Origin: Brevibacillus sp. | Lineage (GTDB): Bacteria; Bacillota; Bacilli; Brevibacillales; Brevibacillaceae | Assembly: GCA_017656235.1 (NCBI GenBank) | Contig: JACDOF010000004.1 | Coordinates: 1-64,000 of the forward strand | Direction of reading: 5' to 3' | Length of the DNA stretch: 64,000 nt | Shown: one piece after another, positions 1 through 64,000 of the stretch | Numbering within the stretch: the stretch's first letter is position 1 | How the letters are laid out: each line of letters opens with the position of its first letter | Position numbers and translations under genes: made by a program | Notes under the pieces: model-generated | Told to the model about the DNA's origin: nothing | The model's database searches: none | Seen by the model: only the letters and a program-made list of their open reading frames with translations

Positions 1-2
1 AA

Positions 3-1343
3 ATGGGCATCCGGCCAGAAGTGGCGTATGCGCAGGCTGCGAAGGAGACAGCATTCGGACGATTCGGCGGCGTGGTGACACGCGATCACCACAACTGGTG
101 CGGGCTGAAAACGACACAAGGCGGCAGCAACAGCGATCCTTACGCCCACGCAAAATTCCCGGATGATGAAGTGGGGGTACTGGCTCACCTACAGCATTTG
201 GCCCTGTACGCGGGCGTGGAAGTCACGGGGCGTATCGTAGACCCCCGGCACTTCTCGTCCATCGAAGGGACGGCCCCGACAGTGGAAGCGTTGGGCGGCA
301 AGTGGGCACCGGCGGCAGACTATGGCCAGTCGATTGTACGGGACTATTTGGCCGGGCTTCTCAGCACCAAAGTATCCACACCGCCTGTGGATAGACCTGT
401 GGAACATTGGGCGCAGAAGGACCATGATGAACTGAGGGCGGCCGGATACCTCCTGGATGATCACACCGGAACATTGGATGAGCCAGCATCGAAAGGAATC
501 GTTTTCGCGTTGGCCAATCGGCTCCGAAAAGAGATAGAGAATCGACCGCCAGCCGAGCCAGAGCAACCACAGGAGCCAACAGAGCCGCAGGAACCAGAAG
601 AACCGGAACAGCCGACCGATCCTGAGCCGGAACCTGAACAGCCGCAAAACTACCCTCCGTGCTATCTTGGGATTCCAGGCGTTCCGTGCATTCGCGAAGA
701 TGGAACAATCGATTGGAAGGGCCAAGAGCCTGCGCCGGGATATGAAGAACCTGGGCCTCAACCACAGCCCGATCTTCCCACCTGGGAAGAGACGATTGAG
801 CGTGTGAAAGATGCTGCGGTCATGGTGTGGGGAACTGGATACGGCAGTGGTTTCGTCTATCGAGGGAAATACGTCATCACTGCGCGGCACAACATCGACG
901 AATCAGATCGTCAGGACGAGCACCCAGGTTTCTTCGACAACATCCGAGTTTGGTTCAGAGACGGACGAAGGGACGGAAAAGCGAAGTTAGTGGGCGTGCA
1001 CCCAGAGGCTGATCTTGCGGTGTACGAGCTGACCAACTACACAGATGAGCCGTCGCTTCCGCTCTATGAAGGGCCGTTACAGATCGGTATGGAGATCGGT
1101 GTCGTCGGCCATCAGCAGGGGATTGACTGGGCCGACAAGCGAGGTATGATCACCGAACTATCATCGGAATATCGTCCGTGGGCTTTCCGCCATGTGACGG
1201 AACCAGATACCGAGAAAGGGAACAGTGGCGGCCCCGTGTTCGATCAGTGGGGAAATGTATGCGGCATCCACATCGGCTACGGCGGCTGCGCAACGAACTT
1301 GACGTTGTTCCGGGACTGGATTGCCGAACGTGCTACCCGATGA
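3..1343 (+). CDS. Phage lysin-like glucosaminidase / trypsin-fold fusion (5' end may be missing)
   Basis: Residues 1 to about 80 resemble an endo-beta-N-acetylglucosaminidase domain of phage lysins and autolysins, which cleaves peptidoglycan glycan strands. Residues about 130-175 look like the short helical module often attached to such lysins. A Pro/Glu-rich linker (about 180-265) follows, then a trypsin-fold domain. The domain has the expected triad: His in ITARHN (about 296), Asp in EADLAVYEL (about 337) and Ser in GNSGGP (about 407). A reading start exists at base 3, but the window edge hides the region upstream, so the protein may be longer and the glucosaminidase domain incomplete. The gene is followed by a terminator and then by the recombinase. 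A lysin carrying an intact serine-protease domain is unusual; the protease substrate is unknown. Confidence 0.7.
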   Translation: MGIRPEVAYAQAAKETAFGRFGGVVTRDHHNWCGLKTTQGGSNSDPYAHAKFPDDEVGVLAHLQHLALYAGVEVTGRIVDPRHFSSIEGTAPTVEALGGKWAPAADYGQSIVRDYLAGLLSTKVSTPPVDRPVEHWAQKDHDELRAAGYLLDDHTGTLDEPASKGIVFALANRLRKEIENRPPAEPEQPQEPTEPQEPEEPEQPTDPEPEPEQPQNYPPCYLGIPGVPCIREDGTIDWKGQEPAPGYEEPGPQPQPDLPTWEETIERVKDAAVMVWGTGYGSGFVYRGKYVITARHNIDESDRQDEHPGFFDNIRVWFRDGRRDGKAKLVGVHPEADLAVYELTNYTDEPSLPLYEGPLQIGMEIGVVGHQQGIDWADKRGMITELSSEYRPWAFRHVTEPDTEKGNSGGPVFDQWGNVCGIHIGYGGCATNLTLFRDWIAERATR

Positions 1344-1349
1344 AAAACG

Positions 1350-1386
1350 AAACCCTCCGGCTTAATCGCTGGAGGGCGATTTTTTG
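1350..1386 (+). terminator. Intrinsic terminator after the lysin gene
   Basis: The arms CCCTCC (1353-1358) and GGAGGG (1371-1376) pair, and a T-rich run follows. Confidence 0.85.
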
Positions 1387-1419
1387 TGCTTGATTAGCGA
1401 AAGCAAGTCCCTCCTACCG

Positions 1420-1428
1420 TGGTATAAT
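1420..1428 (+). promoter_or_regulatory. Extended -10 promoter of the recombinase gene
   Basis: TGG-TATAAT is a perfect extended -10 box, 40 bases before the recombinase start. No good -35 is seen at 17 bases. This looks like a housekeeping sigma-A promoter; I did not find a convincing sigma-E or sigma-K promoter here. Confidence 0.65.
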
Positions 1429-1467
1429 CGTATGTAACCATTTGCGGAGCTACGGGAGGATGGGCGT

Positions 1468-2958
1468 ATGGGAAAGGACTATGCAGTATATGTGCGGGTC
1501 TCAACGGACAAAGACGAACAAGTATCCTCTATAGAGAACCAGATCGACATTTGCAGGAACTGGTTAGAACGTAATGGTTTTGAGTGGGATGAAAATTGTG
1601 TCTATAAAGATGAAGGAATAAGCGGAACGATCTTTTTAGATCGTCCTGCAATCCAGTTAATCCTGGAGAAGGCAAAGAAGAAAGAAATCAAAATGGCCGT
1701 GTTCAAGTCGATCTCCCGCCTTGCCCGCGACCTGAAAGACTCTCTGGAGATTCGGGAGGTTCTTCTTGCCCACGGCGTTCGTATTATCTCCGTAGAGGAA
1801 GGGTACGACTCCAACAAAGCCGGTAAAAACGATATGTCGTTCGAACTGTGGTCTATGTTCTCGGCGCAATACAGCCGGACGATCAGTGCGGGTGTGTCGG
1901 CGTCCCTGGCTGCCAAAGTTCGACGCGGCGAACATATAGGCAAAACACCATACGGCTACAATAAAGTAGGCGGAAAACTGGTCATAGACGAGGACGAGGC
2001 CAAGGTAGTTCGGATGATCTTCACCTGGTACAACCAGGGATGGGGATACAAGAGGATCGCCAACGAATTAAATCGAATGGGAATCCCCTCGAAAACCTCC
2101 GCTGTCTGGCAGTACACATCGATACATAGGATTATCCATAATCCTCTGTACTGCGGCGACTTTGTGTTCAACCAGTATAATACGGTAAAAATCGGCGGGA
2201 AAAAGAAGCAGATACGAAACCCACACGAACAGTGGATCATCTTCCGTGATCACCACCCTTGCATCATCAGCCGTGAAGAGTGGAGCAGGGCAAACAATCA
2301 GGACAAGAAGAAGTCACGCAAAAAGGCATCGCTATGGAACGAGTTCCGAGGAATAGCCGTTTGTGGGGTATGCGGATCAAACATGGTGGTTCACACTTCG
2401 GGGAATAAAAGAACAAGCGGAGAATACAGCCGTTGGAGCTACCTGAAGTGCAGTCAGTATCGACGGGCTGGCCTGGCCGGATGTGTGAATCATGCGCCGA
2501 TACGCTACGAAGAATTCAGAGAACTGGTGATAGGTCGTCTATTGGAAGAAGGACAGAGCGTATCGCTCAACTTCACAAGCGACTTTGAGAAGCGTAGAAA
2601 CGAGGAACTTGCTCAGGTCAAGAAACAATTGAATCAGGCGCAGACCAAGAAAAAAGGGCTTCTCGATTTATACTTGGATCACCTGATCGACAAGGCTGAG
2701 TTTGAAGAAAAGCGGTTTGAGCTTGACGCTGTGATCCAGCAGTGTGAAGACCGTATCTTCCTTTTAGAAAACCAAGCCTATACAGAATCCAATGTTAGAA
2801 CAATTGCAGAGGCGTTCAACGCTTTAGAGGATCAAAACCAAGACCTCTACATCACATTCAAAAAGCTCATCAAACAGTTAGTCGTCCATCCAGACGGAGT
2901 GATCGACTTCGAATATACATTCCAGGCACAACCTGTTTCCTCCATTGGTACACATTAG
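1468..2958 (+). CDS. Large serine recombinase (prophage integrase)
   Basis: A 496-residue site-specific recombinase that integrates and excises the element by a serine-linked double-strand break. The N-terminal resolvase domain carries the catalytic serine in YVRVST (Ser12) and the conserved SRLARD arginines. A recombinase domain follows, then a zinc ribbon (CGVCG near 299, further cysteines near 327-340) and a coiled coil (about 375-440). The length is typical of large serine integrases such as SpoIVCA of skin and SprA of SPbeta. GGGAGG precedes the ATG by about 10 bases. The stop codon (2956-2958) lies within sequence that also encodes the C-terminus of GerE, so the last residues are probably specified by the host side of the junction. 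A separate recombination directionality factor is not visible here. Confidence 0.93.
   Translation: MGKDYAVYVRVSTDKDEQVSSIENQIDICRNWLERNGFEWDENCVYKDEGISGTIFLDRPAIQLILEKAKKKEIKMAVFKSISRLARDLKDSLEIREVLLAHGVRIISVEEGYDSNKAGKNDMSFELWSMFSAQYSRTISAGVSASLAAKVRRGEHIGKTPYGYNKVGGKLVIDEDEAKVVRMIFTWYNQGWGYKRIANELNRMGIPSKTSAVWQYTSIHRIIHNPLYCGDFVFNQYNTVKIGGKKKQIRNPHEQWIIFRDHHPCIISREEWSRANNQDKKKSRKKASLWNEFRGIAVCGVCGSNMVVHTSGNKRTSGEYSRWSYLKCSQYRRAGLAGCVNHAPIRYEEFRELVIGRLLEEGQSVSLNFTSDFEKRRNEELAQVKKQLNQAQTKKKGLLDLYLDHLIDKAEFEEKRFELDAVIQQCEDRIFLLENQAYTESNVRTIAEAFNALEDQNQDLYITFKKLIKQLVVHPDGVIDFEYTFQAQPVSSIGTH
2944..2953. other. Probable attachment site (attR) junction in gerE
   Basis: GerE-like coding begins at CAC 2951-2953 and cannot be followed further left: the codons before it read Pro-Leu-Val rather than the Val-Arg-Asn expected in GerE. 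The crossover should be at or just before this point. Serine integrases usually use a 2-base core; the exact core cannot be fixed without the left end of the element. Confidence 0.65.
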
Positions 2959-3040
2959 AAATGTGATGCAAAAACTCGGGGTTAAAGGCCGGTCTCAGGC
3001 GGTAGTCGAACTAGTTCGACTTGGACAATTAAAAATTTGA
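2951..3040 (+). pseudogene. gerE: 3' fragment of gerE, late mother-cell regulator, split by the prophage
   Basis: Twenty-nine codons and a stop encode HIRNVMQKL-GVKGRSQAVVEL-VRLGQLKI. B. subtilis GerE ends with HISNAMQKL-GVKGRSQAVVEL-LRMGELEL, the same length from the His onward and identical through QKLGVKGRSQAVVEL. GerE is a small LuxR-type DNA-binding protein made under sigma-K that switches on late coat genes. The break falls in the second helix of the helix-turn-helix, so neither half could bind DNA. The location, upstream of racE/murI and gerM, agrees with the B. subtilis gene order. The 5' part of gerE should lie beyond the left end of the prophage. The gene may be restored by excision rather than dead. 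Confidence 0.88.
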
Positions 3041-3055
3041 GCCGTGTCCACCCAC

Positions 3056-3097
3056 CCTCCCTGCTCCTTTCCAGAGGAAGGGAGGTTTTTGTTTTTT
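3056..3097 (+). terminator. Intrinsic terminator of gerE
   Basis: CCTCCCT (3056-3062) pairs with AGGGAGG (3079-3085), extended by TCCT/AGGA, and is followed by a T-rich run. It is retained downstream of the split gene and lies between convergent genes. Confidence 0.85.
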
Positions 3098-3099
3098 CA

Positions 3100-3906
3100 T
3101 CAGCGGCTGCCGGCCAGGTCCTCGAGGGTGTACTTTACTTCTGAAAAATTGCGAATAATCATCTCTTCGCGTATGCGGTTGCCAGTCCGTTTGTCGATGA
3201 CCAACCGCCATATCTCGTTTTCGCGGTAGTTTTTTCCCGCCTGCTGCAAAAAACGGTGATTTCGTTCCTGGATGTGATAAGAGAACGGCCATTCTCGTTC
3301 GCTGCAGACTGCCCCTTTCAGGTGTTTGTCGGTCAGCCAGACCCTGAACTGAAACACCTGATCGGTCGGATTGAAAAAGCGCAGGTCAATAAAGTTGTAA
3401 AAGACGCTGGCCCCGCTGCCAAAGGGCAGTACCCGCTGATCGTCAGGAAAGGGGTCAAACTGGTGATGATGGCGCTCCACGACCGTAAGCGGTGTATGCA
3501 ATGCCATCCAGTACAGCAGATTGGCCAGTTGACAAATCCCGCCGCCGATCCCGGTGATCACTTCTCCCTGGGATAGCAGCAGCCCCTCGATGTAGCCTTT
3601 TTGTCTGGTCGTTTTGCCGACCATTTTCCAAAACGAAAAGGTTTCGCCGGGGCGAATCAGAATGCCGTCAATGGCGAGCCGGGCGATGCGAAGGTTGCAG
3701 ATTTTGTTTTCCTGCAGTTGGGGGTCGGTTGCCCCCAGCCTTCGATGCAAGAGCGACTGGTGCTTCTTTATCGTATAAGGGAGATTGTCAGGCTGTCGCT
3801 CTCTGGCGAAGCGCGTCCGCTGAACCAGATCGCGCAAGTGTCGAAAACTTCGCCGTTGAAATATTCGAGCGTGGTAGAAAAACGGATGAATCTTCGACAG
3901 TTGCAC
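3100..3906 (-). CDS. VanW family protein
   Basis: A 268-residue protein with the VanW core: the block PGETFSFWKMVG near residue 88, the block GIGGGICQLANLLY near 116 and the HHHQFDPFP block near 144. VanW occurs in some vancomycin-resistance clusters and widely in Bacilli and Clostridia. Its biochemical role is not established, and its presence does not imply resistance: no vanA/B, vanH or vanX is here. The start is GTG, with GAGGAG about 10 bases upstream. No signal peptide is evident. It faces the split gerE and shares the intergenic terminator region. Confidence 0.85.
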   Translation of the reverse strand: MQLSKIHPFFYHARIFQRRSFRHLRDLVQRTRFARERQPDNLPYTIKKHQSLLHRRLGATDPQLQENKICNLRIARLAIDGILIRPGETFSFWKMVGKTTRQKGYIEGLLLSQGEVITGIGGGICQLANLLYWMALHTPLTVVERHHHQFDPFPDDQRVLPFGSGASVFYNFIDLRFFNPTDQVFQFRVWLTDKHLKGAVCSEREWPFSYHIQERNHRFLQQAGKNYRENEIWRLVIDKRTGNRIREEMIIRNFSEVKYTLEDLAGSR

Positions 3907-4028
3907 AGCACTCCACTCCTCGCGAGAAAATGAATGGATAAGGGCAGGTAGGTCTCAACCTATGTGCGTATAGGGCTGGGGACCCGGATTATGGGAGAGG
4001 CAAACTTGGGCAATTGATTCAAAAATAA

Positions 4029-4057
4029 TCGAAATTTCATGTTCATTGTGGTAGAAT
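4029..4057 (+). promoter_or_regulatory. Promoter for the antitoxin RNA
   Basis: TCGAAA, a 17-base spacer and TAGAAT preceded by TGG (extended -10) give a plausible sigma-A promoter pointing toward the 3' end of the small toxin gene. Confidence 0.55.
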
Positions 4058-4063
4058 CGTTTC

Positions 4064-4253
4064 TGTGATGTATCTTGATCCGTACCAAAATGGTTATGAA
4101 CAGCAGCATCAGGGTATACACATAGTAAAGACCGACAGGTGCTGCACCACCTGACGGCCCTGTACAATAGTCGTTCCACCGGACGGGGCGGCTCGCATGT
4201 GCAGGCAAGGTGACCTCCCTGCTCCGTCAAGCAACAAGGGAGGTCACTTTTTT
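4064..4253 (+). ncRNA. Candidate antisense antitoxin RNA (RatA/SR-like)
   Basis: A transcript of about 190 bases is predicted between the promoter at 4029-4057 and a strong terminator at 4210-4255. It has no convincing coding frame. Its 3' part is complementary to the end of the toxin mRNA running on the other strand; the predicted overlap is about 120 bases. This is the arrangement of txpA/ratA and bsrG/SR4 in B. subtilis. The RNA is inferred from sequence signals only. This also accounts for the 337-base gap between vanW and the toxin gene. Confidence 0.5.
4132..4157 (-). terminator. Possible terminator of the toxin mRNA
   Basis: On the minus strand CCGTCAGGTG pairs with CACCTGTCGG around a 6-base loop, followed by the weak tail TCTTTACT. 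It would end a toxin transcript of about 250 bases. Confidence 0.45.
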
Positions 4254-4255
4254 TT
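4210..4255 (+). terminator. Strong intrinsic terminator of the antisense RNA
   Basis: An 11-base perfect stem, GTGACCTCCCT (4210-4220) with AGGGAGGTCAC (4237-4247), is followed by eight T on the + strand. It overlaps the toxin stop codon. Confidence 0.8.
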
Positions 4256-4324
4256 GGCTGAGAACAGGAGTACGATCAGTGTGCCAAATGCGAACATCAG
4301 ACTAAATGCCTCGTACACTGTCAT
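4244..4324 (-). CDS. Small hydrophobic type I toxin (BsrG/TxpA/holin-like toxin family)
   Basis: A 26-residue peptide begins MTVYEAFSLMFAFGTLIVLL and ends in FSAKKK. The MTVYE start, single hydrophobic segment and lysine-rich tail match the short membrane toxins of Bacilli: B. subtilis BsrG begins MTVYESL and ends QKKK. An excellent ribosome site, GGGGGTGA, lies 5 bases before the ATG. An extended -10 promoter lies about 70 bases upstream. Such peptides act at the cell membrane and are controlled by an antisense RNA, for which signals are present on the other strand. At 26 residues it is shorter than BsrG (38), TxpA (59) and BsrE (30). Confidence 0.75.
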   Translation of the reverse strand: MTVYEAFSLMFAFGTLIVLLFSAKKK

Positions 4325-4395
4325 GGCTTCACCCCCTTTCATGCGGGGATGAGCCGACTCTGTCCTCAAGGAGCCGAGTCTATTGTACATGGTAA

Positions 4396-4404
4396 ATTAT
4401 AGCA
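4396..4404 (-). promoter_or_regulatory. Extended -10 promoter of the toxin gene
   Basis: Reading the minus strand, TGC-TATAAT is a perfect extended -10. Transcription would start near 4389 and leave a leader of about 65 bases. Confidence 0.65.
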
Positions 4405-4537
4405 CGATTAACAGTTTCGTTACATCCCGCAGGACAAGAAAAATGTTTCACAAACTCCGTTAAAAGGAGAAAACGTGAAACGCCGCACGAAAAAGGGGAT
4501 GCGGCTAACAGCATGATATCAAGAATTCAAAGGGACA

Positions 4538-4583
4538 GAAAAACACTCCGCTACGTGCGCTGCGTCGAATGCGGAGTGTTTCT
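4538..4583 (-). terminator. Terminator of the superoxide dismutase gene
   Basis: AAACACTCCGC (4541-4551) pairs with GCGGAGTGTTT (4571-4581). On the minus strand the hairpin runs into a T-run. Confidence 0.8.
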
Positions 4584-4590
4584 TCGTTCT

Positions 4591-5544
4591 TTAAAAGGGC
4601 TGCCAGCGCAATCTGCGCGCCTGCAAATAGCGATCCTGCACGTGCGGCCAGTTGACCACATTCCACCAGGCATCGATGTATTCACCCCGTCTGTTCTGAT
4701 ACTTGAGAAAATAAGCGTGCTCCCACACGTCCAGGACGAGCAGGGGAATGCTCTCCCATTGTGTCAGGTTTTGATGTTTTTCCCCTTGAAGGATCGTCGT
4801 TCGTTGGGCGCGCGGAGACCAGACCAGGAGGGCCCAACCGCCACCTTCCACTTTCTCGGCGGCCATGGAGAAGTGGCGCTTGAACGAATCAAACGAACCA
4901 AAGTCACGGATGATCTGTTCGGCCAGCTCCCCGTTCGGCCCCCCTCCCCCATCGGGGCTCATCACCTGCCAATAAATCGTGTGCAGGTAGTGACCGGCTC
5001 CATGAAACGCCGCTTCCCGCTCCCAGTGTTTGAGCAGCTCAAAGTCGTTGGCTGCTCGAGCCTGCTCCAGCATTTTCTCTGCTTTGTTCAATCCTTCCAC
5101 GTAGTTGCGGTGCAGAATATCATGATGAATCCGGGTCGTTTCAGCATCCAGGTAGGGTTCCAGCGCATCGTAAGCGTACGGGAGGGGCGGCAGGCTGTGT
5201 TCGCCGATCGGGACAGGCCGGTTGATCGGCACAGGTTGACGGATGGAACTGCTCGCTGTAACGAGCTGATGCCGGGGTTCCGTCAGCTTATCTTTGATCT
5301 GCCTTAGAAAGTGATGAAAATGTCGTTGTATCTCTTCCGCCTTTTTCGTCAGGCGAAGGATTTCTTGTTCGTTTTCATTCTTTTTCAAGAGCGTCTTTGC
5401 TCTGCGGCCGATGTCGGCAAATGCGCCGGAAAACTGCGCCAAATCGCGTTCGTAGTGCTCGCTTTCAGGCTTTTTGCGCAGATACTCGACCCACTGATTC
5501 CCCCACTGACTCCAGTCGATCAACTGCCTTATGGTTTGTTTCAA
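4591..5544 (-). CDS. sodF: Fe/Mn superoxide dismutase with N-terminal extension (SodF-like)
   Basis: Residues about 118-317 form a complete Fe/Mn superoxide dismutase, which converts superoxide to hydrogen peroxide and oxygen. The start PLPYAYDALEPYLD is typical. The four metal ligands are present: His140 (IHHDILH), His188 (YLHTIYW), Asp272 and His276 (DVWEHAYF). Residues 1-115 are an added, mainly helical, charged segment that may form a coiled coil, followed by a proline-rich linker; B. subtilis SodF has a comparable extension. No signal peptide is seen. The gene is transcribed alone, away from murI, with its own terminator. Metal choice cannot be decided by eye. Confidence 0.92.
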   Translation of the reverse strand: MKQTIRQLIDWSQWGNQWVEYLRKKPESEHYERDLAQFSGAFADIGRRAKTLLKKNENEQEILRLTKKAEEIQRHFHHFLRQIKDKLTEPRHQLVTASSSIRQPVPINRPVPIGEHSLPPLPYAYDALEPYLDAETTRIHHDILHRNYVEGLNKAEKMLEQARAANDFELLKHWEREAAFHGAGHYLHTIYWQVMSPDGGGGPNGELAEQIIRDFGSFDSFKRHFSMAAEKVEGGGWALLVWSPRAQRTTILQGEKHQNLTQWESIPLLVLDVWEHAYFLKYQNRRGEYIDAWWNVVNWPHVQDRYLQARRLRWQPF

Positions 5545-5689
5545 CGTGATTCCTCCTCCTTTGGTTCCTTTCTCACTATATGAACGGAGCCCATCAGGGG
5601 TTCAACCGACCAATCGGAGTGGATTTGGAAAATGTGCCTCAGTGGGAAAAAGAGGATGGCAGGAGGGGGATGTCAATCGCGTCGACCAT

Positions 5690-5698
5690 TGGTAAAAT
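5690..5698 (+). promoter_or_regulatory. Extended -10 promoter of murI
   Basis: TGG-TAAAAT is an extended -10, with TGTCAA 16 bases further upstream as a weak -35. It lies 75 bases before the murI start. Confidence 0.5.
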
Positions 5699-5772
5699 GA
5701 GGTTGCCTGGCGCTCTCAGCCGGCATAAGGTAGTAGAACGGATCCAATCCCAACAAAAAGGAGACTCCATGC

Positions 5773-6606
5773 ATGGGGAAACAGCAAGCAATCGGTATCA
5801 TCGACTCGGGTGTCGGCGGGTTAACCGTGGCACGTGAGGTGATTCGCCAGTTGCCGCGGGAGCAGATCGTCTATTTTGGTGATAACGCCAGGTGTCCTTA
5901 CGGTTCACGGTCTGTCGAGGAAATCCGCATGTTTACCAACCAGATGGTTCAGTTTGTCCAGTGCTATCCGATAAAGGCGCTGGTCATCGCCTGCAACACG
6001 GCGGCAGCCGTGGTTTTGGAAGAGGTGCGGGAGCAAACCGCCGTTCCGGTGATCGGTGTGATCGAACCGGGAGCGAGAGCGGCGATTTCTGCCTCACGCA
6101 TGGGCAGAATCGGTATTATCGGGACGGAGACGACGATTCGGGTAGGGGCCTATCAACGGGTGCTGCATCGGCTGAAACCAGATTTGTACACGGTAGGGAT
6201 GGCCTGCCCGTCGTTCGTCCCGCTTGTGGAGAGCGGGATGTATCATGCACCGGAAGCGCGCCGCATTGTGGAGGAAACGATTGCTCCGCTTGTTCACGAG
6301 GAATTGGATACGCTGATCCTGGGATGTACTCATTATCCCCTGTTGGCGCCGCTGATTGAACAGGTGATCGGCGGCGAGGTTACGCTGATCAGTTCGGCGG
6401 AGGAGACGGCCCGCGAGCTGAGTGCCCTGCTGTCGCTGCACGATTTGCACGCGGAGGATACGACAGAGAAGCCCAAACACCGCTTTTTTACCAGCGGTGA
6501 TGAGCAAATCTTCCGGCAGATTGGGGAAGAATGGCTGGGCTTTGCCATTGACGTGGAGGCGAAGTCACTGGAGGAGATCGTTCCCGCAGCCTCATCGAAC
6601 TGGTAA
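5773..6606 (+). CDS. murI: Glutamate racemase
   Basis: Interconverts L- and D-glutamate in the cytoplasm, supplying D-Glu for peptidoglycan (and for poly-gamma-glutamate where made). The 277-residue protein has the family signatures GIIDSGVGGLTVA at the N-terminus, ACNTA with the first catalytic cysteine (about residue 76) and GCTHYPLL with the second (about 187). Full length. GGAG lies 8-12 bases before the ATG at 5773; the ATG four bases earlier is out of frame. In B. subtilis this gene (racE) follows gerE and precedes gerM, as here once the insertions are discounted. Confidence 0.96.
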   Translation: MGKQQAIGIIDSGVGGLTVAREVIRQLPREQIVYFGDNARCPYGSRSVEEIRMFTNQMVQFVQCYPIKALVIACNTAAAVVLEEVREQTAVPVIGVIEPGARAAISASRMGRIGIIGTETTIRVGAYQRVLHRLKPDLYTVGMACPSFVPLVESGMYHAPEARRIVEETIAPLVHEELDTLILGCTHYPLLAPLIEQVIGGEVTLISSAEETARELSALLSLHDLHAEDTTEKPKHRFFTSGDEQIFRQIGEEWLGFAIDVEAKSLEEIVPAASSNW

Positions 6607-6718
6607 CGGCCGGCGGCCAGCGGGGATAAGCGCTCTTTTCTTTTTGGACAGATACGCATAAACCCAAGCCCTGCTCGTATACATGGTAGTACAAAGTGTG
6701 TCGAGGAGGATGGGAATA

Positions 6719-7792
6719 ATGGAATTACGGCGCATCGGTATCATGACGGCCGCGTTGGGAATCAGTGCCGTTTTGCTGACAGGTTGCGGATTGTTTGGCC
6801 CGAAAGAGGAGACAAACACCAGTATAGATCCACCACCGCTGACGGAAGACGCAGGGGGTGAATGGGACGCTGGTGAGAGTGGGACGCTTGATCCTGATGC
6901 GTCACCGTCCGACGAGCCCGCAGCAGTACAGACTGTCAACCGGACGGTTTATCTCTTCGATCCCAACGGATATGTGGTGCCGGTCACTCTGCCCCTGCCC
7001 AAAACAGAAGGCGTGGCCAAACAGGTACTGACCTACATGGTCAAAGGGGGACCGGTGGAAGAACTGCTGCCGCCGGGGTTTTCCGCCATTCTGCCCGAGA
7101 AAACCAGCGTGCTCGGGGCAAAAATTGTGGATGGCACGGCGACCATTGACTTTTCACCGCACTTCACCAAGTACAATCCTGAGCAGGAAGTGGCCATTCT
7201 GCAGGCGATCACCAAAGCGCTCACCTCATTCGATTCCGTAAAGAACGTGGCCATCTGGGTAAACGGTGTACCGCTGTCGGAAATGCCGGTCAACAAAACG
7301 CCGATCAATACGCTGGAGCAGACGAGCGGAATCAATCTGGAGCTGGCTCCTGGAGCCATGCCGGGTCGGACCACCGCCGTAACCGTCTATTTCCAGGGAC
7401 AGCTTGACGAGGAGCACACCTATTACGTACCCGTGACGCGGCTGATTCCGGAGACGGACGAGGTGGCGCGGGCGGTCGTCGAGGAGTTGATCAGGGGGCC
7501 AAAAGAAGGGGCGCCGCTGTTCAGTTCGCTGCTGGGTACGACGGAGGTGATCGGCGTTGAGGAGAAAGGGGATACGGTAGTAGTCAATTTGAGCGGCGAT
7601 GTGCTTAAGTACAACAACGGCAGAGAGGCCAATCCGGAAGCAATACAATCTCTGGTGCTGTCGCTTGCCGAGAACACCGGGGCCGACAAAGTGCAGGTGA
7701 TGGTGGAAGGCAAACCGCTCGCTGCCGCAGGTTCGCTCGATGTGAGCAAACCTGTATCGCGCCCACTGGAGATCAACTCGTTTGCGTTTTGA
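6719..7792 (+). CDS. gerM: Spore germination/sporulation lipoprotein GerM
   Basis: A lipoprotein with two GerM domains, needed in B. subtilis for normal septal peptidoglycan during engulfment and for germination. A lipobox, LLTGC, follows a hydrophobic segment near residue 20. A Pro/Asp-rich spacer follows, then the two domains (about 75-190 and 210-345), each beginning with a VYF/VYL-type strand and a long KGG or RGP stretch. I chose ATG 6719 because GAGGAGG lies 10 bases upstream; the in-frame ATG at 6710 is too close to it. A sigma-E-like pair (GCATAAA at 6656, TATACAT ending 6684) lies just upstream, which would fit the known sigma-E control, but the match is weak. Confidence 0.9.
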   Translation: MELRRIGIMTAALGISAVLLTGCGLFGPKEETNTSIDPPPLTEDAGGEWDAGESGTLDPDASPSDEPAAVQTVNRTVYLFDPNGYVVPVTLPLPKTEGVAKQVLTYMVKGGPVEELLPPGFSAILPEKTSVLGAKIVDGTATIDFSPHFTKYNPEQEVAILQAITKALTSFDSVKNVAIWVNGVPLSEMPVNKTPINTLEQTSGINLELAPGAMPGRTTAVTVYFQGQLDEEHTYYVPVTRLIPETDEVARAVVEELIRGPKEGAPLFSSLLGTTEVIGVEEKGDTVVVNLSGDVLKYNNGREANPEAIQSLVLSLAENTGADKVQVMVEGKPLAAAGSLDVSKPVSRPLEINSFAF

Positions 7793-7796
7793 CGAG

Positions 7797-7825
7797 CGCC
7801 CACGCCAGCATGGCGTGGTTTTTGC
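7797..7825 (+). terminator. Terminator after gerM
   Basis: CCACGCC (7799-7805) and GGCGTGG (7812-7818) form a stem followed by five T. It separates gerM from the rph operon. Confidence 0.85.
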
Positions 7826-7896
7826 TTTTCCCGCGCGATAACGAGGCAAACGGGCATACCGGGTTTATCAAGCGGGTGGCAGAAGACCAACTGCCT

Positions 7897-7905
7897 TGGT
7901 ATAAT
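7897..7905 (+). promoter_or_regulatory. Extended -10 promoter of rph-rdgB-ysnB
   Basis: TGG-TATAAT, 60 bases before rph and after the gerM terminator. No good -35. Confidence 0.65.
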
Positions 7906-7964
7906 GGCAAAAGCGGCCACCAATGGTTTACAGCGGCAGCAAACAGATCTTAGGAGGAACTCGT

Positions 7965-8798
7965 ATGAGAGTGGATGGACGAGCAAACGATCAGTTGCGT
8001 CCGATTTCAATTACCCGTAATTTTATCAAACATGCGGAAGGTTCTTGTTTGATTGAAGTTGGCGATACAAAAGTGATTTGCACGGCGACCCTGGAGGAGC
8101 GTGTCCCCCCCTTCATGCGCGGGGCTGGAAAGGGCTGGGTGACAGCCGAATACGCGATGCTGCCCCGGGCCACTGAAACGCGCAATCCGCGAGAAGCGAC
8201 CAAAGGAAAAATCGGCGGCCGGACGATGGAGATTCAGCGGCTGATCGGTCGTGCCCTGCGATCAGTGGTTCACCTGGAGGCGATGGGAGAGCGGACCGTT
8301 TGGCTGGACTGTGACGTGATCCAGGCGGATGGAGGTACCCGTACCGCATCGATCACCGGTGCGTTTGTGGCAATGGTCGATGCGATGTCCAAGCTGGTGG
8401 AATCCGGTGTATGGAAGCAGCTGCCGATCACGGATTATCTGGCTGCCACTTCGGTCGGCATCATTGATGGAGAGGCAGTGCTTGATCTCAATTACCAGGA
8501 AGATTCGTCGGCCATTGTCGACATGAACATCGTGATGACCGGTTCTGGCAAGTATGTTGAGCTGCAGGGGACAGGAGAAGAAGCTCCGTTTAGCGCCGAG
8601 CAGCTTCAGGCGCTGCTGGCGCTGGCCGATAAAGGTGTAAGCCAGCTGATTCGCATCCAGCAGGAAACGCTGGGCAACCTGCCCCTGTTTGTGCCGCAGG
8701 CTCCCGCAGACACCGCGTCCGCCTCCGTGAACGGACAAACCGGCGGAGACAAACAACCAGTCGATTCCGCCGTCCAGTCGGAGGGAAGCCGTGTTTGA
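7965..8798 (+). CDS. rph: Ribonuclease PH
   Basis: A phosphate-dependent 3'-to-5' exoribonuclease that trims tRNA 3' ends. The protein starts [14 protein letters not shown] and carries the family stretches [25 protein letters not shown] and [16 protein letters not shown]. At 277 residues it is about 30 longer than the enzyme core; the extra Ala/Ser/Gly-rich tail after LPLFV is poorly conserved-looking. I chose ATG 7965 because AGGAGG lies 7 bases upstream. Its 3' end overlaps the rdgB start by 8 bases, so the two are probably translationally coupled. Confidence 0.95.
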
Positions 8799-9405
8799 AC
8801 AGAAAAGCCCGAAGAAAGTAGTCCTGGCCACGCGGAATCAGGGAAAGGTGCGGGAGTTCAACAAACTCTTGGCACCGCTCGGTTGGGAGGCCGTCAGCGT
8901 AACGGTATATCCCGATGCCCCGGAAGTGGTGGAAGACGGAGAGACATTTGAGGCGAACGCGGTCAAAAAAGCGACGACAATTGCCAATCACCTCGGATTA
9001 CCGGCGATCGGTGACGATTCGGGGCTGGAGGTGGACGCCCTTATGGGAGCGCCCGGTGTTTATTCGGCCCGTTACGCTGGCGAACAGGCAAGTGATGAGG
9101 AAAACTGGAAAAAGCTGCTGGGCGAATTAGTGGATGTGCCGCTTTCCGAGCGGACTGCTCGTTTCCGCTGTGTGCTTGCCTATGCGGAACCAAACGGTCA
9201 GGTGATTGTCGCCAGGGGCAGCTGCGAAGGATTGATTGCGCACCAGCCGGCAGGAGACGGCGGTTTCGGATACGATCCGGTTTTTTTCCTGCCCCAGCGG
9301 TCCTGTACCATGGCGCAGCTTGAGCCGGACGAAAAGAACCGGATCAGCCACCGGGCGGAAGCGATGCAGCAGCTTCTGCAAAAATTAAGGGAGGCGGGTC
9401 TATGA
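8791..9405 (+). CDS. rdgB: Non-canonical purine NTP (XTP/dITP) pyrophosphatase
   Basis: Hydrolyses XTP, ITP and dITP to monophosphates so that deaminated purines do not enter DNA and RNA. The 204-residue HAM1/RdgB protein has the substrate loop [13 protein letters not shown] at the start, the [10 protein letters not shown] metal/catalytic region near residue 75, and the GFGYDPVF signature near residue 150. The start is GTG 8791, inside the end of rph, with GGAGGG 7 bases upstream. It overlaps the next gene by 4 bases (ATGA). Confidence 0.95.
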
Positions 9406-9926
9406 GTATCTTGATTCTCAGCGATACCCATGGGTTGGTATACGAGGTAAAGCAGGTGGCAGAACGCCATGCAGTCGAACAGATCTTTCACTGCGGCGAC
9501 TTTTGCACAGACCGGACGAGGGAGCCGTTTGCAGGGATGCGTCTGGTTCGGGGCAACTGCGACACCGACCGGGGCGTTCCGCTGGAATTGATCACGCCTT
9601 GGCGGGATCTGACCATCTACCAGACCCACGGTCATCTGTACGGTGTCAAAAGCTCTCTCATGCGGCTTCAATACCGGGCAGAAGAAATAGGGGCCAATGT
9701 TGTTCTTTTTGGTCATTCCCACTTTCCCTTGTGTACGGAAGAACGCGGCATGCTCTTTCTCAATCCCGGCAGCCTTCAGCTGCCGCGGGGCTACGATTTG
9801 CCTACATACGCGATACTGGATCAGGTGGGACAAGACGAACATCAGATCGAAGTGGAGGTCCGTTATTACACCCACCACGGTAACCCGGTCAACGATCGGG
9901 GCGGCAGGTTTATCCTGCACCGCTGA
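9402..9926 (+). CDS. ysnB: YsnB/YfcE-type metallophosphoesterase
   Basis: A 174-residue calcineurin-like phosphodiesterase of the small YfcE/MJ0936 group. The metal-binding motifs are in order: SDTHG (residues 7-11), HCGDF, GNCD, HGH and GHSH. The natural substrate of this group is not settled; relatives hydrolyse phosphodiesters in vitro. The gene is last in the rph-rdgB-ysnB operon, the same trio as in B. subtilis, and its ATG overlaps the rdgB stop codon. Confidence 0.9.
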   Translation: MSILILSDTHGLVYEVKQVAERHAVEQIFHCGDFCTDRTREPFAGMRLVRGNCDTDRGVPLELITPWRDLTIYQTHGHLYGVKSSLMRLQYRAEEIGANVVLFGHSHFPLCTEERGMLFLNPGSLQLPRGYDLPTYAILDQVGQDEHQIEVEVRYYTHHGNPVNDRGGRFILHR

Positions 9927-9930
9927 GTCC

Positions 9931-9959
9931 TTGAAATTATGTGACTCTGTTGATATACT
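9931..9959 (+). promoter_or_regulatory. Sigma-A promoter of tig
   Basis: TTGAAA, exactly 17 bases, TATACT. Transcription would start near 9966, giving a leader of about 87 bases. Confidence 0.8.
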
Positions 9960-10052
9960 ATAGTGGTTATGAATTAGCATCGACAAGTCATCGATAGATT
10001 GTTCCCCCAGCGGGCAATCTTGTTGGATACAATCTAGGAGGGAGAAGTTTAC

Positions 10053-11345
10053 GTGGCAGCAAAATGGGAAAAGGTAGAGAATAACCAGGGGGTTCTGACG
10101 GTAGAGGTTGATGCCGAAAAAGTGGACCGTGCGCTGGATGAAGCGTTCAAGAAAGTGGTTAAAAAAGTTACGGTTCCCGGTTTCCGCAAGGGAAAAATCC
10201 CCCGCAAGATCTTTGAAGCGCGTTTCGGTGTGGAATCGCTGTATCAGGATGCGCTGGATATCCTGCTCCCCGAAGCGTATGGACAAGCTGTAAAAGAGAC
10301 GGGGATTGAGCCGGTTGACCGTCCGGAAGTGGACATCGAGCAGATGGGCAAAGGCCAAAAGTTGATCTTTAAGGCCACGGTAACAGTCAAACCGGAAGTG
10401 AAACTGGGCGAATACAAGGGACTGGAAGTCGAACCGAAAGACTTCACCGTCACGGACGAAGATGTCGAAGCCGAGTTGAAGCATATGCAGGAGCGGCATG
10501 CTGAGCTATACGTAGTGGAAGACGGCACTGTCGAGAAGGGAGATATCGTCCTGATCGACTTTGAAGGCTTCCAGGACGGTGTTGCCTTTGAAGGCGGAAA
10601 AGCGGAAAACTATTCGCTGGAGGTCGGTTCCGGCACCTTTATCGCCGGCTTTGAAGACCAACTGATTGGCGCGAAACAGGGAGAAGAGAAAGAGATTACC
10701 GTCACCTTCCCGGAAGAGTACCACTCCCCCAACCTGGCAGGCAAAGAGGCGCTCTTTAAAGTGAAGGTAAACGAGATCAAGCGGAAAAACCTGCCCGAAC
10801 TTGACGACGAATTTGCCAAAGACGTCAGCGAATTCGATACGCTGGACGAACTGAAAGACGATCTGAAGAAGAAGTTGGAGGAAAAGGCAGAGCGCGAAAA
10901 AGATGCGTACATCCGCGAGCAGTTGGTACTGAAAGCGGCGGAGAATGCGGAAATTGACATCCCGCAGGTCATGATCGAGCACGAACTGGACCACATGGTC
11001 AACGAGTTCGCACAGCGTCTCCAGTACCAAGGGATGGACATCGAACTGTACTACCAGTTCTCCGGCATGGATGAAAGCCAACTGCGCGATCAGTTCCGTA
11101 CCGATGCCACCAACCGTGTTCGCACCTCGCTGACCCTGGAAGCGATTGCCAAAGCGGAAGGCATCGAGGCAACGGAAGAAGACGTAAACGAAGAACTGAA
11201 CAAGCTGTCCGGCTTGTACAATCGACCGGCTGATGAACTGCGCAAGCTGTTTGCCGCACAGGATGGCCTCGCTGCCCTCTACCGCGACATTCAGACGCGC
11301 AAAACGGTAGATTTACTGGTTGCAGAAAGCAAAGTAACCGCATAA
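10053..11345 (+). CDS. tig: Trigger factor
   Basis: A ribosome-bound chaperone and peptidyl-prolyl isomerase that meets nascent chains at the exit tunnel. The 430-residue protein has the ribosome-binding signature [11 protein letters not shown] near residue 45, an FKBP-type isomerase domain (about 160-245, [13 protein letters not shown]...[13 protein letters not shown]) and the long helical C-terminal chaperone domain. The start is GTG 10053 with GGAGGGAG about 8 bases upstream. It has its own promoter and terminator ahead of clpP-clpX. Confidence 0.97.
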
Positions 11346-11353
11346 TCTAAGTA

Positions 11354-11388
11354 CAAGGCACGAACACTTGCATTCGTGCCTTGTTTTT
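11354..11388 (+). terminator. Terminator of tig
   Basis: AAGGCACGAA pairs with TTCGTGCCTT around an 8-base loop, followed by GTTTTT. Confidence 0.9.
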
Positions 11389-11438
11389 CCAGGGATTGAG
11401 TTTACTGGGAACGCAAATAGTAGAGGAGGTCCATCTGT

Positions 11439-12026
11439 ATGCTGATTCCTATGGTTATCGAGCAAACCAACCGCGGCGAGCGGGCGTACGACATCTATTC
11501 GCGTCTGTTGAAAGATCGGATCATCTTTTTGGGAACTGCAATCGATGATGATGTGGCCAACCTCGTCGTGGCGCAGCTGCTGTTTTTGACAGCGGAAGAT
11601 CCTGACAAGGACATCAGTCTGTACATAAACTCTCCAGGTGGTTCCGTCACAGCCGGGATGGCGATTTACGACACCATGCAGTACATCAAGCCTGACGTAT
11701 CCACCATCTGTATCGGATTGGCTGCCAGTATGGGGGCGGTATTGCTGGCAGGCGGAGCCAAAGGGAAGCGGTTTGCGCTGCCCAACAGCGAAGTAATGAT
11801 TCACCAGCCGCTTGGAGGCGTTCGCGGTCAGGCGGAAGACATACGAATTCACGCCGACTGGATTCTCAAGACGAAGCGGCAGCTGAACCAAATCTTGGCG
11901 GAACGTACAGGCCAGCCGTACGAACGCATTGAACGGGACACCGACCGTGACCATTTCATGAGTGCCGAAGAAGCCAAAGCATACGGATTGATTGACGATG
12001 TGATTGTTCGCAAGGAATTGTCCTGA
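11439..12026 (+). CDS. clpP: ATP-dependent Clp protease, proteolytic subunit
   Basis: The barrel-shaped serine peptidase that degrades proteins fed to it by ClpX or ClpC. The triad falls at the usual numbers: Ser97 (GLAASMGA), His122 (MIHQP) and Asp171. It is 195 residues, the standard length, with GAGGAGG before the ATG. It lies between tig and clpX, the common bacterial order (in B. subtilis clpP is elsewhere). I see no CtsR operator (GGTCAAA repeats) in the 93 bases between tig and clpP. Confidence 0.98.
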
Positions 12027-12039
12027 CGAGAGGTGATGA

Positions 12040-13311
12040 ATGATGTTCAAGTTTAACGATGACAAAGGCCAGCTAAAGTGCTCGTTTTGCGGCAAGTCGC
12101 AGGAACAGGTACGAAAACTGGTTGCGGGTCCGGGTGTCTACATTTGTGACGAGTGCATCGAATTATGCAACGAGATTGTCCAGGAAGAACTGGGGAACGA
12201 TGAAGAAATCGACCTGAAAGAAATCCCCAAGCCGATGGAGATCCGGAAAATCCTTGACGATTATGTGATCGGACAGGATTTGGCCAAAAAGTCCCTTTCC
12301 GTTGCGGTTTACAACCACTACAAGCGGATCAACTCCGGTGCCAAGATTGAGGACGTTGAGCTGCAAAAATCCAATATCGTGCTGATTGGGCCAACCGGCA
12401 GCGGGAAGACACTGCTCGCTCAAACTCTCGCCCGCATCCTGAATGTTCCCTTTGCCATTGCTGATGCAACCTCTCTGACGGAAGCAGGGTACGTCGGTGA
12501 AGATGTGGAAAACATTTTGCTTAAGCTGATTCAAGCTGCCGACTACGATGTGGAACGGGCTGAAAAAGGGATTATCTACATCGATGAGATTGACAAGGTG
12601 GCCCGCAAGTCGGAAAACCCCTCGATCACCCGTGATGTCTCTGGCGAAGGGGTCCAGCAGGCTCTCTTGAAAATTCTGGAGGGTACAGTTGCCAGCGTTC
12701 CACCGCAGGGGGGACGGAAGCATCCCCATCAGGAGTTTATCCAGATTGATACCTCCAACATTTTGTTTATTTGCGGAGGAGCGTTTGACGGAATCGAACA
12801 AATTATCAAGCGGCGCATCGGCAAGAAAGTGATCGGTTTTGGCGCCGACCTCGCCGCTGATGGTGTCAAGGGTGACCTGAAGCCAGGCGAATATCTGAAA
12901 TACGTGCTGCCGGAAGACTTGCTGAAGTACGGGTTGATCCCCGAGTTCGTCGGCCGTCTGCCGGTATTGGCGACGCTGGAGCCGCTGGACGAAGAGACGC
13001 TGGTGCGCATCCTGACGGAGCCAAAAAATGCGTTGGTTAAGCAGTACCAAAAACTGCTCAGTCTGGACGGCGTCGAGCTGGAATTCGAACCAGCCGCCCT
13101 TACCCAGATTGCCAAGGAAGCGATCAAGCGTAATACAGGAGCACGCGGTCTGCGGGCGATTATCGAGCAGATCATGCTTGACATGATGTACGAACTCCCG
13201 TCCAGGGATGATGTGGAGAAGTGCCTCATCACGGAAGAAACCGTCCGCGACCGGGTGGCGCCGCGCTTAACCAACAAGGACGGCAGTATTCTTCGCGGCG
13301 AAACCGCCTGA
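12040..13311 (+). CDS. clpX: ATP-dependent Clp protease, ATPase subunit ClpX
   Basis: An AAA+ unfoldase that recognises tagged or native substrates and threads them into ClpP. The N-terminal zinc-binding domain has CSFCGK and CDECIELC (residues about 14-40). Walker A GPTGSGKT is near residue 118 and Walker [10 protein letters not shown] near 180. The IGF loop for ClpP docking is present (KVIGFGAD, about 266). Full length at 423 residues. Two adjacent ATGs (12040 and 12043) are possible; AGAGGTGA lies just upstream, and 12043 gives the usual MFKFN start. Confidence 0.98.
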
Positions 13312-13352
13312 TGGACCGGGTGTGGTTGCTCCGCTTGACCGCTGCGGCAGGT

Positions 13353-13478
13353 CATCCTCTCCGGGGATGGGGCAGTCGTGCATCTTTGCTGGTCAGGAAG
13401 CAGCGCGAGCAGGACTTTTAGCACCTTCAGGGACACTTTGTCTACAGCTAAGGCCATCCTCTCCGGGGATGGCTTTTC
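13353..13478 (+). repeat. Interspersed repeat copy A between duplicated clpX terminator hairpins
   Basis: The 18-base hairpin CATCCTCTCCGGGGATGG occurs at 13353-13370 and again at 13455-13472; only the second is followed by T-rich sequence (CTTTTC). Between them lies the conserved right arm of the repeat family, from CATCTTTGCTGG (13381) to TTTGTCTACAG (13447). It shares GCAGCGCGAGCAGGAC and the GGGACACTTT-TCTACAG end with the copy at 19.9 kb. The left arm of the family is missing, so this looks like a truncated copy. The region fills most of the 239-base gap after clpX. Confidence 0.75.
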
Positions 13479-13481
13479 TCC

Positions 13482-13511
13482 GTTTACTCCCCCAACCCGC
13501 AGGCAATACTA
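13482..13511 (+). promoter_or_regulatory. Sigma-F promoter of lonB
   Basis: GTTTA, exactly 15 bases, GGCAATACTA. Every defined position of the sigma-F consensus (GYWTA and GGNRANANTW) is met. It lies 40 bases before the lonB start, which fits the known forespore expression of lonB in B. subtilis. Confidence 0.82.
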
Positions 13512-13550
13512 CACTGTAGTGATCGAAAAGCACGGGCGGGAGGGAAACGA

Positions 13551-15245
13551 ATGGAGTATACAACCATGGTGATCGCCGTGATAGAAGTTGTGGTCGGCGT
13601 TATTATCGGCACTTACTTCTGGAACCTGTTGAAAACACAACGGAACAACAAGACCTCGGTTGATCGCGACTCACGCAAAGAAGTCGATCAACTGAAAAAA
13701 ATGCGGATGAACGTCTTGACGGAGCCGCTGTCGGAAAAAACACGTCCAGCCACGTTGGACGAGATTGTTGGGCAGGAGGACGGACTGCGTGCGCTTAGGG
13801 CCGCCCTCTGCGGTCCCAATCCCCAGCACGTCATTATCTACGGGCCGCCCGGAGTGGGCAAGACGGCGGCTGCACGGGTAGTCCTGGAAGAGGCCAAAAA
13901 AAACCCGCTTTCTCCGTTTAAGGCAGATGCCAAGTTCGTGGAAATCGACGCCACCATTGCTCGCTTTGACGAGCGGGGGATTGCAGATCCATTGATCGGG
14001 TCTGTACACGACCCCATCTATCAGGGAGCGGGTGCGCTCGGTCAAGCGGGCGTGCCGCAGCCCAAACCGGGTGCCGTGACCAAAGCGCACGGCGGTATCC
14101 TGTTCCTCGACGAGATTGGAGAGCTGCACCCCATTCAGATGAACAAGCTGCTCAAAGTGCTGGAAGACCGCCGTGTAATGCTGGAAAGTGCTTACTACAG
14201 CGAGGAAAACACGCAGATTCCGCCCCACATTCACGACATCTTCCAGCAGGGACTGCCTGCCGATTTTCGGCTGGTCGGAGCGACGACCCGGACGCCGGAG
14301 GAGATTCCGCCGGCGCTTCGCTCCCGCTGTCTGGAGATTTTTTTCCGTCCGTTAAAACCGCAAGAGATTGGCAGCATCGTTCGTACGGCTGCTGCCAAGA
14401 TGGAGGTAGAACTTTGTCCGGAAGCCGTTCAGGTGATTGAGCGTTACGCCACCAATGGACGGGAGGCGATCAACACCCTGCAGATTGCTTCCGGCATCGC
14501 CTTGACCGAAGACCGCCGCATGATTACGGCCGCCGATGTGGAGTGGGTGGTGCACAGCAGTCAGAAGTCGCCGCGACAGGAGAAACAGGTGCATCAACAA
14601 CCGCAGGTGGGCTTGGTAAACGGTCTCGCCGTATATGGACCGAACATGGGAGCGGTGATGGAGATTGAAGTCACGGCCAGTTTGGCCAAGGTGCCTGGAC
14701 AGGGGCGGATGACCATGACCGGATTGGTGGAAGAGGAGGAGTTGGGTGGGCGCAGCCGGACGATTCGGCGCAAATCGACGGCCAAAGGGTCGATAGAAAA
14801 CGTCCTGACAGTCCTGCAGCGGATTGGCTTGCAGCCGTACGATTACGACCTGCACATCAACTTCCCTGGCGGCATACCGGTCGATGGTCCATCTGCCGGC
14901 GTAACCATTGCCGTAGCGATTTACTCGGCGATTCGCGAAGAACCGGTCGATAATCTGGTTGCCATTACCGGTGAGGTCAGCATCCACGGCAGGGTAAAAC
15001 CGGTCGGCGGTGTGGTCGCCAAAGTGGAAGCAGCCAAAATGGCCGGTGCCACCAGAGTGCTGATTCCCGAGGAAAACTGGCAGTCCATCTTCGCGTCGAT
15101 GGAAGGAATTGAGGTCATTCCGATCAAGACGGTAACCGAAGCCATTCAGCTCGCCATCCTGGAAGAAGTGGAGGAACCGTCGACTGAACCCTTTTTGTTC
15201 CCCGTGCAGACGGACGAATTGGCTTCTCCCACCCTCCCGATGTAA
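13551..15245 (+). CDS. lonB: Forespore ATP-dependent protease LonB
   Basis: A membrane-anchored Lon-type protease. A hydrophobic segment spans residues about 5-24; then an AAA+ domain with Walker A GPPGVGKT (near 104) and Walker B GGILFLDEIGE (near 183); then a C-terminal Lon peptidase domain. The Ser-Lys dyad is visible in PVDGPSAGVT (near 448) and in the lysine-containing stretch VGGVVAKVEAAKMAGAT. The 564-residue length matches B. subtilis LonB (552). It has its own sigma-F-type promoter and precedes lonA, as in B. subtilis. Confidence 0.95.
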   Translation: MEYTTMVIAVIEVVVGVIIGTYFWNLLKTQRNNKTSVDRDSRKEVDQLKKMRMNVLTEPLSEKTRPATLDEIVGQEDGLRALRAALCGPNPQHVIIYGPPGVGKTAAARVVLEEAKKNPLSPFKADAKFVEIDATIARFDERGIADPLIGSVHDPIYQGAGALGQAGVPQPKPGAVTKAHGGILFLDEIGELHPIQMNKLLKVLEDRRVMLESAYYSEENTQIPPHIHDIFQQGLPADFRLVGATTRTPEEIPPALRSRCLEIFFRPLKPQEIGSIVRTAAAKMEVELCPEAVQVIERYATNGREAINTLQIASGIALTEDRRMITAADVEWVVHSSQKSPRQEKQVHQQPQVGLVNGLAVYGPNMGAVMEIEVTASLAKVPGQGRMTMTGLVEEEELGGRSRTIRRKSTAKGSIENVLTVLQRIGLQPYDYDLHINFPGGIPVDGPSAGVTIAVAIYSAIREEPVDNLVAITGEVSIHGRVKPVGGVVAKVEAAKMAGATRVLIPEENWQSIFASMEGIEVIPIKTVTEAIQLAILEEVEEPSTEPFLFPVQTDELASPTLPM

Positions 15246-15268
15246 GCAGACGGAAACTGCAAGCACCA

Positions 15269-15298
15269 TTAGACATCGCTTTTGGTTTACGCTAAAAT
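15269..15298 (+). promoter_or_regulatory. Probable sigma-A promoter of lonA
   Basis: TTAGAC, 18 bases, TAAAAT. A small hairpin (CCTGC/GCAGG, about 15311-15327) lies in the leader. No CIRCE or CtsR operator was found. Confidence 0.5.
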
Positions 15299-15366
15299 TG
15301 AACAAAAACCCTGCCTATCATGCAGGATTGAGCTAGTTGACAAGAGGATTGGGGAGGTGCTTGGCC

Positions 15367-17697
15367 ATGAGTGAACCATCAAAACGAGAAATTCCATTGC
15401 TGCCGCTGCGTGGATTGCTCGTCTATCCAAGCATGGTCCTCCACCTGGACGTAGGACGGGAGAAATCGATCAAGGCTCTCGAGAGCGCAATGGTGGATGA
15501 CAACAAAATCTTATTGGCCACACAAGAAGAAGTGCAGATTGAAGAACCGGATGCAGATCAGATTTACAAGGTTGGAACGGTAGCACGCGTCAAGCAGATG
15601 CTGAAACTCCCAAACGGTACAATCCGCGTTCTCGTTGAGGGATTGAAGCGTGCGAGAATCGATGAGTTCATACGCCAGGACGATTTCTTTCAGGTGTCCA
15701 TTACATATCTCGACGAGGTGACGACCAGTAACAACGAGGTGGAGGCACTGATGCGCACAGTGCTTCATCACTTCGAGCAGTATATCAAACTGTCCAAAAA
15801 GATCTCGCCGGAGACATTGACGTCCGTAAGCGATATTGAAGATCCGGGCCGTCTGGCCGACGTGATCGCATCCCATCTGCCGCTCAAGATGAAAGACAAG
15901 CAGGAAATCCTGGAGACGGTTGAGGTGCAGCAGCGCCTGGAGCTCCTTCTGAAGATCCTCAACAATGAGCGGGAGGTTCTGGAGCTGGAGCGGAAGATCA
16001 GCCAGCGCGTCAAGAAGCAGATGGAAAAAACGCAGAAGGAATACTATCTGCGGGAACAAATGAAAGCGATCCAGAAAGAGCTGGGAGAGAAGGAGGGGCG
16101 TGCCGGCGAAGTAGAAGAACTGCGCACCCAGCTGGACAAGTCGGACGTACCGGAACGAATTCGTAACAAGATTGAAAAAGAATTGGAACGACTGGAGAAA
16201 ATGCCGGCCACATCAGCGGAGGGCAGTGTCATCCGGACCTATATCGACACGCTGCTGGCGCTGCCGTGGACGCGTAAGACGATAGACAATCTCGATATCA
16301 AGCATGCGGAAAAGGTTCTGAATGAAGATCACTACGGGTTGGAAAAACCGAAAGAACGTGTACTGGAGTATCTGGCCGTGCAGAAACTGGTAAACAAGAT
16401 GCGCGGTCCGATTCTCTGTCTGGTCGGCCCCCCGGGCGTGGGGAAAACCTCCTTGGCCCGATCCATAGCGAGGGCGATGGAGCGCGAATTCGTGCGGATT
16501 TCACTGGGCGGCGTGCGGGATGAAGCGGAGATACGCGGACATCGCCGCACCTATGTAGGTGCGATGCCGGGGCGCATTATTCAGGGGATGAAGACGGCCG
16601 GCACGATCAACCCCGTCTTCTTGCTGGACGAGATTGACAAACTGGCATCCGATTTCCGCGGTGATCCGGCATCTGCCCTGCTGGAAGTGCTTGATCCCAA
16701 CCAAAATGACAAGTTCAGCGATCATTACATAGAAGAGACCTACGATTTGACCAACGTGATGTTTATTACCACGGCCAATACCCTGCACACCATTCCCCGT
16801 CCGCTGCTGGACCGGATGGAGACGATCCACATCTCCGGCTATACGGAGGTAGAGAAGCTGAAGATCGCACAGGGATACCTTTTGCCCAAACAGATGGAAG
16901 AGCACGGGCTGGGCAAGGACAAACTTCAGGTGAACGAAGAGGCGCTGCTCAAGGTGATTCGCCACTATACGCGGGAAGCGGGTGTGCGCAATCTGAACCG
17001 GGAAGTGGCCAACATCTGTCGCAAGGCAGCCAAGTTGATCGTCAGCGGGGAAAAGAAACGGGTTGTGGTAACTCCCAAAACGGTGGAGTCTTTGCTTGGC
17101 AAGCCCAAGTACCGCTACGGATTGGCTGAACGGGAAGACCAGATCGGCAGTGTTACGGGTTTGGCCTGGACGGAAACAGGGGGAGACACGCTTAACGTTG
17201 AAGTAAGCATTTTCCCCGGAAAAGGCAAGCTGACACTGACCGGCCAACTCGGCGATGTAATGAAGGAATCGGCCCAGGCCGCATTCAGCTATATTCGCTC
17301 TCGCGCCAGCCAATTCAACATTGACCCGGAGTTCCACGAGAAGAACGACATTCATATCCATGTGCCGGAAGGGGCCATTCCCAAGGATGGACCCTCGGCA
17401 GGGATTACCATGGCGACCGCGCTGGTATCGGCTCTTACTTCGGTACCGGTACGCAAAGAGGTGGGGATGACCGGTGAGATCACCCTGCGCGGCCGGGTGC
17501 TGCCGATTGGCGGATTGAAGGAGAAGGCGCTTTCCGCTCATCGGGCCGGTCTGACGACGGTTATCCTGCCCAAGGAAAACGAGAAAGACATTGATGACAT
17601 CCCGGAAAGTGTGCGCAGCGATCTGAAGTTTGTCCTGGTTGAACACATGGACGACGTGCTGCGCCACGCGTTGGTCAAGAACGACCTGGTGAAGTGA
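15367..17697 (+). CDS. lonA: ATP-dependent protease La
   Basis: The cytosolic Lon protease, which degrades misfolded and specific regulatory proteins. It has an N-terminal substrate-binding domain (to about 200), a coiled coil, an AAA+ domain with [11 protein letters not shown] (near 355) and FLLDEIDK, and a peptidase domain with the catalytic Ser in [10 protein letters not shown] (near 678) and Lys in [15 protein letters not shown] (near 721). 776 residues, the normal length. I chose ATG 15367 because GGGGAGGTG lies about 8 bases upstream. engB begins one base after its stop codon. Confidence 0.97.
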
Positions 17698-17698
17698 G

Positions 17699-18298
17699 AT
17701 GAAAATAACATCGGCAGATTTTGTGGTAAGTGCGGTGGCACCCAATCAATACCCGACGGACGGCTTGCCTGAGATCGCCCTTGTGGGCCGATCCAACGTC
17801 GGCAAGTCGTCGCTGATCAACAAGATGTTGAACCGAAAGGCTTTGGCCAGAACCAGTTCAAGGCCGGGCAAAACGCAGACGCTGAATTACTTTCGGATTA
17901 ACGACGCGCTGTACTTTGTCGATTTTCCCGGTTATGGCTACGCCAAGGTTTCCAAGGCACTGAAAGCCCAGTGGGGCAAAATGATCGAAACGTATCTGAC
18001 CAAGCGGGAGCAGCTGCAGTTTGTCATCCAGTTGGTCGACATCCGTCACCCTCCCAGTAAGGACGATATTGCCATGTACGAGTGGTGCAAACAAATCGGA
18101 CTGCCCACCGTTGTCGTTGCGACCAAGGGGGACAAGATTGCACGCGGGCGGTGGCAGCAGCACAGCAAAGTGATCCGCCAGGCACTTGGTCTTCGTGACG
18201 GGGACACGTTACTCGTCTTTTCTTCTGAAACCGGACAGGGGCGTGAGGAGTTGTGGGCAGAGATTCACAACCGCCTTGCCTTGAAGGGGGAGGCATGA
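17699..18298 (+). CDS. engB: Ribosome-biogenesis GTPase EngB/YsxC
   Basis: An essential small GTPase needed for assembly of the 50S subunit. G1 GRSNVGKSS (near residue 31), the G2/G3 region ending in [11 protein letters not shown]4 ATKGDK (near 146) and G5 FSSETGQG are all present in 199 residues. It follows lonA by one base, as ysxC follows lonA in B. subtilis, and overlaps the next gene by four bases (ATGA). Confidence 0.96.
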
Positions 18299-19671
18299 GC
18301 ATAACCGCTTGCTTTTCGCTGCGGGGTGTAATCGAAGGGTTTTACGGCAAACCCTGGTCTCAGCAGGAACGGCTGGGCATGATCCCGTTTCTGGCTGCCC
18401 ATCGCTATAATGCGTACTTTTACTCGCCTAAAGACGATCCGTATCTGCGTGAGCATTGGCAGGAGCCGCATCCGCCAACGCAGCTTGACCACTTTCGGGA
18501 ACTGATCGCCTTGGCTCGGGAAAACGGACTCATGTTTTTTTTCTGTCTAAGCCCCGGGCTGCAGCTGGAATACGGCAGTGAGGCTCATTTTGCCCGACTG
18601 GTGGAAAAGTATCGGCAGCTTTTTGAACTGGGCTGCCGCCACTTCGCGCTCTTGTTTGACGATATACCAATGGCGTTGATGCATCCCGACGACCGCCGCC
18701 GATTTGCCCATCTGGCGGAAGCTCAGGTGGACATTACCCGTCGGCTGTGGCAGGTGCTGGGGGAGTGGATGGAGGAACCAAGCCTGGTAATCTGCCCGAC
18801 CCAGTATCACGGCTTGGGCAATGAGCCTTATATCGTTTACCTGGGTCAGCACCTTCCGAAAGAAATACCAATCTTTTGGACCGGTCGGTTTGTGTGCTCA
18901 CCGTACCTGACCGAAGGGGATGCCCAGTTCTTTGCACGGCAGACCGGCCGACGCCCGCTCATCTGGGACAATTATCCGGTCAACGACCTGGGAATGGCTG
19001 ATGAACTGCACATCGGTCCGCTGCTCAACCGCGATCCGGGGTTGTATCGTCATGTCAGCGGGTTCGTGTCCAACGTGATGGAACTGGCGGAAAGCTCCAA
19101 GATTCCGCTGATTACCGTTGCCGAATACCTCGTCGCTCCTGAACAGTACGATTCGGAAGCGGCGTGGCGGCGGGCGATCGGAGAGGTGATAGGAGAGGAA
19201 GACACGGCTTCGTTCCTGATGTTCGCCGACAATGTACGCGGTTCGTTTTTGAACGACAGGGAGGCACCGCGGTTGATGGAGACACTGCTGCAGTTCCGCT
19301 ATTCGTTCTTGTACGGCGACCGGACGGAGGCTGTGCGCGGCTTGCAGCACTTCTTTCGGGAAATGGAACAAAACGCATCCCGGCTGCTCGCCGGAATGCG
19401 CAATCAGCGGCTTGCCCGTGAGGTGCGGCGTTGGCTGGTGAAATACTGGCATTGGGCCAAGGTGGGGCTATCTGCCACCGCCCTGATCGAAGAAGGGATC
19501 AAAGGCAGGACAGCCCGGGCCGCTTTCCACCTGCTGGGACTAAAGCGCTTGCTCAAAAAAACGGAGCGCATCCCGGCAAAGGTTTGCGGCAATGTGATGA
19601 AGTTATTTGTTGGTTCCGTTTTGCAAGAAGCGACAAGACGGGGCTATACCGCTCGCAAACAGGAGGACTAA
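18295..19671 (+). CDS. GH84-family beta-N-acetylglucosaminidase (O-GlcNAcase-like)
   Basis: A glycoside hydrolase that should remove beta-linked N-acetylglucosamine by substrate-assisted catalysis. It opens with [13 protein letters not shown] and [10 protein letters not shown], both hallmarks of GH84. The catalytic aspartate pair is in LLFDDI (about residues 121-126). Substrate-pocket stretches FWTGRFVCS and IWDNYPVND follow. It has 458 residues, no signal peptide and no carbohydrate-binding module, so it should act in the cytoplasm, perhaps on muropeptide or chitin sugars. I chose ATG 18295, which overlaps the engB stop codon and has GGGGGAGG upstream. Its coupling to an essential ribosome-assembly GTPase is odd and is absent from the B. 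subtilis locus. True protein O-GlcNAc activity is not implied. Confidence 0.87.
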
Positions 19672-19673
19672 AC

Positions 19674-19977
19674 GCCGGAGCAGATGTGCTGCTCCGGTCA
19701 GACTGAAGACAAACCCGTTTTCCAGGGAAGGGTGCCAATTGTCCGTAACGAGCGCCTTTGCCTGGCCAACCGAGCTTAAGAAACGTGGACGCGGGGAGAA
19801 GCGAGGGCAACTCGGCGCTGCGCTGAGTTGCTGAGCCGGTTTGCCCTCGCCCCCGCGGATCGTTTCGCAGCGGGCATTTGTACATCTTTGCTGGGCAGGC
19901 AACAGCGCGAGCAGGACAATAGGCCCCTTCGGGACACTTTATCTACAGTCTAGCCGGAGCAGACGTGCTGCTCCGGT
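19674..19977 (+). repeat. Interspersed fold-back repeat copy B, flanked by a 25-base hairpin repeat
   Basis: The hairpin GCCGGAGCAG-ATGTGC-TGCTCCGGT at 19674-19698 recurs with one change at 19953-19977. Between them 254 bases fold on themselves: ends AGACTGAAGACAAA and TTTATCTACAGTCT are inverted; GGGTGCCAATTGTCC pairs with GGACAATAGGCCCC; GCGAGGGCAA pairs with TTGCCCTCGC; the tip is CAACTCGGCGC/GCGCTGAGTTG. The right arm matches copies A, C and D. The element fills most of the 397-base gap between the GH84 gene and the M42 gene. No coding frame in it is credible. Confidence 0.8.
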
Positions 19978-20068
19978 GTCATGTTTTGGAGGGCCCTTTT
20001 TCAGAAAGTTCCCCGTTGACATAGACGACCTCCGTCATGGTCATCCTACCTCTAAGGAGGGATGGTGG

Positions 20069-21205
20069 ATGGATCAGGATCTACAGTTGATGAAAGAGCT
20101 TACGGAAGCGGCAGGTCCTCCTGGCTTGGAAGTACGCATCCACAACGTGATGCGCCGCTATCTGGAACAACAGACGTCGCATATCCTGAGTGACAACCTC
20201 GGCAGCCTTGTGGGCTGTCTGGGGGAAGGCGGCCCGCGTATCCTTCTGGCTGCTCACATGGACGAAGTGGCCTTTATGGTGAGTCACATCACCCGGGACG
20301 GATTTTTGCGTCTGCAGCCGTTGGGCGGCTGGTGGGGACATGTTATGCTGGCGCAGCGGGTGCATGTACTGACGCGAAAAGGAGACCTGACCGGGGTGAT
20401 CGGCTCCAAGGCGCCTCATGTATTGTCGGTTCAGGAGCGGAAAAATGTACTCGACATCGAAACCATGTTTGTCGACATCGGTGCTTCCAGCAGGGAAGAA
20501 GCGGAAATGTTCGGTGTTGAAGTGGGCGATCCCATCGTTCCGATTTGCCCGTTTGAGGTGCTGCCCAATCCGCGTATGCTGATGGCCAAGGCCTGGGACA
20601 ACCGGGCGGGCTGCTACGTGGCACTCAAGGTACTGGAGAGACTGCGGCGGGAACATCACCCGAACACAGTCTTCGCGGGGGCCACGGTACAAGAAGAGGT
20701 GGGACTGCGCGGGGCCCAGACGTTGGCCCATACAGTAGATCCCGACGTTGCGTTCGCCCTGGATGTCGGCGTGGCCGGGGATACGCCGGGAATGAATCAG
20801 AAAGAAGGACATAGCCGGCTGGGAGCGGGCCCCTTGCTGGGGTTTTACGACAACAGCATGATTCCCCACCTCAAACTGCGAGACCTGGTCATCGAAACGG
20901 CCAAAAAACAGCGGATACCCTACCAGATTGACCTGATGCCGGGCGGGGGCACCGACGGGGGGAAAATCCACACCGCAAACCGGGGCGTGCCGACCATGGT
21001 CATCAGTGTGGCGGCGCGCTATATTCACAGCCATGTCTCCATCGTGCACCGCGACGATCTGGAACATGCAGTCCGGTTGTTGGTGGAATTGGTCAAACAG
21101 CTTGATGAAAGCACTGTCAATCGGATCAAAGGTCTCGACCGCCGGGGAGGCAGGCCGCAAGAAGAAGGGGAAAAACGGCTGGAACGGGAGCCCAGCTACG
21201 TGTAA
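20069..21205 (+). CDS. M42 family glutamyl/leucyl aminopeptidase-like metallopeptidase
   Basis: A cytoplasmic two-metal aminopeptidase of the tetrahedral (TET) M42 group, which trims peptides from the N-terminus. Ligand regions are AAHMDEV (near residue 67), KAWDNRAG (near 175), the catalytic QEEVGLRG (near 208), ALDVGVAGD and the final YIHSHVS (near 318). 378 residues. I chose ATG 20069 because AAGGAGG lies 8 bases upstream; the longer reading frame leftwards runs through the repeat and is not used. A 69-residue gene follows in the same direction. Confidence 0.92.
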   Translation: MDQDLQLMKELTEAAGPPGLEVRIHNVMRRYLEQQTSHILSDNLGSLVGCLGEGGPRILLAAHMDEVAFMVSHITRDGFLRLQPLGGWWGHVMLAQRVHVLTRKGDLTGVIGSKAPHVLSVQERKNVLDIETMFVDIGASSREEAEMFGVEVGDPIVPICPFEVLPNPRMLMAKAWDNRAGCYVALKVLERLRREHHPNTVFAGATVQEEVGLRGAQTLAHTVDPDVAFALDVGVAGDTPGMNQKEGHSRLGAGPLLGFYDNSMIPHLKLRDLVIETAKKQRIPYQIDLMPGGGTDGGKIHTANRGVPTMVISVAARYIHSHVSIVHRDDLEHAVRLLVELVKQLDESTVNRIKGLDRRGGRPQEEGEKRLEREPSYV

Positions 21206-21221
21206 AGAGAGGTGATGAACG

Positions 21222-21431
21222 GTGTCATACGGACAGGAGAATCGCTTTCCACACGCGATGCGCGACACGGGAACGCCGGAAGAGATGAGTCCGACGGATG
21301 CGATTACGGATTCGTACAATGACGTCCCCCCCGTCGTTGAAGTGAGCCGGCCGATTGTGCCGGGGGAACCATTGGAAGTGCGGGAGCCGCTCGCACTCGG
21401 TGACGTTCGTGAAGAGCGATTGGAGAAATGA
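21222..21431 (+). CDS. Small acidic protein of unknown function
   Basis: I do not recognise this 69-residue protein. It is acidic and rich in Pro, Glu and Val, with no hydrophobic segment and no cysteine; much of it may be disordered. The start is GTG 21222 with AGAGAGGTGA upstream. It lies 16 bases after the aminopeptidase gene and just before a strong terminator, so it is probably the last gene of that operon. Confidence 0.6.
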   Translation: MSYGQENRFPHAMRDTGTPEEMSPTDAITDSYNDVPPVVEVSRPIVPGEPLEVREPLALGDVREERLEK

Positions 21432-21432
21432 G

Positions 21433-21492
21433 AGCAGGGGCTTCTCTCTGGCAGATGAGTCTGCCTGGGAGACAGCCCCTGCTTATCTCTTT
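21433..21492. terminator. Bidirectional terminator between convergent genes
   Basis: AGCAGGGGCT (21433-21442) pairs with AGCCCCTGCT (21474-21483), with an inner GGCAGA/TCTGCC stem. It can serve both the small gene on the left and the transporter gene arriving from the right. Confidence 0.75.
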
Positions 21493-21520
21493 TGTTTGGG
21501 ATCGACGGTGGAATATCGGG

Positions 21521-22456
21521 CTAATGTTTTGCATCCGACTGAGCCACTTTGGAACGTCTCCAGGCGTCCACCCAGGCGCCGATGGGCAGTTCGGCCAAGA
21601 TCATCCCCGCGAAGATCAGCGCTCCACCGACCAATTGTCGGCTTGTCAACACCTCGTTTATCCACAGGTAAGCGGTCAGCGCGGCAAAGACAGGTTCGAG
21701 CGCGAAGATCAGCGCTACGCGGGTGGATGAGGTCTTTTTTTGCAGCGCGGTTTGTGCCAAAAAGGCCAAGGCTGTGGCAAAGATGGAAGTGATGCACAAC
21801 CCCCATGCCACATCTGGCTGCAGGTAGGTTTCTGGCACAAGCGCCTTGCGCCAGTCCTCAAACAGCAAGGCGTAAAAAAAGCTGAGGACAGCCACTGTGT
21901 AGAGCTGCACGATAGCCAGCGGAAGCGCCGCATGGTGCGGTGCGAATTTGCCGGTAAAGACGATTTGCAGCGCAAAACAGATCGCGCAGCCGAACACCAA
22001 CATGTCACCGAGATTGAGGCTCAACTGGCCGGAAAACGTCAGCAGGTAGAGACCGCTGACCGCAAGCAGCACACCGGACACACCCGGCCACCTGATCGTC
22101 TCCTTGAGCAGCAAGAAGGAGAACAGCGGTACCAGGGCGACAGACAAACCGGTGATAAAACCCGCTTTGGAGGAGGTGGTGTACAATAGACCAACCGTTT
22201 GCAGCGCGTACCCGCCGAACAGCCAAAGACCAATGAAAAGACCGGCGGAGATCAGTTTCCAGGAAAAAAAGGATTGCAGTTGGCGCGACTTGAGGATGTG
22301 CACAATGGTCAGAAAGACAGCGGCGATGGTGAAGCGGACGCCGTTAAAGGTATTGGGATCAAGAAAGGCGATGGCATTTTGGACGATGACAAACGTCGCT
22401 CCCCAGACGAATGCGACGGCCAGCAGCGTGAAGTCGGCGACATAGGACTTATGCAT
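21521..22456 (-). CDS. EamA/DMT-superfamily transporter
   Basis: A 311-residue membrane protein with about ten transmembrane helices in two EamA repeats (residues about 8-142 and 150-290), the drug/metabolite transporter fold. Typical features are FVWGATFVIVQ near the start of repeat 1 and ALEPVFAALTAYLWINE near the end of repeat 2. The substrate cannot be told from sequence; relatives move amino acids, sugars or other metabolites. The gene is divergent from the chemoreceptor gene. Confidence 0.88.
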   Translation of the reverse strand: MHKSYVADFTLLAVAFVWGATFVIVQNAIAFLDPNTFNGVRFTIAAVFLTIVHILKSRQLQSFFSWKLISAGLFIGLWLFGGYALQTVGLLYTTSSKAGFITGLSVALVPLFSFLLLKETIRWPGVSGVLLAVSGLYLLTFSGQLSLNLGDMLVFGCAICFALQIVFTGKFAPHHAALPLAIVQLYTVAVLSFFYALLFEDWRKALVPETYLQPDVAWGLCITSIFATALAFLAQTALQKKTSSTRVALIFALEPVFAALTAYLWINEVLTSRQLVGGALIFAGMILAELPIGAWVDAWRRSKVAQSDAKH

Positions 22457-22622
22457 AAAGGAACCCTCTTTTCTGTGTATTCAGAAGATTGGCGGCAGAC
22501 GGAGCTGACCGCGGTGGGCAATATTCTATGAATTCATATTACTTGATTACAAAAATAAGGTATACTAGTAAAAAGCATTGAGAATTTTTTGTATATTCAG
22601 CTAAGGGAAAAGGGGGAATTGC

Positions 22623-24242
22623 ATGAAGCCAACCATGCTTCGTTCCAGCCGGGCCCGCCGCGCCGGTGCCCAGGTGCAACAGGTGGCGGAGAAAGTGGCT
22701 GCCTTGATGGACGGGCAGTTTGATTTGTCGGCAAGACGCGAAGAGATCAGGGCGCTGCTTGACGAAGAACTAGGGGAACAGGAATACTTCGTCATCGTCG
22801 ACGAAGAAGGACGGGGCGTACTGCACACCAATCGGCTGCGGGAAGGCATGCTGTTTGATGACGAGGTGGGCCGCAATGCCAAACAGGCAACCGGACTGCT
22901 GCTGCAGCTTTACCCCCGCAATACAGGGGAATGGCTGATAGACGCCGCCTATCCGATTGTGCGCCGCGGGAATCGCTCCTATGTACTGCGCCTTGGTACC
23001 ATCCTGCATCGCCCTTTTTTGGGGCCGGTGATAGGAGGTGTGAGCCTGCTGCCTGTCTGTACGGCCCTCGTGGCAGGCGGAGCAGCGGGAATGACCCTTG
23101 AGATGATGCTGTGGATGGGCGCAAGTTCGCTTTGTGCCGCACTCCTGGCTGGCGGTTGGCTGTACCGCTTGCTGCGGCGGCGGCTGCGGGAGTGGCACAT
23201 GATGGCCCGTGAGGTCTCTGCTGGCAACCTGACTGCCCGGATCGAGGCACGGTCGCGTGACCAGCTTCATCAGATGGGTTTTGAACTGAACAAGATCGCC
23301 ATCGGGATCAAATCGATCATCCAGGAAATCACCGCTTCTGCGTCCACCAGCCGTGAAGTTAGCCAGGTGCAGGCTGCACAGGCGGAAGAACTGGCCGAAA
23401 CCTTTGACGAATTGGGCGGCATGATGGAACAGTTTCGGTCGGGAGCGGACAAGCAGTCAGATGTGGTCCAGCAGGCTGTTGAGCGGTTGGAGCAAATGCT
23501 GGCGATGCTGGACCAGATGCAGGTGTCGATATCGGAAGCCATCCGGGTCAGTGAAGAGGCGGTAAGTGCGGCTGAGAGAGGCACGGGTGCCGTTCAGGCT
23601 GCTGCCGGGCAGGTCAGTCATGTGGAACAGGCAATGGGGCGCTCGGCGGCCAACATCCGGACACTGGCTCAGGGAGCGGATGAAATTGCCCAACAAGTGG
23701 CGGCCATTACCCGCATTGCCCGCCAGACCAACACGTTGGCGCTGAATGCTTCGATCGAGGCGGCGCGGGCGGGTGAACAAGGCAGGGGATTTGCCGTTGT
23801 GGCCAACGAGGTGCGAAAACTGGCAGAGGAGACAACCGCATTTGCTGAGCAAATCTTGTCTGGAATCGAGGGAATCCGTTCAGGCGCATCGGAGGCGGCC
23901 GACGGAGCGGAGCACAGTCTGGCGGAACTGCGCAGCGCAGTCAGCCATGTGCAGGACGCGGGTGAGGCAATCCGTGCACTGCAAGTGGTGATCGGTTCGC
24001 TTCAGAAAAAGTCGATGGAAAATGGAGAACGAGTGGGGCATGTCCTTGATCACTGCGGTGTGATCGAACGAACCTTGCGGCAGGTGGAATCTATCGCCGG
24101 CCAGTTTGCAGAAGCCGTCAAAACGGCTGCGAGCGCTGTCGAGGCTCAGACTGGTCAAATCCGCACATTGGCTGATGATGCGGGGGTGTTGGCCAATCAG
24201 TCGCAGATGCTGGATGCGATCGTCAGCCGGTTTCGGGTATGA
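22623..24242 (+). CDS. Methyl-accepting chemotaxis protein
   Basis: A 539-residue chemoreceptor that signals through CheW/CheA. Residues 1 to about 125 form a small sensory domain ([19 protein letters not shown] is cache/PAS-like) with no N-terminal membrane segment. Two hydrophobic helices (about 138-182) follow, then HAMP (about 183-235) and the signalling domain. The conserved hairpin tip is present: [17 protein letters not shown], then [14 protein letters not shown]. The sensory domain precedes both membrane helices, so it is cytoplasmic rather than external. Ligand unknown. Confidence 0.92.
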
Positions 24243-24250
24243 GCGTAAGG

Positions 24251-24509
24251 GCAATCTGAATACAAAGTGAGTTCAGACAGAAGAGCGGCCCATTTCCGAA
24301 CGAACGACTTTGCCAACCATCCAAGCGGAGCAAGCCCGAAGCGGGAGTATACGGGCGCAACTTGACAAACATCACAGCAGAGCTGCTTTTGCGCCCGCCC
24401 GCTTTGGGCTTGCGAAGCGGACAGTCCAGCAGCATGGGGTGGTTGGCAACGGAGTGAGGAGAGGAAAATGGCCGCCTCCCTCTATCCAAACACCTTTGTC
24501 TGCAATCTG
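24251..24509 (+). repeat. Interspersed fold-back repeat copy D
   Basis: The 8-mer GCAATCTG stands at 24251-24258 and 24502-24509. Between them the sequence folds as one long imperfect hairpin: CAAAGTG with CACCTTTG, GCGGCCCATTTCC with GGAAAATGGCCGC, GCCAACC with GGTTGGC, AAGCCCGAAGCGGG with CCCGCTTTGGGCTT, and GGGCGCAA with TTGCGCCC. The right arm aligns with copies A-C (GGCAAC..GAG..GGAAAATGGCC..ACACCTTTGTCTGCA). The element lies just after the chemoreceptor gene and explains most of the 445-base gap before katA. Confidence 0.75.
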
Positions 24510-24534
24510 GACCCGGAGCTTGCTCCGGGTTTTC
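24510..24534 (+). terminator. Terminator following repeat D
   Basis: ACCCGGAGC and GCTCCGGGT form a 9-base stem with a 2-base loop, followed by a short T-run. Probably the terminator of the chemoreceptor gene. Confidence 0.75.
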
Positions 24535-24558
24535 ATCATTTCAGGTAGAAAAAAAGAC

Positions 24559-24587
24559 TTGAGCAGCCATTCCTTCTATGTTACATT
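24559..24587 (+). promoter_or_regulatory. Promoter of katA
   Basis: TTGAGC, 17 bases, TACATT. The leader that follows is very AT-rich. Confidence 0.55.
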
Positions 24588-24636
24588 AAAAAAGATCCTT
24601 TTTAATAATAATTTTAAAATAGTTATTTATATAACA

Positions 24637-24651
24637 TGATTATTGTTATTA
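24637..24651 (+). promoter_or_regulatory. Possible PerR operator upstream of katA
   Basis: TGATTATTGTTATTA matches the PerR box TTATAATNATTATAA at 10 of 14 defined positions and lies 37 bases before the catalase start. Peroxide control of katA by PerR is established in B. subtilis; the box here is an inference in an AT-rich tract where chance matches are easy. Confidence 0.4.
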
Positions 24652-24687
24652 AAAAGGACGGAAGAAAAAATAACCGAGGTGATCTGA

Positions 24688-26157
24688 ATGGAGATGAGAA
24701 ACAGATTGACAACCAACCAGGGCGCCCCAGTCGCGGATAATCAAAACTCCAAGACGGCGGGACGGCGAGGGCCCACATTGCTTGAAGATTATCATTTGCT
24801 TGAAAAGTTGGCCCACTTTGACCGCGAGCGCATACCGGAGCGCGTCGTGCACGCTCGCGGTGCAGGAGCTTACGGTGTTTTCAAACCGTACCGAAGCATG
24901 AGTCAGTACACACGGGCCGCCTTTCTTCAGGATCCGGCTGTCGAAACACAGGTTTTCGTCCGCTTTTCAACCGTTATCCACGGCGGCCACTCACCAGAAA
25001 CGCTGCGCGATCCCCGTGGTTTTGCCGTCAAGTTTTACACCACAGAAGGGAATTACGACTTGGTCGGCAACAATCTGCCGGTCTTCTTCATTCGTGACGC
25101 ACTCAAGTTTCCCGATATGGTGCACGCCCTGAAGCCTGCTCCACACACCAATCTGCAGACACCCAGCCACTACTGGGATTTCATGTCCCACACGCCGGAG
25201 TCGACCCACATGTTGACCTGGCTCTTTTCCGACCGAGGGATCCCGGCCAACTACCGGCAGATGGAGGGTTTTGGCGTACACGCCTTCAAGTGGGTCAACA
25301 GCAGCGGAGATGTAGTGTACGTCAAATACCACTGGAAGCCGCTTCAGGGCGTAAGGTGCCTGACGTCCAAGGAAGCGCAGGAGATCGGCGGCAGGGACTT
25401 TAACCATGCCACCCGTGACCTGTATGAGGCGATCGAACGGGGGGATTTTCCAGAGTGGGAACTGCATGTGCAAATCATGAAGCCTGAGCAGATCGACAGT
25501 TTTACGTTCGATCCGCTCGATCCGACCAAAATCTGGCCGGAAGATGTACTGCCGTTGATCAAAGTGGGAAAAATGACGCTAAACCGTAACCCGCGCAATT
25601 ATTTTGCCGAGGTGGAACAGTCCGCATTTGCACCGAGTGCATTGGTGCCGGGGATCGAACCGTCGGAAGACAAACTGCTGCAGGGTCGTCTCTTTTCCTA
25701 TCCCGATACGCAGCGTTACCGCCTGGGTGCCAATTACCTGCAGATACCAGTCAACTGCCCGTTTGCACCCGTACGCAACCATCAGCGGGACGGCGCGATG
25801 ACGATCAATGCCGATCCATCTCCGATCAATTACGAGCCGAACAGTTGGGATCCCTCACCCAAAGAAGCGCCGGAGTACAAAGAGAGCCAAGCCAAACTGG
25901 AGGGTTACACGACGCGACAGAGGATCGAAAAGACAGACGATTTTTTGCAGGCTGGCGAACTGTACCGAAGCTTCAGCCCGGAAGAGCGGAGCCGCCTGGT
26001 TGAAAATCTCGTCGCAGATCTTGAAGGTGTGGACCAGTCCATCCAGCTTCGCGTCATTTGCAACTTTTACCGTGCAGATGTCGAATACGGTACAAGAGTG
26101 GCCGAAGGTCTGGGACTTGATCTGTCCTCTTTCCTCAGTGGACACCAGATGTCCTGA
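24688..26157 (+). CDS. katA: Monofunctional heme catalase
   Basis: Breaks down hydrogen peroxide with a heme cofactor. The small-subunit (clade 3) length is 489 residues. The distal His is in ERVVHARGAGAYG (near residue 54) and the distal Asn in LVGNNLPVFFIRD (near 127). The proximal heme-binding Tyr is in RLFSYPDTQRYRLG (near 337). AGGTGA lies about 7 bases before the ATG. Monocistronic, with its own promoter and terminator; placed just before the heme operon that would supply its cofactor. Confidence 0.97.
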   Translation: MEMRNRLTTNQGAPVADNQNSKTAGRRGPTLLEDYHLLEKLAHFDRERIPERVVHARGAGAYGVFKPYRSMSQYTRAAFLQDPAVETQVFVRFSTVIHGGHSPETLRDPRGFAVKFYTTEGNYDLVGNNLPVFFIRDALKFPDMVHALKPAPHTNLQTPSHYWDFMSHTPESTHMLTWLFSDRGIPANYRQMEGFGVHAFKWVNSSGDVVYVKYHWKPLQGVRCLTSKEAQEIGGRDFNHATRDLYEAIERGDFPEWELHVQIMKPEQIDSFTFDPLDPTKIWPEDVLPLIKVGKMTLNRNPRNYFAEVEQSAFAPSALVPGIEPSEDKLLQGRLFSYPDTQRYRLGANYLQIPVNCPFAPVRNHQRDGAMTINADPSPINYEPNSWDPSPKEAPEYKESQAKLEGYTTRQRIEKTDDFLQAGELYRSFSPEERSRLVENLVADLEGVDQSIQLRVICNFYRADVEYGTRVAEGLGLDLSSFLSGHQMS

Positions 26158-26217
26158 ACATGCCGATATTCCTTCCGTCCTCGGCAAGAACGGTTTGTCT
26201 GGTTATTCGACAAATTG

Positions 26218-26252
26218 CGGGCCGGCGGTCATCCGTCGGCCCGTGTTAATAA
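26218..26252 (+). terminator. Terminator of katA
   Basis: CGGGCCGGCGG (26218-26228) pairs with CCGTCGGCCCG (26233-26243) around TCAT; the tail is GTGTTAATAAAC, poor in T. Confidence 0.7.
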
Positions 26253-26349
26253 ACTTTTCACATTTTAAACGCCTTCCATTGGGACATAATGTTATAATAA
26301 TAGTGCGTTTCATAGAAAGAGAGCACGTTTGTCATCTGGGGGGAAGACG

Positions 26350-27711
26350 ATGGAAATTCTGGTTCTGGGGCTTAACTACAAAACAGCGCCTGTCGAAATT
26401 CGCGAAAAGTTTACGTTTGGCGACGACAGTACACCGCGTGCTCTTCACCTTCTCTCCCAGACGAAGAGTGTGGTGGAATCTGTTATTCTCGGTACCTGTA
26501 ACCGGACGGAAATATACGTCGTCTGTGATCAACTGCACACAGGCCGCTTCTATACACGCAACTTTCTGGCCGAATGGTTCGGAGTGGATCGTGAGTCGTT
26601 CCAGGAACACCTGTACGTCAAGGAAAACGATGAAGCAATCCGACACTTGTTCCGCGTAGCCTGCGGGCTGGATTCGATGGTCATGGGCGAGACGCAGATC
26701 CTCGGCCAGGTTCGCGATGCCTTTCTGTTGGCACAGCAACATGAGACCACCGGGACTGTTTTCAATACCCTGTTCAAACAGGCGATCACGCTGGCGAAAC
26801 GTGCACATACGGAAACCGGCATCGGACAAAATGCCGTCTCCGTCAGCTACGCGGCGATAGAACTGGGTAAGAAAATTTTCGGGTCCTTCAGAGACAAGTC
26901 GGTGCTGATCCTCGGTGCCGGCAAGATGAGCGAGCTGACGGCCAAACACCTGCATGCCAACGGCGTGTCCCGCGTTCGGGTGGCCAACCGAACGCTGCAG
27001 CGTGCCGAACTTTTGGCCCGCAAGTTTAAAGGAGAGTCCTGTACCCTGGACCACCTGGCGGAAGCGCTGCTGGAAGCTGACATCGTGATTAGTTCCACAG
27101 GTGCTCCCGGCTACGTGGTCACGTACGAACAGCTGAAGCCAATCGTCAAACAGCGCAAGCACCGCCCGCTGTTTATGGTTGATATTGCCGTGCCTCGCGA
27201 CCTCGACCCGCGCCTGCACGATTTGGACAATGTCTATCTCTACGACATTGACGACCTGGAGGGGATTGTCGAGAACAATCTGCGGGAGCGCTCGCAGGAG
27301 GCCGAGCGCATCGAAGATATGATTGCGGAAGAGCTGGTAGCGTTCAAGAACTGGCTCAACACGCTTGGCGTGGTTCCACTGATTTCAGCTCTGCGCGAGA
27401 AAGCGTTCGTCATCCACGCCGATGCCATGCGCAAAATTGAAAACAAGCTGCCCGACCTGACGGAACGGGAACTTCACATTATTCGCAAACATACGCGCGG
27501 CATTATCAATCAACTGCTGCATGATCCTGTGGTCCGCCTCAAAGAGCTGGCCGTGCAAAAGAGCGGAGAAGAGGTTCTGGAGATCTTCTCCACCATTTTC
27601 GCCCTGGAAGGCATTCTGGAACGGCGGCAGCAGGAAGCGCAGTGGGCAGAGGAGAAGGCACGGTCGACTTCGGCACGAGAGAGCGCAGTCGCTGCTCCGA
27701 CCGGCGAGTAG
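26350..27711 (+). CDS. hemA: Glutamyl-tRNA reductase
   Basis: First step of C5 heme synthesis: NADPH-dependent reduction of glutamyl-tRNA to glutamate-1-semialdehyde. The catalytic Cys is in ILGTCNRTEIY (near residue 50). The substrate stretch GLDSMVMGETQILGQV (near 105), the nucleotide fold VLILGAGKMSELTAKHL (near 188) and a C-terminal dimerisation helix follow. 453 residues. I chose ATG 26350, preceded by GGGGGGAAG. It is the first gene of the heme operon; -10-like boxes (CATAAT and TATAAT, 26285-26298) lie upstream. Confidence 0.97.
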   Translation: MEILVLGLNYKTAPVEIREKFTFGDDSTPRALHLLSQTKSVVESVILGTCNRTEIYVVCDQLHTGRFYTRNFLAEWFGVDRESFQEHLYVKENDEAIRHLFRVACGLDSMVMGETQILGQVRDAFLLAQQHETTGTVFNTLFKQAITLAKRAHTETGIGQNAVSVSYAAIELGKKIFGSFRDKSVLILGAGKMSELTAKHLHANGVSRVRVANRTLQRAELLARKFKGESCTLDHLAEALLEADIVISSTGAPGYVVTYEQLKPIVKQRKHRPLFMVDIAVPRDLDPRLHDLDNVYLYDIDDLEGIVENNLRERSQEAERIEDMIAEELVAFKNWLNTLGVVPLISALREKAFVIHADAMRKIENKLPDLTERELHIIRKHTRGIINQLLHDPVVRLKELAVQKSGEEVLEIFSTIFALEGILERRQQEAQWAEEKARSTSARESAVAAPTGE

Positions 27712-27747
27712 CGCATACATTTCGCGTTGGAAAGTGAGGGGACGGCA

Positions 27748-28566
27748 ATGGCAGATGCGAGATGGATCTACGATTTGACCATCTTTCTCTATGCGGCGAG
27801 TGTCCTCTTTTACTTTAATGATTTTCTGCTCAGCAACCGGAAAGCGAATCACATCGCCTTCGGTCTGTTGGCAGTCGTCTGGTTGTTGCAGACGGCTTTT
27901 TTCGTTTCGCAGATGGCCGTAAAAGCGTACTTTCCGGTTCTGACATTGTTTGAGACGCTCTTTTTTTATTCATGGGTACTGGTCACGGTATCCATGGTGA
28001 TCAACTACCTGTTCCGGATCGATCTGTTGATTTTTTTTACCAATGTAATCGGCTTTGTCGTGCTTGTGCTGTCGATGTTTTTCCCCGAGACGACGCCGCT
28101 GGCGCAGATGAAGGCGGTCGTCTCCGAATTGCTGTTTATCCACATCACCATCGCAATCCTGAGCTACGCTGCCTTTTCCCTGTCCCTGATCTTTTCCGTG
28201 ATGTTTCTGCTGCAGCACAACTTGTTGAAGCGGAAGCGGTGGAACCCGCTGCTGCGCCGACTGCCCAGTCTGGATCGATTGGAGATGTTTTCACATCGGA
28301 TGAACATGATCGGCGTGCCGCTGCTGTTGATTGCAATGATTCTCGGCATGATCTGGGCGTACCTGGTCCTCGGCAACGACTTCTGGCTTGATGCAAAAGT
28401 GTGGATGTCGATTTTGGTGCTTGGCGCCTATATGTTATTGTTGTATCAGCGGCTTGCAGACAAAGTGCAGGGACGCAGATTGGCTGTATGGAATCTGGCC
28501 GCTTTTTCCATCCTGTTATTAAATGTGCTGTCAACTGAACTCTCAAAATTTCATCAATGGTTGTAA
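27748..28566 (+). CDS. hemX: HemX/CcsA-like membrane protein
   Basis: A 272-residue protein with about eight transmembrane helices, of the cytochrome c assembly (CcsA/ResC) superfamily. In B. subtilis HemX lowers the level of glutamyl-tRNA reductase and is not itself a pathway enzyme. Conserved-looking features include FPVLTLFETLFFYSW and a conserved His in SELLFIHITIAILSYAAF. I chose ATG 27748, with GAGGGGA upstream. The hemA-hemX order is that of B. subtilis. Confidence 0.9.
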   Translation: MADARWIYDLTIFLYAASVLFYFNDFLLSNRKANHIAFGLLAVVWLLQTAFFVSQMAVKAYFPVLTLFETLFFYSWVLVTVSMVINYLFRIDLLIFFTNVIGFVVLVLSMFFPETTPLAQMKAVVSELLFIHITIAILSYAAFSLSLIFSVMFLLQHNLLKRKRWNPLLRRLPSLDRLEMFSHRMNMIGVPLLLIAMILGMIWAYLVLGNDFWLDAKVWMSILVLGAYMLLLYQRLADKVQGRRLAVWNLAAFSILLLNVLSTELSKFHQWL

Positions 28567-28584
28567 TCAAGAGGGGATGACCTG

Positions 28585-29307
28585 ATGAGAAAGCAGTACC
28601 CGCTCATGTTGGATCTTACCCGGCGGTCCTGTCTGGTGGTCGGGGCAGGGGAAGTGGCCGCACGCAAAATCGAGTCGCTGTTGGCGGCAGGAGCGTCTGT
28701 CACCGTTATCTCGCCCGAAGCCTCGCCGCAGGTGGCAAAATGGGCGGCCGAGGGCAGGATTGACTGGAAGCGGACGCCGTACACCGATCAGGATGTAAGC
28801 GGGTACGCACTGGTGATAGCGGCGACCAATCGACCGGAAGTGAATCTGGCGGTACATCGTGCCGTCAGCGCCTGTGGCGGCTGGATCAATGTCGTCGACC
28901 GACCCGATTTGTGCAACTTCACTGTTCCATCGGTCGTGCGTCGCGGCAGGCTGGTCATTGCCGTCTCTACTGCCGGGGCAAGTCCCAGCCTGGCACGCAA
29001 GATCAAGCAGCGGCTGGAGGGCACCTTTGGGGCGGAATACGAGGGATATGTCGATTTTCTGGCCGAAATGCGCCAGCGGGTTCTGACACAAATCGACGAC
29101 CCGCTCAAGCGGAAGCAAATCTTTCGCCGTCTGCTGGCTGACGCCTATTTGTACGCCTCGGATGAGCAGCGGGATCAGATGGCTGCGGCCTTGCTTGCGG
29201 CGGAGCTTACCGAGGGCGAAGGACAGGGAGGCAACGAAGATGAATCACTGGAAAGTAGGAAGCCGGCGCAGCAAGCTGGCGCTCACGCAGACAAACTGGG
29301 TTATTGA
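28585..29307 (+). CDS. Precorrin-2 dehydrogenase / sirohydrochlorin ferrochelatase-like protein
   Basis: Oxidises precorrin-2 with NAD to sirohydrochlorin on the way to siroheme; some family members also insert iron. The NAD fold is at the start ([20 protein letters not shown], near residue 14). The conserved [20 protein letters not shown] (near 100) and [14 protein letters not shown] (near 130) follow. 240 residues. The last 22 codons overlap the beginning of hemC in another frame (68 bases), more than usual, suggesting loss of an earlier stop codon. Relatives of the B. subtilis YlnF type are about 160-220 residues. Confidence 0.92.
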
Positions 29308-30184
29308 GCAGCTGAAGCGGCTTGAGCCGTCAGCCGATTTCAGCGTGGAAGAGATCGTTACGAAAGGTGACGTGATTCTTGACGTAACCTTATCCAAGGT
29401 AGGCGGTAAAGGGCTGTTCGTCAAGGAGATCGAGCAGTCGTTATTGGACAGAAAAACGGATCTGGCCGTCCACAGTATGAAGGACGTGCCATCGGAACTT
29501 CAGCCGGGGCTGGTGATTGGGGCTGTACCGAAGCGGGTGGATCCGCGGGATGTACTGATTTCACGTGACGGCAAAACGCTGGACGAACTGCCGACGGGAG
29601 CGCTGATCGGCACCAGCAGCCTGCGCCGCGCCGCCCAACTGCTCGCCTATCGCCCTGATCTGCGTATCGAGTCGGTGCGCGGAAACATCGACACGCGTCT
29701 GCGCAAGCTGTACGAAGAAAAATTTGATGCGATTGTACTGGCGGCTGCCGGATTGGAACGGGTCAACTGGGAAGGGACGGTAACCCAGTACCTCCCCGTT
29801 GAGATCAGTCTGCCCGCTGTCGGACAGGGGGCGCTGGCCGTGGAGTGCCGTGCCGACGATGAAGCGCTGCTGTCGCTGCTCGCTCGCCTCGACGACAAGC
29901 CGACGCGGCTTGCTGTTACGGCCGAACGCGCCTTTTTGAAACGACTGCAAGGAGGATGTCAAGTGCCGCTCGGCGCTTATGCTGTGCTGGAACAACCGGG
30001 CGCTGACGGCAAGCCGGCGATCCGCCTTACCGGGTTCGTCGGCTCGCCTGACGGTCGGCGGATGTTTGTGGAAACACAGACCGGCAGCGAACCGGAAGCG
30101 TTGGGTCAGGCCGTGGCTGAGCGGCTGCTTGCCGCAGGTGCCGGCGAGGTGCTGGCAGAGGTATTGGAGGGGAATCAGGCATGA
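29240..30184 (+). CDS. hemC: Porphobilinogen deaminase (hydroxymethylbilane synthase)
   Basis: Joins four porphobilinogens into hydroxymethylbilane using a dipyrromethane cofactor. Key stretches are [13 protein letters not shown] (residue 5), SLKDVP-type [11 protein letters not shown] (near 80), [11 protein letters not shown] (near 125) and [11 protein letters not shown] (near 146). The cofactor cysteine lies in [12 protein letters not shown] (near 240). 314 residues. I chose ATG 29240 because GGGAGG precedes it by about 8 bases. It overlaps the previous gene by 68 bases and the next by 4. Confidence 0.97.
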
Positions 30185-31719
30185 GCAAAGGAATCGTCTA
30201 CCTGGTCGGAGCCGGACCCGGTGACCCCAAGCTGATTACGGTTCGAGGGCTGGAAACGATTCGCCAGGCCGATTGTATCGTGTATGATCGGCTGGCCAGT
30301 CCGCGGTTGTTGGCGCACGCCAAACCGGATGCGGAGCTGATCTACTGCGGCAAACTGCCGGACCGGCACACGCTGACGCAGGAGGAAATCAACCAGGTGC
30401 TGGTGGAAAAAGCCCTGCAAGGAAAAACGGTAACCCGGCTCAAGGGAGGCGATCCCTGTATCTTTGGACGGGTGGGAGAAGAGGCAGAGGAGCTGGTCAA
30501 GCACGGCATCCCGTTTGAGATCGTACCCGGGATCACTTCCGGCATCGCCGCACCAGCCTACGCCGGTATACCGGTGACGCACCGCGACTTCAACTCGTCG
30601 TTTGCGATCGTCACCGGTCATGAACGTCCCGACAAGACAGCGTCCAGCGTCAATTGGGAGAAACTGGCCTGTGCGGTGGAAACGATCATTTTCTACATGG
30701 GTGTCGGCAACCTGCCGTTTATCCGCGAACAGTTGATCAAACATGGCCGTTCGCCGCAAACACCGGTCGCGCTGATCCGGTGGGGCACGACTGTGGAGCA
30801 GCAAACCGTTGTCGGCACACTGGCCGATATCGTCGAAAAGCGGGAACAGGCAGGGTTGACCAACCCGGCCATTATCATCGTGGGTGAAGTGGTAAAGCTG
30901 CGCGAAAAACTGCAGTGGTTCGAGAAAAAACCGTTGTTTGGCAAGCGTGTGCTGGTGACGCGTGCGCGCAGCCAGGCGAGCGACCTGTCGGAACGGATTG
31001 CGGAATTGGGCGGCGAAGCTTACGAATATCCGTTGATCAAGCTGGCTCCGCCACAGGAGCTGGATCGGCTGGACGATGCCCTGCGCAAACTGAGCCAGTT
31101 TGATTGGGTGATCTTCACCAGTGTCAACGGAGTCAATCATTTCTTCAGGCGGATGCGCGAACTTTGCATTGACATCCGCACCCTGACCGGACGCCTGGCT
31201 GCCGTTGGACCGAAGACGGCAGAGGCGTTGGAGGAAAAGGGGTTGACGGTTCATGTGCTCCCGGCTGATTTTCGTGCGGAAGGGCTCCTGGACAGCCTGA
31301 AAGGCAAGCTGGTACCGGGTGAGTCCGTGCTGCTGCCGCGGGCCGACATCGCCCGTGAAATTTTGCCGAAAGAGCTGCGGGCACACGGTTTACAGGTAAC
31401 GGAAGTGGATACCTACCAGACCGTAGTAGACGCCGGCAATACCGAAGAGACAGCGGCACTGTTGAAAGATGGGGCGATTCATATCGTTACCTTTACCAGT
31501 TCCTCCACGGTGAAAAATTTTGTTCAGTCGATGGCAGGCCACGATCTTCACGAACTGCTGGCTGGCGTCAAGATTGCCTGCATCGGCCCGATAACCGCCC
31601 AGACTGCACGGGACCTGGGTCTGCCGGTTCATATCGTCGCCGCTGACTCTCATATACAAGGGCTGCTGGATGCAATCATCCGGCACGAGGGGGAGGAGAA
31701 TCAGAATGCAGCAGTTTGA
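30181..31719 (+). CDS. cobA-hemD: Fused uroporphyrinogen-III C-methyltransferase and uroporphyrinogen-III synthase
   Basis: Two enzymes in one 512-residue chain. The N-terminal half (about 1-245) is a SUMT methyltransferase making precorrin-2 from uroporphyrinogen [24 protein letters not shown]-type [23 protein letters not shown] and the PGITSG loop. The C-terminal half (about 250-505) is uroporphyrinogen-III synthase: [26 protein letters not shown] and [10 protein letters not shown]. The fusion is known in several Firmicutes. It places the siroheme branch point and the step before it in one protein, next to precorrin-2 dehydrogenase. Confidence 0.96.
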
Positions 31720-32695
31720 ACGACACCGCCGTCTGCGCCATTCCGCGGCCATGCGCGATCTCGTTCGTGAACACCATGTCCGGGTGGAAGACCTGGTTTA
31801 TCCCCTTTTTGTTGTGGAAGGGGAAGGCATCAAGGAAGAGATCCCTTCGATGCCGGGGGTTTATCACCATTCACTGGATCGGCTGGATGAAGAGCTGAAG
31901 GAGATTGTTTCATTAGGCATCCAGGCGCTGCTGGTTTTTGGCGTTCCGGCGCACAAGGATGCGTGCGGCTCTGAGGCATATGCCGAGGACGGGATCGTGC
32001 AGCGGGCGATCAGCCGGATCAAGGCTGCATACCCGAATCTCGTGGTAATCGCCGACACCTGCTTGTGTCAGTACACCGATCACGGCCACTGCGGTGTAGT
32101 CAAAGAAGGTTACGTACAAAACGACGAGTCGCTCGCCCTGCTGGCGAGAACGGCCGTCTCCCAGGCTCGCGCCGGTGCGGACATCATCGCTCCGTCCAAC
32201 ATGATGGACGGTTTCGTGGCCGCGATTCGCAAGGCGCTGGATGAGGCCGGGTTTGCCCATCTGCCGATCATGTCCTATGCGGTCAAATACGCTTCTTCAT
32301 ACTACGGTCCGTTCCGTGATGCCGCTCATTCGGCGCCGCAGTTCGGCGACCGCCGCACCTACCAGATGGACCCGGCCAATGCTCGAGAGGGGCTGCGCGA
32401 AGCCGCAGCTGATGTGGCCCAGGGTGCCGACTTCCTGATGGTGAAGCCGGGGCTTGCCTATATGGACATGGTGCTGCGTTTGCGTGAACGTTTCGACCTG
32501 CCGATCGTCGTCTACAACGTCAGCGCGGAGTACTCCATGGTAAAGGCAGCAGCGGCAAACGGCTGGCTCGACGAGCGGCTAGTCGTCATGGAGACGATGG
32601 TTGGCTTCAAACGGGCAGGTGCCGATCTGATCATCACCTACCATGCCAAAGACGTAGCCGGGTGGCTCAAAGGAGGGAACGACACATGTCGGTAG
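31706..32695 (+). CDS. hemB: Delta-aminolevulinic acid dehydratase (porphobilinogen synthase)
   Basis: Condenses two 5-aminolevulinates to porphobilinogen. A zinc-site triad of cysteines is visible in [15 protein letters not shown] (near residue 120). The two Schiff-base lysines are in [14 protein letters not shown] (near 192) and [12 protein letters not shown] (near 250). 329 residues. I chose ATG 31706 because GGAGGAG lies about 8 bases upstream. It overlaps the preceding gene by 14 bases and the next by 10. Confidence 0.97.
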
Positions 32696-33741
32696 ACTTG
32701 TTGGACGCTTTGGACAAAGAGATTTTGGATGTGGTTCAAAAAGAGATTCCGTTGGTTGACCGGCCGTTTCAAGCAATGGCCGAACAATTGGGCACGGACG
32801 AAGAAACGTTTTTGACTCGACTGAACAAGATGAAAGGGGACCAGGTGCGGCAGATTTCGGCCATTTTCGATACCAAGGCACTGGGCTACAAGTCCAGTCT
32901 GGTCGCGGCGCGGATCGTTCCGGAGAAGCTGGATGAGATGGCCGTGAAGGTGTTTAACCAGCACCCCGGCATCACCCACAACTACAAGCGAAACCACGAC
33001 TTTAACCTCTGGTTCACGATTGCGGTTCCGCCGAACAGCCGACTTGGCCTGGAAAAGACAGTAGAGGTTCTCGGACAGCTTGCGGAAGTGGAGTCGATCC
33101 GCATCCTGCCGACGCTCAAGCTGTTTAAAATCGGCGTCCAGCTCGACGTCAAGAAAGAGGCCAAAGCAGACGAGAAGGCAGCCCCCGTATACACGGAAGA
33201 GATGCGTAAGGCGGCCATGGAAAAACAATTGACGGATCAGGACATCGCCGTCATTCTGGAGCTGCAAAAAGATCTGCCGCTCGTTCCCCGACCGTTTGAC
33301 CAATGGGCGGCCAATGTGAACATGACCACGGACGAACTGCTTGCCCACGCCCGACGTCTGATCGCTGATGGCAAGATGCGCCGTTTCTCCGCTGTGCTGA
33401 ACCACCGCAAAGCCGGTTTCCGGGCCAACGGGATGGGTGTATGGAACGTGCCGCAGGAGAAGACGGACGAGATCGGGTACAAGATGGGCTCCTTCCGCGC
33501 CGTCAGCCACTGCTACCTGCGTCCAACCTACCCGGACTGGAAGTACAATATCTTTACGATGGTACACGGTCGGGACATGGAGGAGTGCGAGGCAATCCTG
33601 CAGGCGATTGAGGATGAAACAGGTATTACCGACAGGATTACGCTCTATTCGACCAAGGAATACAAAAAGACGCGTGTCTCCTACTTCACACCCGAGATTT
33701 ACGAGTGGGAAGCGGATGTTATCGAACGTCTCGGCCTGTAA
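32686..33741 (+). CDS. ahbAB: Fused siroheme decarboxylase, AhbA-AhbB (Lrp/AsnC-like)
   Basis: Two copies of the AsnC/Lrp-like siroheme decarboxylase unit in one 351-residue chain. The first (about 1-160) has [20 protein letters not shown] and [19 protein letters not shown]. The second (about 180-345) has [14 protein letters not shown] and [18 protein letters not shown]. In known systems AhbA and AhbB (or NirD/L/G/H) are separate and form a complex that removes two acetate carboxyls from siroheme, giving didecarboxysiroheme for heme or heme d1. Many databases call such proteins transcription regulators; the heme-operon position argues for the enzyme. I chose ATG 32686, with AAGGAGGG upstream; it overlaps hemB by 10 bases. 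AhbC, AhbD or nirJ are not in this window. Confidence 0.85.
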
Positions 33742-33772
33742 CGGAGTTTCTGACAATCAATCTCCGGGGACA

Positions 33773-33812
33773 GCGGCTCTCCTGTTCACGGCTGACAGAG
33801 AGCCGCCATTTT
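33773..33812 (+). terminator. Hairpin terminator or attenuator before hemL
   Basis: GCGGCTCTC (33773-33781) pairs with GAGAGCCGC (33798-33806), followed by CATTTT. hemL may still be read through or have its own promoter. Confidence 0.7.
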
Positions 33813-33842
33813 CCCTACCCCCAAGTTGAGGTGAGAGAGGAT

Positions 33843-35132
33843 ATGACCCGATCAATTGAGCGCTCCGTGGCGATGTTTGCGGAGGCAAAACAGTACATCC
33901 CTGGCGGCGTAAACAGTCCGGTTCGCGCATTCAAGAGTGTCGGCGGCAATCCGCTGTTTATCCAGAAAGGAGAAGGTGCGCGGATCACCGACGTGGACGG
34001 CCATACATACATCGATTATATCGGTTCATGGGGACCGCTGATCCTCGGCCATGCCCATCCTGCCGTGCTGTCGGCGATTCAGGAAGCGGCTGTACTCGGC
34101 ACCAGTTTTGGCGCACCGACACCGCGCGAGACGGAGATGGCCAAACTGGTCACCGAACTCGTGCCGTCGGTGGAAGTGGTGCGCATGGTCAACTCCGGGA
34201 CAGAGGCGACCATGAGTGCACTGCGTCTGGCCCGCGGCTACACCAAACGAAACAAGATCATGAAATTCGCCGGCTGTTACCACGGCCATGCCGACAGCCT
34301 GCTGATCAAGGCGGGGTCGGGGGTCGCCACCCTGGGACTGCCGGACAGTCCGGGTGTGCCGGAGGCGACGGCGGTCCATACGATTACCGTTCCCTATAAC
34401 GACTTGGACAGTGTCAAACTGGCGTTTGAACAGTTTGGTCAGGATCTGGCGGCGGTTATCGTCGAACCGGTTGCCGGCAACATGGGTGTGGTCCCGCCGA
34501 AACCGGGATTCCTGGAAGGACTGCGCGAGGTTACGCAGAAGCATGGCAGCTTGCTGATCTTTGACGAAGTGATGACCGGATTTCGTGTAGCGCTCGGCGG
34601 TGCGCAGCAGCTGTACGGCATTACCCCCGACCTGACCACGCTGGGCAAGGTGATTGGTGGCGGCCTGCCGGTGGGGGCGTACGGCGGACGTCGGGAGATC
34701 ATGGAACAGATTGCGCCTGCCGGTCCAATCTACCAGGCGGGCACGCTGTCCGGAAACCCGCTGGCGATGGCAGCCGGCATTGCCACGCTGAAGGAACTGG
34801 CCAAGCCGGGTGTCTATGAATTGCTGGAAGCGCGATCCGCTCGTCTGGCCGAAGGTCTGGCTGAAAACGCCCGCCGGCTGGGTATACCGCATACGGTCAA
34901 CCGCGTTGGGTCTATGGTATGCCTGTTCTTTACCGATACGCCAGTGGTCGATTACGAGACGGCCAAAACGTCGGATTTGCAGCGTTTCTCCGCCTACTTC
35001 CACAACTTGCTGGAAGAAGGCGTGATGATTCCGCCGTCACAGTTTGAGGGAATGTTTGTCTCGCTGGCACACAGCGACGAAGACATTGAACAAACGATTG
35101 AAGCAAGCTACAAGGCGATGAAGCGCCTGTAA
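33843..35132 (+). CDS. hemL: Glutamate-1-semialdehyde 2,1-aminomutase
   Basis: PLP enzyme that turns glutamate-1-semialdehyde into 5-aminolevulinate, the second step of the C5 pathway started by HemA. It has [17 protein letters not shown] (near residue 120), the PLP aspartate region [12 protein letters not shown] (near 240), and the Schiff-base lysine in [17 protein letters not shown] (near 266). 429 residues, full length. I chose ATG 33843, with GAGAGAGG just upstream; the open frame to the left runs through the terminator and is not used. Confidence 0.97.
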
Positions 35133-35154
35133 TGATCGTCAGGCTTTGAACGTG

Positions 35155-35204
35155 GGCTGTCACCCGGAGGCGGAAGATTCCGCACGGGGAGGAGCCCTTT
35201 TTCT
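35155..35204 (+). terminator. Terminator of the heme operon
   Basis: GGGCT (35155-35159) pairs with AGCCC (35194-35198), with an inner GCGGAA/TTCCGC hairpin, and ends in five T. Confidence 0.7.
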
Positions 35205-35293
35205 ATTCTTTTTTTATAGATTTACAGATCGAACAGGTTATGTATTTAATAGACTTGTCAAATAATTCTATTGTTTTGAAAGGAGAGATCTCA

Positions 35294-37171
35294 TTGAAAC
35301 GATTGGGTCGTGCCCGAGTGGGAGCATTGGCAGGAGCGATGGCGGCTGCGATGCTGGTCATCCCGGTGTCGGCTGCTCCCCTGCAGCCGGTGGATCACGT
35401 CAACTGGATGGTCCCAAAAGCACTGGTGAACGGAGATGACAAAGGAGAGCTCGCCCTTGAGCGAAATGTCACCGTCGCTGAGGTGGCTGCGGTATTGTCC
35501 AGATTGAAAGGAGCGGCGCTGAAACCGGCAGCCGACGGTCACTGGACAGCGCCTTACCTGGCCTGGGCAGAGCAGCAGGGAGCGATAACGGCTGAGGAGG
35601 CGAAAATGCCGAATCAACCGGCCAGCGCTGGCAAAATCAAGGAGATGGCCGATGCGCTCGGCTACTCACTGGAACTAAAGGAGAGCGACACGGTAAGCCG
35701 CCGTGATTTCTTCCAGGCCATTGGACAAGCGGCAACCCTGCATATTACGATCGGTCACACCAATGACGTGCACGGTCACATACAGGAAGACAGCTTCAAC
35801 AAGGAGTTCGGCTATGCCAAAATGGCAACCCTGATCAAACAGTGGCGGGAAGAAAACGACAACTTCCTCCTGATGGATGCCGGCGATACGTTCCAGGGGA
35901 CGATCTACGTCAATCAGTTCCAGGGCGAGTCTGTCGTTCCCATCCTGAATCAACTGGGCTACGAGACGATGGCAGCCGGCAACCACGAGTTTGATTTCGG
36001 ATACGAACAATTGCTGAAACTGCGGGACATGCTGAACTACCCGGTCATTTCGGCCAACGTGTTTAAGCAGGATGACACGACGCTGCTCCCGCCTACGCAC
36101 CTGGTTGAGATCGGCGGCAAGACATTTGCCTTTGTCGGGTTTGTCGCCGAGGATACACCCATTCTGACTCACCCCGACAACGTCAAGGGACTCACCTTTA
36201 AAAATCCGGTAGAAGTCGCCAAACAGATTGTACCGGAATTGAAGAAGCAGGCTGATCACGTCATCGTCGTTTCCCATGTGGGGATCGAAGTAGACCGCGA
36301 AATCGCGAAAAACGTGGACGGCATCGACCTGATTATCGGCGGGCACTCCCATACACCGCTCCGCACGCCGGAAAAAGTGAACAACACCTACATCGTGCAG
36401 GATTGGGAGTACGGCAAATCGCTGGGACGCGCCGACCTGTATTATTTTAACGACGAATTGGTAGCCTTCAGCGGCGGTTTGAAAGAATACGATGAAACCG
36501 TTGAGGCCGATCCAGAGATTGAAAAGCTTGTGCAGGAAGTGGTGGCCAAGATTGACGAAGTCATGAACGTGGTTATCGCCAAGTCGGAAGTGGACCTGGA
36601 TGGTGACCGCAACTTTGTGCGCAAGCGTGAGACCAACGTGGGCAACCTGATCGCGGATGTGATGCTGGAACGCACCCAGTCGATTCCGGGACATGAGGCG
36701 GATGTTGCCCTGACCAACGGTGGCGGAATTCGCGTCCAACTTCCGGCGGGTGAGATCACCAAGAAGGATCTGTACTCGCTGCTCCCATTCCCCAACACGC
36801 TTGTCGTTGTTGAAGTTACGGGTGAAGAGTTGAAGCAGGCGCTGGAAAACGGTGTCAGCCAGGTGGAAGAAGGAGCAGGCCGCTTCCCGCAAATCAGCGG
36901 CATGTCGTTTGTGTACAATCCCGACAACCCGGTCGGAGAGCGCGTGGTGGAAGTGAAAGTGGGCGGAGAGCCGCTCGATCCCAACAAGACCTACAAAGTG
37001 GCAACCAACGACTTCCTCGCATCCGGTGGAGACGGGTATGAGTCACTGAAGAAAGAGTTCTTCAATACGGGTCTGACTCTTTACAGCGTGATGGAAGAAG
37101 CGCTGATGAAGCGGCAAGTGGTCAATCCGCAGGTGGAAGGGCGGATTGTGGAAGTACAAGAAACAGAGTAG
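35294..37171 (+). CDS. Secreted 5'-nucleotidase / 2',3'-cyclic phosphodiesterase with N-terminal SLH-like region
   Basis: An exported phosphohydrolase that should release phosphate from extracellular nucleotides. A signal peptide (residues about 1-27, ending in VSAAP) is followed by a region about 40-135 that resembles S-layer homology repeats, then the calcineurin-like domain with GHTNDVHGH (near 155), DAGDTFQGT, AAGNHEFDFG, SHVGIEVD and GGHSHT, and the C-terminal 5'-nucleotidase domain with NGGGIR and FLASGGDGY. 625 residues. I chose TTG 35294, because AAAGGAGAG lies about 6 bases upstream and the signal peptide then starts MKRLGRAR. No sortase motif. Confidence 0.9.
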   Translation: MKRLGRARVGALAGAMAAAMLVIPVSAAPLQPVDHVNWMVPKALVNGDDKGELALERNVTVAEVAAVLSRLKGAALKPAADGHWTAPYLAWAEQQGAITAEEAKMPNQPASAGKIKEMADALGYSLELKESDTVSRRDFFQAIGQAATLHITIGHTNDVHGHIQEDSFNKEFGYAKMATLIKQWREENDNFLLMDAGDTFQGTIYVNQFQGESVVPILNQLGYETMAAGNHEFDFGYEQLLKLRDMLNYPVISANVFKQDDTTLLPPTHLVEIGGKTFAFVGFVAEDTPILTHPDNVKGLTFKNPVEVAKQIVPELKKQADHVIVVSHVGIEVDREIAKNVDGIDLIIGGHSHTPLRTPEKVNNTYIVQDWEYGKSLGRADLYYFNDELVAFSGGLKEYDETVEADPEIEKLVQEVVAKIDEVMNVVIAKSEVDLDGDRNFVRKRETNVGNLIADVMLERTQSIPGHEADVALTNGGGIRVQLPAGEITKKDLYSLLPFPNTLVVVEVTGEELKQALENGVSQVEEGAGRFPQISGMSFVYNPDNPVGERVVEVKVGGEPLDPNKTYKVATNDFLASGGDGYESLKKEFFNTGLTLYSVMEEALMKRQVVNPQVEGRIVEVQETE

Positions 37172-37189
37172 GCAAAACCGTGACACCAA

Positions 37190-37218
37190 AGCTGTCGGGG
37201 ACTCCCGGCAGCTTTTTG
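37190..37218 (+). terminator. Terminator of the nucleotidase gene
   Basis: AGCTGTCGGG and CCCGGCAGCT form a 10-base stem with a 4-base loop, followed by TTTTG. Confidence 0.85.
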
Positions 37219-37301
37219 CTTGCCGGGAGAAGTTGTTCTAAAACGGCCCGTGTGTCCATATCGTATAGAGAAATGCTTTGTACTCGAAAGGAGGAACAGA
37301 C

Positions 37302-38924
37302 GTGACGATTGACGATCGGTTGCTATCGTTTCAAATCAAGGAAACGGTCTTCCTCTCAAAAGATAAAGCGGGAATCGGGGAATTAAAAGAACTGGAACTG
37401 CTGCCAGATGTAGAAATAATAGAGAATTCACAAGAGATCTCGATCACGGGCTGCTTGCAGCTGCATGGCAGGTACGAACCGGCAAGGGAGGCCCTGGAAG
37501 GTGAAGCGGGCGGATCGGAAACCTTGCTGTCGGCCATGCAGTTTACCCCGTTTCAATTGGAAGATGAGCATGAGAGCAGTTATCTCACCGGCAGGGAAGA
37601 AGGGCTGACCCACCGGATTCCACTCAACGTGACCATTCCGCTTACACGAGTGAAAGAGATCGGCGAGATTTACGCGATTGTGGACGGCCTCGATTATGAA
37701 GTAAAAACCCCGCACCATCTGACGATCCAGGCTGATTTGAAAATCTCCGGGATAGAGCTTGAGCACACGGCGGACAGCAAGGCAAAGGAGAAGTGGGAAT
37801 TTGCCCATGTCGCCGGTCAAGACGGGCAGGAAGCGGAACCGGTCTCCATTGACGAGATTGAACGGAAGCTGGCCCAACTGGAACAGGAAGTGGAGCAGCA
37901 GCGCCTCCGGGAGCGGATTATTCCACCAGCCCCTTATCTGGCCACAGACAGCTTGCAGGACGACGAGGACCAGCGTTCATACACGCAGAACGAGGCTGAA
38001 GGGCAAGCCGCGTCGGCAAAACCGGCTCGGCAGATGGCGAAACAGGAGCCTCCCGTTACATACAACCAGCTAGCTGACGAGGAGCCTGGTCTGTTCGGCG
38101 ACGTACCGGAGATGCGGACAGCAGGAGGAGAAAGCCGGCCGTCTGCCGACAGAATGGAGGCAAAGCTGGCGGTTGGAGGAGGGCGCGAAGCAGATTCGGC
38201 ACCGGAATCGGCTGCAAGACAAAAGCCGATTGACAAAAAAGCGTTCACAGACGGTGACCCGCCCATAGAGCAGCAGGAGGAAAAGCTTCCACAGAATAGC
38301 AAGCCGACTGCGGACATGACAGGGGATAAAGAAAGCGTGCAGAAAAACGCAAGCGAAGCAGCGGGAACTGGGGAAGCGGCGGCAGCAATTCCAGCTCCGG
38401 CGGGGTCTAAAGCAGAGGAAGAGCCGCAGGAAACGCCTGAACAAACCTTGGTGCAAGCTGAACCATCCGAACACACGGAGCAAACAGCGACGGAGGAGAA
38501 TGACGCCGGGAAGACCGAATCTCTTGCTGCGCAGCGCGAGTTTAAGGTGGCGATTAGCGGAAAATCTTCCAAAGAGAAAGAAGAATCACTTAATCTGACC
38601 TCCATTTTTACACATGCAGGACGTGCCGAGGCTAAACAGCCGACGGAGGAAAAGGAGAAACCGGAGCAGGAACTGACTGCCGAACAGTCAGAGCAGGATG
38701 ACGAAGAGACGCGAACCAGCTTGGACACATTAAGCAATCTCAGTTCGTTTGTCCGCGGGGGCGAGGAAACGTTCAGCAAGGTCAAGATGTGCATCATCCA
38801 GCGTGACGAGACGATTGAGGAGATCGCCCAACGGTATGCGGTAAGTGTGTCGAGCATTCTCGAAGCAAACAACTTGTCATCCGAAAATCTGGTGGAAGGG
38901 CAGGTTTTATACATTCCCCGTTGA
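37302..38924 (+). CDS. spoVID: Spore coat/encasement morphogenetic protein SpoVID
   Basis: A mother-cell protein that drives coat encasement around the forespore. The N-terminal domain (about 1-165) has the family look: RLLSFQIKETVFLSKDK..., FTPFQLEDEHESSYLTGREEG. A long acidic, Glu/Gln/Ala-rich region (about 175-490) is probably disordered. A C-terminal LysM domain (about 495-540) ends LVEGQVLYIPR and would bind spore peptidoglycan precursor. 540 residues. GTG 37302 was chosen because GGAGGAAC is 5-10 bases upstream. It follows hemL by one gene and precedes ysxE, the B. subtilis order except for the inserted nucleotidase gene. Confidence 0.92.
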   Translation: MTIDDRLLSFQIKETVFLSKDKAGIGELKELELLPDVEIIENSQEISITGCLQLHGRYEPAREALEGEAGGSETLLSAMQFTPFQLEDEHESSYLTGREEGLTHRIPLNVTIPLTRVKEIGEIYAIVDGLDYEVKTPHHLTIQADLKISGIELEHTADSKAKEKWEFAHVAGQDGQEAEPVSIDEIERKLAQLEQEVEQQRLRERIIPPAPYLATDSLQDDEDQRSYTQNEAEGQAASAKPARQMAKQEPPVTYNQLADEEPGLFGDVPEMRTAGGESRPSADRMEAKLAVGGGREADSAPESAARQKPIDKKAFTDGDPPIEQQEEKLPQNSKPTADMTGDKESVQKNASEAAGTGEAAAAIPAPAGSKAEEEPQETPEQTLVQAEPSEHTEQTATEENDAGKTESLAAQREFKVAISGKSSKEKEESLNLTSIFTHAGRAEAKQPTEEKEKPEQELTAEQSEQDDEETRTSLDTLSNLSSFVRGGEETFSKVKMCIIQRDETIEEIAQRYAVSVSSILEANNLSSENLVEGQVLYIPR

Positions 38925-38943
38925 GGGAAGGAGAGAGAGGCTT

Positions 38944-39942
38944 GTGGCACGTGAACGGGTTCAGCTCAAGGAGATTTGCCAGCGCTACAAAATCCGGGTG
39001 ATTGATGTCGAAGCGATGAACGACCATTACCTGCTGGAGACCAACCGTGGACCGAAAGAACTGCACATCTGGCCAAGACTGGACGTGCTCCGCTGGTCGT
39101 TTGCCTGGCGGGAACGACTGGCGAGACAGGGATTCCGCGAAGTGGAGCGGTTCATCCGCACTCGTGACGCCAAACCATATGTAATCATTCGCAAGATTGG
39201 CTATACGTTGAATGACCACTTGCGTGATGCCTGCCCGCTTTCTCCCTCTCTTGAGCACGCCTTTCGATGCGGCCAACTGGTGGCCCGCATGCACCAGGCA
39301 CAGGCGGCCTCTGATTATCCGTACGTCCCCGAGCTTTTGAAACGTGAGCAAAACCGGACGGCTCTTGAGGTCAAGCGAGCCCGTGAGCTGTACAGGCAAT
39401 TGGAAATGAGGGCAGGAGAACTCGATCCGGCGAGGGGATGGATCGCCCGGCAGGTTCCGCCATTGTTGGAAAGGATGGAGCGGAGTGCCGAACTCCTGGC
39501 CTCCCCCTTGCTCACGGATGAATGGCTTGCCCCGTCCCATCCGGACTTAGGGTTGGAAAACCTGGCATGGGTCGATGGCAAATTGTTTCTGCGCGGTTTT
39601 TGGCGTCCCAATATGTCTGTCCAGCCGCGAGACATTGCCTTCTACCTGCAGCAGCTGTACCAGCAAGGTAGATCGTTGGATTTGATTGACGCCTTCCTTG
39701 ATGGCTATGAGCAGATAAAAACCGTGCGCTACAGAGACTATCTACTGCTGCTTGCGTTTATGGCGTTTCCGGAGCAGGCCTGGCGGCAGGTGGAGCATGC
39801 AATCAACGCCCCTTCCCCGGATGATCAGGAAGCGGTTTCCGCCATCCGGCAAACACTCCGGCAGCAGCAGGAGTTGGATCAAATGCTGACGCACATCGCC
39901 GGTCGTGCGGTTGGGAAGAGGGGTGCCGATGAGCCGATTTGA
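38944..39942 (+). CDS. ysxE: YsxE/CotS-family spore coat kinase-like protein
   Basis: A 332-residue protein with an aminoglycoside-phosphotransferase/CotS-type fold. The catalytic-loop equivalent reads PSHPDLGLENLAW (near residue 200) and the following segment is KLFLRGFWRPNMSVQPRDI, where FD of active kinases is replaced by FW, so activity is doubtful. YsxE in B. subtilis sits in the same place after spoVID and is a coat protein. GTG 38944 is preceded by GGAGAGAGAGG. It overlaps its paralogue downstream by 14 bases. Confidence 0.85.
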   Translation: MARERVQLKEICQRYKIRVIDVEAMNDHYLLETNRGPKELHIWPRLDVLRWSFAWRERLARQGFREVERFIRTRDAKPYVIIRKIGYTLNDHLRDACPLSPSLEHAFRCGQLVARMHQAQAASDYPYVPELLKREQNRTALEVKRARELYRQLEMRAGELDPARGWIARQVPPLLERMERSAELLASPLLTDEWLAPSHPDLGLENLAWVDGKLFLRGFWRPNMSVQPRDIAFYLQQLYQQGRSLDLIDAFLDGYEQIKTVRYRDYLLLLAFMAFPEQAWRQVEHAINAPSPDDQEAVSAIRQTLRQQQELDQMLTHIAGRAVGKRGADEPI

Positions 39943-40924
39943 GGAAATCTATCCGCTGTTTCACGAGTACGACATGTTTGCCCAGACCGTTGACATATTA
40001 AAAGAGCCGAACGTCTACAAGGCAATGACACCCTATGGGTCATTCGTCTGCAAACGCACTTCGGCCCCTCCAGAGCGGCTCTTGTTCATGGGGGGCGTCC
40101 TGCGGCATTTGGAGCAGCGCGGCTGGAACGGTGCGATCCCCTATACCTATACCAAGTACGACGAACCCTATGTAAAGCGCGGCGAGCATACCTACTACCT
40201 GACTAGATGGCAGCCTACGGTTCCGTTTGAGGCGGTGCAGCTTCCCGCATGGGGGGAGGCGACAATCGTACGACTGGCGGAGCTGCACCATCTGACACAA
40301 AACTACCGCTTTGACGATCCACGGCAGGTGGAGCCGCTGATCGACTCATTGCTGAGACGTTGGCAGGCGTGGACGGACAAGGCAAGGGGGTGGATCAGGG
40401 AGGCACAGGAACGCACGTATCCTTCGCCGTTTGATATCGTTCTATTGGCCAATCAGTCTTTCTTGCTTGATACAGCGCAGGGAGCGATGCGCCTCCTTGA
40501 GGATTGGCGGGAGAAGCACCGAACCCATGCCCACTTTCGCCTGTCGATTATCCACGGTTATCCTCATCCCGCTCACACCATGATTGACAGATCCGGTCAG
40601 GTTCGTCTCATTAACTTTGACCGCTCCACCTTTGACACGCCGGCGAGAGACGTCACCATGTTTTATCGTACCTACTTTTATCTGGGAGGAACGGAGGCGT
40701 CAGCGACGCAGCTGTTACACAAATATTCCGCCGTGTTTCCGCTTCGCCCGGAAGAAACAGCGCTGGTTTCCATCTTTTTGCTTTATCCGGAACGGGTGAT
40801 GCGGGACATTGAGACGTATTACGAACACAGGCGGAACTGGAACGAACTGTACGCCGTCAGACGGCTGGAGAAGGACATAGATCGCTTGGTGCATTTGTCG
40901 AGATGGGTGCAGCAAGCGTTTTGA
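39929..40924 (+). CDS. CotS/YsxE-like spore coat protein, second copy
   Basis: A 331-residue paralogue of the gene before it, with the same fold. The kinase-like motifs read SIIHGYPHPAHTMID and VRLINFDRSTFDTPARD, retaining the HG..H..H and FD positions of the CotS/APH family better than the first copy. Probably a coat-associated protein expressed late in the mother cell; no substrate is known. I chose ATG 39929 because GAAGAGGGG lies about 5-10 bases upstream. It ends the spoVID operon, ahead of a terminator. Confidence 0.83.
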   Translation: MSRFEEIYPLFHEYDMFAQTVDILKEPNVYKAMTPYGSFVCKRTSAPPERLLFMGGVLRHLEQRGWNGAIPYTYTKYDEPYVKRGEHTYYLTRWQPTVPFEAVQLPAWGEATIVRLAELHHLTQNYRFDDPRQVEPLIDSLLRRWQAWTDKARGWIREAQERTYPSPFDIVLLANQSFLLDTAQGAMRLLEDWREKHRTHAHFRLSIIHGYPHPAHTMIDRSGQVRLINFDRSTFDTPARDVTMFYRTYFYLGGTEASATQLLHKYSAVFPLRPEETALVSIFLLYPERVMRDIETYYEHRRNWNELYAVRRLEKDIDRLVHLSRWVQQAF

Positions 40925-40930
40925 TCAGGA

Positions 40931-40960
40931 AGACCGCTCCTCGACTGGGGCGGTTTTTTG
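40931..40960 (+). terminator. Terminator of the spoVID operon
   Basis: CCGCTCC pairs with GGGGCGG, followed by six T and G. Confidence 0.8.
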
Positions 40961-41038
40961 TTACATCGCCAAAATCGCGGAATCGTTGTGATTCGATCTC
41001 TTCTTTTCGTAAAATATTGTAGTTTTTGGCAGTTGATT

Positions 41039-41047
41039 TGGTATAAT
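41039..41047 (+). promoter_or_regulatory. Extended -10 promoter of the HIT-like mini-gene
   Basis: TGG-TATAAT; TTGTAG at 41017-41022 is a possible -35 at a long 19-base spacing. Confidence 0.6.
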
Positions 41048-41076
41048 AAATCAAAAGTGGATTGAGTGGGGAGAGG

Positions 41077-41229
41077 GTGGCGAAAAAAGTGGCTGCTCAA
41101 ATCGTATCCAGGTATGGTGCGTGTAGAGTAATGACCAATCTGGGAGAGTATCAGGATTCCAAGCATTTGCATTGGCATGTTTTTGATGGAAATCGCATTC
41201 GAGACGAAATCAATGCAGGACGACAATAA
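41077..41229 (+). CDS. Fifty-residue protein resembling the C-terminal motif of HIT proteins
   Basis: The peptide reads VAKKVAAQIVSRYGACRV-MTNLGEYQDSKHLHWHVFDG and then NRIRDEINAGRQ. The stretch NLGEYQDSKHLHWHV looks like the histidine-triad end of HIT nucleotide hydrolases (HxHxH with flanking hydrophobics). A normal HIT protein is 110-140 residues, so this is either a decayed remnant or a mini-protein. In favour of a working gene: a good promoter, GGGGAGAG before the GTG, no internal stop and a terminator directly at the stop codon. No N-terminal half of a HIT domain is seen upstream. Confidence 0.6.
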   Translation: MAKKVAAQIVSRYGACRVMTNLGEYQDSKHLHWHVFDGNRIRDEINAGRQ

Positions 41230-41256
41230 CTCTTGGCCGTGAGCCAAGAGTTTTTC
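41228..41256. terminator. Terminator shared by convergent small genes
   Basis: AACTCTTGGC (41228-41237) pairs perfectly with GCCAAGAGTT (41243-41252); the T-run is on the + strand side, and the other strand has TTATTG. Confidence 0.85.
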
Positions 41257-41296
41257 GTCCATTCTATGACAGGGTCGTCTGTGCCCGACAGGCCAT

Positions 41297-41479
41297 TTAC
41301 AGCCAGTCAAGCAGAATGGCGACGTACGTGATTGCAAACAGTCCCAGGATGATGACGTCAAAGGTCGTAGGCAATAGAAGTGTGCGGATAAACTGGAAGA
41401 TGATCAATGGCAGCAGGATTTGCTTGCAGGCGAACTTGATGCGAATATAGGTCGGAGTATGTTTCCAACGCCAATGCAT
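41297..41479 (-). CDS. Small membrane protein of unknown function
   Basis: I do not recognise this 60-residue protein. It starts MHWRWKHTPTYIRIKFACKQ, a basic segment, then has two hydrophobic stretches (about 21-36 and 40-60), ending in AILLDWL. A strong ribosome site GGAGGTGA lies 5 bases before ATG 41479, which decides against the ATG 15 bases further upstream. It is convergent with the HIT-like gene. Confidence 0.6.
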   Translation of the reverse strand: MHWRWKHTPTYIRIKFACKQILLPLIIFQFIRTLLLPTTFDVIILGLFAITYVAILLDWL

Positions 41480-41603
41480 AACCATCACCTCCATTCAGCA
41501 TATGCTTGTGAGGAAAAAGCGGTGTCATCGAGCTAAGCGCCTGTTCGGGCGAAGAACGCCGGAGAACTCGTACATAGCACCATCGGGCCTGTCACCTGTT
41601 CTG

Positions 41604-41612
41604 TGGTATGAT
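41604..41612 (+). promoter_or_regulatory. Extended -10 promoter of the yitT-like gene
   Basis: TGG-TATGAT, 43 bases before the start codon; no good -35. Confidence 0.5.
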
Positions 41613-41654
41613 GAACATAGAATTGCCACTAGATAGAGAGGAGAGTAGAAACGT

Positions 41655-42548
41655 TTGATCAACGAGATGCCAAGCGGCTTTCAACAAGTAAAGCATCAAA
41701 AGCTGACGCCGATGAAGATTCTCAAGCGTGTTTTCTTTATTATCCTGGGTTCTCTCGGCGTAGCGGTCTCGCTGGAGGAGTTTCTTGTTCCCAATCAAAT
41801 CATCGATGGCGGCATCGTGGGGATTTCCATTATCCTGTCCCATTTGACCGGATGGGCGTTGGGGATATTCCTGTTTGTGCTGAACGTCCCTTTTTTGATA
41901 CTTGGCTACAAGCAGATTGGCAAAACCTTTGCCTTATCCACCCTGTTGGCCGTGACCGTGCTGTCGCTCAGTACGGCCTTCTTTCATCCGTTTCCGGCCG
42001 TAACCGATGATCCGCTGCTGGCCTCCGTCTTCGGGGGGATCATTCTGGGCATCGGGGTCGGCCTCGTGATCCGCTACGGCGGCTCCCTGGACGGGACAGA
42101 AATCGTGGCTATCCTGATCAACAAAAAGACTCCGTTTTCTGTCGGAGAAACGGTGATGTTCTTCAACATCTTCATCCTGGGAAGCGCCGGTTTTGTGTTC
42201 GACTGGGACCGGGCGATGTATTCCCTGATCGCCTATTACATCGCGTTCAAAATGATCGACATTACGATCGACGGGTTCGTCGAATCGAAATCGGTCTGGA
42301 TCATCAGCGACCATTACAAGGAGATCGGCGATACCCTGCTTGCCCGCCTTGGCCGAGGTGTGACATATTTGAACGGCGAGGGCGGGTTTACGGGGGACGA
42401 TAAAAAAGTGATCTTCTGCGTCGTCACTCGTTTGGAGGAGGCCAAGCTGAAATCAATTGTGGAAGAAGTGGATCCGAGCGCCTTTCTGGCCATCGGGACG
42501 ATACACGACGTAAGGGGCGGCCGCTTCAAGAAACGTGATATTCATTAA
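41655..42548 (+). CDS. YitT family membrane protein with C-terminal DUF2179 domain
   Basis: A 297-residue membrane protein with about five or six transmembrane helices (about 25-200) and a cytoplasmic DUF2179 domain (about 220-285: GRGVTYLNGEGGFTGDDKKVIFCVVTR). The signature PNQIIDGGIVGISIILSHLTG is near residue 46 and RYGGSLDGTEIVAILI near 146. Function is not firmly established for the family, which has several paralogues in Bacilli. The start may be TTG 41655 (GAGAGGAGAG 10 bases upstream) or ATG 41667. Confidence 0.9.
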   Translation: MINEMPSGFQQVKHQKLTPMKILKRVFFIILGSLGVAVSLEEFLVPNQIIDGGIVGISIILSHLTGWALGIFLFVLNVPFLILGYKQIGKTFALSTLLAVTVLSLSTAFFHPFPAVTDDPLLASVFGGIILGIGVGLVIRYGGSLDGTEIVAILINKKTPFSVGETVMFFNIFILGSAGFVFDWDRAMYSLIAYYIAFKMIDITIDGFVESKSVWIISDHYKEIGDTLLARLGRGVTYLNGEGGFTGDDKKVIFCVVTRLEEAKLKSIVEEVDPSAFLAIGTIHDVRGGRFKKRDIH

Positions 42549-42647
42549 CGCAGGGAACAACCGGTGAAGACGTTTTAAGCGATAGTGGGCAGGGAATACA
42601 AACAGCAGTATGTTTCGGCAAAGATGGATCGGACAGGAGGTACAGGG

Positions 42648-44777
42648 GTGATCTGGCAGACGTTGCTCTCAATTTTCGCGATGCTTGTTTCGGTCATGCT
42701 TTTGCTGACGTCACGCCATCTGATCACGGGCAGGCGATGGTACGACACCTCTTTTTTGCAAGGCATTGCCTTTCTTTGCTGGGGACTGGGGAATTTGTTC
42801 GGCATGAACCAAAACCAGCCGTACCAGATCAGCAGCACCGTTCTTCTGTACCTGTTTTACTTGTTTTTCTTTTTTGCCATTCGCGCATTCCCGCTGCCAC
42901 CCCATCTGTATTTCGACCGATGGAAGACAATCATGGACGCGGCACTCATGTCGATTCTCTACGTCTCACTCAGCTTCTGCAAGCTGTCCTATCCGGCGGA
43001 AGCAGCAAGGTATGACATGCTGCTTCACCTGTACACCGGTTTGTTTCTCGCGTCAACAGGACTGCTGATGGCGTTCGGACAGTATCGCAGCCGGCATGGA
43101 GGGAGATCCTTTAACGGAGGTTTGGTTTCGGCCATCTTGTTCCTGTCTGCGGACGCGCTCGGCCTGTTATGGCCTGAATGGCTCGGCTGTTTGCTGTTAG
43201 CGGTCATCATGGGGCTTGTTGTCTGTTTTCAAGTGTCAGAAACGGAATCGTCCCCACGCGTGGATGTGCGCGAAGAGTATGTCTATTTCCAACAGAAACT
43301 TGATTTTTCATTGCGAGATGAAAACGTCGCCAGCCTGCAGACCATCCTTGGCATCCTGGCTTTGCTGCTCGTCCCTGCTGCTGTACCTGCTTACCAACTG
43401 GGGATCGGGACTTTCGTCGTCCTGATCATGGCTCGCTGGCTTTTTTCAGTTCGGGGCAATAAGAAAATGTTTAAGGAATTGTTCCTCATTTCCCGCAACC
43501 TGGAGAAGCACTTTGCCGACAATTTGCGCGAGAAATATTCCAGAAACGAAAAGCTGACCCATTTGCTGGCGTTGAAGCAGCGGTATGAGAAGCTGCTGGT
43601 GGCCAGCAACGAACACAGCATGCGGACGATTCACTACGAAAACCTGCATCGGCTGATCGAAGAGATTGTCAACGTCTGGTATGACACACTGGTTGGTCTT
43701 ACGTTTCTGCGCGTATCCCTGCAGTCCGAAACGGGCACCTCGTACTATGAGGTGGTGCGCAGTGCGGGAGGCTATACCGTCACCCCCTCTTCGATGACTG
43801 TTACGGTTCGGCTTACGATGAGCGAGAATACCGACACCCTGCTTTCCCCCCGCTACGTGGTGGTGGAAGCGGCGAAAGAAGCGACTGCCATCAGTACGGA
43901 AGAGAAGCCGTTTTTTGATCTGTTGGCGATCCATGTGCGAGGATTGATCCAGCGTTGTCTGCAGACGCAGCAGTCGCTGGAGCTCCGATTGATGGAGCAG
44001 GAAATGGAACTGGCGTCCAGAATCCAGTACACGCTGATCCCGCGCGAGCGGCTTTCTCTGCCGTTGGCGGAGGCAAAAGCGGTCTACATTCCGGCTACCT
44101 ATGTTGGCGGCGATTACGTCGACTACCTGGCGGTGAACGATCGTTACAGCTGTTATCTGGTTGCTGACATCTCTGGTCACGGCATACCCGCCAGTCTCTT
44201 GACTACGGGAATCCGCAGCGCCTTTCGCGCCGTCATACAGACCTGTATTTCACCAGATGAAATTCTCTCCCGGCTGAATCGACTGCTGTATGAAGACCTG
44301 TCCCGCACCCGCTCGTTTGTGACGATGTGCGTGGCCGTACTGGATCATCATCAGGGGGTGCTGAAGATGAGCCGGGCTGGTCATCCGGCGCCGCTCTATT
44401 TGTCAAAGACACGTCAGATGGTGGTAAATTGCCGCCGTGGCGTCGGGCTGGGCCTCTTTGAAGATGCTACCTATCCGTTGGACGAGTGGCGAATTGAGGA
44501 GAACGGTTTGCTGCTGATCTATACGGACGGGCTGACCGATCTCGGACGCAGGAAACAGGCACTCACGCTTCAAGACTGGCTTGAGCGTTTGGCCATTGCC
44601 GTCGCCCAGGCGGGCAATGAGGTCGACTCGATAACAGCGGTGGAACAAAAGATCTGGCAGCAGGCGCGCCGGTTGGAACAACAAGACGACATCTCCGTGC
44701 TGATTCTCGAATTGAAGCAGCCATTCATCTTCGAGAAAGGAGAGAATGACGTTGTATCAGTGCGATCAATGTCCTGA
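42648..44777 (+). CDS. Membrane-bound PP2C-family serine phosphatase (RsbU/SpoIIE-like)
   Basis: A 709-residue regulator. Residues about 1-250 contain some seven to nine hydrophobic helices with no recognisable sensor family; then a coiled coil (about 255-310), a GAF-like region (about 320-450) and a PP2C phosphatase (about 470-700). Catalytic metal ligands are visible: YVGGDYVDY, ADISGHGIPASLL, IYTDGLTD and QQDDISVLIL. Such enzymes dephosphorylate an STAS anti-anti-sigma factor. GTG 42648 was chosen because AGGAGG lies 7 bases upstream; ATG 42624 is possible but lacks a site. The gene overlaps the kinase gene by 32 bases. Confidence 0.88.
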   Translation: MIWQTLLSIFAMLVSVMLLLTSRHLITGRRWYDTSFLQGIAFLCWGLGNLFGMNQNQPYQISSTVLLYLFYLFFFFAIRAFPLPPHLYFDRWKTIMDAALMSILYVSLSFCKLSYPAEAARYDMLLHLYTGLFLASTGLLMAFGQYRSRHGGRSFNGGLVSAILFLSADALGLLWPEWLGCLLLAVIMGLVVCFQVSETESSPRVDVREEYVYFQQKLDFSLRDENVASLQTILGILALLLVPAAVPAYQLGIGTFVVLIMARWLFSVRGNKKMFKELFLISRNLEKHFADNLREKYSRNEKLTHLLALKQRYEKLLVASNEHSMRTIHYENLHRLIEEIVNVWYDTLVGLTFLRVSLQSETGTSYYEVVRSAGGYTVTPSSMTVTVRLTMSENTDTLLSPRYVVVEAAKEATAISTEEKPFFDLLAIHVRGLIQRCLQTQQSLELRLMEQEMELASRIQYTLIPRERLSLPLAEAKAVYIPATYVGGDYVDYLAVNDRYSCYLVADISGHGIPASLLTTGIRSAFRAVIQTCISPDEILSRLNRLLYEDLSRTRSFVTMCVAVLDHHQGVLKMSRAGHPAPLYLSKTRQMVVNCRRGVGLGLFEDATYPLDEWRIEENGLLLIYTDGLTDLGRRKQALTLQDWLERLAIAVAQAGNEVDSITAVEQKIWQQARRLEQQDDISVLILELKQPFIFEKGENDVVSVRSMS

Positions 44778-46014
44778 CGACCCGACTTGCACGTATTGTT
44801 TAAGTGAGCTGGGGGCGGGGCACATGGCGCAAAAAGTAATCCCTCCCCGGCGGATCCAGCTGCTTAACCTGTCGACCGGGAGCAAGATCAGTGCGGAACT
44901 GCGCGCTGTCAGTCGCATTGCGCTTGGAGTGTTCACCAAACAGAAATGCCCCCCCGGGCGGTATGAGATCGAGCTGGACACCGACTTTCGGATTATCGGC
45001 AGCACGGTTATGCGCTATAACGATTCGCAGTACCAGGTGGTCGATATCGAAAAAGTGCTGCGAAAACAAGAAGTGCTGGATCGCCTGTTGATGGAGGAGT
45101 TTCATCTGTGGCACCTGACGCATGAGTTGGAACCATCGGAGGTGACGGCGGATCCGAGCGATCTGAAAGAAGAGCAAAAACAAATGATCAAGCGGGAATT
45201 GGACAAGCTGTTCATTCTCCAGCAGATACACGACATTCGCATGTTTATCTGGAAAAAAGGGATCTATCAACCGCTTGGAGAATTTTTTTTAGACGAAAGC
45301 TGCGAACCTGATGTTAACCGGATCGCCGAGCGGGCGTTGGCGCGGAAGGAACCGATTCGGGAGCAACTGGTGGCGCAAGGGATGGATCGGGTGTTTGATG
45401 TGCATGTAGTCCCACTCCCCAAACAGTCTTGCGGGATTGCGATGATCGACATCACGGACATGATCGCTACCGAACGGAAAAGGCAGCGGCAGGAATGGGA
45501 ACTGTACAAGCAGGTCCTGTCGATCGTGACGGAACAGAAACTGGTTCTTCTGCAGGACGTAGAACTGTATGAACTCATCAAGGCTAGTGACAGGCGGTCT
45601 ACGATCTTTATTGGCGAAGCGGCCGACCTGGCCCGGGTGCGTCAGGCGATCCGTGAGGTACTGGGTGCCTGCTCGATTGCTCCCGCCAGACTGCTTCACT
45701 TCATCGTAGCCGTCAACGAAGCGGCAACCAACACGATTACCCATGGCAAAGCGGGAAGAGTGGACGTCTATCTCTCTGAGAAGGAACACGTTTGCCGGGT
45801 GGTCGTTTTCGATCAGGGGACAGGCATATCATTGTCAGAACTGCCGCAAGTGACACTCCTGCCGGGGTATTCGACACGAGCCTCTCTTGGAGCCGGCTTT
45901 CAGGTGATGTTGAGCTACGCCGATCGGGTCATGCTAAACAGTTCGCCGATGGGCACCAAAATTGTTTTGGAACTGAAGATCAACCAGCCGGCAGCGCACA
46001 AAATGGAGAGTTAG
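44746..46014 (+). CDS. RsbW/SpoIIAB-like HATPase protein kinase with N-terminal cysteine cluster
   Basis: A 422-residue protein whose C-terminal part (about 285-410) is a GHKL ATPase of the anti-sigma kinase type: N box AVNEAATNTITHG, G1 FDQGTGIS, G2 LGAGFQVML. It should bind and phosphorylate the STAS protein next to it. The N-terminus has CDQCPDDPTCTYC, a CxxC-x5-CxxC cluster that could bind zinc or an iron-sulfur group. The middle region (about 40-270) is long and unassigned, possibly a sensory (PAS-like) part; classical RsbW is only about 160 residues. The ribosome site is close (GGAGAG 1-2 bases before ATG 44746), so TTG 44752 is an alternative start. Confidence 0.83.
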   Translation: MTLYQCDQCPDDPTCTYCLSELGAGHMAQKVIPPRRIQLLNLSTGSKISAELRAVSRIALGVFTKQKCPPGRYEIELDTDFRIIGSTVMRYNDSQYQVVDIEKVLRKQEVLDRLLMEEFHLWHLTHELEPSEVTADPSDLKEEQKQMIKRELDKLFILQQIHDIRMFIWKKGIYQPLGEFFLDESCEPDVNRIAERALARKEPIREQLVAQGMDRVFDVHVVPLPKQSCGIAMIDITDMIATERKRQRQEWELYKQVLSIVTEQKLVLLQDVELYELIKASDRRSTIFIGEAADLARVRQAIREVLGACSIAPARLLHFIVAVNEAATNTITHGKAGRVDVYLSEKEHVCRVVVFDQGTGISLSELPQVTLLPGYSTRASLGAGFQVMLSYADRVMLNSSPMGTKIVLELKINQPAAHKMES

Positions 46015-46037
46015 TTTTGCCAGAAAGGAGATCGAAC

Positions 46038-46355
46038 ATGGACTACCAGGTAAAAGAGGCAGAACAGCAGGCGATCGTTTACTTAGAAGGCGAATTGGAC
46101 ATGTTGGTTGGTGAAAGATTGGGCAACCTGATCCGCGAGGTAGGCCAGCGCAACAAGGCCATTCTGCTGGACTTTCGCGAGGTAACGTTTGTCGATTCGT
46201 CAGGCATTGGCAGCATGTTTTTTGCGACCAAGGATTTGCTTGCCTCTGGTAAACATGTGGAAATTGTCAACATCCGTGAAGAAGTACTGGACATTTTGCG
46301 TGTGCTCGGCTTTACCGAAGCGCTGAAGATCCGGGTGACGCCGCTGAAGGGGTAG
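46038..46355 (+). CDS. STAS-domain anti-anti-sigma factor
   Basis: A 105-residue RsbV/SpoIIAA-like protein. The phosphorylatable serine is in VTFVDSSGIGSMF (near residue 57), preceded by the ELDM strand. In its unphosphorylated form it would bind the kinase/anti-sigma protein and free that protein's partner; the PP2C protein upstream would dephosphorylate it. AAAGGAG precedes ATG 46038. No sigma factor gene follows, unlike rsbVW-sigB or spoIIAA-AB-AC. Confidence 0.93.
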   Translation: MDYQVKEAEQQAIVYLEGELDMLVGERLGNLIREVGQRNKAILLDFREVTFVDSSGIGSMFFATKDLLASGKHVEIVNIREEVLDILRVLGFTEALKIRVTPLKG

Positions 46356-46397
46356 AACATCCGGTACACAAGCTTCTTTTCTTTCCGTTCAGCTGAT

Positions 46398-46427
46398 TTG
46401 ACGTGGCGAAAAACGTTCGTATATAAT
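46398..46427 (+). promoter_or_regulatory. Promoter of the valS T-box leader
   Basis: TTGACG, 18 bases, TATAAT. Transcription should begin near 46434. Confidence 0.75.
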
Positions 46428-46433
46428 AAACTG

Positions 46434-46760
46434 TAGATGATAGAGCGAACACAAGAAAATGCGATGACTGGGAAGAGTAAGCCGTTTCGGCCTTGGCAGA
46501 GAGGGAGAATCGTCTGCTGCGAGATTCTCTAAGGCGCTGGCGGTTGAAGGTCGCCCATGAGCAGTTCCGGTGAATGCGGCCCGCTGGCCTGGCCATGGGA
46601 TTAGCCGGAACCGGCAGACAGCCGTTATCGACAATGAGGGAGCGCGAGAACAACCCAAACCGCTGGATGCGGCTTATTCGGACGGGCTCGTGCTAACAAA
46701 GGTGGTACCGCGAAACGACTCCTTTCGTCCTTTGGATGAAAGGGGTTTTCTTATTTTTTA
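46434..46760 (+). promoter_or_regulatory. T-box riboswitch controlling valS
   Basis: A leader of about 330 bases. The T-box core AAGGTGGTACCGCG (46699-46712) pairs with uncharged tRNA 3' ends. The leader start contains GACTGGGAAGAGTAAG, typical of the stem I base. A terminator, CTCCTTTCGTCC with GGATGAAAGGGG and then a T-run (46719-46759), competes with the antiterminator. Uncharged tRNA-Val is the expected effector given the gene it controls. I could not assign the specifier codon with confidence. It fills the 432-base gap before valS. Confidence 0.92.
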
Positions 46761-46787
46761 CCCAAACCAGGGAGGAGCGATCATTCC

Positions 46788-49451
46788 ATGACGACTGCTT
46801 CTGCGTCAAATAACCAACTGCCGAAAAACTTTGATCCCAAGACGGCAGAAAAGAAATGGTACAGTTATTGGATTGAGAACAACTTCTTTCACGCAAAACG
46901 CGATCCTGACAAACAGCCTTTTACGATCGTCATTCCGCCGCCAAACGTAACCGGTAAGCTGCATCTGGGTCATGCCCTCGACACAACCCTGCAAGACATT
47001 ATCACCCGCGCCAAACGGATGCAGGGGTACAGCACTCTCTTTTTGCCGGGGATGGATCATGCCGGAATCGCCACACAGGCCCGGGTAGAGGCCAACCTGA
47101 GAGAAGAAGGCATCTCCCGCTATGATCTCGGAAGGGAAAAGTTCCTGGAAAAGGTGTGGGAGTGGAAGTATGTTTACGCGGATGCAATTCGCGAGCAGTG
47201 GGAGAAGTTGGGGCTGGCCCTTGACTACTCCCGCGAGCGCTTTACGATGGACGAAGGGTTTTCCCGCGCTGTTCGCGAAGTGTTCGTCCGCCTCTATGAA
47301 AAGGGACTGATTTACCGGGGTAAGCGGATCATCAACTGGGATCCGGCAGCCAGAACGGCGCTCTCCGACATCGAGGTGATTTACAAGGAAGTGAAGGGGG
47401 CGCTGCATCACATGCGCTACCCGCTTGCAGACGGTTCCGGTTACATCGAAGTGGCCACGACCCGGCCGGAGACGATGCTGGGCGATACGGCCGTTGCCGT
47501 ACACCCCGATGACGAACGATACAAGCACCTGATCGGAAAAACCGTGATCCTGCCGATTGTCGGCCGGGAAATCCCGATTATCGCGGACGAATACGTTGAT
47601 CCGGAGTTTGGTTCCGGTGCCGTCAAGATTACGCCCGCCCACGATCCGAATGACTTCGAGATCGGACTGAGACATAACCTGCCGCAGATTATCGTGATGG
47701 ATGAAACGGCGACAATGAACGAGATGGCCGGTCCCTACAAGGGATTGGACCGCTTTGCCTGCCGGAAGCAGATCATCAAGGACTTGACCGAGCAGGGCGT
47801 GATGTTTAAGATCGAGGAGCATATCCACCAGGTGGGACACAGCGAACGCAGCGATGCCGTGGTGGAACCGTATTTGTCGACACAGTGGTTTGTGCGCATG
47901 CAGCCGTTGGCTGATGCCGCACTGGCGCATGCAGCCGGTGAGGATAGCGTCAAATTTGTGCCGGAACGCTTTAAGCAAACCTATCTGCGCTGGATTGAAA
48001 ATATTCGTGACTGGTGCATCTCCCGCCAACTGTGGTGGGGCCACCGGATTCCCGCCTGGTATTGTGACGATTGCGAAAGTGAGACGGTCTCCCGCGAAGA
48101 TGTCAACGTCTGCCCCAAATGCGGCAGTGCACGAGTGCGTCAGGACGAGGATGTCCTGGATACCTGGTTCAGCTCGGCACTGTGGCCATTTGCCACGCTG
48201 GGGTGGCCGGAGGAAACCGAGGACTTGAAGTACTTCTACCCGACAAACGTGTTGGTAACCGGCTACGACATCATCTTTTTCTGGGTGGCGCGGATGATTT
48301 TCAGCGCGCTGGAGTTTACCGGCCAAAAACCGTTTGAACACGTCTTGATTCACGGGATCATCCGCGACTCCGAGGGGCGCAAGATGTCCAAGTCGCTTGG
48401 TAACGGTGTCGATCCGATGGAAGTCATCGAAAAGTACGGAGCGGATGCACTGCGCTTTACGCTGGCCACCGGCAACTCTCCCGGAAACGACCAGCGCTTC
48501 TACTGGGAAAAGGTAGAGGCGAGCCGCAACTTCGCCAACAAGATCTGGAACGCTTCCCGCTTTGCGCTGATGAATCTGGAAGGTTTCCGTTATGAGGATA
48601 TTGACCTCAGCGGAAATTTGTCCGTGCCGGACAAGTGGATACTGAGCCGTCTTCAGGAGACCATCGCCGATGTCACCCGCTTGATTGACAGCTTTGAATT
48701 TGGCGAGGCGGGACGACTGCTGTACAACTTTATCTGGGACGACTTGTGCGACTGGTACATCGAGATGGCCAAGCTGCCGCTGTACGGGGATGACGAACAG
48801 GCAAAGCGGACGACGCAGTCCGTGCTGGTCACGGTGTTGGATCAGACACTGCGTCTGCTGCATCCGTTTATGCCGTTTATGACCGAAGAGATCTGGCAGG
48901 CGCTTCCCCACAAGGGGGAAAGCATCTCGGTTGCGGCCTGGCCGACTCCGGACAAACAGTATATCTGGCCGGAAGCGATGGATGAAATGGCGCTGTTGGT
49001 GGACGTGATTCGCAGCGTCCGCAATGTGCGTGCCGAGGTAAATGTGCCGCTGTCCAAAAAGATCGAACTGCTGATCAAAGCTGGTGATCACAACGTATTG
49101 GAGCGGCTCAAACGCGGTGAGGAGTATATTGTTCGCTTCTGCAATCCGGAGAAGCTGGTGATTGATACCGATCTGGCCGTGCCGGAGAAAGCGATGTCCG
49201 CCGTAGTGACGGGGGCCGAGCTGTTCCTGCCGCTTGCCGGACTGATCGACATTGAGCAGGAAGTGAAGCGCCTGGAAAAAGAACTGGCTGCCCTCAACGG
49301 AGAAGTGGAGCGCATCGAAAAGAAACTGGCCAATCAGGGCTTTATTTCCAAGGCACCGGCCAAAGTGGTGGAAGAGGAAAAAGCCAAGCTGGCCGATTAT
49401 GCCGACAAGCGGGAAAAGGTTCTGGCACGTCTGGCAGAGCTGAAAGCATAA
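46788..49451 (+). CDS. valS: Valyl-tRNA synthetase
   Basis: Class I synthetase that charges tRNA-Val and edits mischarged threonine. HIGH motif in [15 protein letters not shown] (near residue 50), editing domain (about 190-350, including [17 protein letters not shown]), KMSKS in [14 protein letters not shown] (near 528), anticodon-binding domain, and the C-terminal coiled-coil arm (about 815-885) typical of ValRS. 887 residues, full length. CAGGGAGGAGCG precedes the ATG. Transcription is governed by the T-box leader upstream. Confidence 0.98.
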
Positions 49452-49500
49452 GCATGAATTATCGCCTGCAGTCATATTCATGAGAATGGAGTTATGCCGT

Positions 49501-50871
49501 ATGAACAGCCTACCTTTTGCTGCATACGATGAAGCGCTTGACTGGGTTCACGGTTTGCTGCGCTTTGGCCAAAAACCGGGACTTGAGCGAATGCAGTGGA
49601 TGCTCAAGGAGCTGAACCATCCGGAGCGAAACGTTCCTTTTGTCCACGTTGCTGGTACCAACGGCAAAGGGTCGACATGTGCTTTTCTGACCCAAATGCT
49701 GCTGGAAGCAGGTTATAGTGTAGGAAGTTTCACCTCGCCATACCTGGATAACTTCCGAGAGCGGATCTGCTACAATCAGCAGATGATTTCAGAACAAGAG
49801 TTCTTGCAGCTGGCCAATCAAGTGAAACCGTTGGTTGATCGCTGTGCCGATTCAACATCGTACGGTCCGCCGACGGAGTTTGAGGTGGTCACGCTGATCG
49901 CCATTCTCTACTTTGCCACGGTGAAGCGGCCTGCCGTCGTGATCTGGGAGGCAGGATTGGGGGGGCGGCTTGACTCAACCAATGTCGTCCACCCGCTTGT
50001 TTCCGTCATTACCAATGTTGGAACAGATCACGCCGACGTGCTTGGACATGCTGAAGAGCAGATTGCCGGTGAGAAAGCGGGCATTATTAAGCCGGGAGTT
50101 CCCGTGGTCGTAGGAGAGACCAGTGAATCTGCCTACGCGGTGATCGAAGCGGCTGCACGGGCCCGCCGGTCCAGTGTATATCGGTTCGGCAAACAGTTTC
50201 GGATGAGGATAGAAGAGAGTTCGCGTGGTCTGGAAGGACTGCGGTTCCGCTACAACAGTTTGTACCGTCGGCACGAAGCGGAATACGAACTGTCGATGTT
50301 GGGAGATCACCAGGCAGCCAATGCGGCAGTCGCGTTGATGACAATTGACCTGTTAAAGGAATTCTACGCGTTCCTGCTGGAAGAAGAAGAGATCGCCCGC
50401 GGACTGCAGCGGACGCACTGGCCTGGACGCTTGGAAATCGTCGCAAGGCGTCCTCTTCTCATTCTTGATGGCGCACATAACACCGAAGGGATGGAGGCCC
50501 TGGCCAAAAGCATCACGCAGCTCTTTGGCGACAGGAGTTCCATTCGCATACTGATCGCGACGCTAGCCGACAAGCCGCTGCAAGAGATGGGCAGCGTCTT
50601 GCGGCACTACGGTCCACAGCATGCTCACCTCTACCTGACGACATTTGATTTTCCCAGGGCCGCTGCATGTGACCAGATTGCCGAGGCCTATCGCGCGGCA
50701 GATTGGCCCTCAAACCAGGTGACGGCAATCCATGACTGGCGCCCGCTGCTCATGAAGTGGCTGAGAGAGGCCGAAGAGCAGGATCACATCGTGGTGGTCT
50801 GCGGTTCACTCTACTTTATTTCACAGGTGCGGACGGTAATCTCGACATTCTTGGATGAGGCAGGTGAATAG
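49501..50871 (+). CDS. folC: Folylpolyglutamate synthase / dihydrofolate synthase
   Basis: Adds glutamate to dihydropteroate and folates. The ATP loop is [15 protein letters not shown] (near residue 43); [15 protein letters not shown] follows, then [13 protein letters not shown] (near 150) and a C-terminal domain with [11 protein letters not shown] (near 322). 456 residues. I chose ATG 49501 over the in-frame ATG 49480 because a GGAG lies between them. valS-folC is the order in B. subtilis. Confidence 0.95.
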
Positions 50872-50873
50872 GG

Positions 50874-52277
50874 GTGGGTCAACGACAACACGTACACTTC
50901 GTAGGTATCGGTGGTTACGGAATGAGCGCAATTGCCCGCGTGTTGATCGACCGTGGTGTGAAAGTGACAGGGTCTGACGTGGCCCTGAGCGATCTCGCCC
51001 GGAAGCTTATCGACCGGGGGGCGCAGGTCATGGTTGGACACGACGCCGCTCACGTGGATGGCGCCGATATCGTTGTTTACTCTACGAGTATTCCGAAAGA
51101 AAATCCGGAAATTGCTGCAGCAGAAGAAAAGGGAATCCCCCTATTACACCGGTCCCAGATGTTGGCCCGGATTTTGAATGAACGGACGGGTGTGGCCGTG
51201 GCTGGAGCGCACGGCAAAACGACCACCACGTCGATGATTGCCCATATTCTGGAGGAATGTGGAGTCGATCCGACATACATCATCGGTGGTGAATTAATGA
51301 ATGCCGGAACCAACGCCAAGGCGGGGCAGAGCGAGTTTGTCATCGCGGAAGCGGACGAAAGCGATGGTTCGTTCCTCGAATACCGGCCGGCCTTGGCGAT
51401 TGTGACCAATATTGAACCCGACCACCTGGAACACTTTGGAGGCGATTTTGCCAACCTGAAGCAAGCGTATGTCCGCTTCCTCAGCAGGATCAAGCCGGAT
51501 GGCAAAGCAATCGTGTGCCTGGATGACCCCTATATCCGCGAACTGTTGCCCGGTCTGGAGCGAGCAGTGATCACCTACGGAATAACGGATGAATGCGCCG
51601 GTATAGCTGATTTTCGGGCGACGGAGATCATCTGCGCAGACCGCCGCACCAATTGCCTGATCTGGCACAGGGAACAGTGCCTCGGGTCGTTGTCACTCAA
51701 CATTCCGGGCCGGCACAACGTGGCCAACGCACTGGCGGCGGTAATCGCTGCCCTGCAGGCAGGATTGCCGTTTGAACGAATTGCAGCCGCGCTGAAAACG
51801 TTCCGCGGCGCGAAACGACGGTTTCAAATCGTCGGAGAAGCCGGCGACATTCTGGTTGTGGACGACTACGCGCACCATCCGACCGAGATCATGGCCACGC
51901 TTAGCGGGGCAAGCGCGTCCGGACGGCGGGTAATCGCCGTATTTCAGCCGCAGCGATACACCCGCACCTTCTATCTGATGGAGGAATTCAGCAAAGCGTT
52001 TGCGGACGCAAATGAAGTCATCATAACGGATATCTACTCGCCCGCTGGTGAACAGAAAATCGATGGCGTAAGTGCCGAGGTGCTGGTGGAAAAAATCCGT
52101 GTCAACAGTCATCCTCAGGCTCAGTACATCCCAACGAAAGAAGAAGTGCAGGAACATCTGCTGCGGCTTGTCCGTCCCGGCGACCTGGTCCTGACGATGG
52201 GGGCAGGAGACATATGGAAGACGGCGTACTGGCTGGCGGAACAGCTCACCGCCTCTGCCGGGTCGAACAAGACCTGA
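50874..52277 (+). CDS. murC: UDP-N-acetylmuramate--L-alanine ligase
   Basis: First amino-acid addition to the peptidoglycan precursor. An N-terminal Rossmann region ([14 protein letters not shown]), the ATP loop [13 protein letters not shown] (near residue 106), [19 protein letters not shown], and the ligase C-terminal domain with [10 protein letters not shown] and PQRYTRT. 467 residues, normal. GTG start 50874, two bases after the folC stop codon. In B. subtilis murC is elsewhere in the chromosome, so its place after folC is a lineage difference. Confidence 0.96.
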
Positions 52278-52415
52278 TGTTGAAACCATACAGGGAACCT
52301 GTGACAACCCGCCGTACATGGCGGCCATCCAAGCGGACCCCCTTTGTCTAAATGCTGGCCAGGCAGCAGCGAGCAAAACAATGGGCACCTCGGGACACAT
52401 TATCCCCATGTTGAA
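52277..52415 (+). repeat. Interspersed repeat copy C, after murC
   Basis: The 8-mer ATGTTGAA at 52277-52284 (overlapping the murC stop codon) recurs at 52408-52415. Between them, GGCCAGGCAGCAGCGAGCAAAACAAT... (split: GGCCAGGCAGCAG, CGAGCAAAACAATGGGC, ACCTCGGGACACATTATC) aligns with the right arm of copies A and B. GGCCATCCAAGCGGA at 52321-52335 matches the AACCATCCAAGCGGAGC of copy D. The inner part is shortened. It accounts for about half of the 249-base gap before comC; the rest shows nothing I recognise. Confidence 0.65.
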
Positions 52416-52526
52416 CAATGACCCAGTTGCTCTGAGGTAAGGCAATCGAATATGTCTGCCGACTTTTTTTGCCCCACTCTGTCGTGGTATGTTTCAAGGC
52501 AGGGCAGAGCGAAGGGGAGAAAAAAG

Positions 52527-53246
52527 ATGGGATCCATTACGGTGAACAGCCTCGCGGCGGTGGGCGGGCTGGCAATTGGATACGGCTGCTTTCGGCTCGG
52601 TTTAAGGTTGAGCGAGCCGTATCGCGGGAGGTCTGGAACGGGAAGAGTGAGCCGGCACCTGCTGCTTGCTGGAACGCTGATCGCTGCGGTGGCAAGTTTT
52701 ATGACTGCGGCGGCTGATCAACTGCTGCGGTCGTTCTGGTCATCAGCGACTATCTCGCTGCTCGTGGTGGTCCTCTTGACTGCCGCCGTCACTGACATTT
52801 CCTGCCGGATGATTCCCAACCGCTTGATGCTGCCTGCCGCGGCCATTCTTTTTCTCCTGCTGCTGCTTCAGTGGCCGGTCGAAACGTTGTATTCCCGTCT
52901 GCTTGGCGGGGCTGTCTCGTTTCTCTTGTTCCTCCTCATGGCGGTGTTTGCGCACGGTGGAGTCGGCGGGGGGGATATCAAGCTGGTTGCTTGGGTCGGA
53001 CTGGTTATTGGACTGCCCAAAGTGCTCTCGGCCATTTTCCTGGCATCTCTGGCAGGAGCGTTTTACGGCAGTTTGATGGTGCTGATTGGCGGTTTCAGGG
53101 AGAGGACGGTCCCATTTGCTCCGTTCCTTGCCGCAGGGACGCTCTTTGTCTATCTGTACCGGCCGGAATGGCATGGCTGGGTTTTTGTCGATATGCTTCT
53201 TTTCTGTTTGATGGGTCATACCTCGTCTATCCTCTGCGTAGGCTAG
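52527..53246 (+). CDS. comC: ComC-like type IV prepilin peptidase (A24) without the cysteine methylase motif
   Basis: A 239-residue membrane protein with about six transmembrane segments. The two catalytic aspartates are in TDISCRMIPNRL (near residue 92) and GVGGGDIKLVAW (near 151). ComC cleaves and matures the competence pseudopilins in B. subtilis and also precedes spoIIB there. The N-terminal 75 residues lack the CxxC...CxxC motif and the methylase region expected of the bifunctional enzyme. I chose ATG 52527, with GGGGAG 8 bases upstream. Confidence 0.85.
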   Translation: MGSITVNSLAAVGGLAIGYGCFRLGLRLSEPYRGRSGTGRVSRHLLLAGTLIAAVASFMTAAADQLLRSFWSSATISLLVVVLLTAAVTDISCRMIPNRLMLPAAAILFLLLLLQWPVETLYSRLLGGAVSFLLFLLMAVFAHGGVGGGDIKLVAWVGLVIGLPKVLSAIFLASLAGAFYGSLMVLIGGFRERTVPFAPFLAAGTLFVYLYRPEWHGWVFVDMLLFCLMGHTSSILCVG

Positions 53247-53283
53247 TACTACAAAGGCTATGCGGACGAGGAGGGGATCGGGG

Positions 53284-54729
53284 GTGGCGCGAGAAAAGCA
53301 GCGCATTTCGATCAGGTTGAACGGAATCAGATTGGATGAGCGGCACCAGAAAGGTGTGCTTGGCCAGCCAGAGCCGAGAGAACAAGTTTCTGCACAGCAA
53401 TCGGCTGTTGCGGAACAGGCACCGACTGGACAAGCGGAGACGAAGGAACAATCAACAATCAGTAACCCAACTGGCGGACAGGCAATTCGGCAGATGAACC
53501 CCTTTTCTTCTATGACGGGAGGGCCAGATTTCAAGGAAGAGCGTACAAGGGGGCCCCTGGCGGACCAGCAGGTTCAGGAAATCCCAAAAGAACGCCGTTT
53601 CTCTACAGAACTGTCGGAAGCTGAGAAGCGCCTCATGCAGCTGCGTCATGTCCCTCATCCACCTCTGAAAGTTTGGTCGGGTGGAAAACCGCAAGAGGAC
53701 GGCCCGAACGATACGCACTGGGGGGATGATGAGGGGTTCTGGGAGGACGAGGGCGGCAAGCCAGAGTGGTTTGATCACTGGAAGGGTAACAAGCTGCTTG
53801 CAAGGCACGGCAGGATGTTCCATCGCCGTGACTGGCTCAAGTTGTTAACCGCTTCCGTCAGTGCGGTGGCGATTGGAATGTGTTTTGGTTTTGGCGTACT
53901 AGCCATCTTTTCCGACGACAAACTGAGCCAGTCCTACCGAACCGTGCTGGACGGTACCATGCAGGCATTAACGGCGGCTCCCGCCGCAGAAACGGAGCCG
54001 TCTGAAACGGGAAAGACGGCAGACCGTTCGGCACCGTCATCGGAGAAGGAGGATGCTCCCGAAATGGTGGGGGACGACATCCGGCTGCATACGCTGCATT
54101 ACTATATGGCACAGGCAGGAGCGTTTCAGGACGCCGCGTCCGCACAATCGGCCGCGGAACTGCTGGAAAAACAGGGATACCCGCATATGCTGTACGAGCA
54201 AGACGGCCGCCACCACTTGTTTGTTGCTGCGGCTCCGTCGCGGGATGATCTCCTGGGGATTGCCGAGACGCTGAAAAGCAAGGCAATCGACGTGTACGTC
54301 AAGGAGATAACCATTCCCGGACAGCCGTTTGTTCTGAATAATGACGATCAAGCCCTTCGCTCTTTTGGTCAGACCCATTCCCTGCAAGGATTTATCGACA
54401 CCGGTGCCGAACTGGCCAAGCGCTTGTCCGCATGGTCGGCGCGGATTCTCGCCCAGGGCGAAACGGCGGCTCCCCTGACGGATGATGAACAGGCTGAACT
54501 GACGGAGCTGCACCTGCGTTTTCTGGAAGAAAACCGGGCGATTCAACAAGGAATACCGGAAGAGTGGAAAGCGCCGTTTGGGAACATGGCAAGCGGCCTC
54601 AATCAGGCCATGACCGCGCTCGGCAAGACCCAATCGGCCAACGTCCACTCCTACGCCTGGCAGGCCCAGGACGGTGTCCTGCTTTTTTGTGAAGAGTACA
54701 CAGCCTGGCTGAAAAAACTGGGGGAATAA
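53284..54729 (+). CDS. spoIIB: SpoIIB-like sporulation protein with SPOR domain
   Basis: A 481-residue protein. The first 185 residues are polar and probably cytoplasmic; one membrane helix spans about 190-212 (LLTASVSAVAIGMCFGFGVL). A SPOR-like peptidoglycan-binding region lies at about 265-345 (YYMAQAGAFQDAASAQSAAELL). SpoIIB helps septal peptidoglycan thinning and engulfment. Identification rests on this layout and on the comC-spoIIB-maf order; overall sequence conservation of SpoIIB is low. I chose GTG 53284 because GAGGAGG lies about 10 bases upstream. Confidence 0.82.
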   Translation: MAREKQRISIRLNGIRLDERHQKGVLGQPEPREQVSAQQSAVAEQAPTGQAETKEQSTISNPTGGQAIRQMNPFSSMTGGPDFKEERTRGPLADQQVQEIPKERRFSTELSEAEKRLMQLRHVPHPPLKVWSGGKPQEDGPNDTHWGDDEGFWEDEGGKPEWFDHWKGNKLLARHGRMFHRRDWLKLLTASVSAVAIGMCFGFGVLAIFSDDKLSQSYRTVLDGTMQALTAAPAAETEPSETGKTADRSAPSSEKEDAPEMVGDDIRLHTLHYYMAQAGAFQDAASAQSAAELLEKQGYPHMLYEQDGRHHLFVAAAPSRDDLLGIAETLKSKAIDVYVKEITIPGQPFVLNNDDQALRSFGQTHSLQGFIDTGAELAKRLSAWSARILAQGETAAPLTDDEQAELTELHLRFLEENRAIQQGIPEEWKAPFGNMASGLNQAMTALGKTQSANVHSYAWQAQDGVLLFCEEYTAWLKKLGE

Positions 54730-54737
54730 GGGGAAGC

Positions 54738-54780
54738 AGACCCGTTTGCAAATCTTTTGCGAACGGGTCTGTCTTTTTTT
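54738..54780 (+). terminator. Terminator of spoIIB
   Basis: AGACCCGTTTGCAAA pairs with TTTGCGAACGGGTCT, followed by GTCTTTTTTT. Confidence 0.9.
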
Positions 54781-54800
54781 ATGCTGGAAACAGCTCAGGA

Positions 54801-54829
54801 TTGTTTCCCTCCCACGCATTTGTTACACT
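54801..54829 (+). promoter_or_regulatory. Promoter upstream of the DUF4321 gene and maf
   Basis: TTGTTT, exactly 17 bases, TACACT. Confidence 0.65.
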
Positions 54830-54893
54830 TAACTTTGGTTATCCATAAATACGCTCCCCCCAACGTCTGGAGGGGAGTAGAGGGAAGAGGAAC

Positions 54894-55136
54894 ATGAGGG
54901 GAAAAGAGACGGTTGTACTCGTCATCATACTGATAGGTGGCATGCTGTTCGGCAGCATCATCGGGGAAGTGCTGTCGCCTTGGCTGCCGTTTTTACAAGC
55001 TTCCAAAACAATCACCTGGTCTCCTGCGGCAGATTTGGAGATTGTGAAGTACGATCTTGCCTTTCAGGTAAAACTAAATCTAGCCAGCATCGGAGGGTTA
55101 GCCCTCGCCTTCTGGATTTTCCGCAAAATCTACTAG
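54894..55136 (+). CDS. DUF4321 family small membrane protein
   Basis: An 80-residue protein with two hydrophobic helices (about 6-24 and 60-77) and a short polar middle, matching the DUF4321 layout (GGMLFGSIIGEVLSPWLPFL). Function unknown. It sits 12 bases upstream of maf and has its own promoter after the spoIIB terminator, so it probably leads the maf operon. AAGAGGAAC precedes the ATG. Confidence 0.8.
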   Translation: MRGKETVVLVIILIGGMLFGSIIGEVLSPWLPFLQASKTITWSPAADLEIVKYDLAFQVKLNLASIGGLALAFWIFRKIY

Positions 55137-55148
55137 GGTGGGACGCGT

Positions 55149-55736
55149 ATGCAGAGTACCGCAACGTTGATATTGGCCTCTGCCTCGCCGCGGCGCAGGG
55201 AATTGCTGGCGACACTCGGCCTGCCCTTTCAGGTGGAAGTGAGCGAGGTGGACGAAACGATTTCTCCCGACATGTCCCCCGGAGAGGCCGTGCAGACACT
55301 GGCGCTTCGAAAGGCACGCGCTGTTGCCGGGAAAGTGGGGGAAGGTCTGGTAATCGGTTCCGATACGATCGTCGTGCTGGACGGGGAAATCCTCGGGAAA
55401 CCCAGCGATGAAAATGATGCGTACCGTATGCTCTCTTCCCTGAACGGACGGGAACACGAGGTGTTTACCGGGGTCGCCATCGTTGACGCCGCGTCAGGCC
55501 GGACGGAATTGGCCTACAGCACAACCAGGGTAAGGATCACCTCGCTTGGCGAGCAGCAGATTCGCGCCTACATCGCAACCGGTGAGCCAATGGACAAAGC
55601 CGGTTCTTACGCCATTCAGGGGATTGGTGCCACGATTGTCGAGGGTATTACAGGTGACTATTTTACCGTTGTCGGCCTTCCTCTTCATCTCACATCACAG
55701 CTTCTCTCGCGTTTTGGGGTTTCCGTATTGAGGTAA
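55149..55736 (+). CDS. maf: Maf family nucleotide pyrophosphatase
   Basis: Hydrolyses dTTP/UTP and modified nucleotides to monophosphates; linked to septum formation when overproduced in B. subtilis. The 195-residue protein has the family signatures LASASPRRRELL (residue 9), EVDE, GSDTIVVLDGEILGKP (near 70) and DKAGSYAIQGIGA (near 146). Complete. maf-radC-mreB is the B. subtilis order. Confidence 0.95.
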   Translation: MQSTATLILASASPRRRELLATLGLPFQVEVSEVDETISPDMSPGEAVQTLALRKARAVAGKVGEGLVIGSDTIVVLDGEILGKPSDENDAYRMLSSLNGREHEVFTGVAIVDAASGRTELAYSTTRVRITSLGEQQIRAYIATGEPMDKAGSYAIQGIGATIVEGITGDYFTVVGLPLHLTSQLLSRFGVSVLR

Positions 55737-55878
55737 CCAAATGCCTGGCTGATACGTACTTGTTACTGAACGTGTCAAGGGACAAATTCCTGACCCAACG
55801 ACTGCGGCAGGTTTGCCGACAGCAGGCTGAAGTCACCAAGGTTGGGCGAACCGCCTGAATCGGTAAGGAGGCGCAACC

Positions 55879-56580
55879 TTGCAAGCAATCACCTGTAACA
55901 AAAGTCAGATGAAAAACGTCCCTGTATATGAACGGCCTCGCGAAAGGCTGATTCGGCAGGGGACCGCTCCTCTGTCAGATGCCGAACTGCTGGCGATTTT
56001 GCTTCGCACCGGTCATCAGCGCGAGACGTGCTACCAGCTGGCACAGCGTCTCTTGACTGCGTTCGGCAGCTTGTACGGCATATCACAGGCTTCTCATCAA
56101 GAATTAATGAAAATAAAAGGAATCGGACCGGTGAAAGCAGTGGAGCTGCATGCTGCTTTTGAACTGGGGCGACGGCTGGCGCAAAGCGTCCGCAAAGAGG
56201 GAGCACCCGTCCGCATGCCTTGCGACGTGGTGGAATTGATGATGCCGGAAATGCGTCATCTCACCCAGGAACATTTCGTCTGTCTGTACCTGAACACCAA
56301 AAACCAGATCATCAGCAAGCAGACTGTTTTTGTCGGCAGTCTTGACGCTTCCATTGTACATCCGCGGGAAGTGTACCGGGAAGCGGTCCGGCGCAGCAGT
56401 GCTTCCGTCATCTGTCTACATAACCATCCGAGCGGCGATCCTACGCCCAGCCGGGAGGACATTGCGGTGACACGGATCCTGCGCGATGCCGGTGAACTGA
56501 TTGGCATTACCTTGCTTGATCACGTGATAATCGGAGACGGGTGTTTTGTCAGCCTGAAGGAACAAGGGTATTTTTCATAA
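55879..56580 (+). CDS. radC: RadC-family JAB/MPN domain protein
   Basis: A 233-residue protein with an N-terminal helix-hairpin-helix region (ERLIRQGTAPLSDAELLAILLRTG, split here as ERLIRQGTAPL and SDAELLAILLRTG) and a C-terminal JAB metallo-domain whose zinc motif is HNHPSGDPTPSRED (near residue 180). The old link to DNA repair is not supported by later work and the role is unclear. TTG 55879 was chosen because AAGGAGG is 7 bases upstream; ATG 55909 has no such site. Confidence 0.92.
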   Translation: MQAITCNKSQMKNVPVYERPRERLIRQGTAPLSDAELLAILLRTGHQRETCYQLAQRLLTAFGSLYGISQASHQELMKIKGIGPVKAVELHAAFELGRRLAQSVRKEGAPVRMPCDVVELMMPEMRHLTQEHFVCLYLNTKNQIISKQTVFVGSLDASIVHPREVYREAVRRSSASVICLHNHPSGDPTPSREDIAVTRILRDAGELIGITLLDHVIIGDGCFVSLKEQGYFS

Positions 56581-56668
56581 AACAATGCAGCAGCAAGCAC
56601 AACAACACGCACGGGATCAGCGGAAGCAAACCGCTTCCGCTTGACAGAAGACGGAAGGAGATCAATGT

Positions 56669-57712
56669 ATGTTTGGCGGTTTTACACGCGATCTGGGGAT
56701 AGATTTGGGAACTGCGAATACACTGGTATACGTCAAAGGAAAGGGCATTATCGTGCGCGAGCCGTCCGTAGTGGCGATCCGCACGGATACCAATACCATT
56801 GAAGCGGTTGGCAATGCCGCCAAGAGCATGATCGGCCGAACCCCCGGCAACATCGTTGCTGTTCGGCCAATGAAGGACGGAGTGATCGCCGATTTTGATA
56901 CCACAGCTACAATGATGCGATATTTCATCCGGCAGGCGCAAAAAAATCAGGGGGTGTTTTCCCGCAGGCCCAATGTGATGGTTTGCGTTCCGTCCGGAAT
57001 TACGGCAGTGGAAAAGCGGGCCGTGGAGGACGCGACCAAACAGGCGGGCGCGAAAGAAGCCTACACCATAGAGGAACCGTTTGCCGCGGCAATCGGTGCC
57101 GACCTGCCCGTATGGGAACCGACAGGGAGCATGGTTGTCGACATTGGCGGCGGCACCACCGAAGTGGCCATCATCTCGCTTGGCGGTATTGTTACCAGCC
57201 GTTCCATCCGGATTGCCGGAGATGAAATGGACGAAGCGATCATCCAGTACATCAAGCGCCGTTACAACCTGATGATCGGTGAACGGACCGCTGAGTCGCT
57301 GAAACTGGAAATCGGTTCGGCGATTGCTCCCGATGAGACGGAGTCGGTCGAAATTCGCGGGCGCGACCTCGTGACGGGGCTACCCAAGACGATTACGGTG
57401 ACCAGTGTGGAAATAGCGGAAGCGCTGGCGGAAACGGTACAGGCGATCATCGATGCGGTGAAAATCACCTTGGAGAAAAGTCCGCCGGAACTGGCCGCTG
57501 ACATCATGGACCGGGGGATCGTGCTGACCGGGGGAGGAGCGCTGCTGCGCAACCTCGACCGACTGCTTTCCAAAGAGACGGGAATGCCGGTGCACGTCGC
57601 CGAAAACGCATTGGACTGCGTGGCAATCGGGACCGGACGCGCGCTGGAAAATCTGCATTTGTTCAAGTCCAAACACGGAATAACCTCCTCTCGCACAAAG
57701 CGGGGCAGGTAG
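56669..57712 (+). CDS. mreB: Rod-shape determining actin-like protein MreB
   Basis: An ATP-binding, actin-like filament protein under the inner membrane that guides lateral wall synthesis. Phosphate loops: [12 protein letters not shown] (residue 9) and [14 protein letters not shown] (near 158); the adenosine motif [11 protein letters not shown] is near 290. 347 residues. GGAAGGAG precedes the ATG. Just upstream, GCGGAAGC/GCTTCCGC (56620-56640) forms a hairpin without a T-run, perhaps the end of radC transcripts. mreB heads the mreBCD-minCD set. Confidence 0.97.
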
Positions 57713-57728
57713 TCAGGAGATCGAGGTC

Positions 57729-58715
57729 ATGTCGTTCTTTGGCAATAAACGACTGATTATCATGCTCACAGGCTTGGTTTTGCTCATTTCCGTAATGGGT
57801 TTTACGGCACGCGAGCGAGAGAACCTGACCTGGCCTGAAAAATTTATCAAGGATACGTTTAGCTTGATGCAGGGCTTGTTTTACCGCCCTGCTCAGGCTT
57901 TTTCCCATTTTGTGGCAGAAGTATCCGATGCCTATCATGTCTACCAGGAGAACCGCGTACTGAAGGCCAGCCTCGACAAGTACGCACAGACGACAGCGCA
58001 ATTGAAACTGCTGGAGGCGGAAAATGCGAGGCTGCGTCAGCTGCTGGACGCCAAGACGCGGCTGCACGATTACAAGTTGCGGGTGGCGGAGGTGGTTGCC
58101 CGCAACTCTGACCACTGGAATGACGTCATCACCATCGACAAGGGACTCGTACACGGGATTCAAAAGGACATGGCCGTTATTACGGCACAAGGCTTGATCG
58201 GCAGGGTCAAGAGCGTGGCCAACTTTTCCGCCACGGTGGAGCTGTTGACGGGGATTGAGAACAGCAATCATCTTTCCGCAGTGGTTCTCGCGGAAAAAAA
58301 GACGGGTGATGCCGTCACGCTGCAGCAGGTTTCCGGCGTGATTGAAGAGTACGATCCCCGTCAGCGCTTACTGATTATGCGAAAAATTCCGTTGGGAAAC
58401 AAACTGGAGCCAGGGCAGCAGGTGGTTACATCCGGCATGGGAGGCGTGATCCCGCGTGGTTTGCTGGTCGGCAAAGTGGTCGGCGTAGAGGCCGGTGATT
58501 ACGGTTTGACGCAGACGGTATACGTAAAGCCGAGTGCTGATTTGACACAGTTAAGCGAAGTGATGGTAGTGGAGCGGGCCTTTGTCACCACCCCTGATGG
58601 TCAGTTGGTGCCCTCTTCGCCGGATGCCGTCAATGCGGGAGAGCAAAGCGAGGCTGTCGGCAATGAGCCGGCAGGTGATTATCCCGCCTCTTCAGAGGAA
58701 GGGGGAAGGCGCTGA
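57729..58715 (+). CDS. mreC: Rod-shape determining protein MreC
   Basis: A bitopic membrane protein connecting MreB to the wall synthases. Transmembrane helix about residues 10-28, a coiled coil (about 65-105, YHVYQENRVLKASLDKY...), then two beta domains: ARNSDHWNDVITIDKG and VITAQGLIGRVK, VVTSGMGGVIPRGLLVGKV. 328 residues, with a polar tail after about 290. Its stop codon overlaps the mreD start by one base. Confidence 0.95.
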   Translation: MSFFGNKRLIIMLTGLVLLISVMGFTARERENLTWPEKFIKDTFSLMQGLFYRPAQAFSHFVAEVSDAYHVYQENRVLKASLDKYAQTTAQLKLLEAENARLRQLLDAKTRLHDYKLRVAEVVARNSDHWNDVITIDKGLVHGIQKDMAVITAQGLIGRVKSVANFSATVELLTGIENSNHLSAVVLAEKKTGDAVTLQQVSGVIEEYDPRQRLLIMRKIPLGNKLEPGQQVVTSGMGGVIPRGLLVGKVVGVEAGDYGLTQTVYVKPSADLTQLSEVMVVERAFVTTPDGQLVPSSPDAVNAGEQSEAVGNEPAGDYPASSEEGGRR

Positions 58716-59236
58716 TGCCGCGGTTGATTCTCTCCCTAACCCTGCTGGTGCTGCTGCTGCTGGAAGGAACGGTGCTGCAGCAGCTGCTGCCGGGTGTTTG
58801 GGGACTGCCATGGGAAGCGGTGCCCCGTTTTGTATTGGTCGGCGTCGTGCTGATTGGTCTGTTTCTCAATCGGCGTGAAGCCTTGGTGTACGGGTTGGTG
58901 TTCGGATTTCTGCACGACGTTTTGTACAACCAGATTATTGGCATTCATACGCTGACGATGATGGTGGCCGGGTATTTTGCCGGCATGACCCTGCTTTTGT
59001 TCCACCACAGCCTGGCAGTCGTGTTTTCCACACTCCTTCTGGTCCTGTTTGGACATGAGTGGCTGTTGTACAGTTTATACCGCTTGTTTTTCCCCCTCGA
59101 CGTTGATGTACAATGGATGCTGAGACAGCAAATATTGCCAACCATTGGCCTGAATTTGCTGTTCGCCGTACTGATTTACCTCCCGATGAAAAAGATTTGT
59201 GCCAACGTGGGTAATCGCAGCGTGAGCATGGAATAA
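58715..59236 (+). CDS. mreD: Rod-shape determining protein MreD
   Basis: A 173-residue membrane protein with five or six hydrophobic helices. GLVFGFLHDVLYNQIIGIHTL (split: GLVFGFLHDVLY, NQIIGIHTL) near residue 52 is the conserved MreD stretch. It is thought to hold MreC and PBP2/RodA together. It overlaps mreC (TGATG) and is followed by a class B penicillin-binding protein gene, the usual elongasome partner. Confidence 0.93.
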   Translation: MPRLILSLTLLVLLLLEGTVLQQLLPGVWGLPWEAVPRFVLVGVVLIGLFLNRREALVYGLVFGFLHDVLYNQIIGIHTLTMMVAGYFAGMTLLLFHHSLAVVFSTLLLVLFGHEWLLYSLYRLFFPLDVDVQWMLRQQILPTIGLNLLFAVLIYLPMKKICANVGNRSVSME

Positions 59237-59320
59237 TCGGGACTGCCGTATGTTCGTGCCCCTGACGTGAACGGATGCCGTACCAAAGCGGAAAATCTGC
59301 AGGGAAAGGAGGAGACACAG

Positions 59321-61738
59321 GTGGAAGAGAAGAAGCCGGAGCAGTCGCATATCCCCTTCCGACTGAACATTTTGTTCTTTATCGTCTTTATCTTCTTCGC
59401 AGCCATCATCCTGCGCCTTGCATACGTGCAGCTGGTTGAGGGCGAGCAGTACAAGCACGATTTGGAGATGTACAGTACGCGTGAACTCCCGATTCCTGCC
59501 CCGCGCGGCCGCATACTGGACCGCAATGGCGTTGTGCTCGTTTCCAACAAGCCGGTTTACACCGTTACGTATGTGGAAGAGCAGGATCAGGACATTGACG
59601 AGGAAAGGGTGGCAGAAAAGCTGGCCACGATTCTGAAGTTGGACGAAGAACCGGGTACGGACAAGGAGTTGTTGAAACGGGCGGTGGAACTGCATACAAC
59701 GCTGCCGGTCTCGTTGGGACCAAAAGAGACCGCTGAGTTGATCGAGCGGCTCAAGGAACGGCTCAACCGCCTGCCAAAGGTCGAAAAGGTACCTTCCCTC
59801 TCAAATACAGAGTTGGTCAAATCGGCGCTATTGGCCGGGATGCGGGTAAAAGCTTATCTTGACGAGGAACAGCTTGCTGAGTTGAAGGAGAAACTGGCGG
59901 CAGTAGTGAAAGAGGGGGCGAAAAACCTTGCGTACATGTCGGAGTACCAGCTGCTCCAAACCGCATTTTCAAACGACGTGGAGATCGCGATTCCGCTGGA
60001 AAAAAACGAGCGGGAGGAGTTGATCAAGGAATTGACGGCGCAGCTTAAGGCGCTGCCTCGGCCGGTCGAATTAGCAGAAATGACCGACATGGAACTTCTT
60101 GGCTATGCTTCCCGCTTTGACTTTGAGGTGACGCTGCCGCTGAGCGATGCACAGCGGACATTTCAATGGAACAAGCTGACCCTTCTAAAAGAGATGCGCT
60201 CGTACAATCTGCCCAGTTATGTCCCGCGCCGGGTAAAGGTGAACATTTCGGAGCAGGAAATGGCCAAGATCGTGGAGCGGCGGATGGAACTCCCCGGTGT
60301 GGACGTCATCGTCGAGCCGATTCGGCAGATTCGCGAAGATGATGACGACAAGAACTTTGCCACGCACGTCCTGGGAAGTACCGTTGCGATTCGGCCGGAA
60401 CAGCTGGACGAATACCTGGCCCGCGGGTACAGCCCGACAGACCGGGTGGGCGAGTTGGGACTGGAGCTGTACTACGAAGAGCAGCTTCGGGGCAGGGACG
60501 GCGTGATGGAAGTCCACGTCAACAAGAACTCGGAAATGGTGGAAAAGCGCATGCGTCAGCCTGCGGAGCCCGGCAACGATCTGGTTCTGGCCATGGACTG
60601 GCGGTTCCAAAGCAAAGTGGAAGAAATCCTGCGTACCAGCATTCAGGAAATCCGCAGCGACCCGAAAAAATCAAAAGAGATCTCGGAAGCTCACGCGATT
60701 GTGATGAATCCGAAAACGGGCGAAATCCTGGCTATGGCCAGCTATCCCGACTACAATCTCAACCTCCACTACAACCGGGAAGAGTTTAACAAGAGGTACC
60801 ACACGGAGATTCTGCCCAACCAGCGCAACGATCTGATCAACGCCGCCTACGCTCCCGGGTCTACGGTGAAGCCGATTTCCGTCATGATCGCGCTGCAGGA
60901 AGGCTTGACCACCCCCAATGAGACGATTTACGACACCGGGGGCTTAAACGTAGGAAACGTCTACATGAAAAACTGGAGAGCGGGCGGACACGGTCGAGTG
61001 GATGCCAGACGGGCGCTGCAGGTGTCCAACAACACGTATATGTACGCGATGGCGCTGCGCCTGGCCGAAAAAGCATACAGCCAGAACAAAAGTTACAAGG
61101 AGCAGTTCGCTGTTCTCGACTACTACAATGCGCAGTTCGGGTTAGGGGTGAAAACCGGTGTTGACCTGCCTGGTGAAATCACCGGCTGGTTTGCCAAAGA
61201 TACCTACCTGGGCAATCTGGCGCACGCCTTTATCGGGCAGTACGACAACTTTACCCCGATGCAGCTGGCCCAATATGTCTCCACTCTGGCCAATGACGGC
61301 TACCGTCTGCGACCGCATTTCGTCAAAGAGATCCGCAAGGGGACGACCGACCCGGATCAGCCTGGACCCGTCCTCACCGTGATGAAACCGGAAGTGCTGA
61401 ACCGGATCGAGATCGACCCCAAATGGCTCAAGGTGATCCAGGAAGGGATGCGGATGGTCACCATGCCGGGAGGAACGGCCTACTATTCGTTCAAGGATCT
61501 CCCGTTCACCGTTGCCGCCAAAACGGGGACGGCACAAACGGGCTCAGCAGCCGACAACTCGCTGATCATCGGGTATGCGCCGTATGAGGATCCACAGGTG
61601 TCATTCGTTGTGATTGTTCCCAAGGGCGGTCACGGTTCCGATTCATCCGGACCGATTGCCAGAAAAATCTTGGAAGCCTATCACCAGCTATACCCATTGT
61701 CTTCGTCCGCTCCTGTCCAGACAGAGCCCTCGCGCTGA
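59321..61738 (+). CDS. Class B penicillin-binding protein 2 (elongasome transpeptidase) with four pedestal repeats
   Basis: An 805-residue transpeptidase that cross-links peptidoglycan for elongation. Membrane helix about 16-38, then the conserved PAPRGRILDRNGVVL (near 60). Residues about 112-300 hold four tandem repeats of about 46 residues, beginning TDKELLKRA, LSNTELVKS, MSEYQLLQT and MTDMELLGY. The dimerisation region (GVDVIVEPIRQI, THVLGST) and the transpeptidase domain follow: SxxK in APGSTVKPIS (near 512), SxN in QVSNNTYMYA (near 570), KTG in AAKTGTAQTG (near 733). GTG 59321 is preceded by GGAGGAG. The gene sits between mreD and minC, so it is likely the MreBCD partner. Confidence 0.93.
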   Translation: MEEKKPEQSHIPFRLNILFFIVFIFFAAIILRLAYVQLVEGEQYKHDLEMYSTRELPIPAPRGRILDRNGVVLVSNKPVYTVTYVEEQDQDIDEERVAEKLATILKLDEEPGTDKELLKRAVELHTTLPVSLGPKETAELIERLKERLNRLPKVEKVPSLSNTELVKSALLAGMRVKAYLDEEQLAELKEKLAAVVKEGAKNLAYMSEYQLLQTAFSNDVEIAIPLEKNEREELIKELTAQLKALPRPVELAEMTDMELLGYASRFDFEVTLPLSDAQRTFQWNKLTLLKEMRSYNLPSYVPRRVKVNISEQEMAKIVERRMELPGVDVIVEPIRQIREDDDDKNFATHVLGSTVAIRPEQLDEYLARGYSPTDRVGELGLELYYEEQLRGRDGVMEVHVNKNSEMVEKRMRQPAEPGNDLVLAMDWRFQSKVEEILRTSIQEIRSDPKKSKEISEAHAIVMNPKTGEILAMASYPDYNLNLHYNREEFNKRYHTEILPNQRNDLINAAYAPGSTVKPISVMIALQEGLTTPNETIYDTGGLNVGNVYMKNWRAGGHGRVDARRALQVSNNTYMYAMALRLAEKAYSQNKSYKEQFAVLDYYNAQFGLGVKTGVDLPGEITGWFAKDTYLGNLAHAFIGQYDNFTPMQLAQYVSTLANDGYRLRPHFVKEIRKGTTDPDQPGPVLTVMKPEVLNRIEIDPKWLKVIQEGMRMVTMPGGTAYYSFKDLPFTVAAKTGTAQTGSAADNSLIIGYAPYEDPQVSFVVIVPKGGHGSDSSGPIARKILEAYHQLYPLSSSAPVQTEPSR

Positions 61739-61821
61739 CGATCGGTCTCGTAATTTTTATCGGCAGAGCAGGATTCTTTTCCCTGCATGGCGAATGGTAA
61801 CGGTCGAGGTGAAACAGGGAG

Positions 61822-62502
61822 ATGACCACGACCAGGAGTAAAGTGACGATCAAAGGAACAAAAGATGGCCTTGTTTTCATCATGGACGATACCTGTTCCT
61901 TTGACGAGTTGTTAGCCGATCTGCGGGAAAAGATCGAGCACAGCCATCAGCAGATCTTGACCGGTCCGTTAATCCGTGTGACGCTCAAGCTTGGCAAACG
62001 GTACTGCACACCGGAGCAGCTGGAAGAGCTGACGCAGATCATTCGCCAAAAAGGGAATCTGGTCATCCACACGATTGACACAGAAGTGATCTCCAAAGAA
62101 GAGGCGTATGCGGAATTGTCGAAAACGAACTTCCTCATAGAGGCCCGTACCATCCGCTCCGGACAGGTGCTGGAGTTTGACGGAGATATCCTGATTCTTG
62201 GCGACGTCAACCCTGGCGGGACGGTGAAAAGTACGGGCAGTATTTACGTCATGGGCAGCCTGCGCGGTGTCGCTCATGCTGGCATCAACGGGGATACCGG
62301 CAAGGTGATCGCCTCATCCTCGCTCCAGCCGACCCAACTGCGGATCGCCGAGGTGATCAGCAGACCCGGTGACGAGTGGGTGAATGCGAAGGGCGTCGCC
62401 GAGTTTGCTTATTTGGAAGATGGAAAAATGCTGGTAGCCAAGATGAGCTACCTGCATCGCGTCAGGCCGGACTTCGGATGGAAAAAAGCGTTCGGCTTGT
62501 AG
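61822..62502 (+). CDS. minC: Septum site-determining protein MinC
   Basis: Inhibits FtsZ assembly away from mid-cell together with MinD. A 226-residue protein: N-terminal FtsZ-interacting domain (about 1-100: VTIKGTKDGLVFIMDD) and C-terminal beta-helix (about 120-220: GQVLEFDGDILILGDVNPGG, GSIYVMGSLRGVAHAG). minC-minD follow mreBCD as in B. subtilis. GGGAG lies before the ATG. Confidence 0.95.
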   Translation: MTTTRSKVTIKGTKDGLVFIMDDTCSFDELLADLREKIEHSHQQILTGPLIRVTLKLGKRYCTPEQLEELTQIIRQKGNLVIHTIDTEVISKEEAYAELSKTNFLIEARTIRSGQVLEFDGDILILGDVNPGGTVKSTGSIYVMGSLRGVAHAGINGDTGKVIASSSLQPTQLRIAEVISRPGDEWVNAKGVAEFAYLEDGKMLVAKMSYLHRVRPDFGWKKAFGL

Positions 62503-62520
62503 GAAGAGGAGGTAAGCGTA

Positions 62521-63315
62521 TTGGGCATCGCGATTGTCGTAACTTCAGGCAAAGGTGGAGTAGGCAAAACGACGACTTCAGCAAACATTGGGAGTGCGCT
62601 GGCACTTCTCGGTCAAAAAGTATGCATGGTCGATACGGATATAGGACTCCGCAACCTTGATGTGGTGATGGGTCTGGAGAACCGCATCCTGTACGACCTG
62701 GTCGATGTGGCGACAGGAACGTGCGCGCTGCAAAAGGCGCTGATCAACGACAAGCGCTTTGAAAATCTGGCCCTGCTGCCTGCCGCCCAAACCAAGGATA
62801 AAAGTGCCGTTACCCCGGAGCAGATGGAAGAGATCATTACGCAGCTAAAGCGCGAATATGATTATGTCATCATCGATTGTCCCGCTGGAATTGAGCAGGG
62901 CTTCCGGAACGCAGTCAGCGGTGCGGACCAGGCGATTGTCGTCACCACACCGGAGAAGGCGGCAGTGCGCGACGCCGACCGGATCATCGGGTTATTGGAA
63001 AGAGAAAAGGTGGGTATGCCCAAATTGGTCATCAACCGAGTCCGTGCGCACATGGTGAAAAGCGGCGACATGCTGGATGTGGAAGACATTCTGGGAGTTC
63101 TGGCCATTGACTTGATCGGTGTCGTGCCTGATGATGAATATGTGATCAAGTCGGCCAATTCCGGGGAGCCGGCTGTGATGAATCACGAATCACGTGCTTC
63201 GCTTGCTTATCGCAACATCGCGCGACGCCTGCTTGGGGAGTCGGTTCCGCTGCTGCCCTTGGAAGAAAAGAAAGGCGTTTTCAGCAGGATGCGCAAATTT
63301 TTGGGATTGACATAA
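62521..63315 (+). CDS. minD: Septum site-determining ATPase MinD
   Basis: A membrane-associated ParA-like ATPase that positions MinC. Deviant Walker A SGKGGVGKTT at residue 10 (both lysines present), VDTDIGLRNLD near 39, DCPAGIE near 119, and the C-terminal amphipathic membrane-targeting helix GVFSRMRKFLGL. 264 residues. TTG start 62521 with GAGGAGG about 8 bases upstream. Confidence 0.97.
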   Translation: MGIAIVVTSGKGGVGKTTTSANIGSALALLGQKVCMVDTDIGLRNLDVVMGLENRILYDLVDVATGTCALQKALINDKRFENLALLPAAQTKDKSAVTPEQMEEIITQLKREYDYVIIDCPAGIEQGFRNAVSGADQAIVVTTPEKAAVRDADRIIGLLEREKVGMPKLVINRVRAHMVKSGDMLDVEDILGVLAIDLIGVVPDDEYVIKSANSGEPAVMNHESRASLAYRNIARRLLGESVPLLPLEEKKGVFSRMRKFLGLT

Positions 63316-63364
63316 GTGGCGATTGGCAGAGGAATGAATGCGCCAAACTGTCATCAGGGAACAC

Positions 63365-63395
63365 GGAACAGGGGATTTCGCTCCTGTTTCTTTTA
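63365..63395 (+). terminator. Terminator after minD
   Basis: GGAACAGGGG pairs with CTCCTGTTTC (63381-63390), followed by a T-rich tail. Confidence 0.75.
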
Positions 63396-63416
63396 TGTCC
63401 AGAGGAGGGGGATAGT

Positions 63417-64000
63417 GTGGATCTGGAGAAGCGTCACCTGAAAGAACTGGACTGGACGATCCTGCTGATTCTGGTCGGATTGGGCGCTTACAGTTACTTG
63501 GGGATATCCGGATCAGCGGCGGGTCTTGAGACCGCCCAGAAACAGGTGGTGTGGTATGTACTCGGCTTTATCGTACTCGGTGCCAGCCTGCTGATTGACT
63601 ATCAGCTGTACAAAGGTCTGGCCTACCTTTTGTACGGAATTGGCATTGTGCTGTTGATTGGCGTTCTGTTTACACCTCCGATCAACAATGCCACCAGTTG
63701 GTACGATTTGGGGCCTGTGTTGTTTCAACCGTCGGAAATCATGAAGCTGTTCATCATCCTGGCTACCGCCCGTTATTTGGCCAAACAGAGCGAAAACCCG
63801 GATCGGTTCAGCAAGTTTTACCATCTGTTTCCTCCTGCTCTTCTGGTCGGTGTCCCGCTTGTTCTCGTCCTGATTCAACCTGATTTGGGTACGGCGATGG
63901 TTTACGTGGGCATTCTCGCCTCCATGCTCGTCGTCGGCGGGATACGCCTGCGCCATGTCCTGTACCTGGGGTCGATGGTCGGAAGCTTCTTTGCGGGCAT
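63417..64000 (+). CDS. RodA/FtsW/SpoVE-family SEDS protein, cut by the window end
   Basis: The first 194 codons of a SEDS glycan polymerase/lipid II-handling membrane protein. It begins VDLEKRHLKELDWTILLILV; several membrane helices follow. The family stretch TSWYDLGPVLFQPSEIMKL (near residue 90) and LIQPDLGTAMVYV (near 150) are present. GTG 63417 was chosen because AGAGGAGG lies about 8 bases upstream. Position after mreBCD-PBP2-minCD favours RodA over FtsW. In B. subtilis minD is followed by spoIVFA-spoIVFB; here they are displaced or absent. Confidence 0.9.
   Translation, partial: MDLEKRHLKELDWTILLILVGLGAYSYLGISGSAAGLETAQKQVVWYVLGFIVLGASLLIDYQLYKGLAYLLYGIGIVLLIGVLFTPPINNATSWYDLGPVLFQPSEIMKLFIILATARYLAKQSENPDRFSKFYHLFPPALLVGVPLVLVLIQPDLGTAMVYVGILASMLVVGGIRLRHVLYLGSMVGSFFAG

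Follow-up and report, generated by a model that had tools for sequence, protein, structure and literature searches.

The skin element splits sigK, a gene for a mother-cell transcription factor, and is removed from that terminal cell by the SpoIVCA recombinase. In a comparable arrangement the prophage SPbeta lies in spsM and relies on the SprA recombinase together with SprB, a 58-aa recombination directionality factor (RDF); the sporulation promoter of SprB has a good sigma-E/K -10 element and a poor -35 element, for which help from SpoIIID has been suggested (PMC4191935). In gerE itself, experiments have shown that GirC and the 42-aa RDF GirX excise the gin element of B. cereus midway through sporulation, and the discussion of that work mentions as untested a gerE prophage in Bacillus glycinifermentans (BGLY), whose integrase is reported to be 52% identical to GirC (PMC5595907).

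The element analyzed here, from a Brevibacillus genome (hereafter the source genome, G000), is of a kind already known from gin, the prophages in gerE, skin and SPbeta: like these and vfbin, it lies inside a mother-cell gene that is otherwise absent, has a core shared by its two ends and carries a large serine recombinase. Like gin of Bacillus cereus ATCC 10987, it splits gerE and pairs a serine recombinase with a small candidate RDF, and the crossover we predict is at the diadenine in the Ile-Ser-Asn stretch that was predicted as the gin crossover (PMC5595907). Unlike gin, which is 28.6 kb in length, has no phage genes and carries three serine recombinases, it is a prophage and has both early and lysis genes of a phage. 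Its recombinase is about 29% identical to the group B recombinases delineated below, a group that probably includes GirC. It shares with the B. glycinifermentans prophage and the Paenibacillus larvae phage Xeni_IDv2 (PMC12453123) the presence of a temperate phage in gerE; the integrases of both probably belong to group B, because the related phage Lily falls in that group on the tree and the B. glycinifermentans enzyme is close to GirC. SPbeta is likewise a prophage in a mother-cell gene with a serine recombinase at one end and a small RDF, but its target gene differs and its recombinase is only about 26-28% identical to that of the source element, whereas skin shares the same kind of mother-cell target in a different gene. 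Caldibacillus phage CBP1 (MF595878) has a 54% identical integrase and a homologue of the RDF candidate preceded by a version of the same upstream box; its record extends no further than the stop codon of the integrase, with attP outside it. What we did not find described in open-licence papers are the recombinase/RDF family itself, its breadth, the series of element sizes, the shared box and the recurrent use of a single codon as target by distinct recombinase groups.

The split gerE and its prophage

The window, that is the entire 64,000-nucleotide stretch under analysis, corresponds to contig C4 of the source assembly from base 1, and the contig starts inside the prophage. The original prediction, that a prophage splits gerE and that the recombinase frame runs into the GerE C-terminus, is confirmed: the frame is intact and ends within a GerE-like stretch at 2951-3040, which encodes HIRNVMQKLGVKGRSQAVVELVRLGQLKI followed by the stop codon. 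This stretch is 76% identical to residues 45-73 of B. subtilis GerE with an E value of 2e-8 in a search of the whole genome, values which argue against a chance resemblance. All 29 codons from 2951 had been attributed to gerE; while their GerE-like reading stands, the host start at 2951 does not, as codons 2951-2959 (HIR) form part of a phage attachment-site arm imitating gerE. Host sequence in the window accordingly begins at 2960, and the rejoined gene receives HIS from its left half.

The 5' half, which had been expected next to the left end of the prophage, was recovered at G000:C8:143934-144085, 7 kb from the end of contig C8, where it ends just past EKTVRN beside the prophage early genes. 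When the halves are joined at the AATGTGATGCA common to both, the result is, as anticipated, an in-frame and open gerE of 76 codons, which aligns across the joint without a break to the uninterrupted gerE of congeners lacking the element (G001, 96.3% over 410 nt; G002, 93.5% over 433 nt). The gene is intact in 35 of the 35 other genomes searched from the same genus and family. The expectation that the source genome would have no second complete gerE was borne out by a genome-wide search, in which the GerE-like matches other than the two halves are at most 51% identical and lie within larger open frames. No attB contig occurs in the source assembly, which represents the integrated form alone.

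The left junction reads AATCACATAAGC-AATGTGATGCA-TACC and the right junction GGTACACATTAGA-AATGTGATGCA-AAAAC, such that a short core is shared by both ends of the element and its exact removal leaves an open, conserved gerE frame. The crossover is predicted to fall at the AA at 2960-2961, the first two bases of an Asn codon that corresponds to Asn49 in B. subtilis numbering.

On the host side, the terminator proposed to follow gerE corresponds to a terminator-like inverted repeat with a T run, and rph comes after gerM. The proposed order of gerE, murI and gerM is also seen, but two minus-strand genes, one of the VanW family and one superoxide-dismutase-like, are interposed between gerE and murI (window 3100-5544), an arrangement that is not known from B. 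subtilis. The genes murI and gerM were assigned by recognizing their sequences rather than by family search.

On the phage side, the left end comprises, in order, a short terminator-like repeat and genes for a 266-aa protein of unknown function, HTH regulators, a repressor-like and a Cro-like protein, followed by a 48-aa gene (the RDF candidate), an antirepressor and Gam-like and Erf-like genes; at the right end the endolysin-protease fusion is followed by the integrase. This distribution of a lysogeny and early module at the left and of endolysin and integrase at the right corresponds to the organization of a temperate phage. A search for the central part of the prophage did not locate it: the end of C8 matches none of the contig ends compared, and C4 and C14 have their first 55 nt in common, but C14 bears the endolysin of another prophage. 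That gene, with which C14 begins, is a paralogue of the endolysin-protease fusion with about 80% DNA identity, its first 55 nt being identical. The sole portal gene found in the source genome is on C10, apparently in another prophage. The assembled parts of the element, the middle being unassembled, contain a single recombinase, which presumably catalyzes both integration into gerE and excision from it. A second recombinase of the same family elsewhere in the genome (G000:C6:121545-122991; L111, 2534-3992, minus strand) is frameshifted, with 84% identity in its N-terminal and 66% in its C-terminal part, and lies next to an array of CRISPR-like repeats and a cas2-like gene; its surroundings contain no gerE sequence.

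Table 1. Positions of the features of the split gerE locus (window coordinates unless a contig is named)
Feature	Position	Strand	Basis or remark
Endolysin (glucosaminidase-like) fused to a trypsin-like protease domain; prophage lysis region	3..1343	+	PHROG endolysin 2.7e-28, protease 7.6e-13; Pfam Trypsin_2 8.9e-17
Large serine recombinase / phage integrase, 496 aa	1468..2958	+	Pfam Resolvase, Recombinase, Zn_ribbon_recom; PHROG integrase 1.4e-124
attR	2941..2970	+	Phage arm TCCATTGGTACACATTAG into core AATGTGATGCA (2960-2970); compared with attL on C8 and 18 other elements
gerE 3' part (host)	2960..3040	+	Codon 51 to stop; 5' part on contig C8, outside the window
Terminator-like inverted repeat with T run, 3' of gerE	3055..3092	+	Read by eye
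murI (glutamate racemase), host	5773..6606	+	ORF; conserved order
gerM, host	6683..7792	+	ORF; conserved order
RDF candidate of the source genome, 48 aa	C8:146619-146765 (L010 13620-13766)		Outside the window

A recombinase family in gerE across Bacilli

In a sample of 400 genomes of the class Bacilli, members of the recombinase family, 45-68% identical to the source recombinase, were found in 18 other genomes. All 18 have a split gerE, 17 of them with no intact copy, and in every case the crossover maps to the same AA of the Asn codon, between phage arms with the pattern TTGCAAAAGGTAC and its reverse. The 3' part of gerE also follows the recombinase in Cytobacillus firmus NBRC 15306, Neobacillus niacini MER531 and Thermoflavimicrobium daqui; the 18 genomes cover at least 12 genera, and the recombinase/RDF family as a whole spans at least 13. 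Beyond the class, a phylum-wide sample of 399 yielded no member. The exceptions to the association with gerE are the broken second copy in the source genome and a few viral contigs from IMG/VR (L042-L049) with recombinases that are 46-49% identical. In the three with flanking sequence (L047-L049) no gerE follows the recombinase over the length read, which suggests a switch of target in one sub-branch of the family. A stop noted in the recombinase of G335 proved to be its normal C-terminal stop. A search around G351, presumed to be close to B. cereus, turned up three genomes, all with gerE intact.

The elements, measured as the distance between the gerE halves, range from about 5 kb (G386 and G395) through 8-25 kb up to 40-52 kb. 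Those of about 5 kb have no recognized phage gene besides the recombinase, which is under strong purifying selection: between the two, dS is 0.81 and dN 0.057, a ratio of 0.07, with other close pairs giving 0.02-0.11. That remnants of this kind still hold a functional recombinase is most readily accounted for if gerE has to be rebuilt. As for their other contents, the 5-kb element of G386 (L128) encodes a PrnB-like protein and the undecaprenyl pyrophosphate phosphatase BacA, and the 40-kb element of G168 (L185) displays no recognizable phage proteins among the large frames tested. In G134 a single recombinase is followed by two gerE 3' parts (G134:C40:70916-71005 and 83683-83766; L143) separated by 12.7 kb, which would fit either the gain of an extra copy by one element or the accumulation of two insertions.

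A candidate directionality factor and its upstream box

A small protein of about 45-60 aa with the consensus KKxxLxxGKETYGxKxIxxAFxEAxxPYF is encoded by 20 of the 20 elements that were read far enough. Among 50,697 phage records a homologue was detected in only one, that of CBP1, and no Pfam or NCBIfam model matched the protein over the cut-off. Its gene is in the early region of full prophages and directly before the recombinase in several small elements, the smallest of which retain a frame of 60-63 aa ending on the recombinase start; the only genes that six complete elements of 5.1-16.8 kb all have in common are this one and that of the recombinase. Its position, size, conservation and universal pairing with the integrase, much as GirX and SprB accompany their respective integrases, suggest that it is probably the RDF of the family. 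In the G297 element (L116 1485-1652) the frame has an internal TAA although gerE is split; this host may be unable to rejoin the gene, or the stop may be a sequencing error.

In most elements the candidate RDF gene (hereafter the RDF gene) is preceded by a conserved box, GTMCANYTGTCCANNNNGCATA, whose CATA lies 24-44 nt, mostly 24-30 nt, before the start codon. With up to two mismatches allowed, the box occurs solely before RDF genes in 626 kb searched on two strands. It was defined on the same sequences on which it was scored, and the three-sequence pattern was then tried on the rest; this three-element pattern is found before the RDF gene in most of the other elements, the frequency in random stretches being about 0.01 or less. 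The version in the source genome, GTCCACCCGTCCAACCCACATA, has two mismatches and is among the weaker matches. Scans with generic sigma-E, sigma-K and sigma-A consensus sequences gave nothing significant upstream of the recombinase; upstream of the RDF gene they returned a weakly significant sigma-E match and missed the conserved box. We propose, with moderate confidence, that the box, with CATA as the -10 element, functions as a mother-cell promoter; the good -10 and poor -35 elements of the SprB promoter offer a parallel. The box also includes a CTGTCC block, the reverse of which, TGGACAG, resembles a SpoIIID consensus. An exact SpoIIID site in this block was considered and set aside as a lead only, as it fits some elements only and the copy in the source genome is weak.

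Proposed developmental excision from gerE and its alternatives

The G255 assembly offers direct evidence of precise excision. Its contig C6 (41.3 kb) has attL at its start and attR at its end, contig C1 ends exactly at the core, and contig C25 has 169 exactly matching bases in common with the end of C1 and continues through an intact, rejoined gerE. The occurrence of attL, attR and the rejoined gene in one assembly means that the sequenced DNA included the integrated as well as the precisely excised form.

We consider it likely that the source element is a temperate phage integrated in gerE by its large serine recombinase, and that excision in the mother cell at the stage of sporulation rejoins the gene. 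The phage would have inserted at the AA of the Asn codon by means of its own recombinase, leaving gerE in two pieces; the mother cell would then make the small RDF encoded on C8, and this would turn the recombinase to excision. The element would leave as a circle, and gerE would be rejoined for the final stage of coat formation. As the mother cell dies, the spore would keep the prophage. Developmental excision is supported as an interpretation, and we infer its mother-cell timing in the source strain.

An ordinary temperate prophage, for which gerE is a convenient attachment site, would instead excise upon induction, and the spores of the lysogen would be gerE-deficient. The left end of the source element, with its repressor, Cro-like protein, antirepressor, Gam and Erf, is indeed a typical lysogeny and early module, and its right end has an endolysin. 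Moreover, the genes of the G255 element include those for capsid, tape measure, tail tip and amidase; given these structural and lysis genes its excised form may be induced phage, and could stem from ordinary prophage induction or from a cured subpopulation. The phage in P. larvae gerE was also reported without a test of developmental excision (PMC12453123). Induction alone, however, cannot explain why tiny elements without recognized phage genes keep the recombinase and the RDF candidate under purifying selection, nor does it sit well with the persistence of the box before the RDF gene in them, and we view this alternative as unlikely. These same features, along with the excised form in G255, favor a reversible excision that restores gerE.

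It is more doubtful still that the element is stuck, for instance by damage in the middle of the prophage, with gerE permanently broken in the source strain. Such an outcome might be sought in the unassembled middle, and the stop in the G297 RDF frame points in the same direction, but the source genome has an intact recombinase and RDF candidate, intact attL and attR sites and two intact gerE halves, making this reading quite improbable. The location of the gerE halves on different contigs of a draft assembly could even raise the suspicion of chimeric, artefactual phage-gerE junctions; as both junctions are kilobases from contig ends, share the core and recur in 18 other genomes and the three named strains, we give this hardly any credence.

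If gerE-restoring excision is indeed the function retained, the implications extend beyond this locus. Developmental gene splitting by phages has hitherto been known from scattered cases, whereas one family devoted to gerE, extending from full prophages to 5-kb remnants, would be a record of a phage becoming a controlled part of host development. It further predicts, in a testable form, that the mother-cell transcription machinery of the host reads the phage RDF gene, and offers a family of candidate RDFs, along with numerous natural pairs of att sites, that would be usable for directional recombination.

The same codon is also cut by other recombinases. About 20 further genomes of the same sample have gerE cut there without a recombinase of the source type, and, where the sequence was read, six of these have recombinases 28-32% identical to that of the source beside the gerE 3' part. 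These recombinases constitute two groups, B and C, on their own branch of the tree together with P. larvae phage Lily, the source type being group A. The gene is split in about 39 of the 269 gerE-bearing genomes sampled, a count that comes from an uneven sample and in which the second set was recognized partly by the criterion of a 5' half. We see an even chance that Asn49 of gerE is a recurrent docking site in Bacilli, at which groups A, B and C all cut the same AA. Under such a scenario, group A phages, including CBP1, would already carry a mother-cell-timed promoter before the RDF gene. They would enter as lysogens that do the host no harm and restore gerE when it sporulates, and would subsequently be reduced to minimal elements of recombinase and RDF. 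Separately, four relatives from the same taxonomic family, G017 (C39), G027 (C1), G029 (C1) and G033 (C39) (L124-L127), combine an intact gerE with one or two additional copies, complete or partial, within 1-11 kb; these might be leftovers of earlier insertions.

Follow-up and report, generated by a model that had tools for sequence, protein, structure and literature searches.

The 254-bp element at positions 19699–19952 (+ strand) of the window, that is, of the 64,000-nucleotide stretch of Brevibacillus sp. contig JACDOF010000004.1 analyzed here, is very probably a non-coding MITE (type A) that a DDE transposase of the IS1182 family, with DNA hairpins as its insertion sites, mobilizes in trans. 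As shown by the flanks of resident copies, insertion duplicates the target hairpin; the duplication spans 15–31 bp in the ISs, has no fixed length, and is symmetric about the hairpin axis. Flanks vary between the copies in the genome.

The focal copy lies directly 3′ of the stop codon of a 472-codon ORF (18253–19671), and 3′ of it, at 20072, starts a gene that we take to encode an M42-type peptidase. It is short (254 bp) and carries no transposase gene. The terminal inverted repeats are 15 nt long: the left one (19699–19713, + strand), CAGACTGAAGACAAA, is one base away from the consensus end CAGAYTGCAGACAAA, and the right one (19938–19952, − strand) reads TTTATCTACAGTCTA on the + strand, its reverse complement TAGACTGTAGATAAA matching the left end at 12 of 15 positions. 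The central stem of the fold-back structure (19801–19850, + strand) is formed by arms at 19801–19821 and 19830–19850. A 25-nt target hairpin borders the element on each side, at 19674–19698 and 19953–19977 (both + strand); the two duplicates are identical at 24 of 25 positions and were the only family reported among direct repeats of at least 12 nt in positions 19500–20150. Their local alignment score is 23, and a score of 16 or more was reached by one of 1332 shuffled flank pairs; the focal hairpin duplication is not due to chance. Folded as single-stranded DNA, the element with both hairpins has a predicted energy of −96.3 kcal/mol (mean of 100 shuffles, −56.3; z = −9.6), none of the shuffles folds as well, and the predicted stems are nested. 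The fold-back element between duplicated hairpins described in the first-pass annotation, which was made from the letters alone, is therefore real. Its description as the best-preserved copy does not hold, as other copies, e.g., L006 with its identical 24-nt hairpins, are better preserved.

So strong a fold might also belong to structured RNAs or terminators that act in cis and are retained for their function, with the duplication as a by-product of selection or recombination. We regard this as extremely unlikely. Among 11 copies of the type A interior, two of the 76 predicted consensus pairs are changed on both sides, but the covariation term is close to zero, many copies are partial or mosaic, and the ends are those of an IS. 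In a search of 39 genomes with the focal element (E ≤ 0.001), 37 had no match, and only the genome of origin and G011, from the same family, matched. Rfam, applied to the window at gathering thresholds, reported only a T-box and BsrG, with no match on the element. The modelled interior fits a fold-back transposon, and a conserved RNA function gets little support.

The BsrG match lies at 4132–4387 on the − strand (78 bits; gathering threshold, 55) and is a possible type I toxin–antitoxin RNA. The T-box leader (46455–46735, + strand; 108.6 bits) is directly upstream of a long ORF that presumably encodes a valyl-tRNA synthetase. Another ORF, at 1468–2958, which we take to encode a large serine recombinase, perhaps marks the edge of an integrated element.

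The genome of origin, a 3.6-Mb draft in 31 contigs, is rich in related copies. With the limit at E ≤ 10, the type A query gave at least 43 matches, including two whose E exceeded 1, and queries with two other MITE types bearing the same kind of terminal repeats gave at least 56 and at least 40, both limited to E ≤ 1e-6; for the three queries, the best 40 of 77, 133, and 110 first-look candidates were scored. When the two weakest matches (E above 1) were excluded and the others merged within 300 bp, 137 of the 139 matches fell into at least 88 places covering 26.6 kb, which is a lower bound. Terminal inverted repeats and many copies, as expected of a MITE, are thus both present. Fairly recent movement is suggested by L001 and L002, two copies at different sites whose sequences agree completely (100%) over 231 bp. 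Close-set MITE matches also form clusters, at C10:89454–90452 and C11:46214–46898 (L130, L131).

Many copies lack the left part, and several match the right arm only, from about positions 150–190. Copying by target-primed reverse transcription was considered on this ground and rejected; we give it next to no credence. The inverted repeats at both ends are those of DDE ISs, and some copies in the genome combine arms of different types: certain right-arm-only matches are such mosaics with another left arm (L037 at the place of L023, L115 at the place of L030). The right-arm-only match of L018 is an internal deletion, and the Rfam matches in the window at gathering thresholds are the T-box and BsrG only.

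The terminal repeats connect these MITEs to a family of autonomous elements. The consensus end CAGAYTGCAGACAAA is common to the MITEs and to the ends of IS1182-family ISs in relatives, and the exact end CAGATTGCAGACAAA of two MITEs in the genome of origin, L037 and L117, is that of IS1182-family ISs in G001, a genome of the same genus. One transposase of G001 reaches 491 bits with the NCBIfam model NF033551 (IS1182 family; cut-off, 270) and contains the domains DUF772 and DDE_Tnp_1_6. An IS1182 origin of the MITEs is consistent with this match in terminal repeats. In the 31-contig draft of the genome of origin, PF05598 had no match, PF13751 had none above its cut-off, and NF033551 reached at best 26.8 bits (cut-off, 270), so that a cognate transposase was not found there. 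The weak transposase-profile matches of this genome lie at transposase genes of contig C12. Loci matching PF01609 were tried as parents and rejected: there are only two in the genome, both on C12, and when terminal repeats were sought 800–2600 bp apart around them, neither locus had such a pair, the best candidates having 9 or 10 mismatches in 30. The open piece of one C12 transposase is nearest to IS5 (255 bits; cut-off, 275). Because no IS1182 transposase scores above the cut-off in this genome, we infer the helper from relatives; it may have been lost or missed, or may lie in a gap of the draft or in other strains.

The ISs of relatives give the clearest view of insertion. Forty IS1182-type loci were fetched, 30 of which had an end pair with at most eight mismatches and the other 10 no such ends; after exclusion of L181, for which no right end matched, and of L203, whose ends lacked credibility, 28 ISs from eight genomes were kept. 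A perfect direct repeat of 15–31 bp flanks 22 of these 28, and one of 756 shuffled pairs scored as high. By genome, the duplication was found in 7 of 12 ISs of G001, 3/3 of G014, 3/3 of G036, 4/4 of G018, 3/3 of G045, 1/1 of G053, 1/1 of G054, and 0/1 of G024; at L188, the 18-bp repeat stands 2 nt away from the element. These repeats are palindromic: in 20 of the 22, the best palindrome has the same centre as the repeat (with ties broken towards the centre), and symmetric positions can pair in 174 of 195 cases (89%), compared with 25% in nearby windows. Symmetric pairing of at least 60% was seen in 21 of the 22 duplications and in 129 of 4400 control windows.

Six of the 28 ISs had no duplication by the rules used. 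The single shuffled pair that matched combined the left flank of L168 with the right flank of L169, neighbouring G001 ISs with exchanged flanks. These two (G001:C1 2307700–2317900) are about 6 kb apart, and the left hairpin of one recurs as the right hairpin of its neighbour (score, 26), a sign of recombination between IS copies. Some of the non-duplicated cases, in ISs and MITEs, are due to such exchanged flanks (L168/L169), to indels (L175), to decay, or to wrongly assigned ends (L098, L119).

MITEs in the genome of origin show the same tendency with more noise. From 117 end pairs, 61 passed a coverage and mismatch rule, and 37 copies of 105–704 bp remained after removal of overlaps; some of them are composites or have wrongly chosen ends, and L098 and L119 were kept as misses even though another end pair gives a clear duplication. 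Flank alignment scores of at least 10 were obtained in 15 of the 37, compared with 30 of 1332 shuffled pairs (2%), and scores of at least 16 in 9 of 37, compared with 1 of 1332; by the rules used, 22 of the 37 had no duplication. Type A copies adjoin differing hairpins, with the same hairpin on both sides in L001, L005, L006, L008, and L010. The genome-wide search and flank alignment called for in the first-pass annotation thus yielded many other copies with hairpin duplication. The palindrome and duplication centres coincide in only 5 of 10 of these MITEs. A folding energy of −8 kcal/mol or lower (RNA energies) was predicted for 41 of the 74 stretches of 32 nt beside element ends and for 53 of 370 control windows; the DNA adjoining element ends is more structured than neighbouring DNA.

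A few hairpin pairs differ between the two sides of the element. In L117, from the genome of origin, and in L175, from G001, the stem is conserved between the two hairpin copies and the loop differs (GTTTT and AGTTGT in L175). Such pairs could reflect selection on stems or error-prone hairpin repair; the bias towards intact stems is weak when pooled over 10 MITEs of the genome of origin (changes at 9 of 152 stem positions and at 6 of 67 other positions). In L110, also from this genome, the side hairpins differ in sequence and have a central ATGATGAT in common; either a duplication that has diverged or two terminators of separate origin may account for them.

Further copies occur within the window itself. 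After clpX, a left hairpin copy (13350–13369), a type A MITE without its left part (13370–13449; 83% match to element positions 174–250), and a right hairpin copy followed by TTTTCT (13452–13473) stand in succession on the + strand; the hairpin–element–hairpin pattern reported here in the first-pass annotation is confirmed, in a copy that lacks the left part of the element. In G001 and G002, both of the same genus, the site after clpX has a single hairpin and no element. At the focal site, these two genomes lack the element and also the hairpin, so the comparison there shows only that the element is absent. A type C MITE with the same kind of terminal repeats occupies 24252–24509 (+ strand); a hairpin at 24511–24530 adjoins its right end, and no left hairpin copy was seen. 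A decayed remnant of a type A right arm lies at 52353–52404 (+ strand).

In G011, from the same family, both ends were recognised at 25 of 30 MITE loci, whereas each of the remaining five (L267, L270, L271, L272, and L275) lacked a recognised end. A duplication of 18–29 bp flanks 18 of the 25 and, by the rules used, is missing from seven; it was matched by 7 of 600 shuffled pairs. These seven pairs are L261/L259 and six pairings among L277, L285, and L287, i.e., tandem arrays that share a hairpin. In the latter array (G011:C1:656420–657347; order L287, L285, L277), three MITE copies stand in a row with the same hairpin between them, suggesting repeated insertion into a duplicated hairpin. Target duplication in the MITEs is therefore documented by 15 of 37 copies in the genome of origin, by 18 of 25 in G011, and by the single clpX hairpin in two species of the same genus. 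The contrary outcome considered in the first-pass annotation, namely other copies with neither flank duplication nor a preference for terminators, is not what was found, as duplication recurs in the genome of origin, in G011, and in the ISs.

The relation between hairpin and duplication was examined at 36 rebuilt empty sites, restricted to insertions with an ungapped duplication scoring at least 15 (L277, L285, and L287 share one hairpin), and the strongest hairpin of each site was sought without reference to the duplication. It fell on the duplicated stretch, with both edges within 6 nt, in 34 of 36 sites (random placement, 999 of 7200; 14%), and its edges were within 3 nt in 28 of 36 (random placement, 390 of 7200). 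At 32 of 36 sites, the two offsets between hairpin and duplication edges are exact mirror images. Hairpin and duplication lengths are correlated with r = 0.48 (p = 0.003) over all 36 sites and 0.48 over the 22 ISs alone; the value is 0.61 without two outlying sites, in a set of 34 selected for lying close to the duplication. In many cases the cut is a few A:T pairs inside the longest stem that could form, or slightly outside it. Symmetry about the hairpin is thus strong and the following of its length moderate, and the cut is not always at the stem foot.

On straight DNA, the distance between its two active sites normally gives a DDE transposase a target duplication of constant length. A long stagger, roughly constant in size, at sites flanked by A/T, with terminators hit as abundant and accessible intergenic places, would agree with several features of the ISs: 16 of 22 duplications are 20–25 bp long, 19 of 22 begin with A, runs of four T or A occur at the hairpin in 18 of 22 targets, and the length correlation is only 0.48. 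We consider this explanation unlikely, since duplications range from 15 to 31 bp, their edges are mirrored about the hairpin axis at 32 of 36 sites, and 4 of 22 targets have no A/T run.

The closest precedent points in another direction. In the available text on IS1272 and TnSha1, of the IS1182 family, transposition replaces a stem-loop: all or part of the hairpin is lost, and the target is not duplicated (PMC5678879; PMC4923244). Most targets there are hairpins, which vary in sequence; several are confirmed terminators, several lie just downstream of genes, and a few insertions are inside genes (PMC5678879; PMC4923244). Were the same to happen here, the flanking hairpins would be two unrelated, pre-existing terminators on either side of a replaced one. 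The shared IS family and type of target (PMC4923244; PMC5678879) speak for this, as do the differing hairpins on the two sides of L176, L192, and L110, but we judge it very unlikely: the same hairpin flanks 22 of 28 ISs and 18 of 25 G011 MITEs, whereas the IS1272 papers, in their available parts, report no duplication, and for every copy with identical flanks the flanks themselves contradict replacement. The elements described here resemble IS1272 and TnSha1 in transposase family and in hairpin targets, and differ in that the whole hairpin is duplicated rather than deleted.

Which property of the hairpin is recognised is a separate matter. The first-pass annotation had argued for a mechanism that targets terminators, and this holds in part: hairpins are duplicated and most of them (18 of 22 IS targets) are terminator-like, but the hairpin is the better candidate for recognition, as 4 of 22 lack a T or A run. 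At the focal site, a consensus scan for terminators scored the right hairpin copy and not the left; because the 14 sites that it scored in the region are close to the 12.0 (sd 3.1) of shuffled sequence, the terminator label is weak there. Terminators are probably the commonest intergenic hairpins. The target is probably the hairpin itself and not termination as such.

Other mobile elements share single traits with this family. Class C group II introns are alike in that their insertion sites directly follow intrinsic terminators, but as retroelements they have an RNA fold and lack inverted repeats, and Rfam at gathering thresholds gave no group II match in the window. REPINs depend on RAYT, a Y1 (HUH) transposase that makes no target duplication, and the duplication seen here argues against membership in that group. 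ISfinder gives the IS1182 family a wide range of direct-repeat lengths, and a hairpin-duplicating mode may be noted elsewhere, for example in that database. Closer relatives are IS1182-derived MITEs such as MITEPye1, which is intergenic, can fold into long stem-loops, and has IS1182-type ends (PMC11578231; PMC3852290). In the available text of these sources, direct repeats of such MITEs are 4 bp long or absent, and their copies are few, with 1–3 in P. yeei chromosomes and 7 and 14 in M. acetivorans (PMC11578231; PMC3852290). The elements described here are likewise small and non-coding with IS1182-type ends, and differ in their occurrence at at least 88 places and in their hairpin-long duplication.

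That some IS1182 members target palindromes has been reported (Siguier et al., 2015, as cited in PMC5678879 and PMC4923244). Beside the model of hairpin removal by IS1272, PMC5678879 also draws duplication of the whole stem-loop, by attack at the 5′ feet, as a possible pathway b, for which the available part of its Discussion gives no example. In the open-licence literature on such elements, as far as its text is available, a hairpin-long duplication is not described (PMC4923244; PMC3852290; PMC3281130; PMC11578231; PMC10969869; PMC4438569; PMC5678879). Measured against these sources, hairpin targeting by IS1182/IS1272 elements is known, and what is new is the natural duplication of a whole hairpin, previously only a hypothetical pathway.

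The arrangement of ends and flanks leads us to infer cruciform extrusion, joining at the 5′ feet, and an IS1182 transposase as helper. An IS1182-family transposase supplied in trans would act on the terminal repeats of the MITE, and the element would be joined at the 5′ feet of the extruded hairpin, which would duplicate the hairpin in full and leave the edges of the duplication symmetric about the hairpin axis. Because most such hairpins are terminator-like, the host gene would retain an intact terminator and the insertion would do little harm. Each duplicated hairpin would in turn be open to a new insertion, and a second hit would give rise to tandem hairpin–element arrays.

On balance, we lean towards a broader reading of these comparisons, in which a clade of IS1182-family transposases would gauge its target by the shape of the DNA: with the element joined to an extruded cruciform at the 5′ feet, the hairpin, and not the enzyme, would dictate the duplication (15–31 bp), and every insertion would rebuild two hairpins, which are possible terminators and new targets. 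Such a self-renewing, low-harm strategy could have led to the hundred or so MITE copies and to the tandem hairpin–MITE arrays at gene ends.

With the duplication laid on the hairpin, the cruciform recognition proposed for IS1182-type transposases becomes testable with natural substrates from many sites, and the pathway of whole-stem-loop duplication drawn in the available text of PMC5678879 gains natural examples. If the proposal is true, it would suggest how terminators can be crowded by such elements while gene expression stays intact, and tools for insertion at gene ends might become conceivable.
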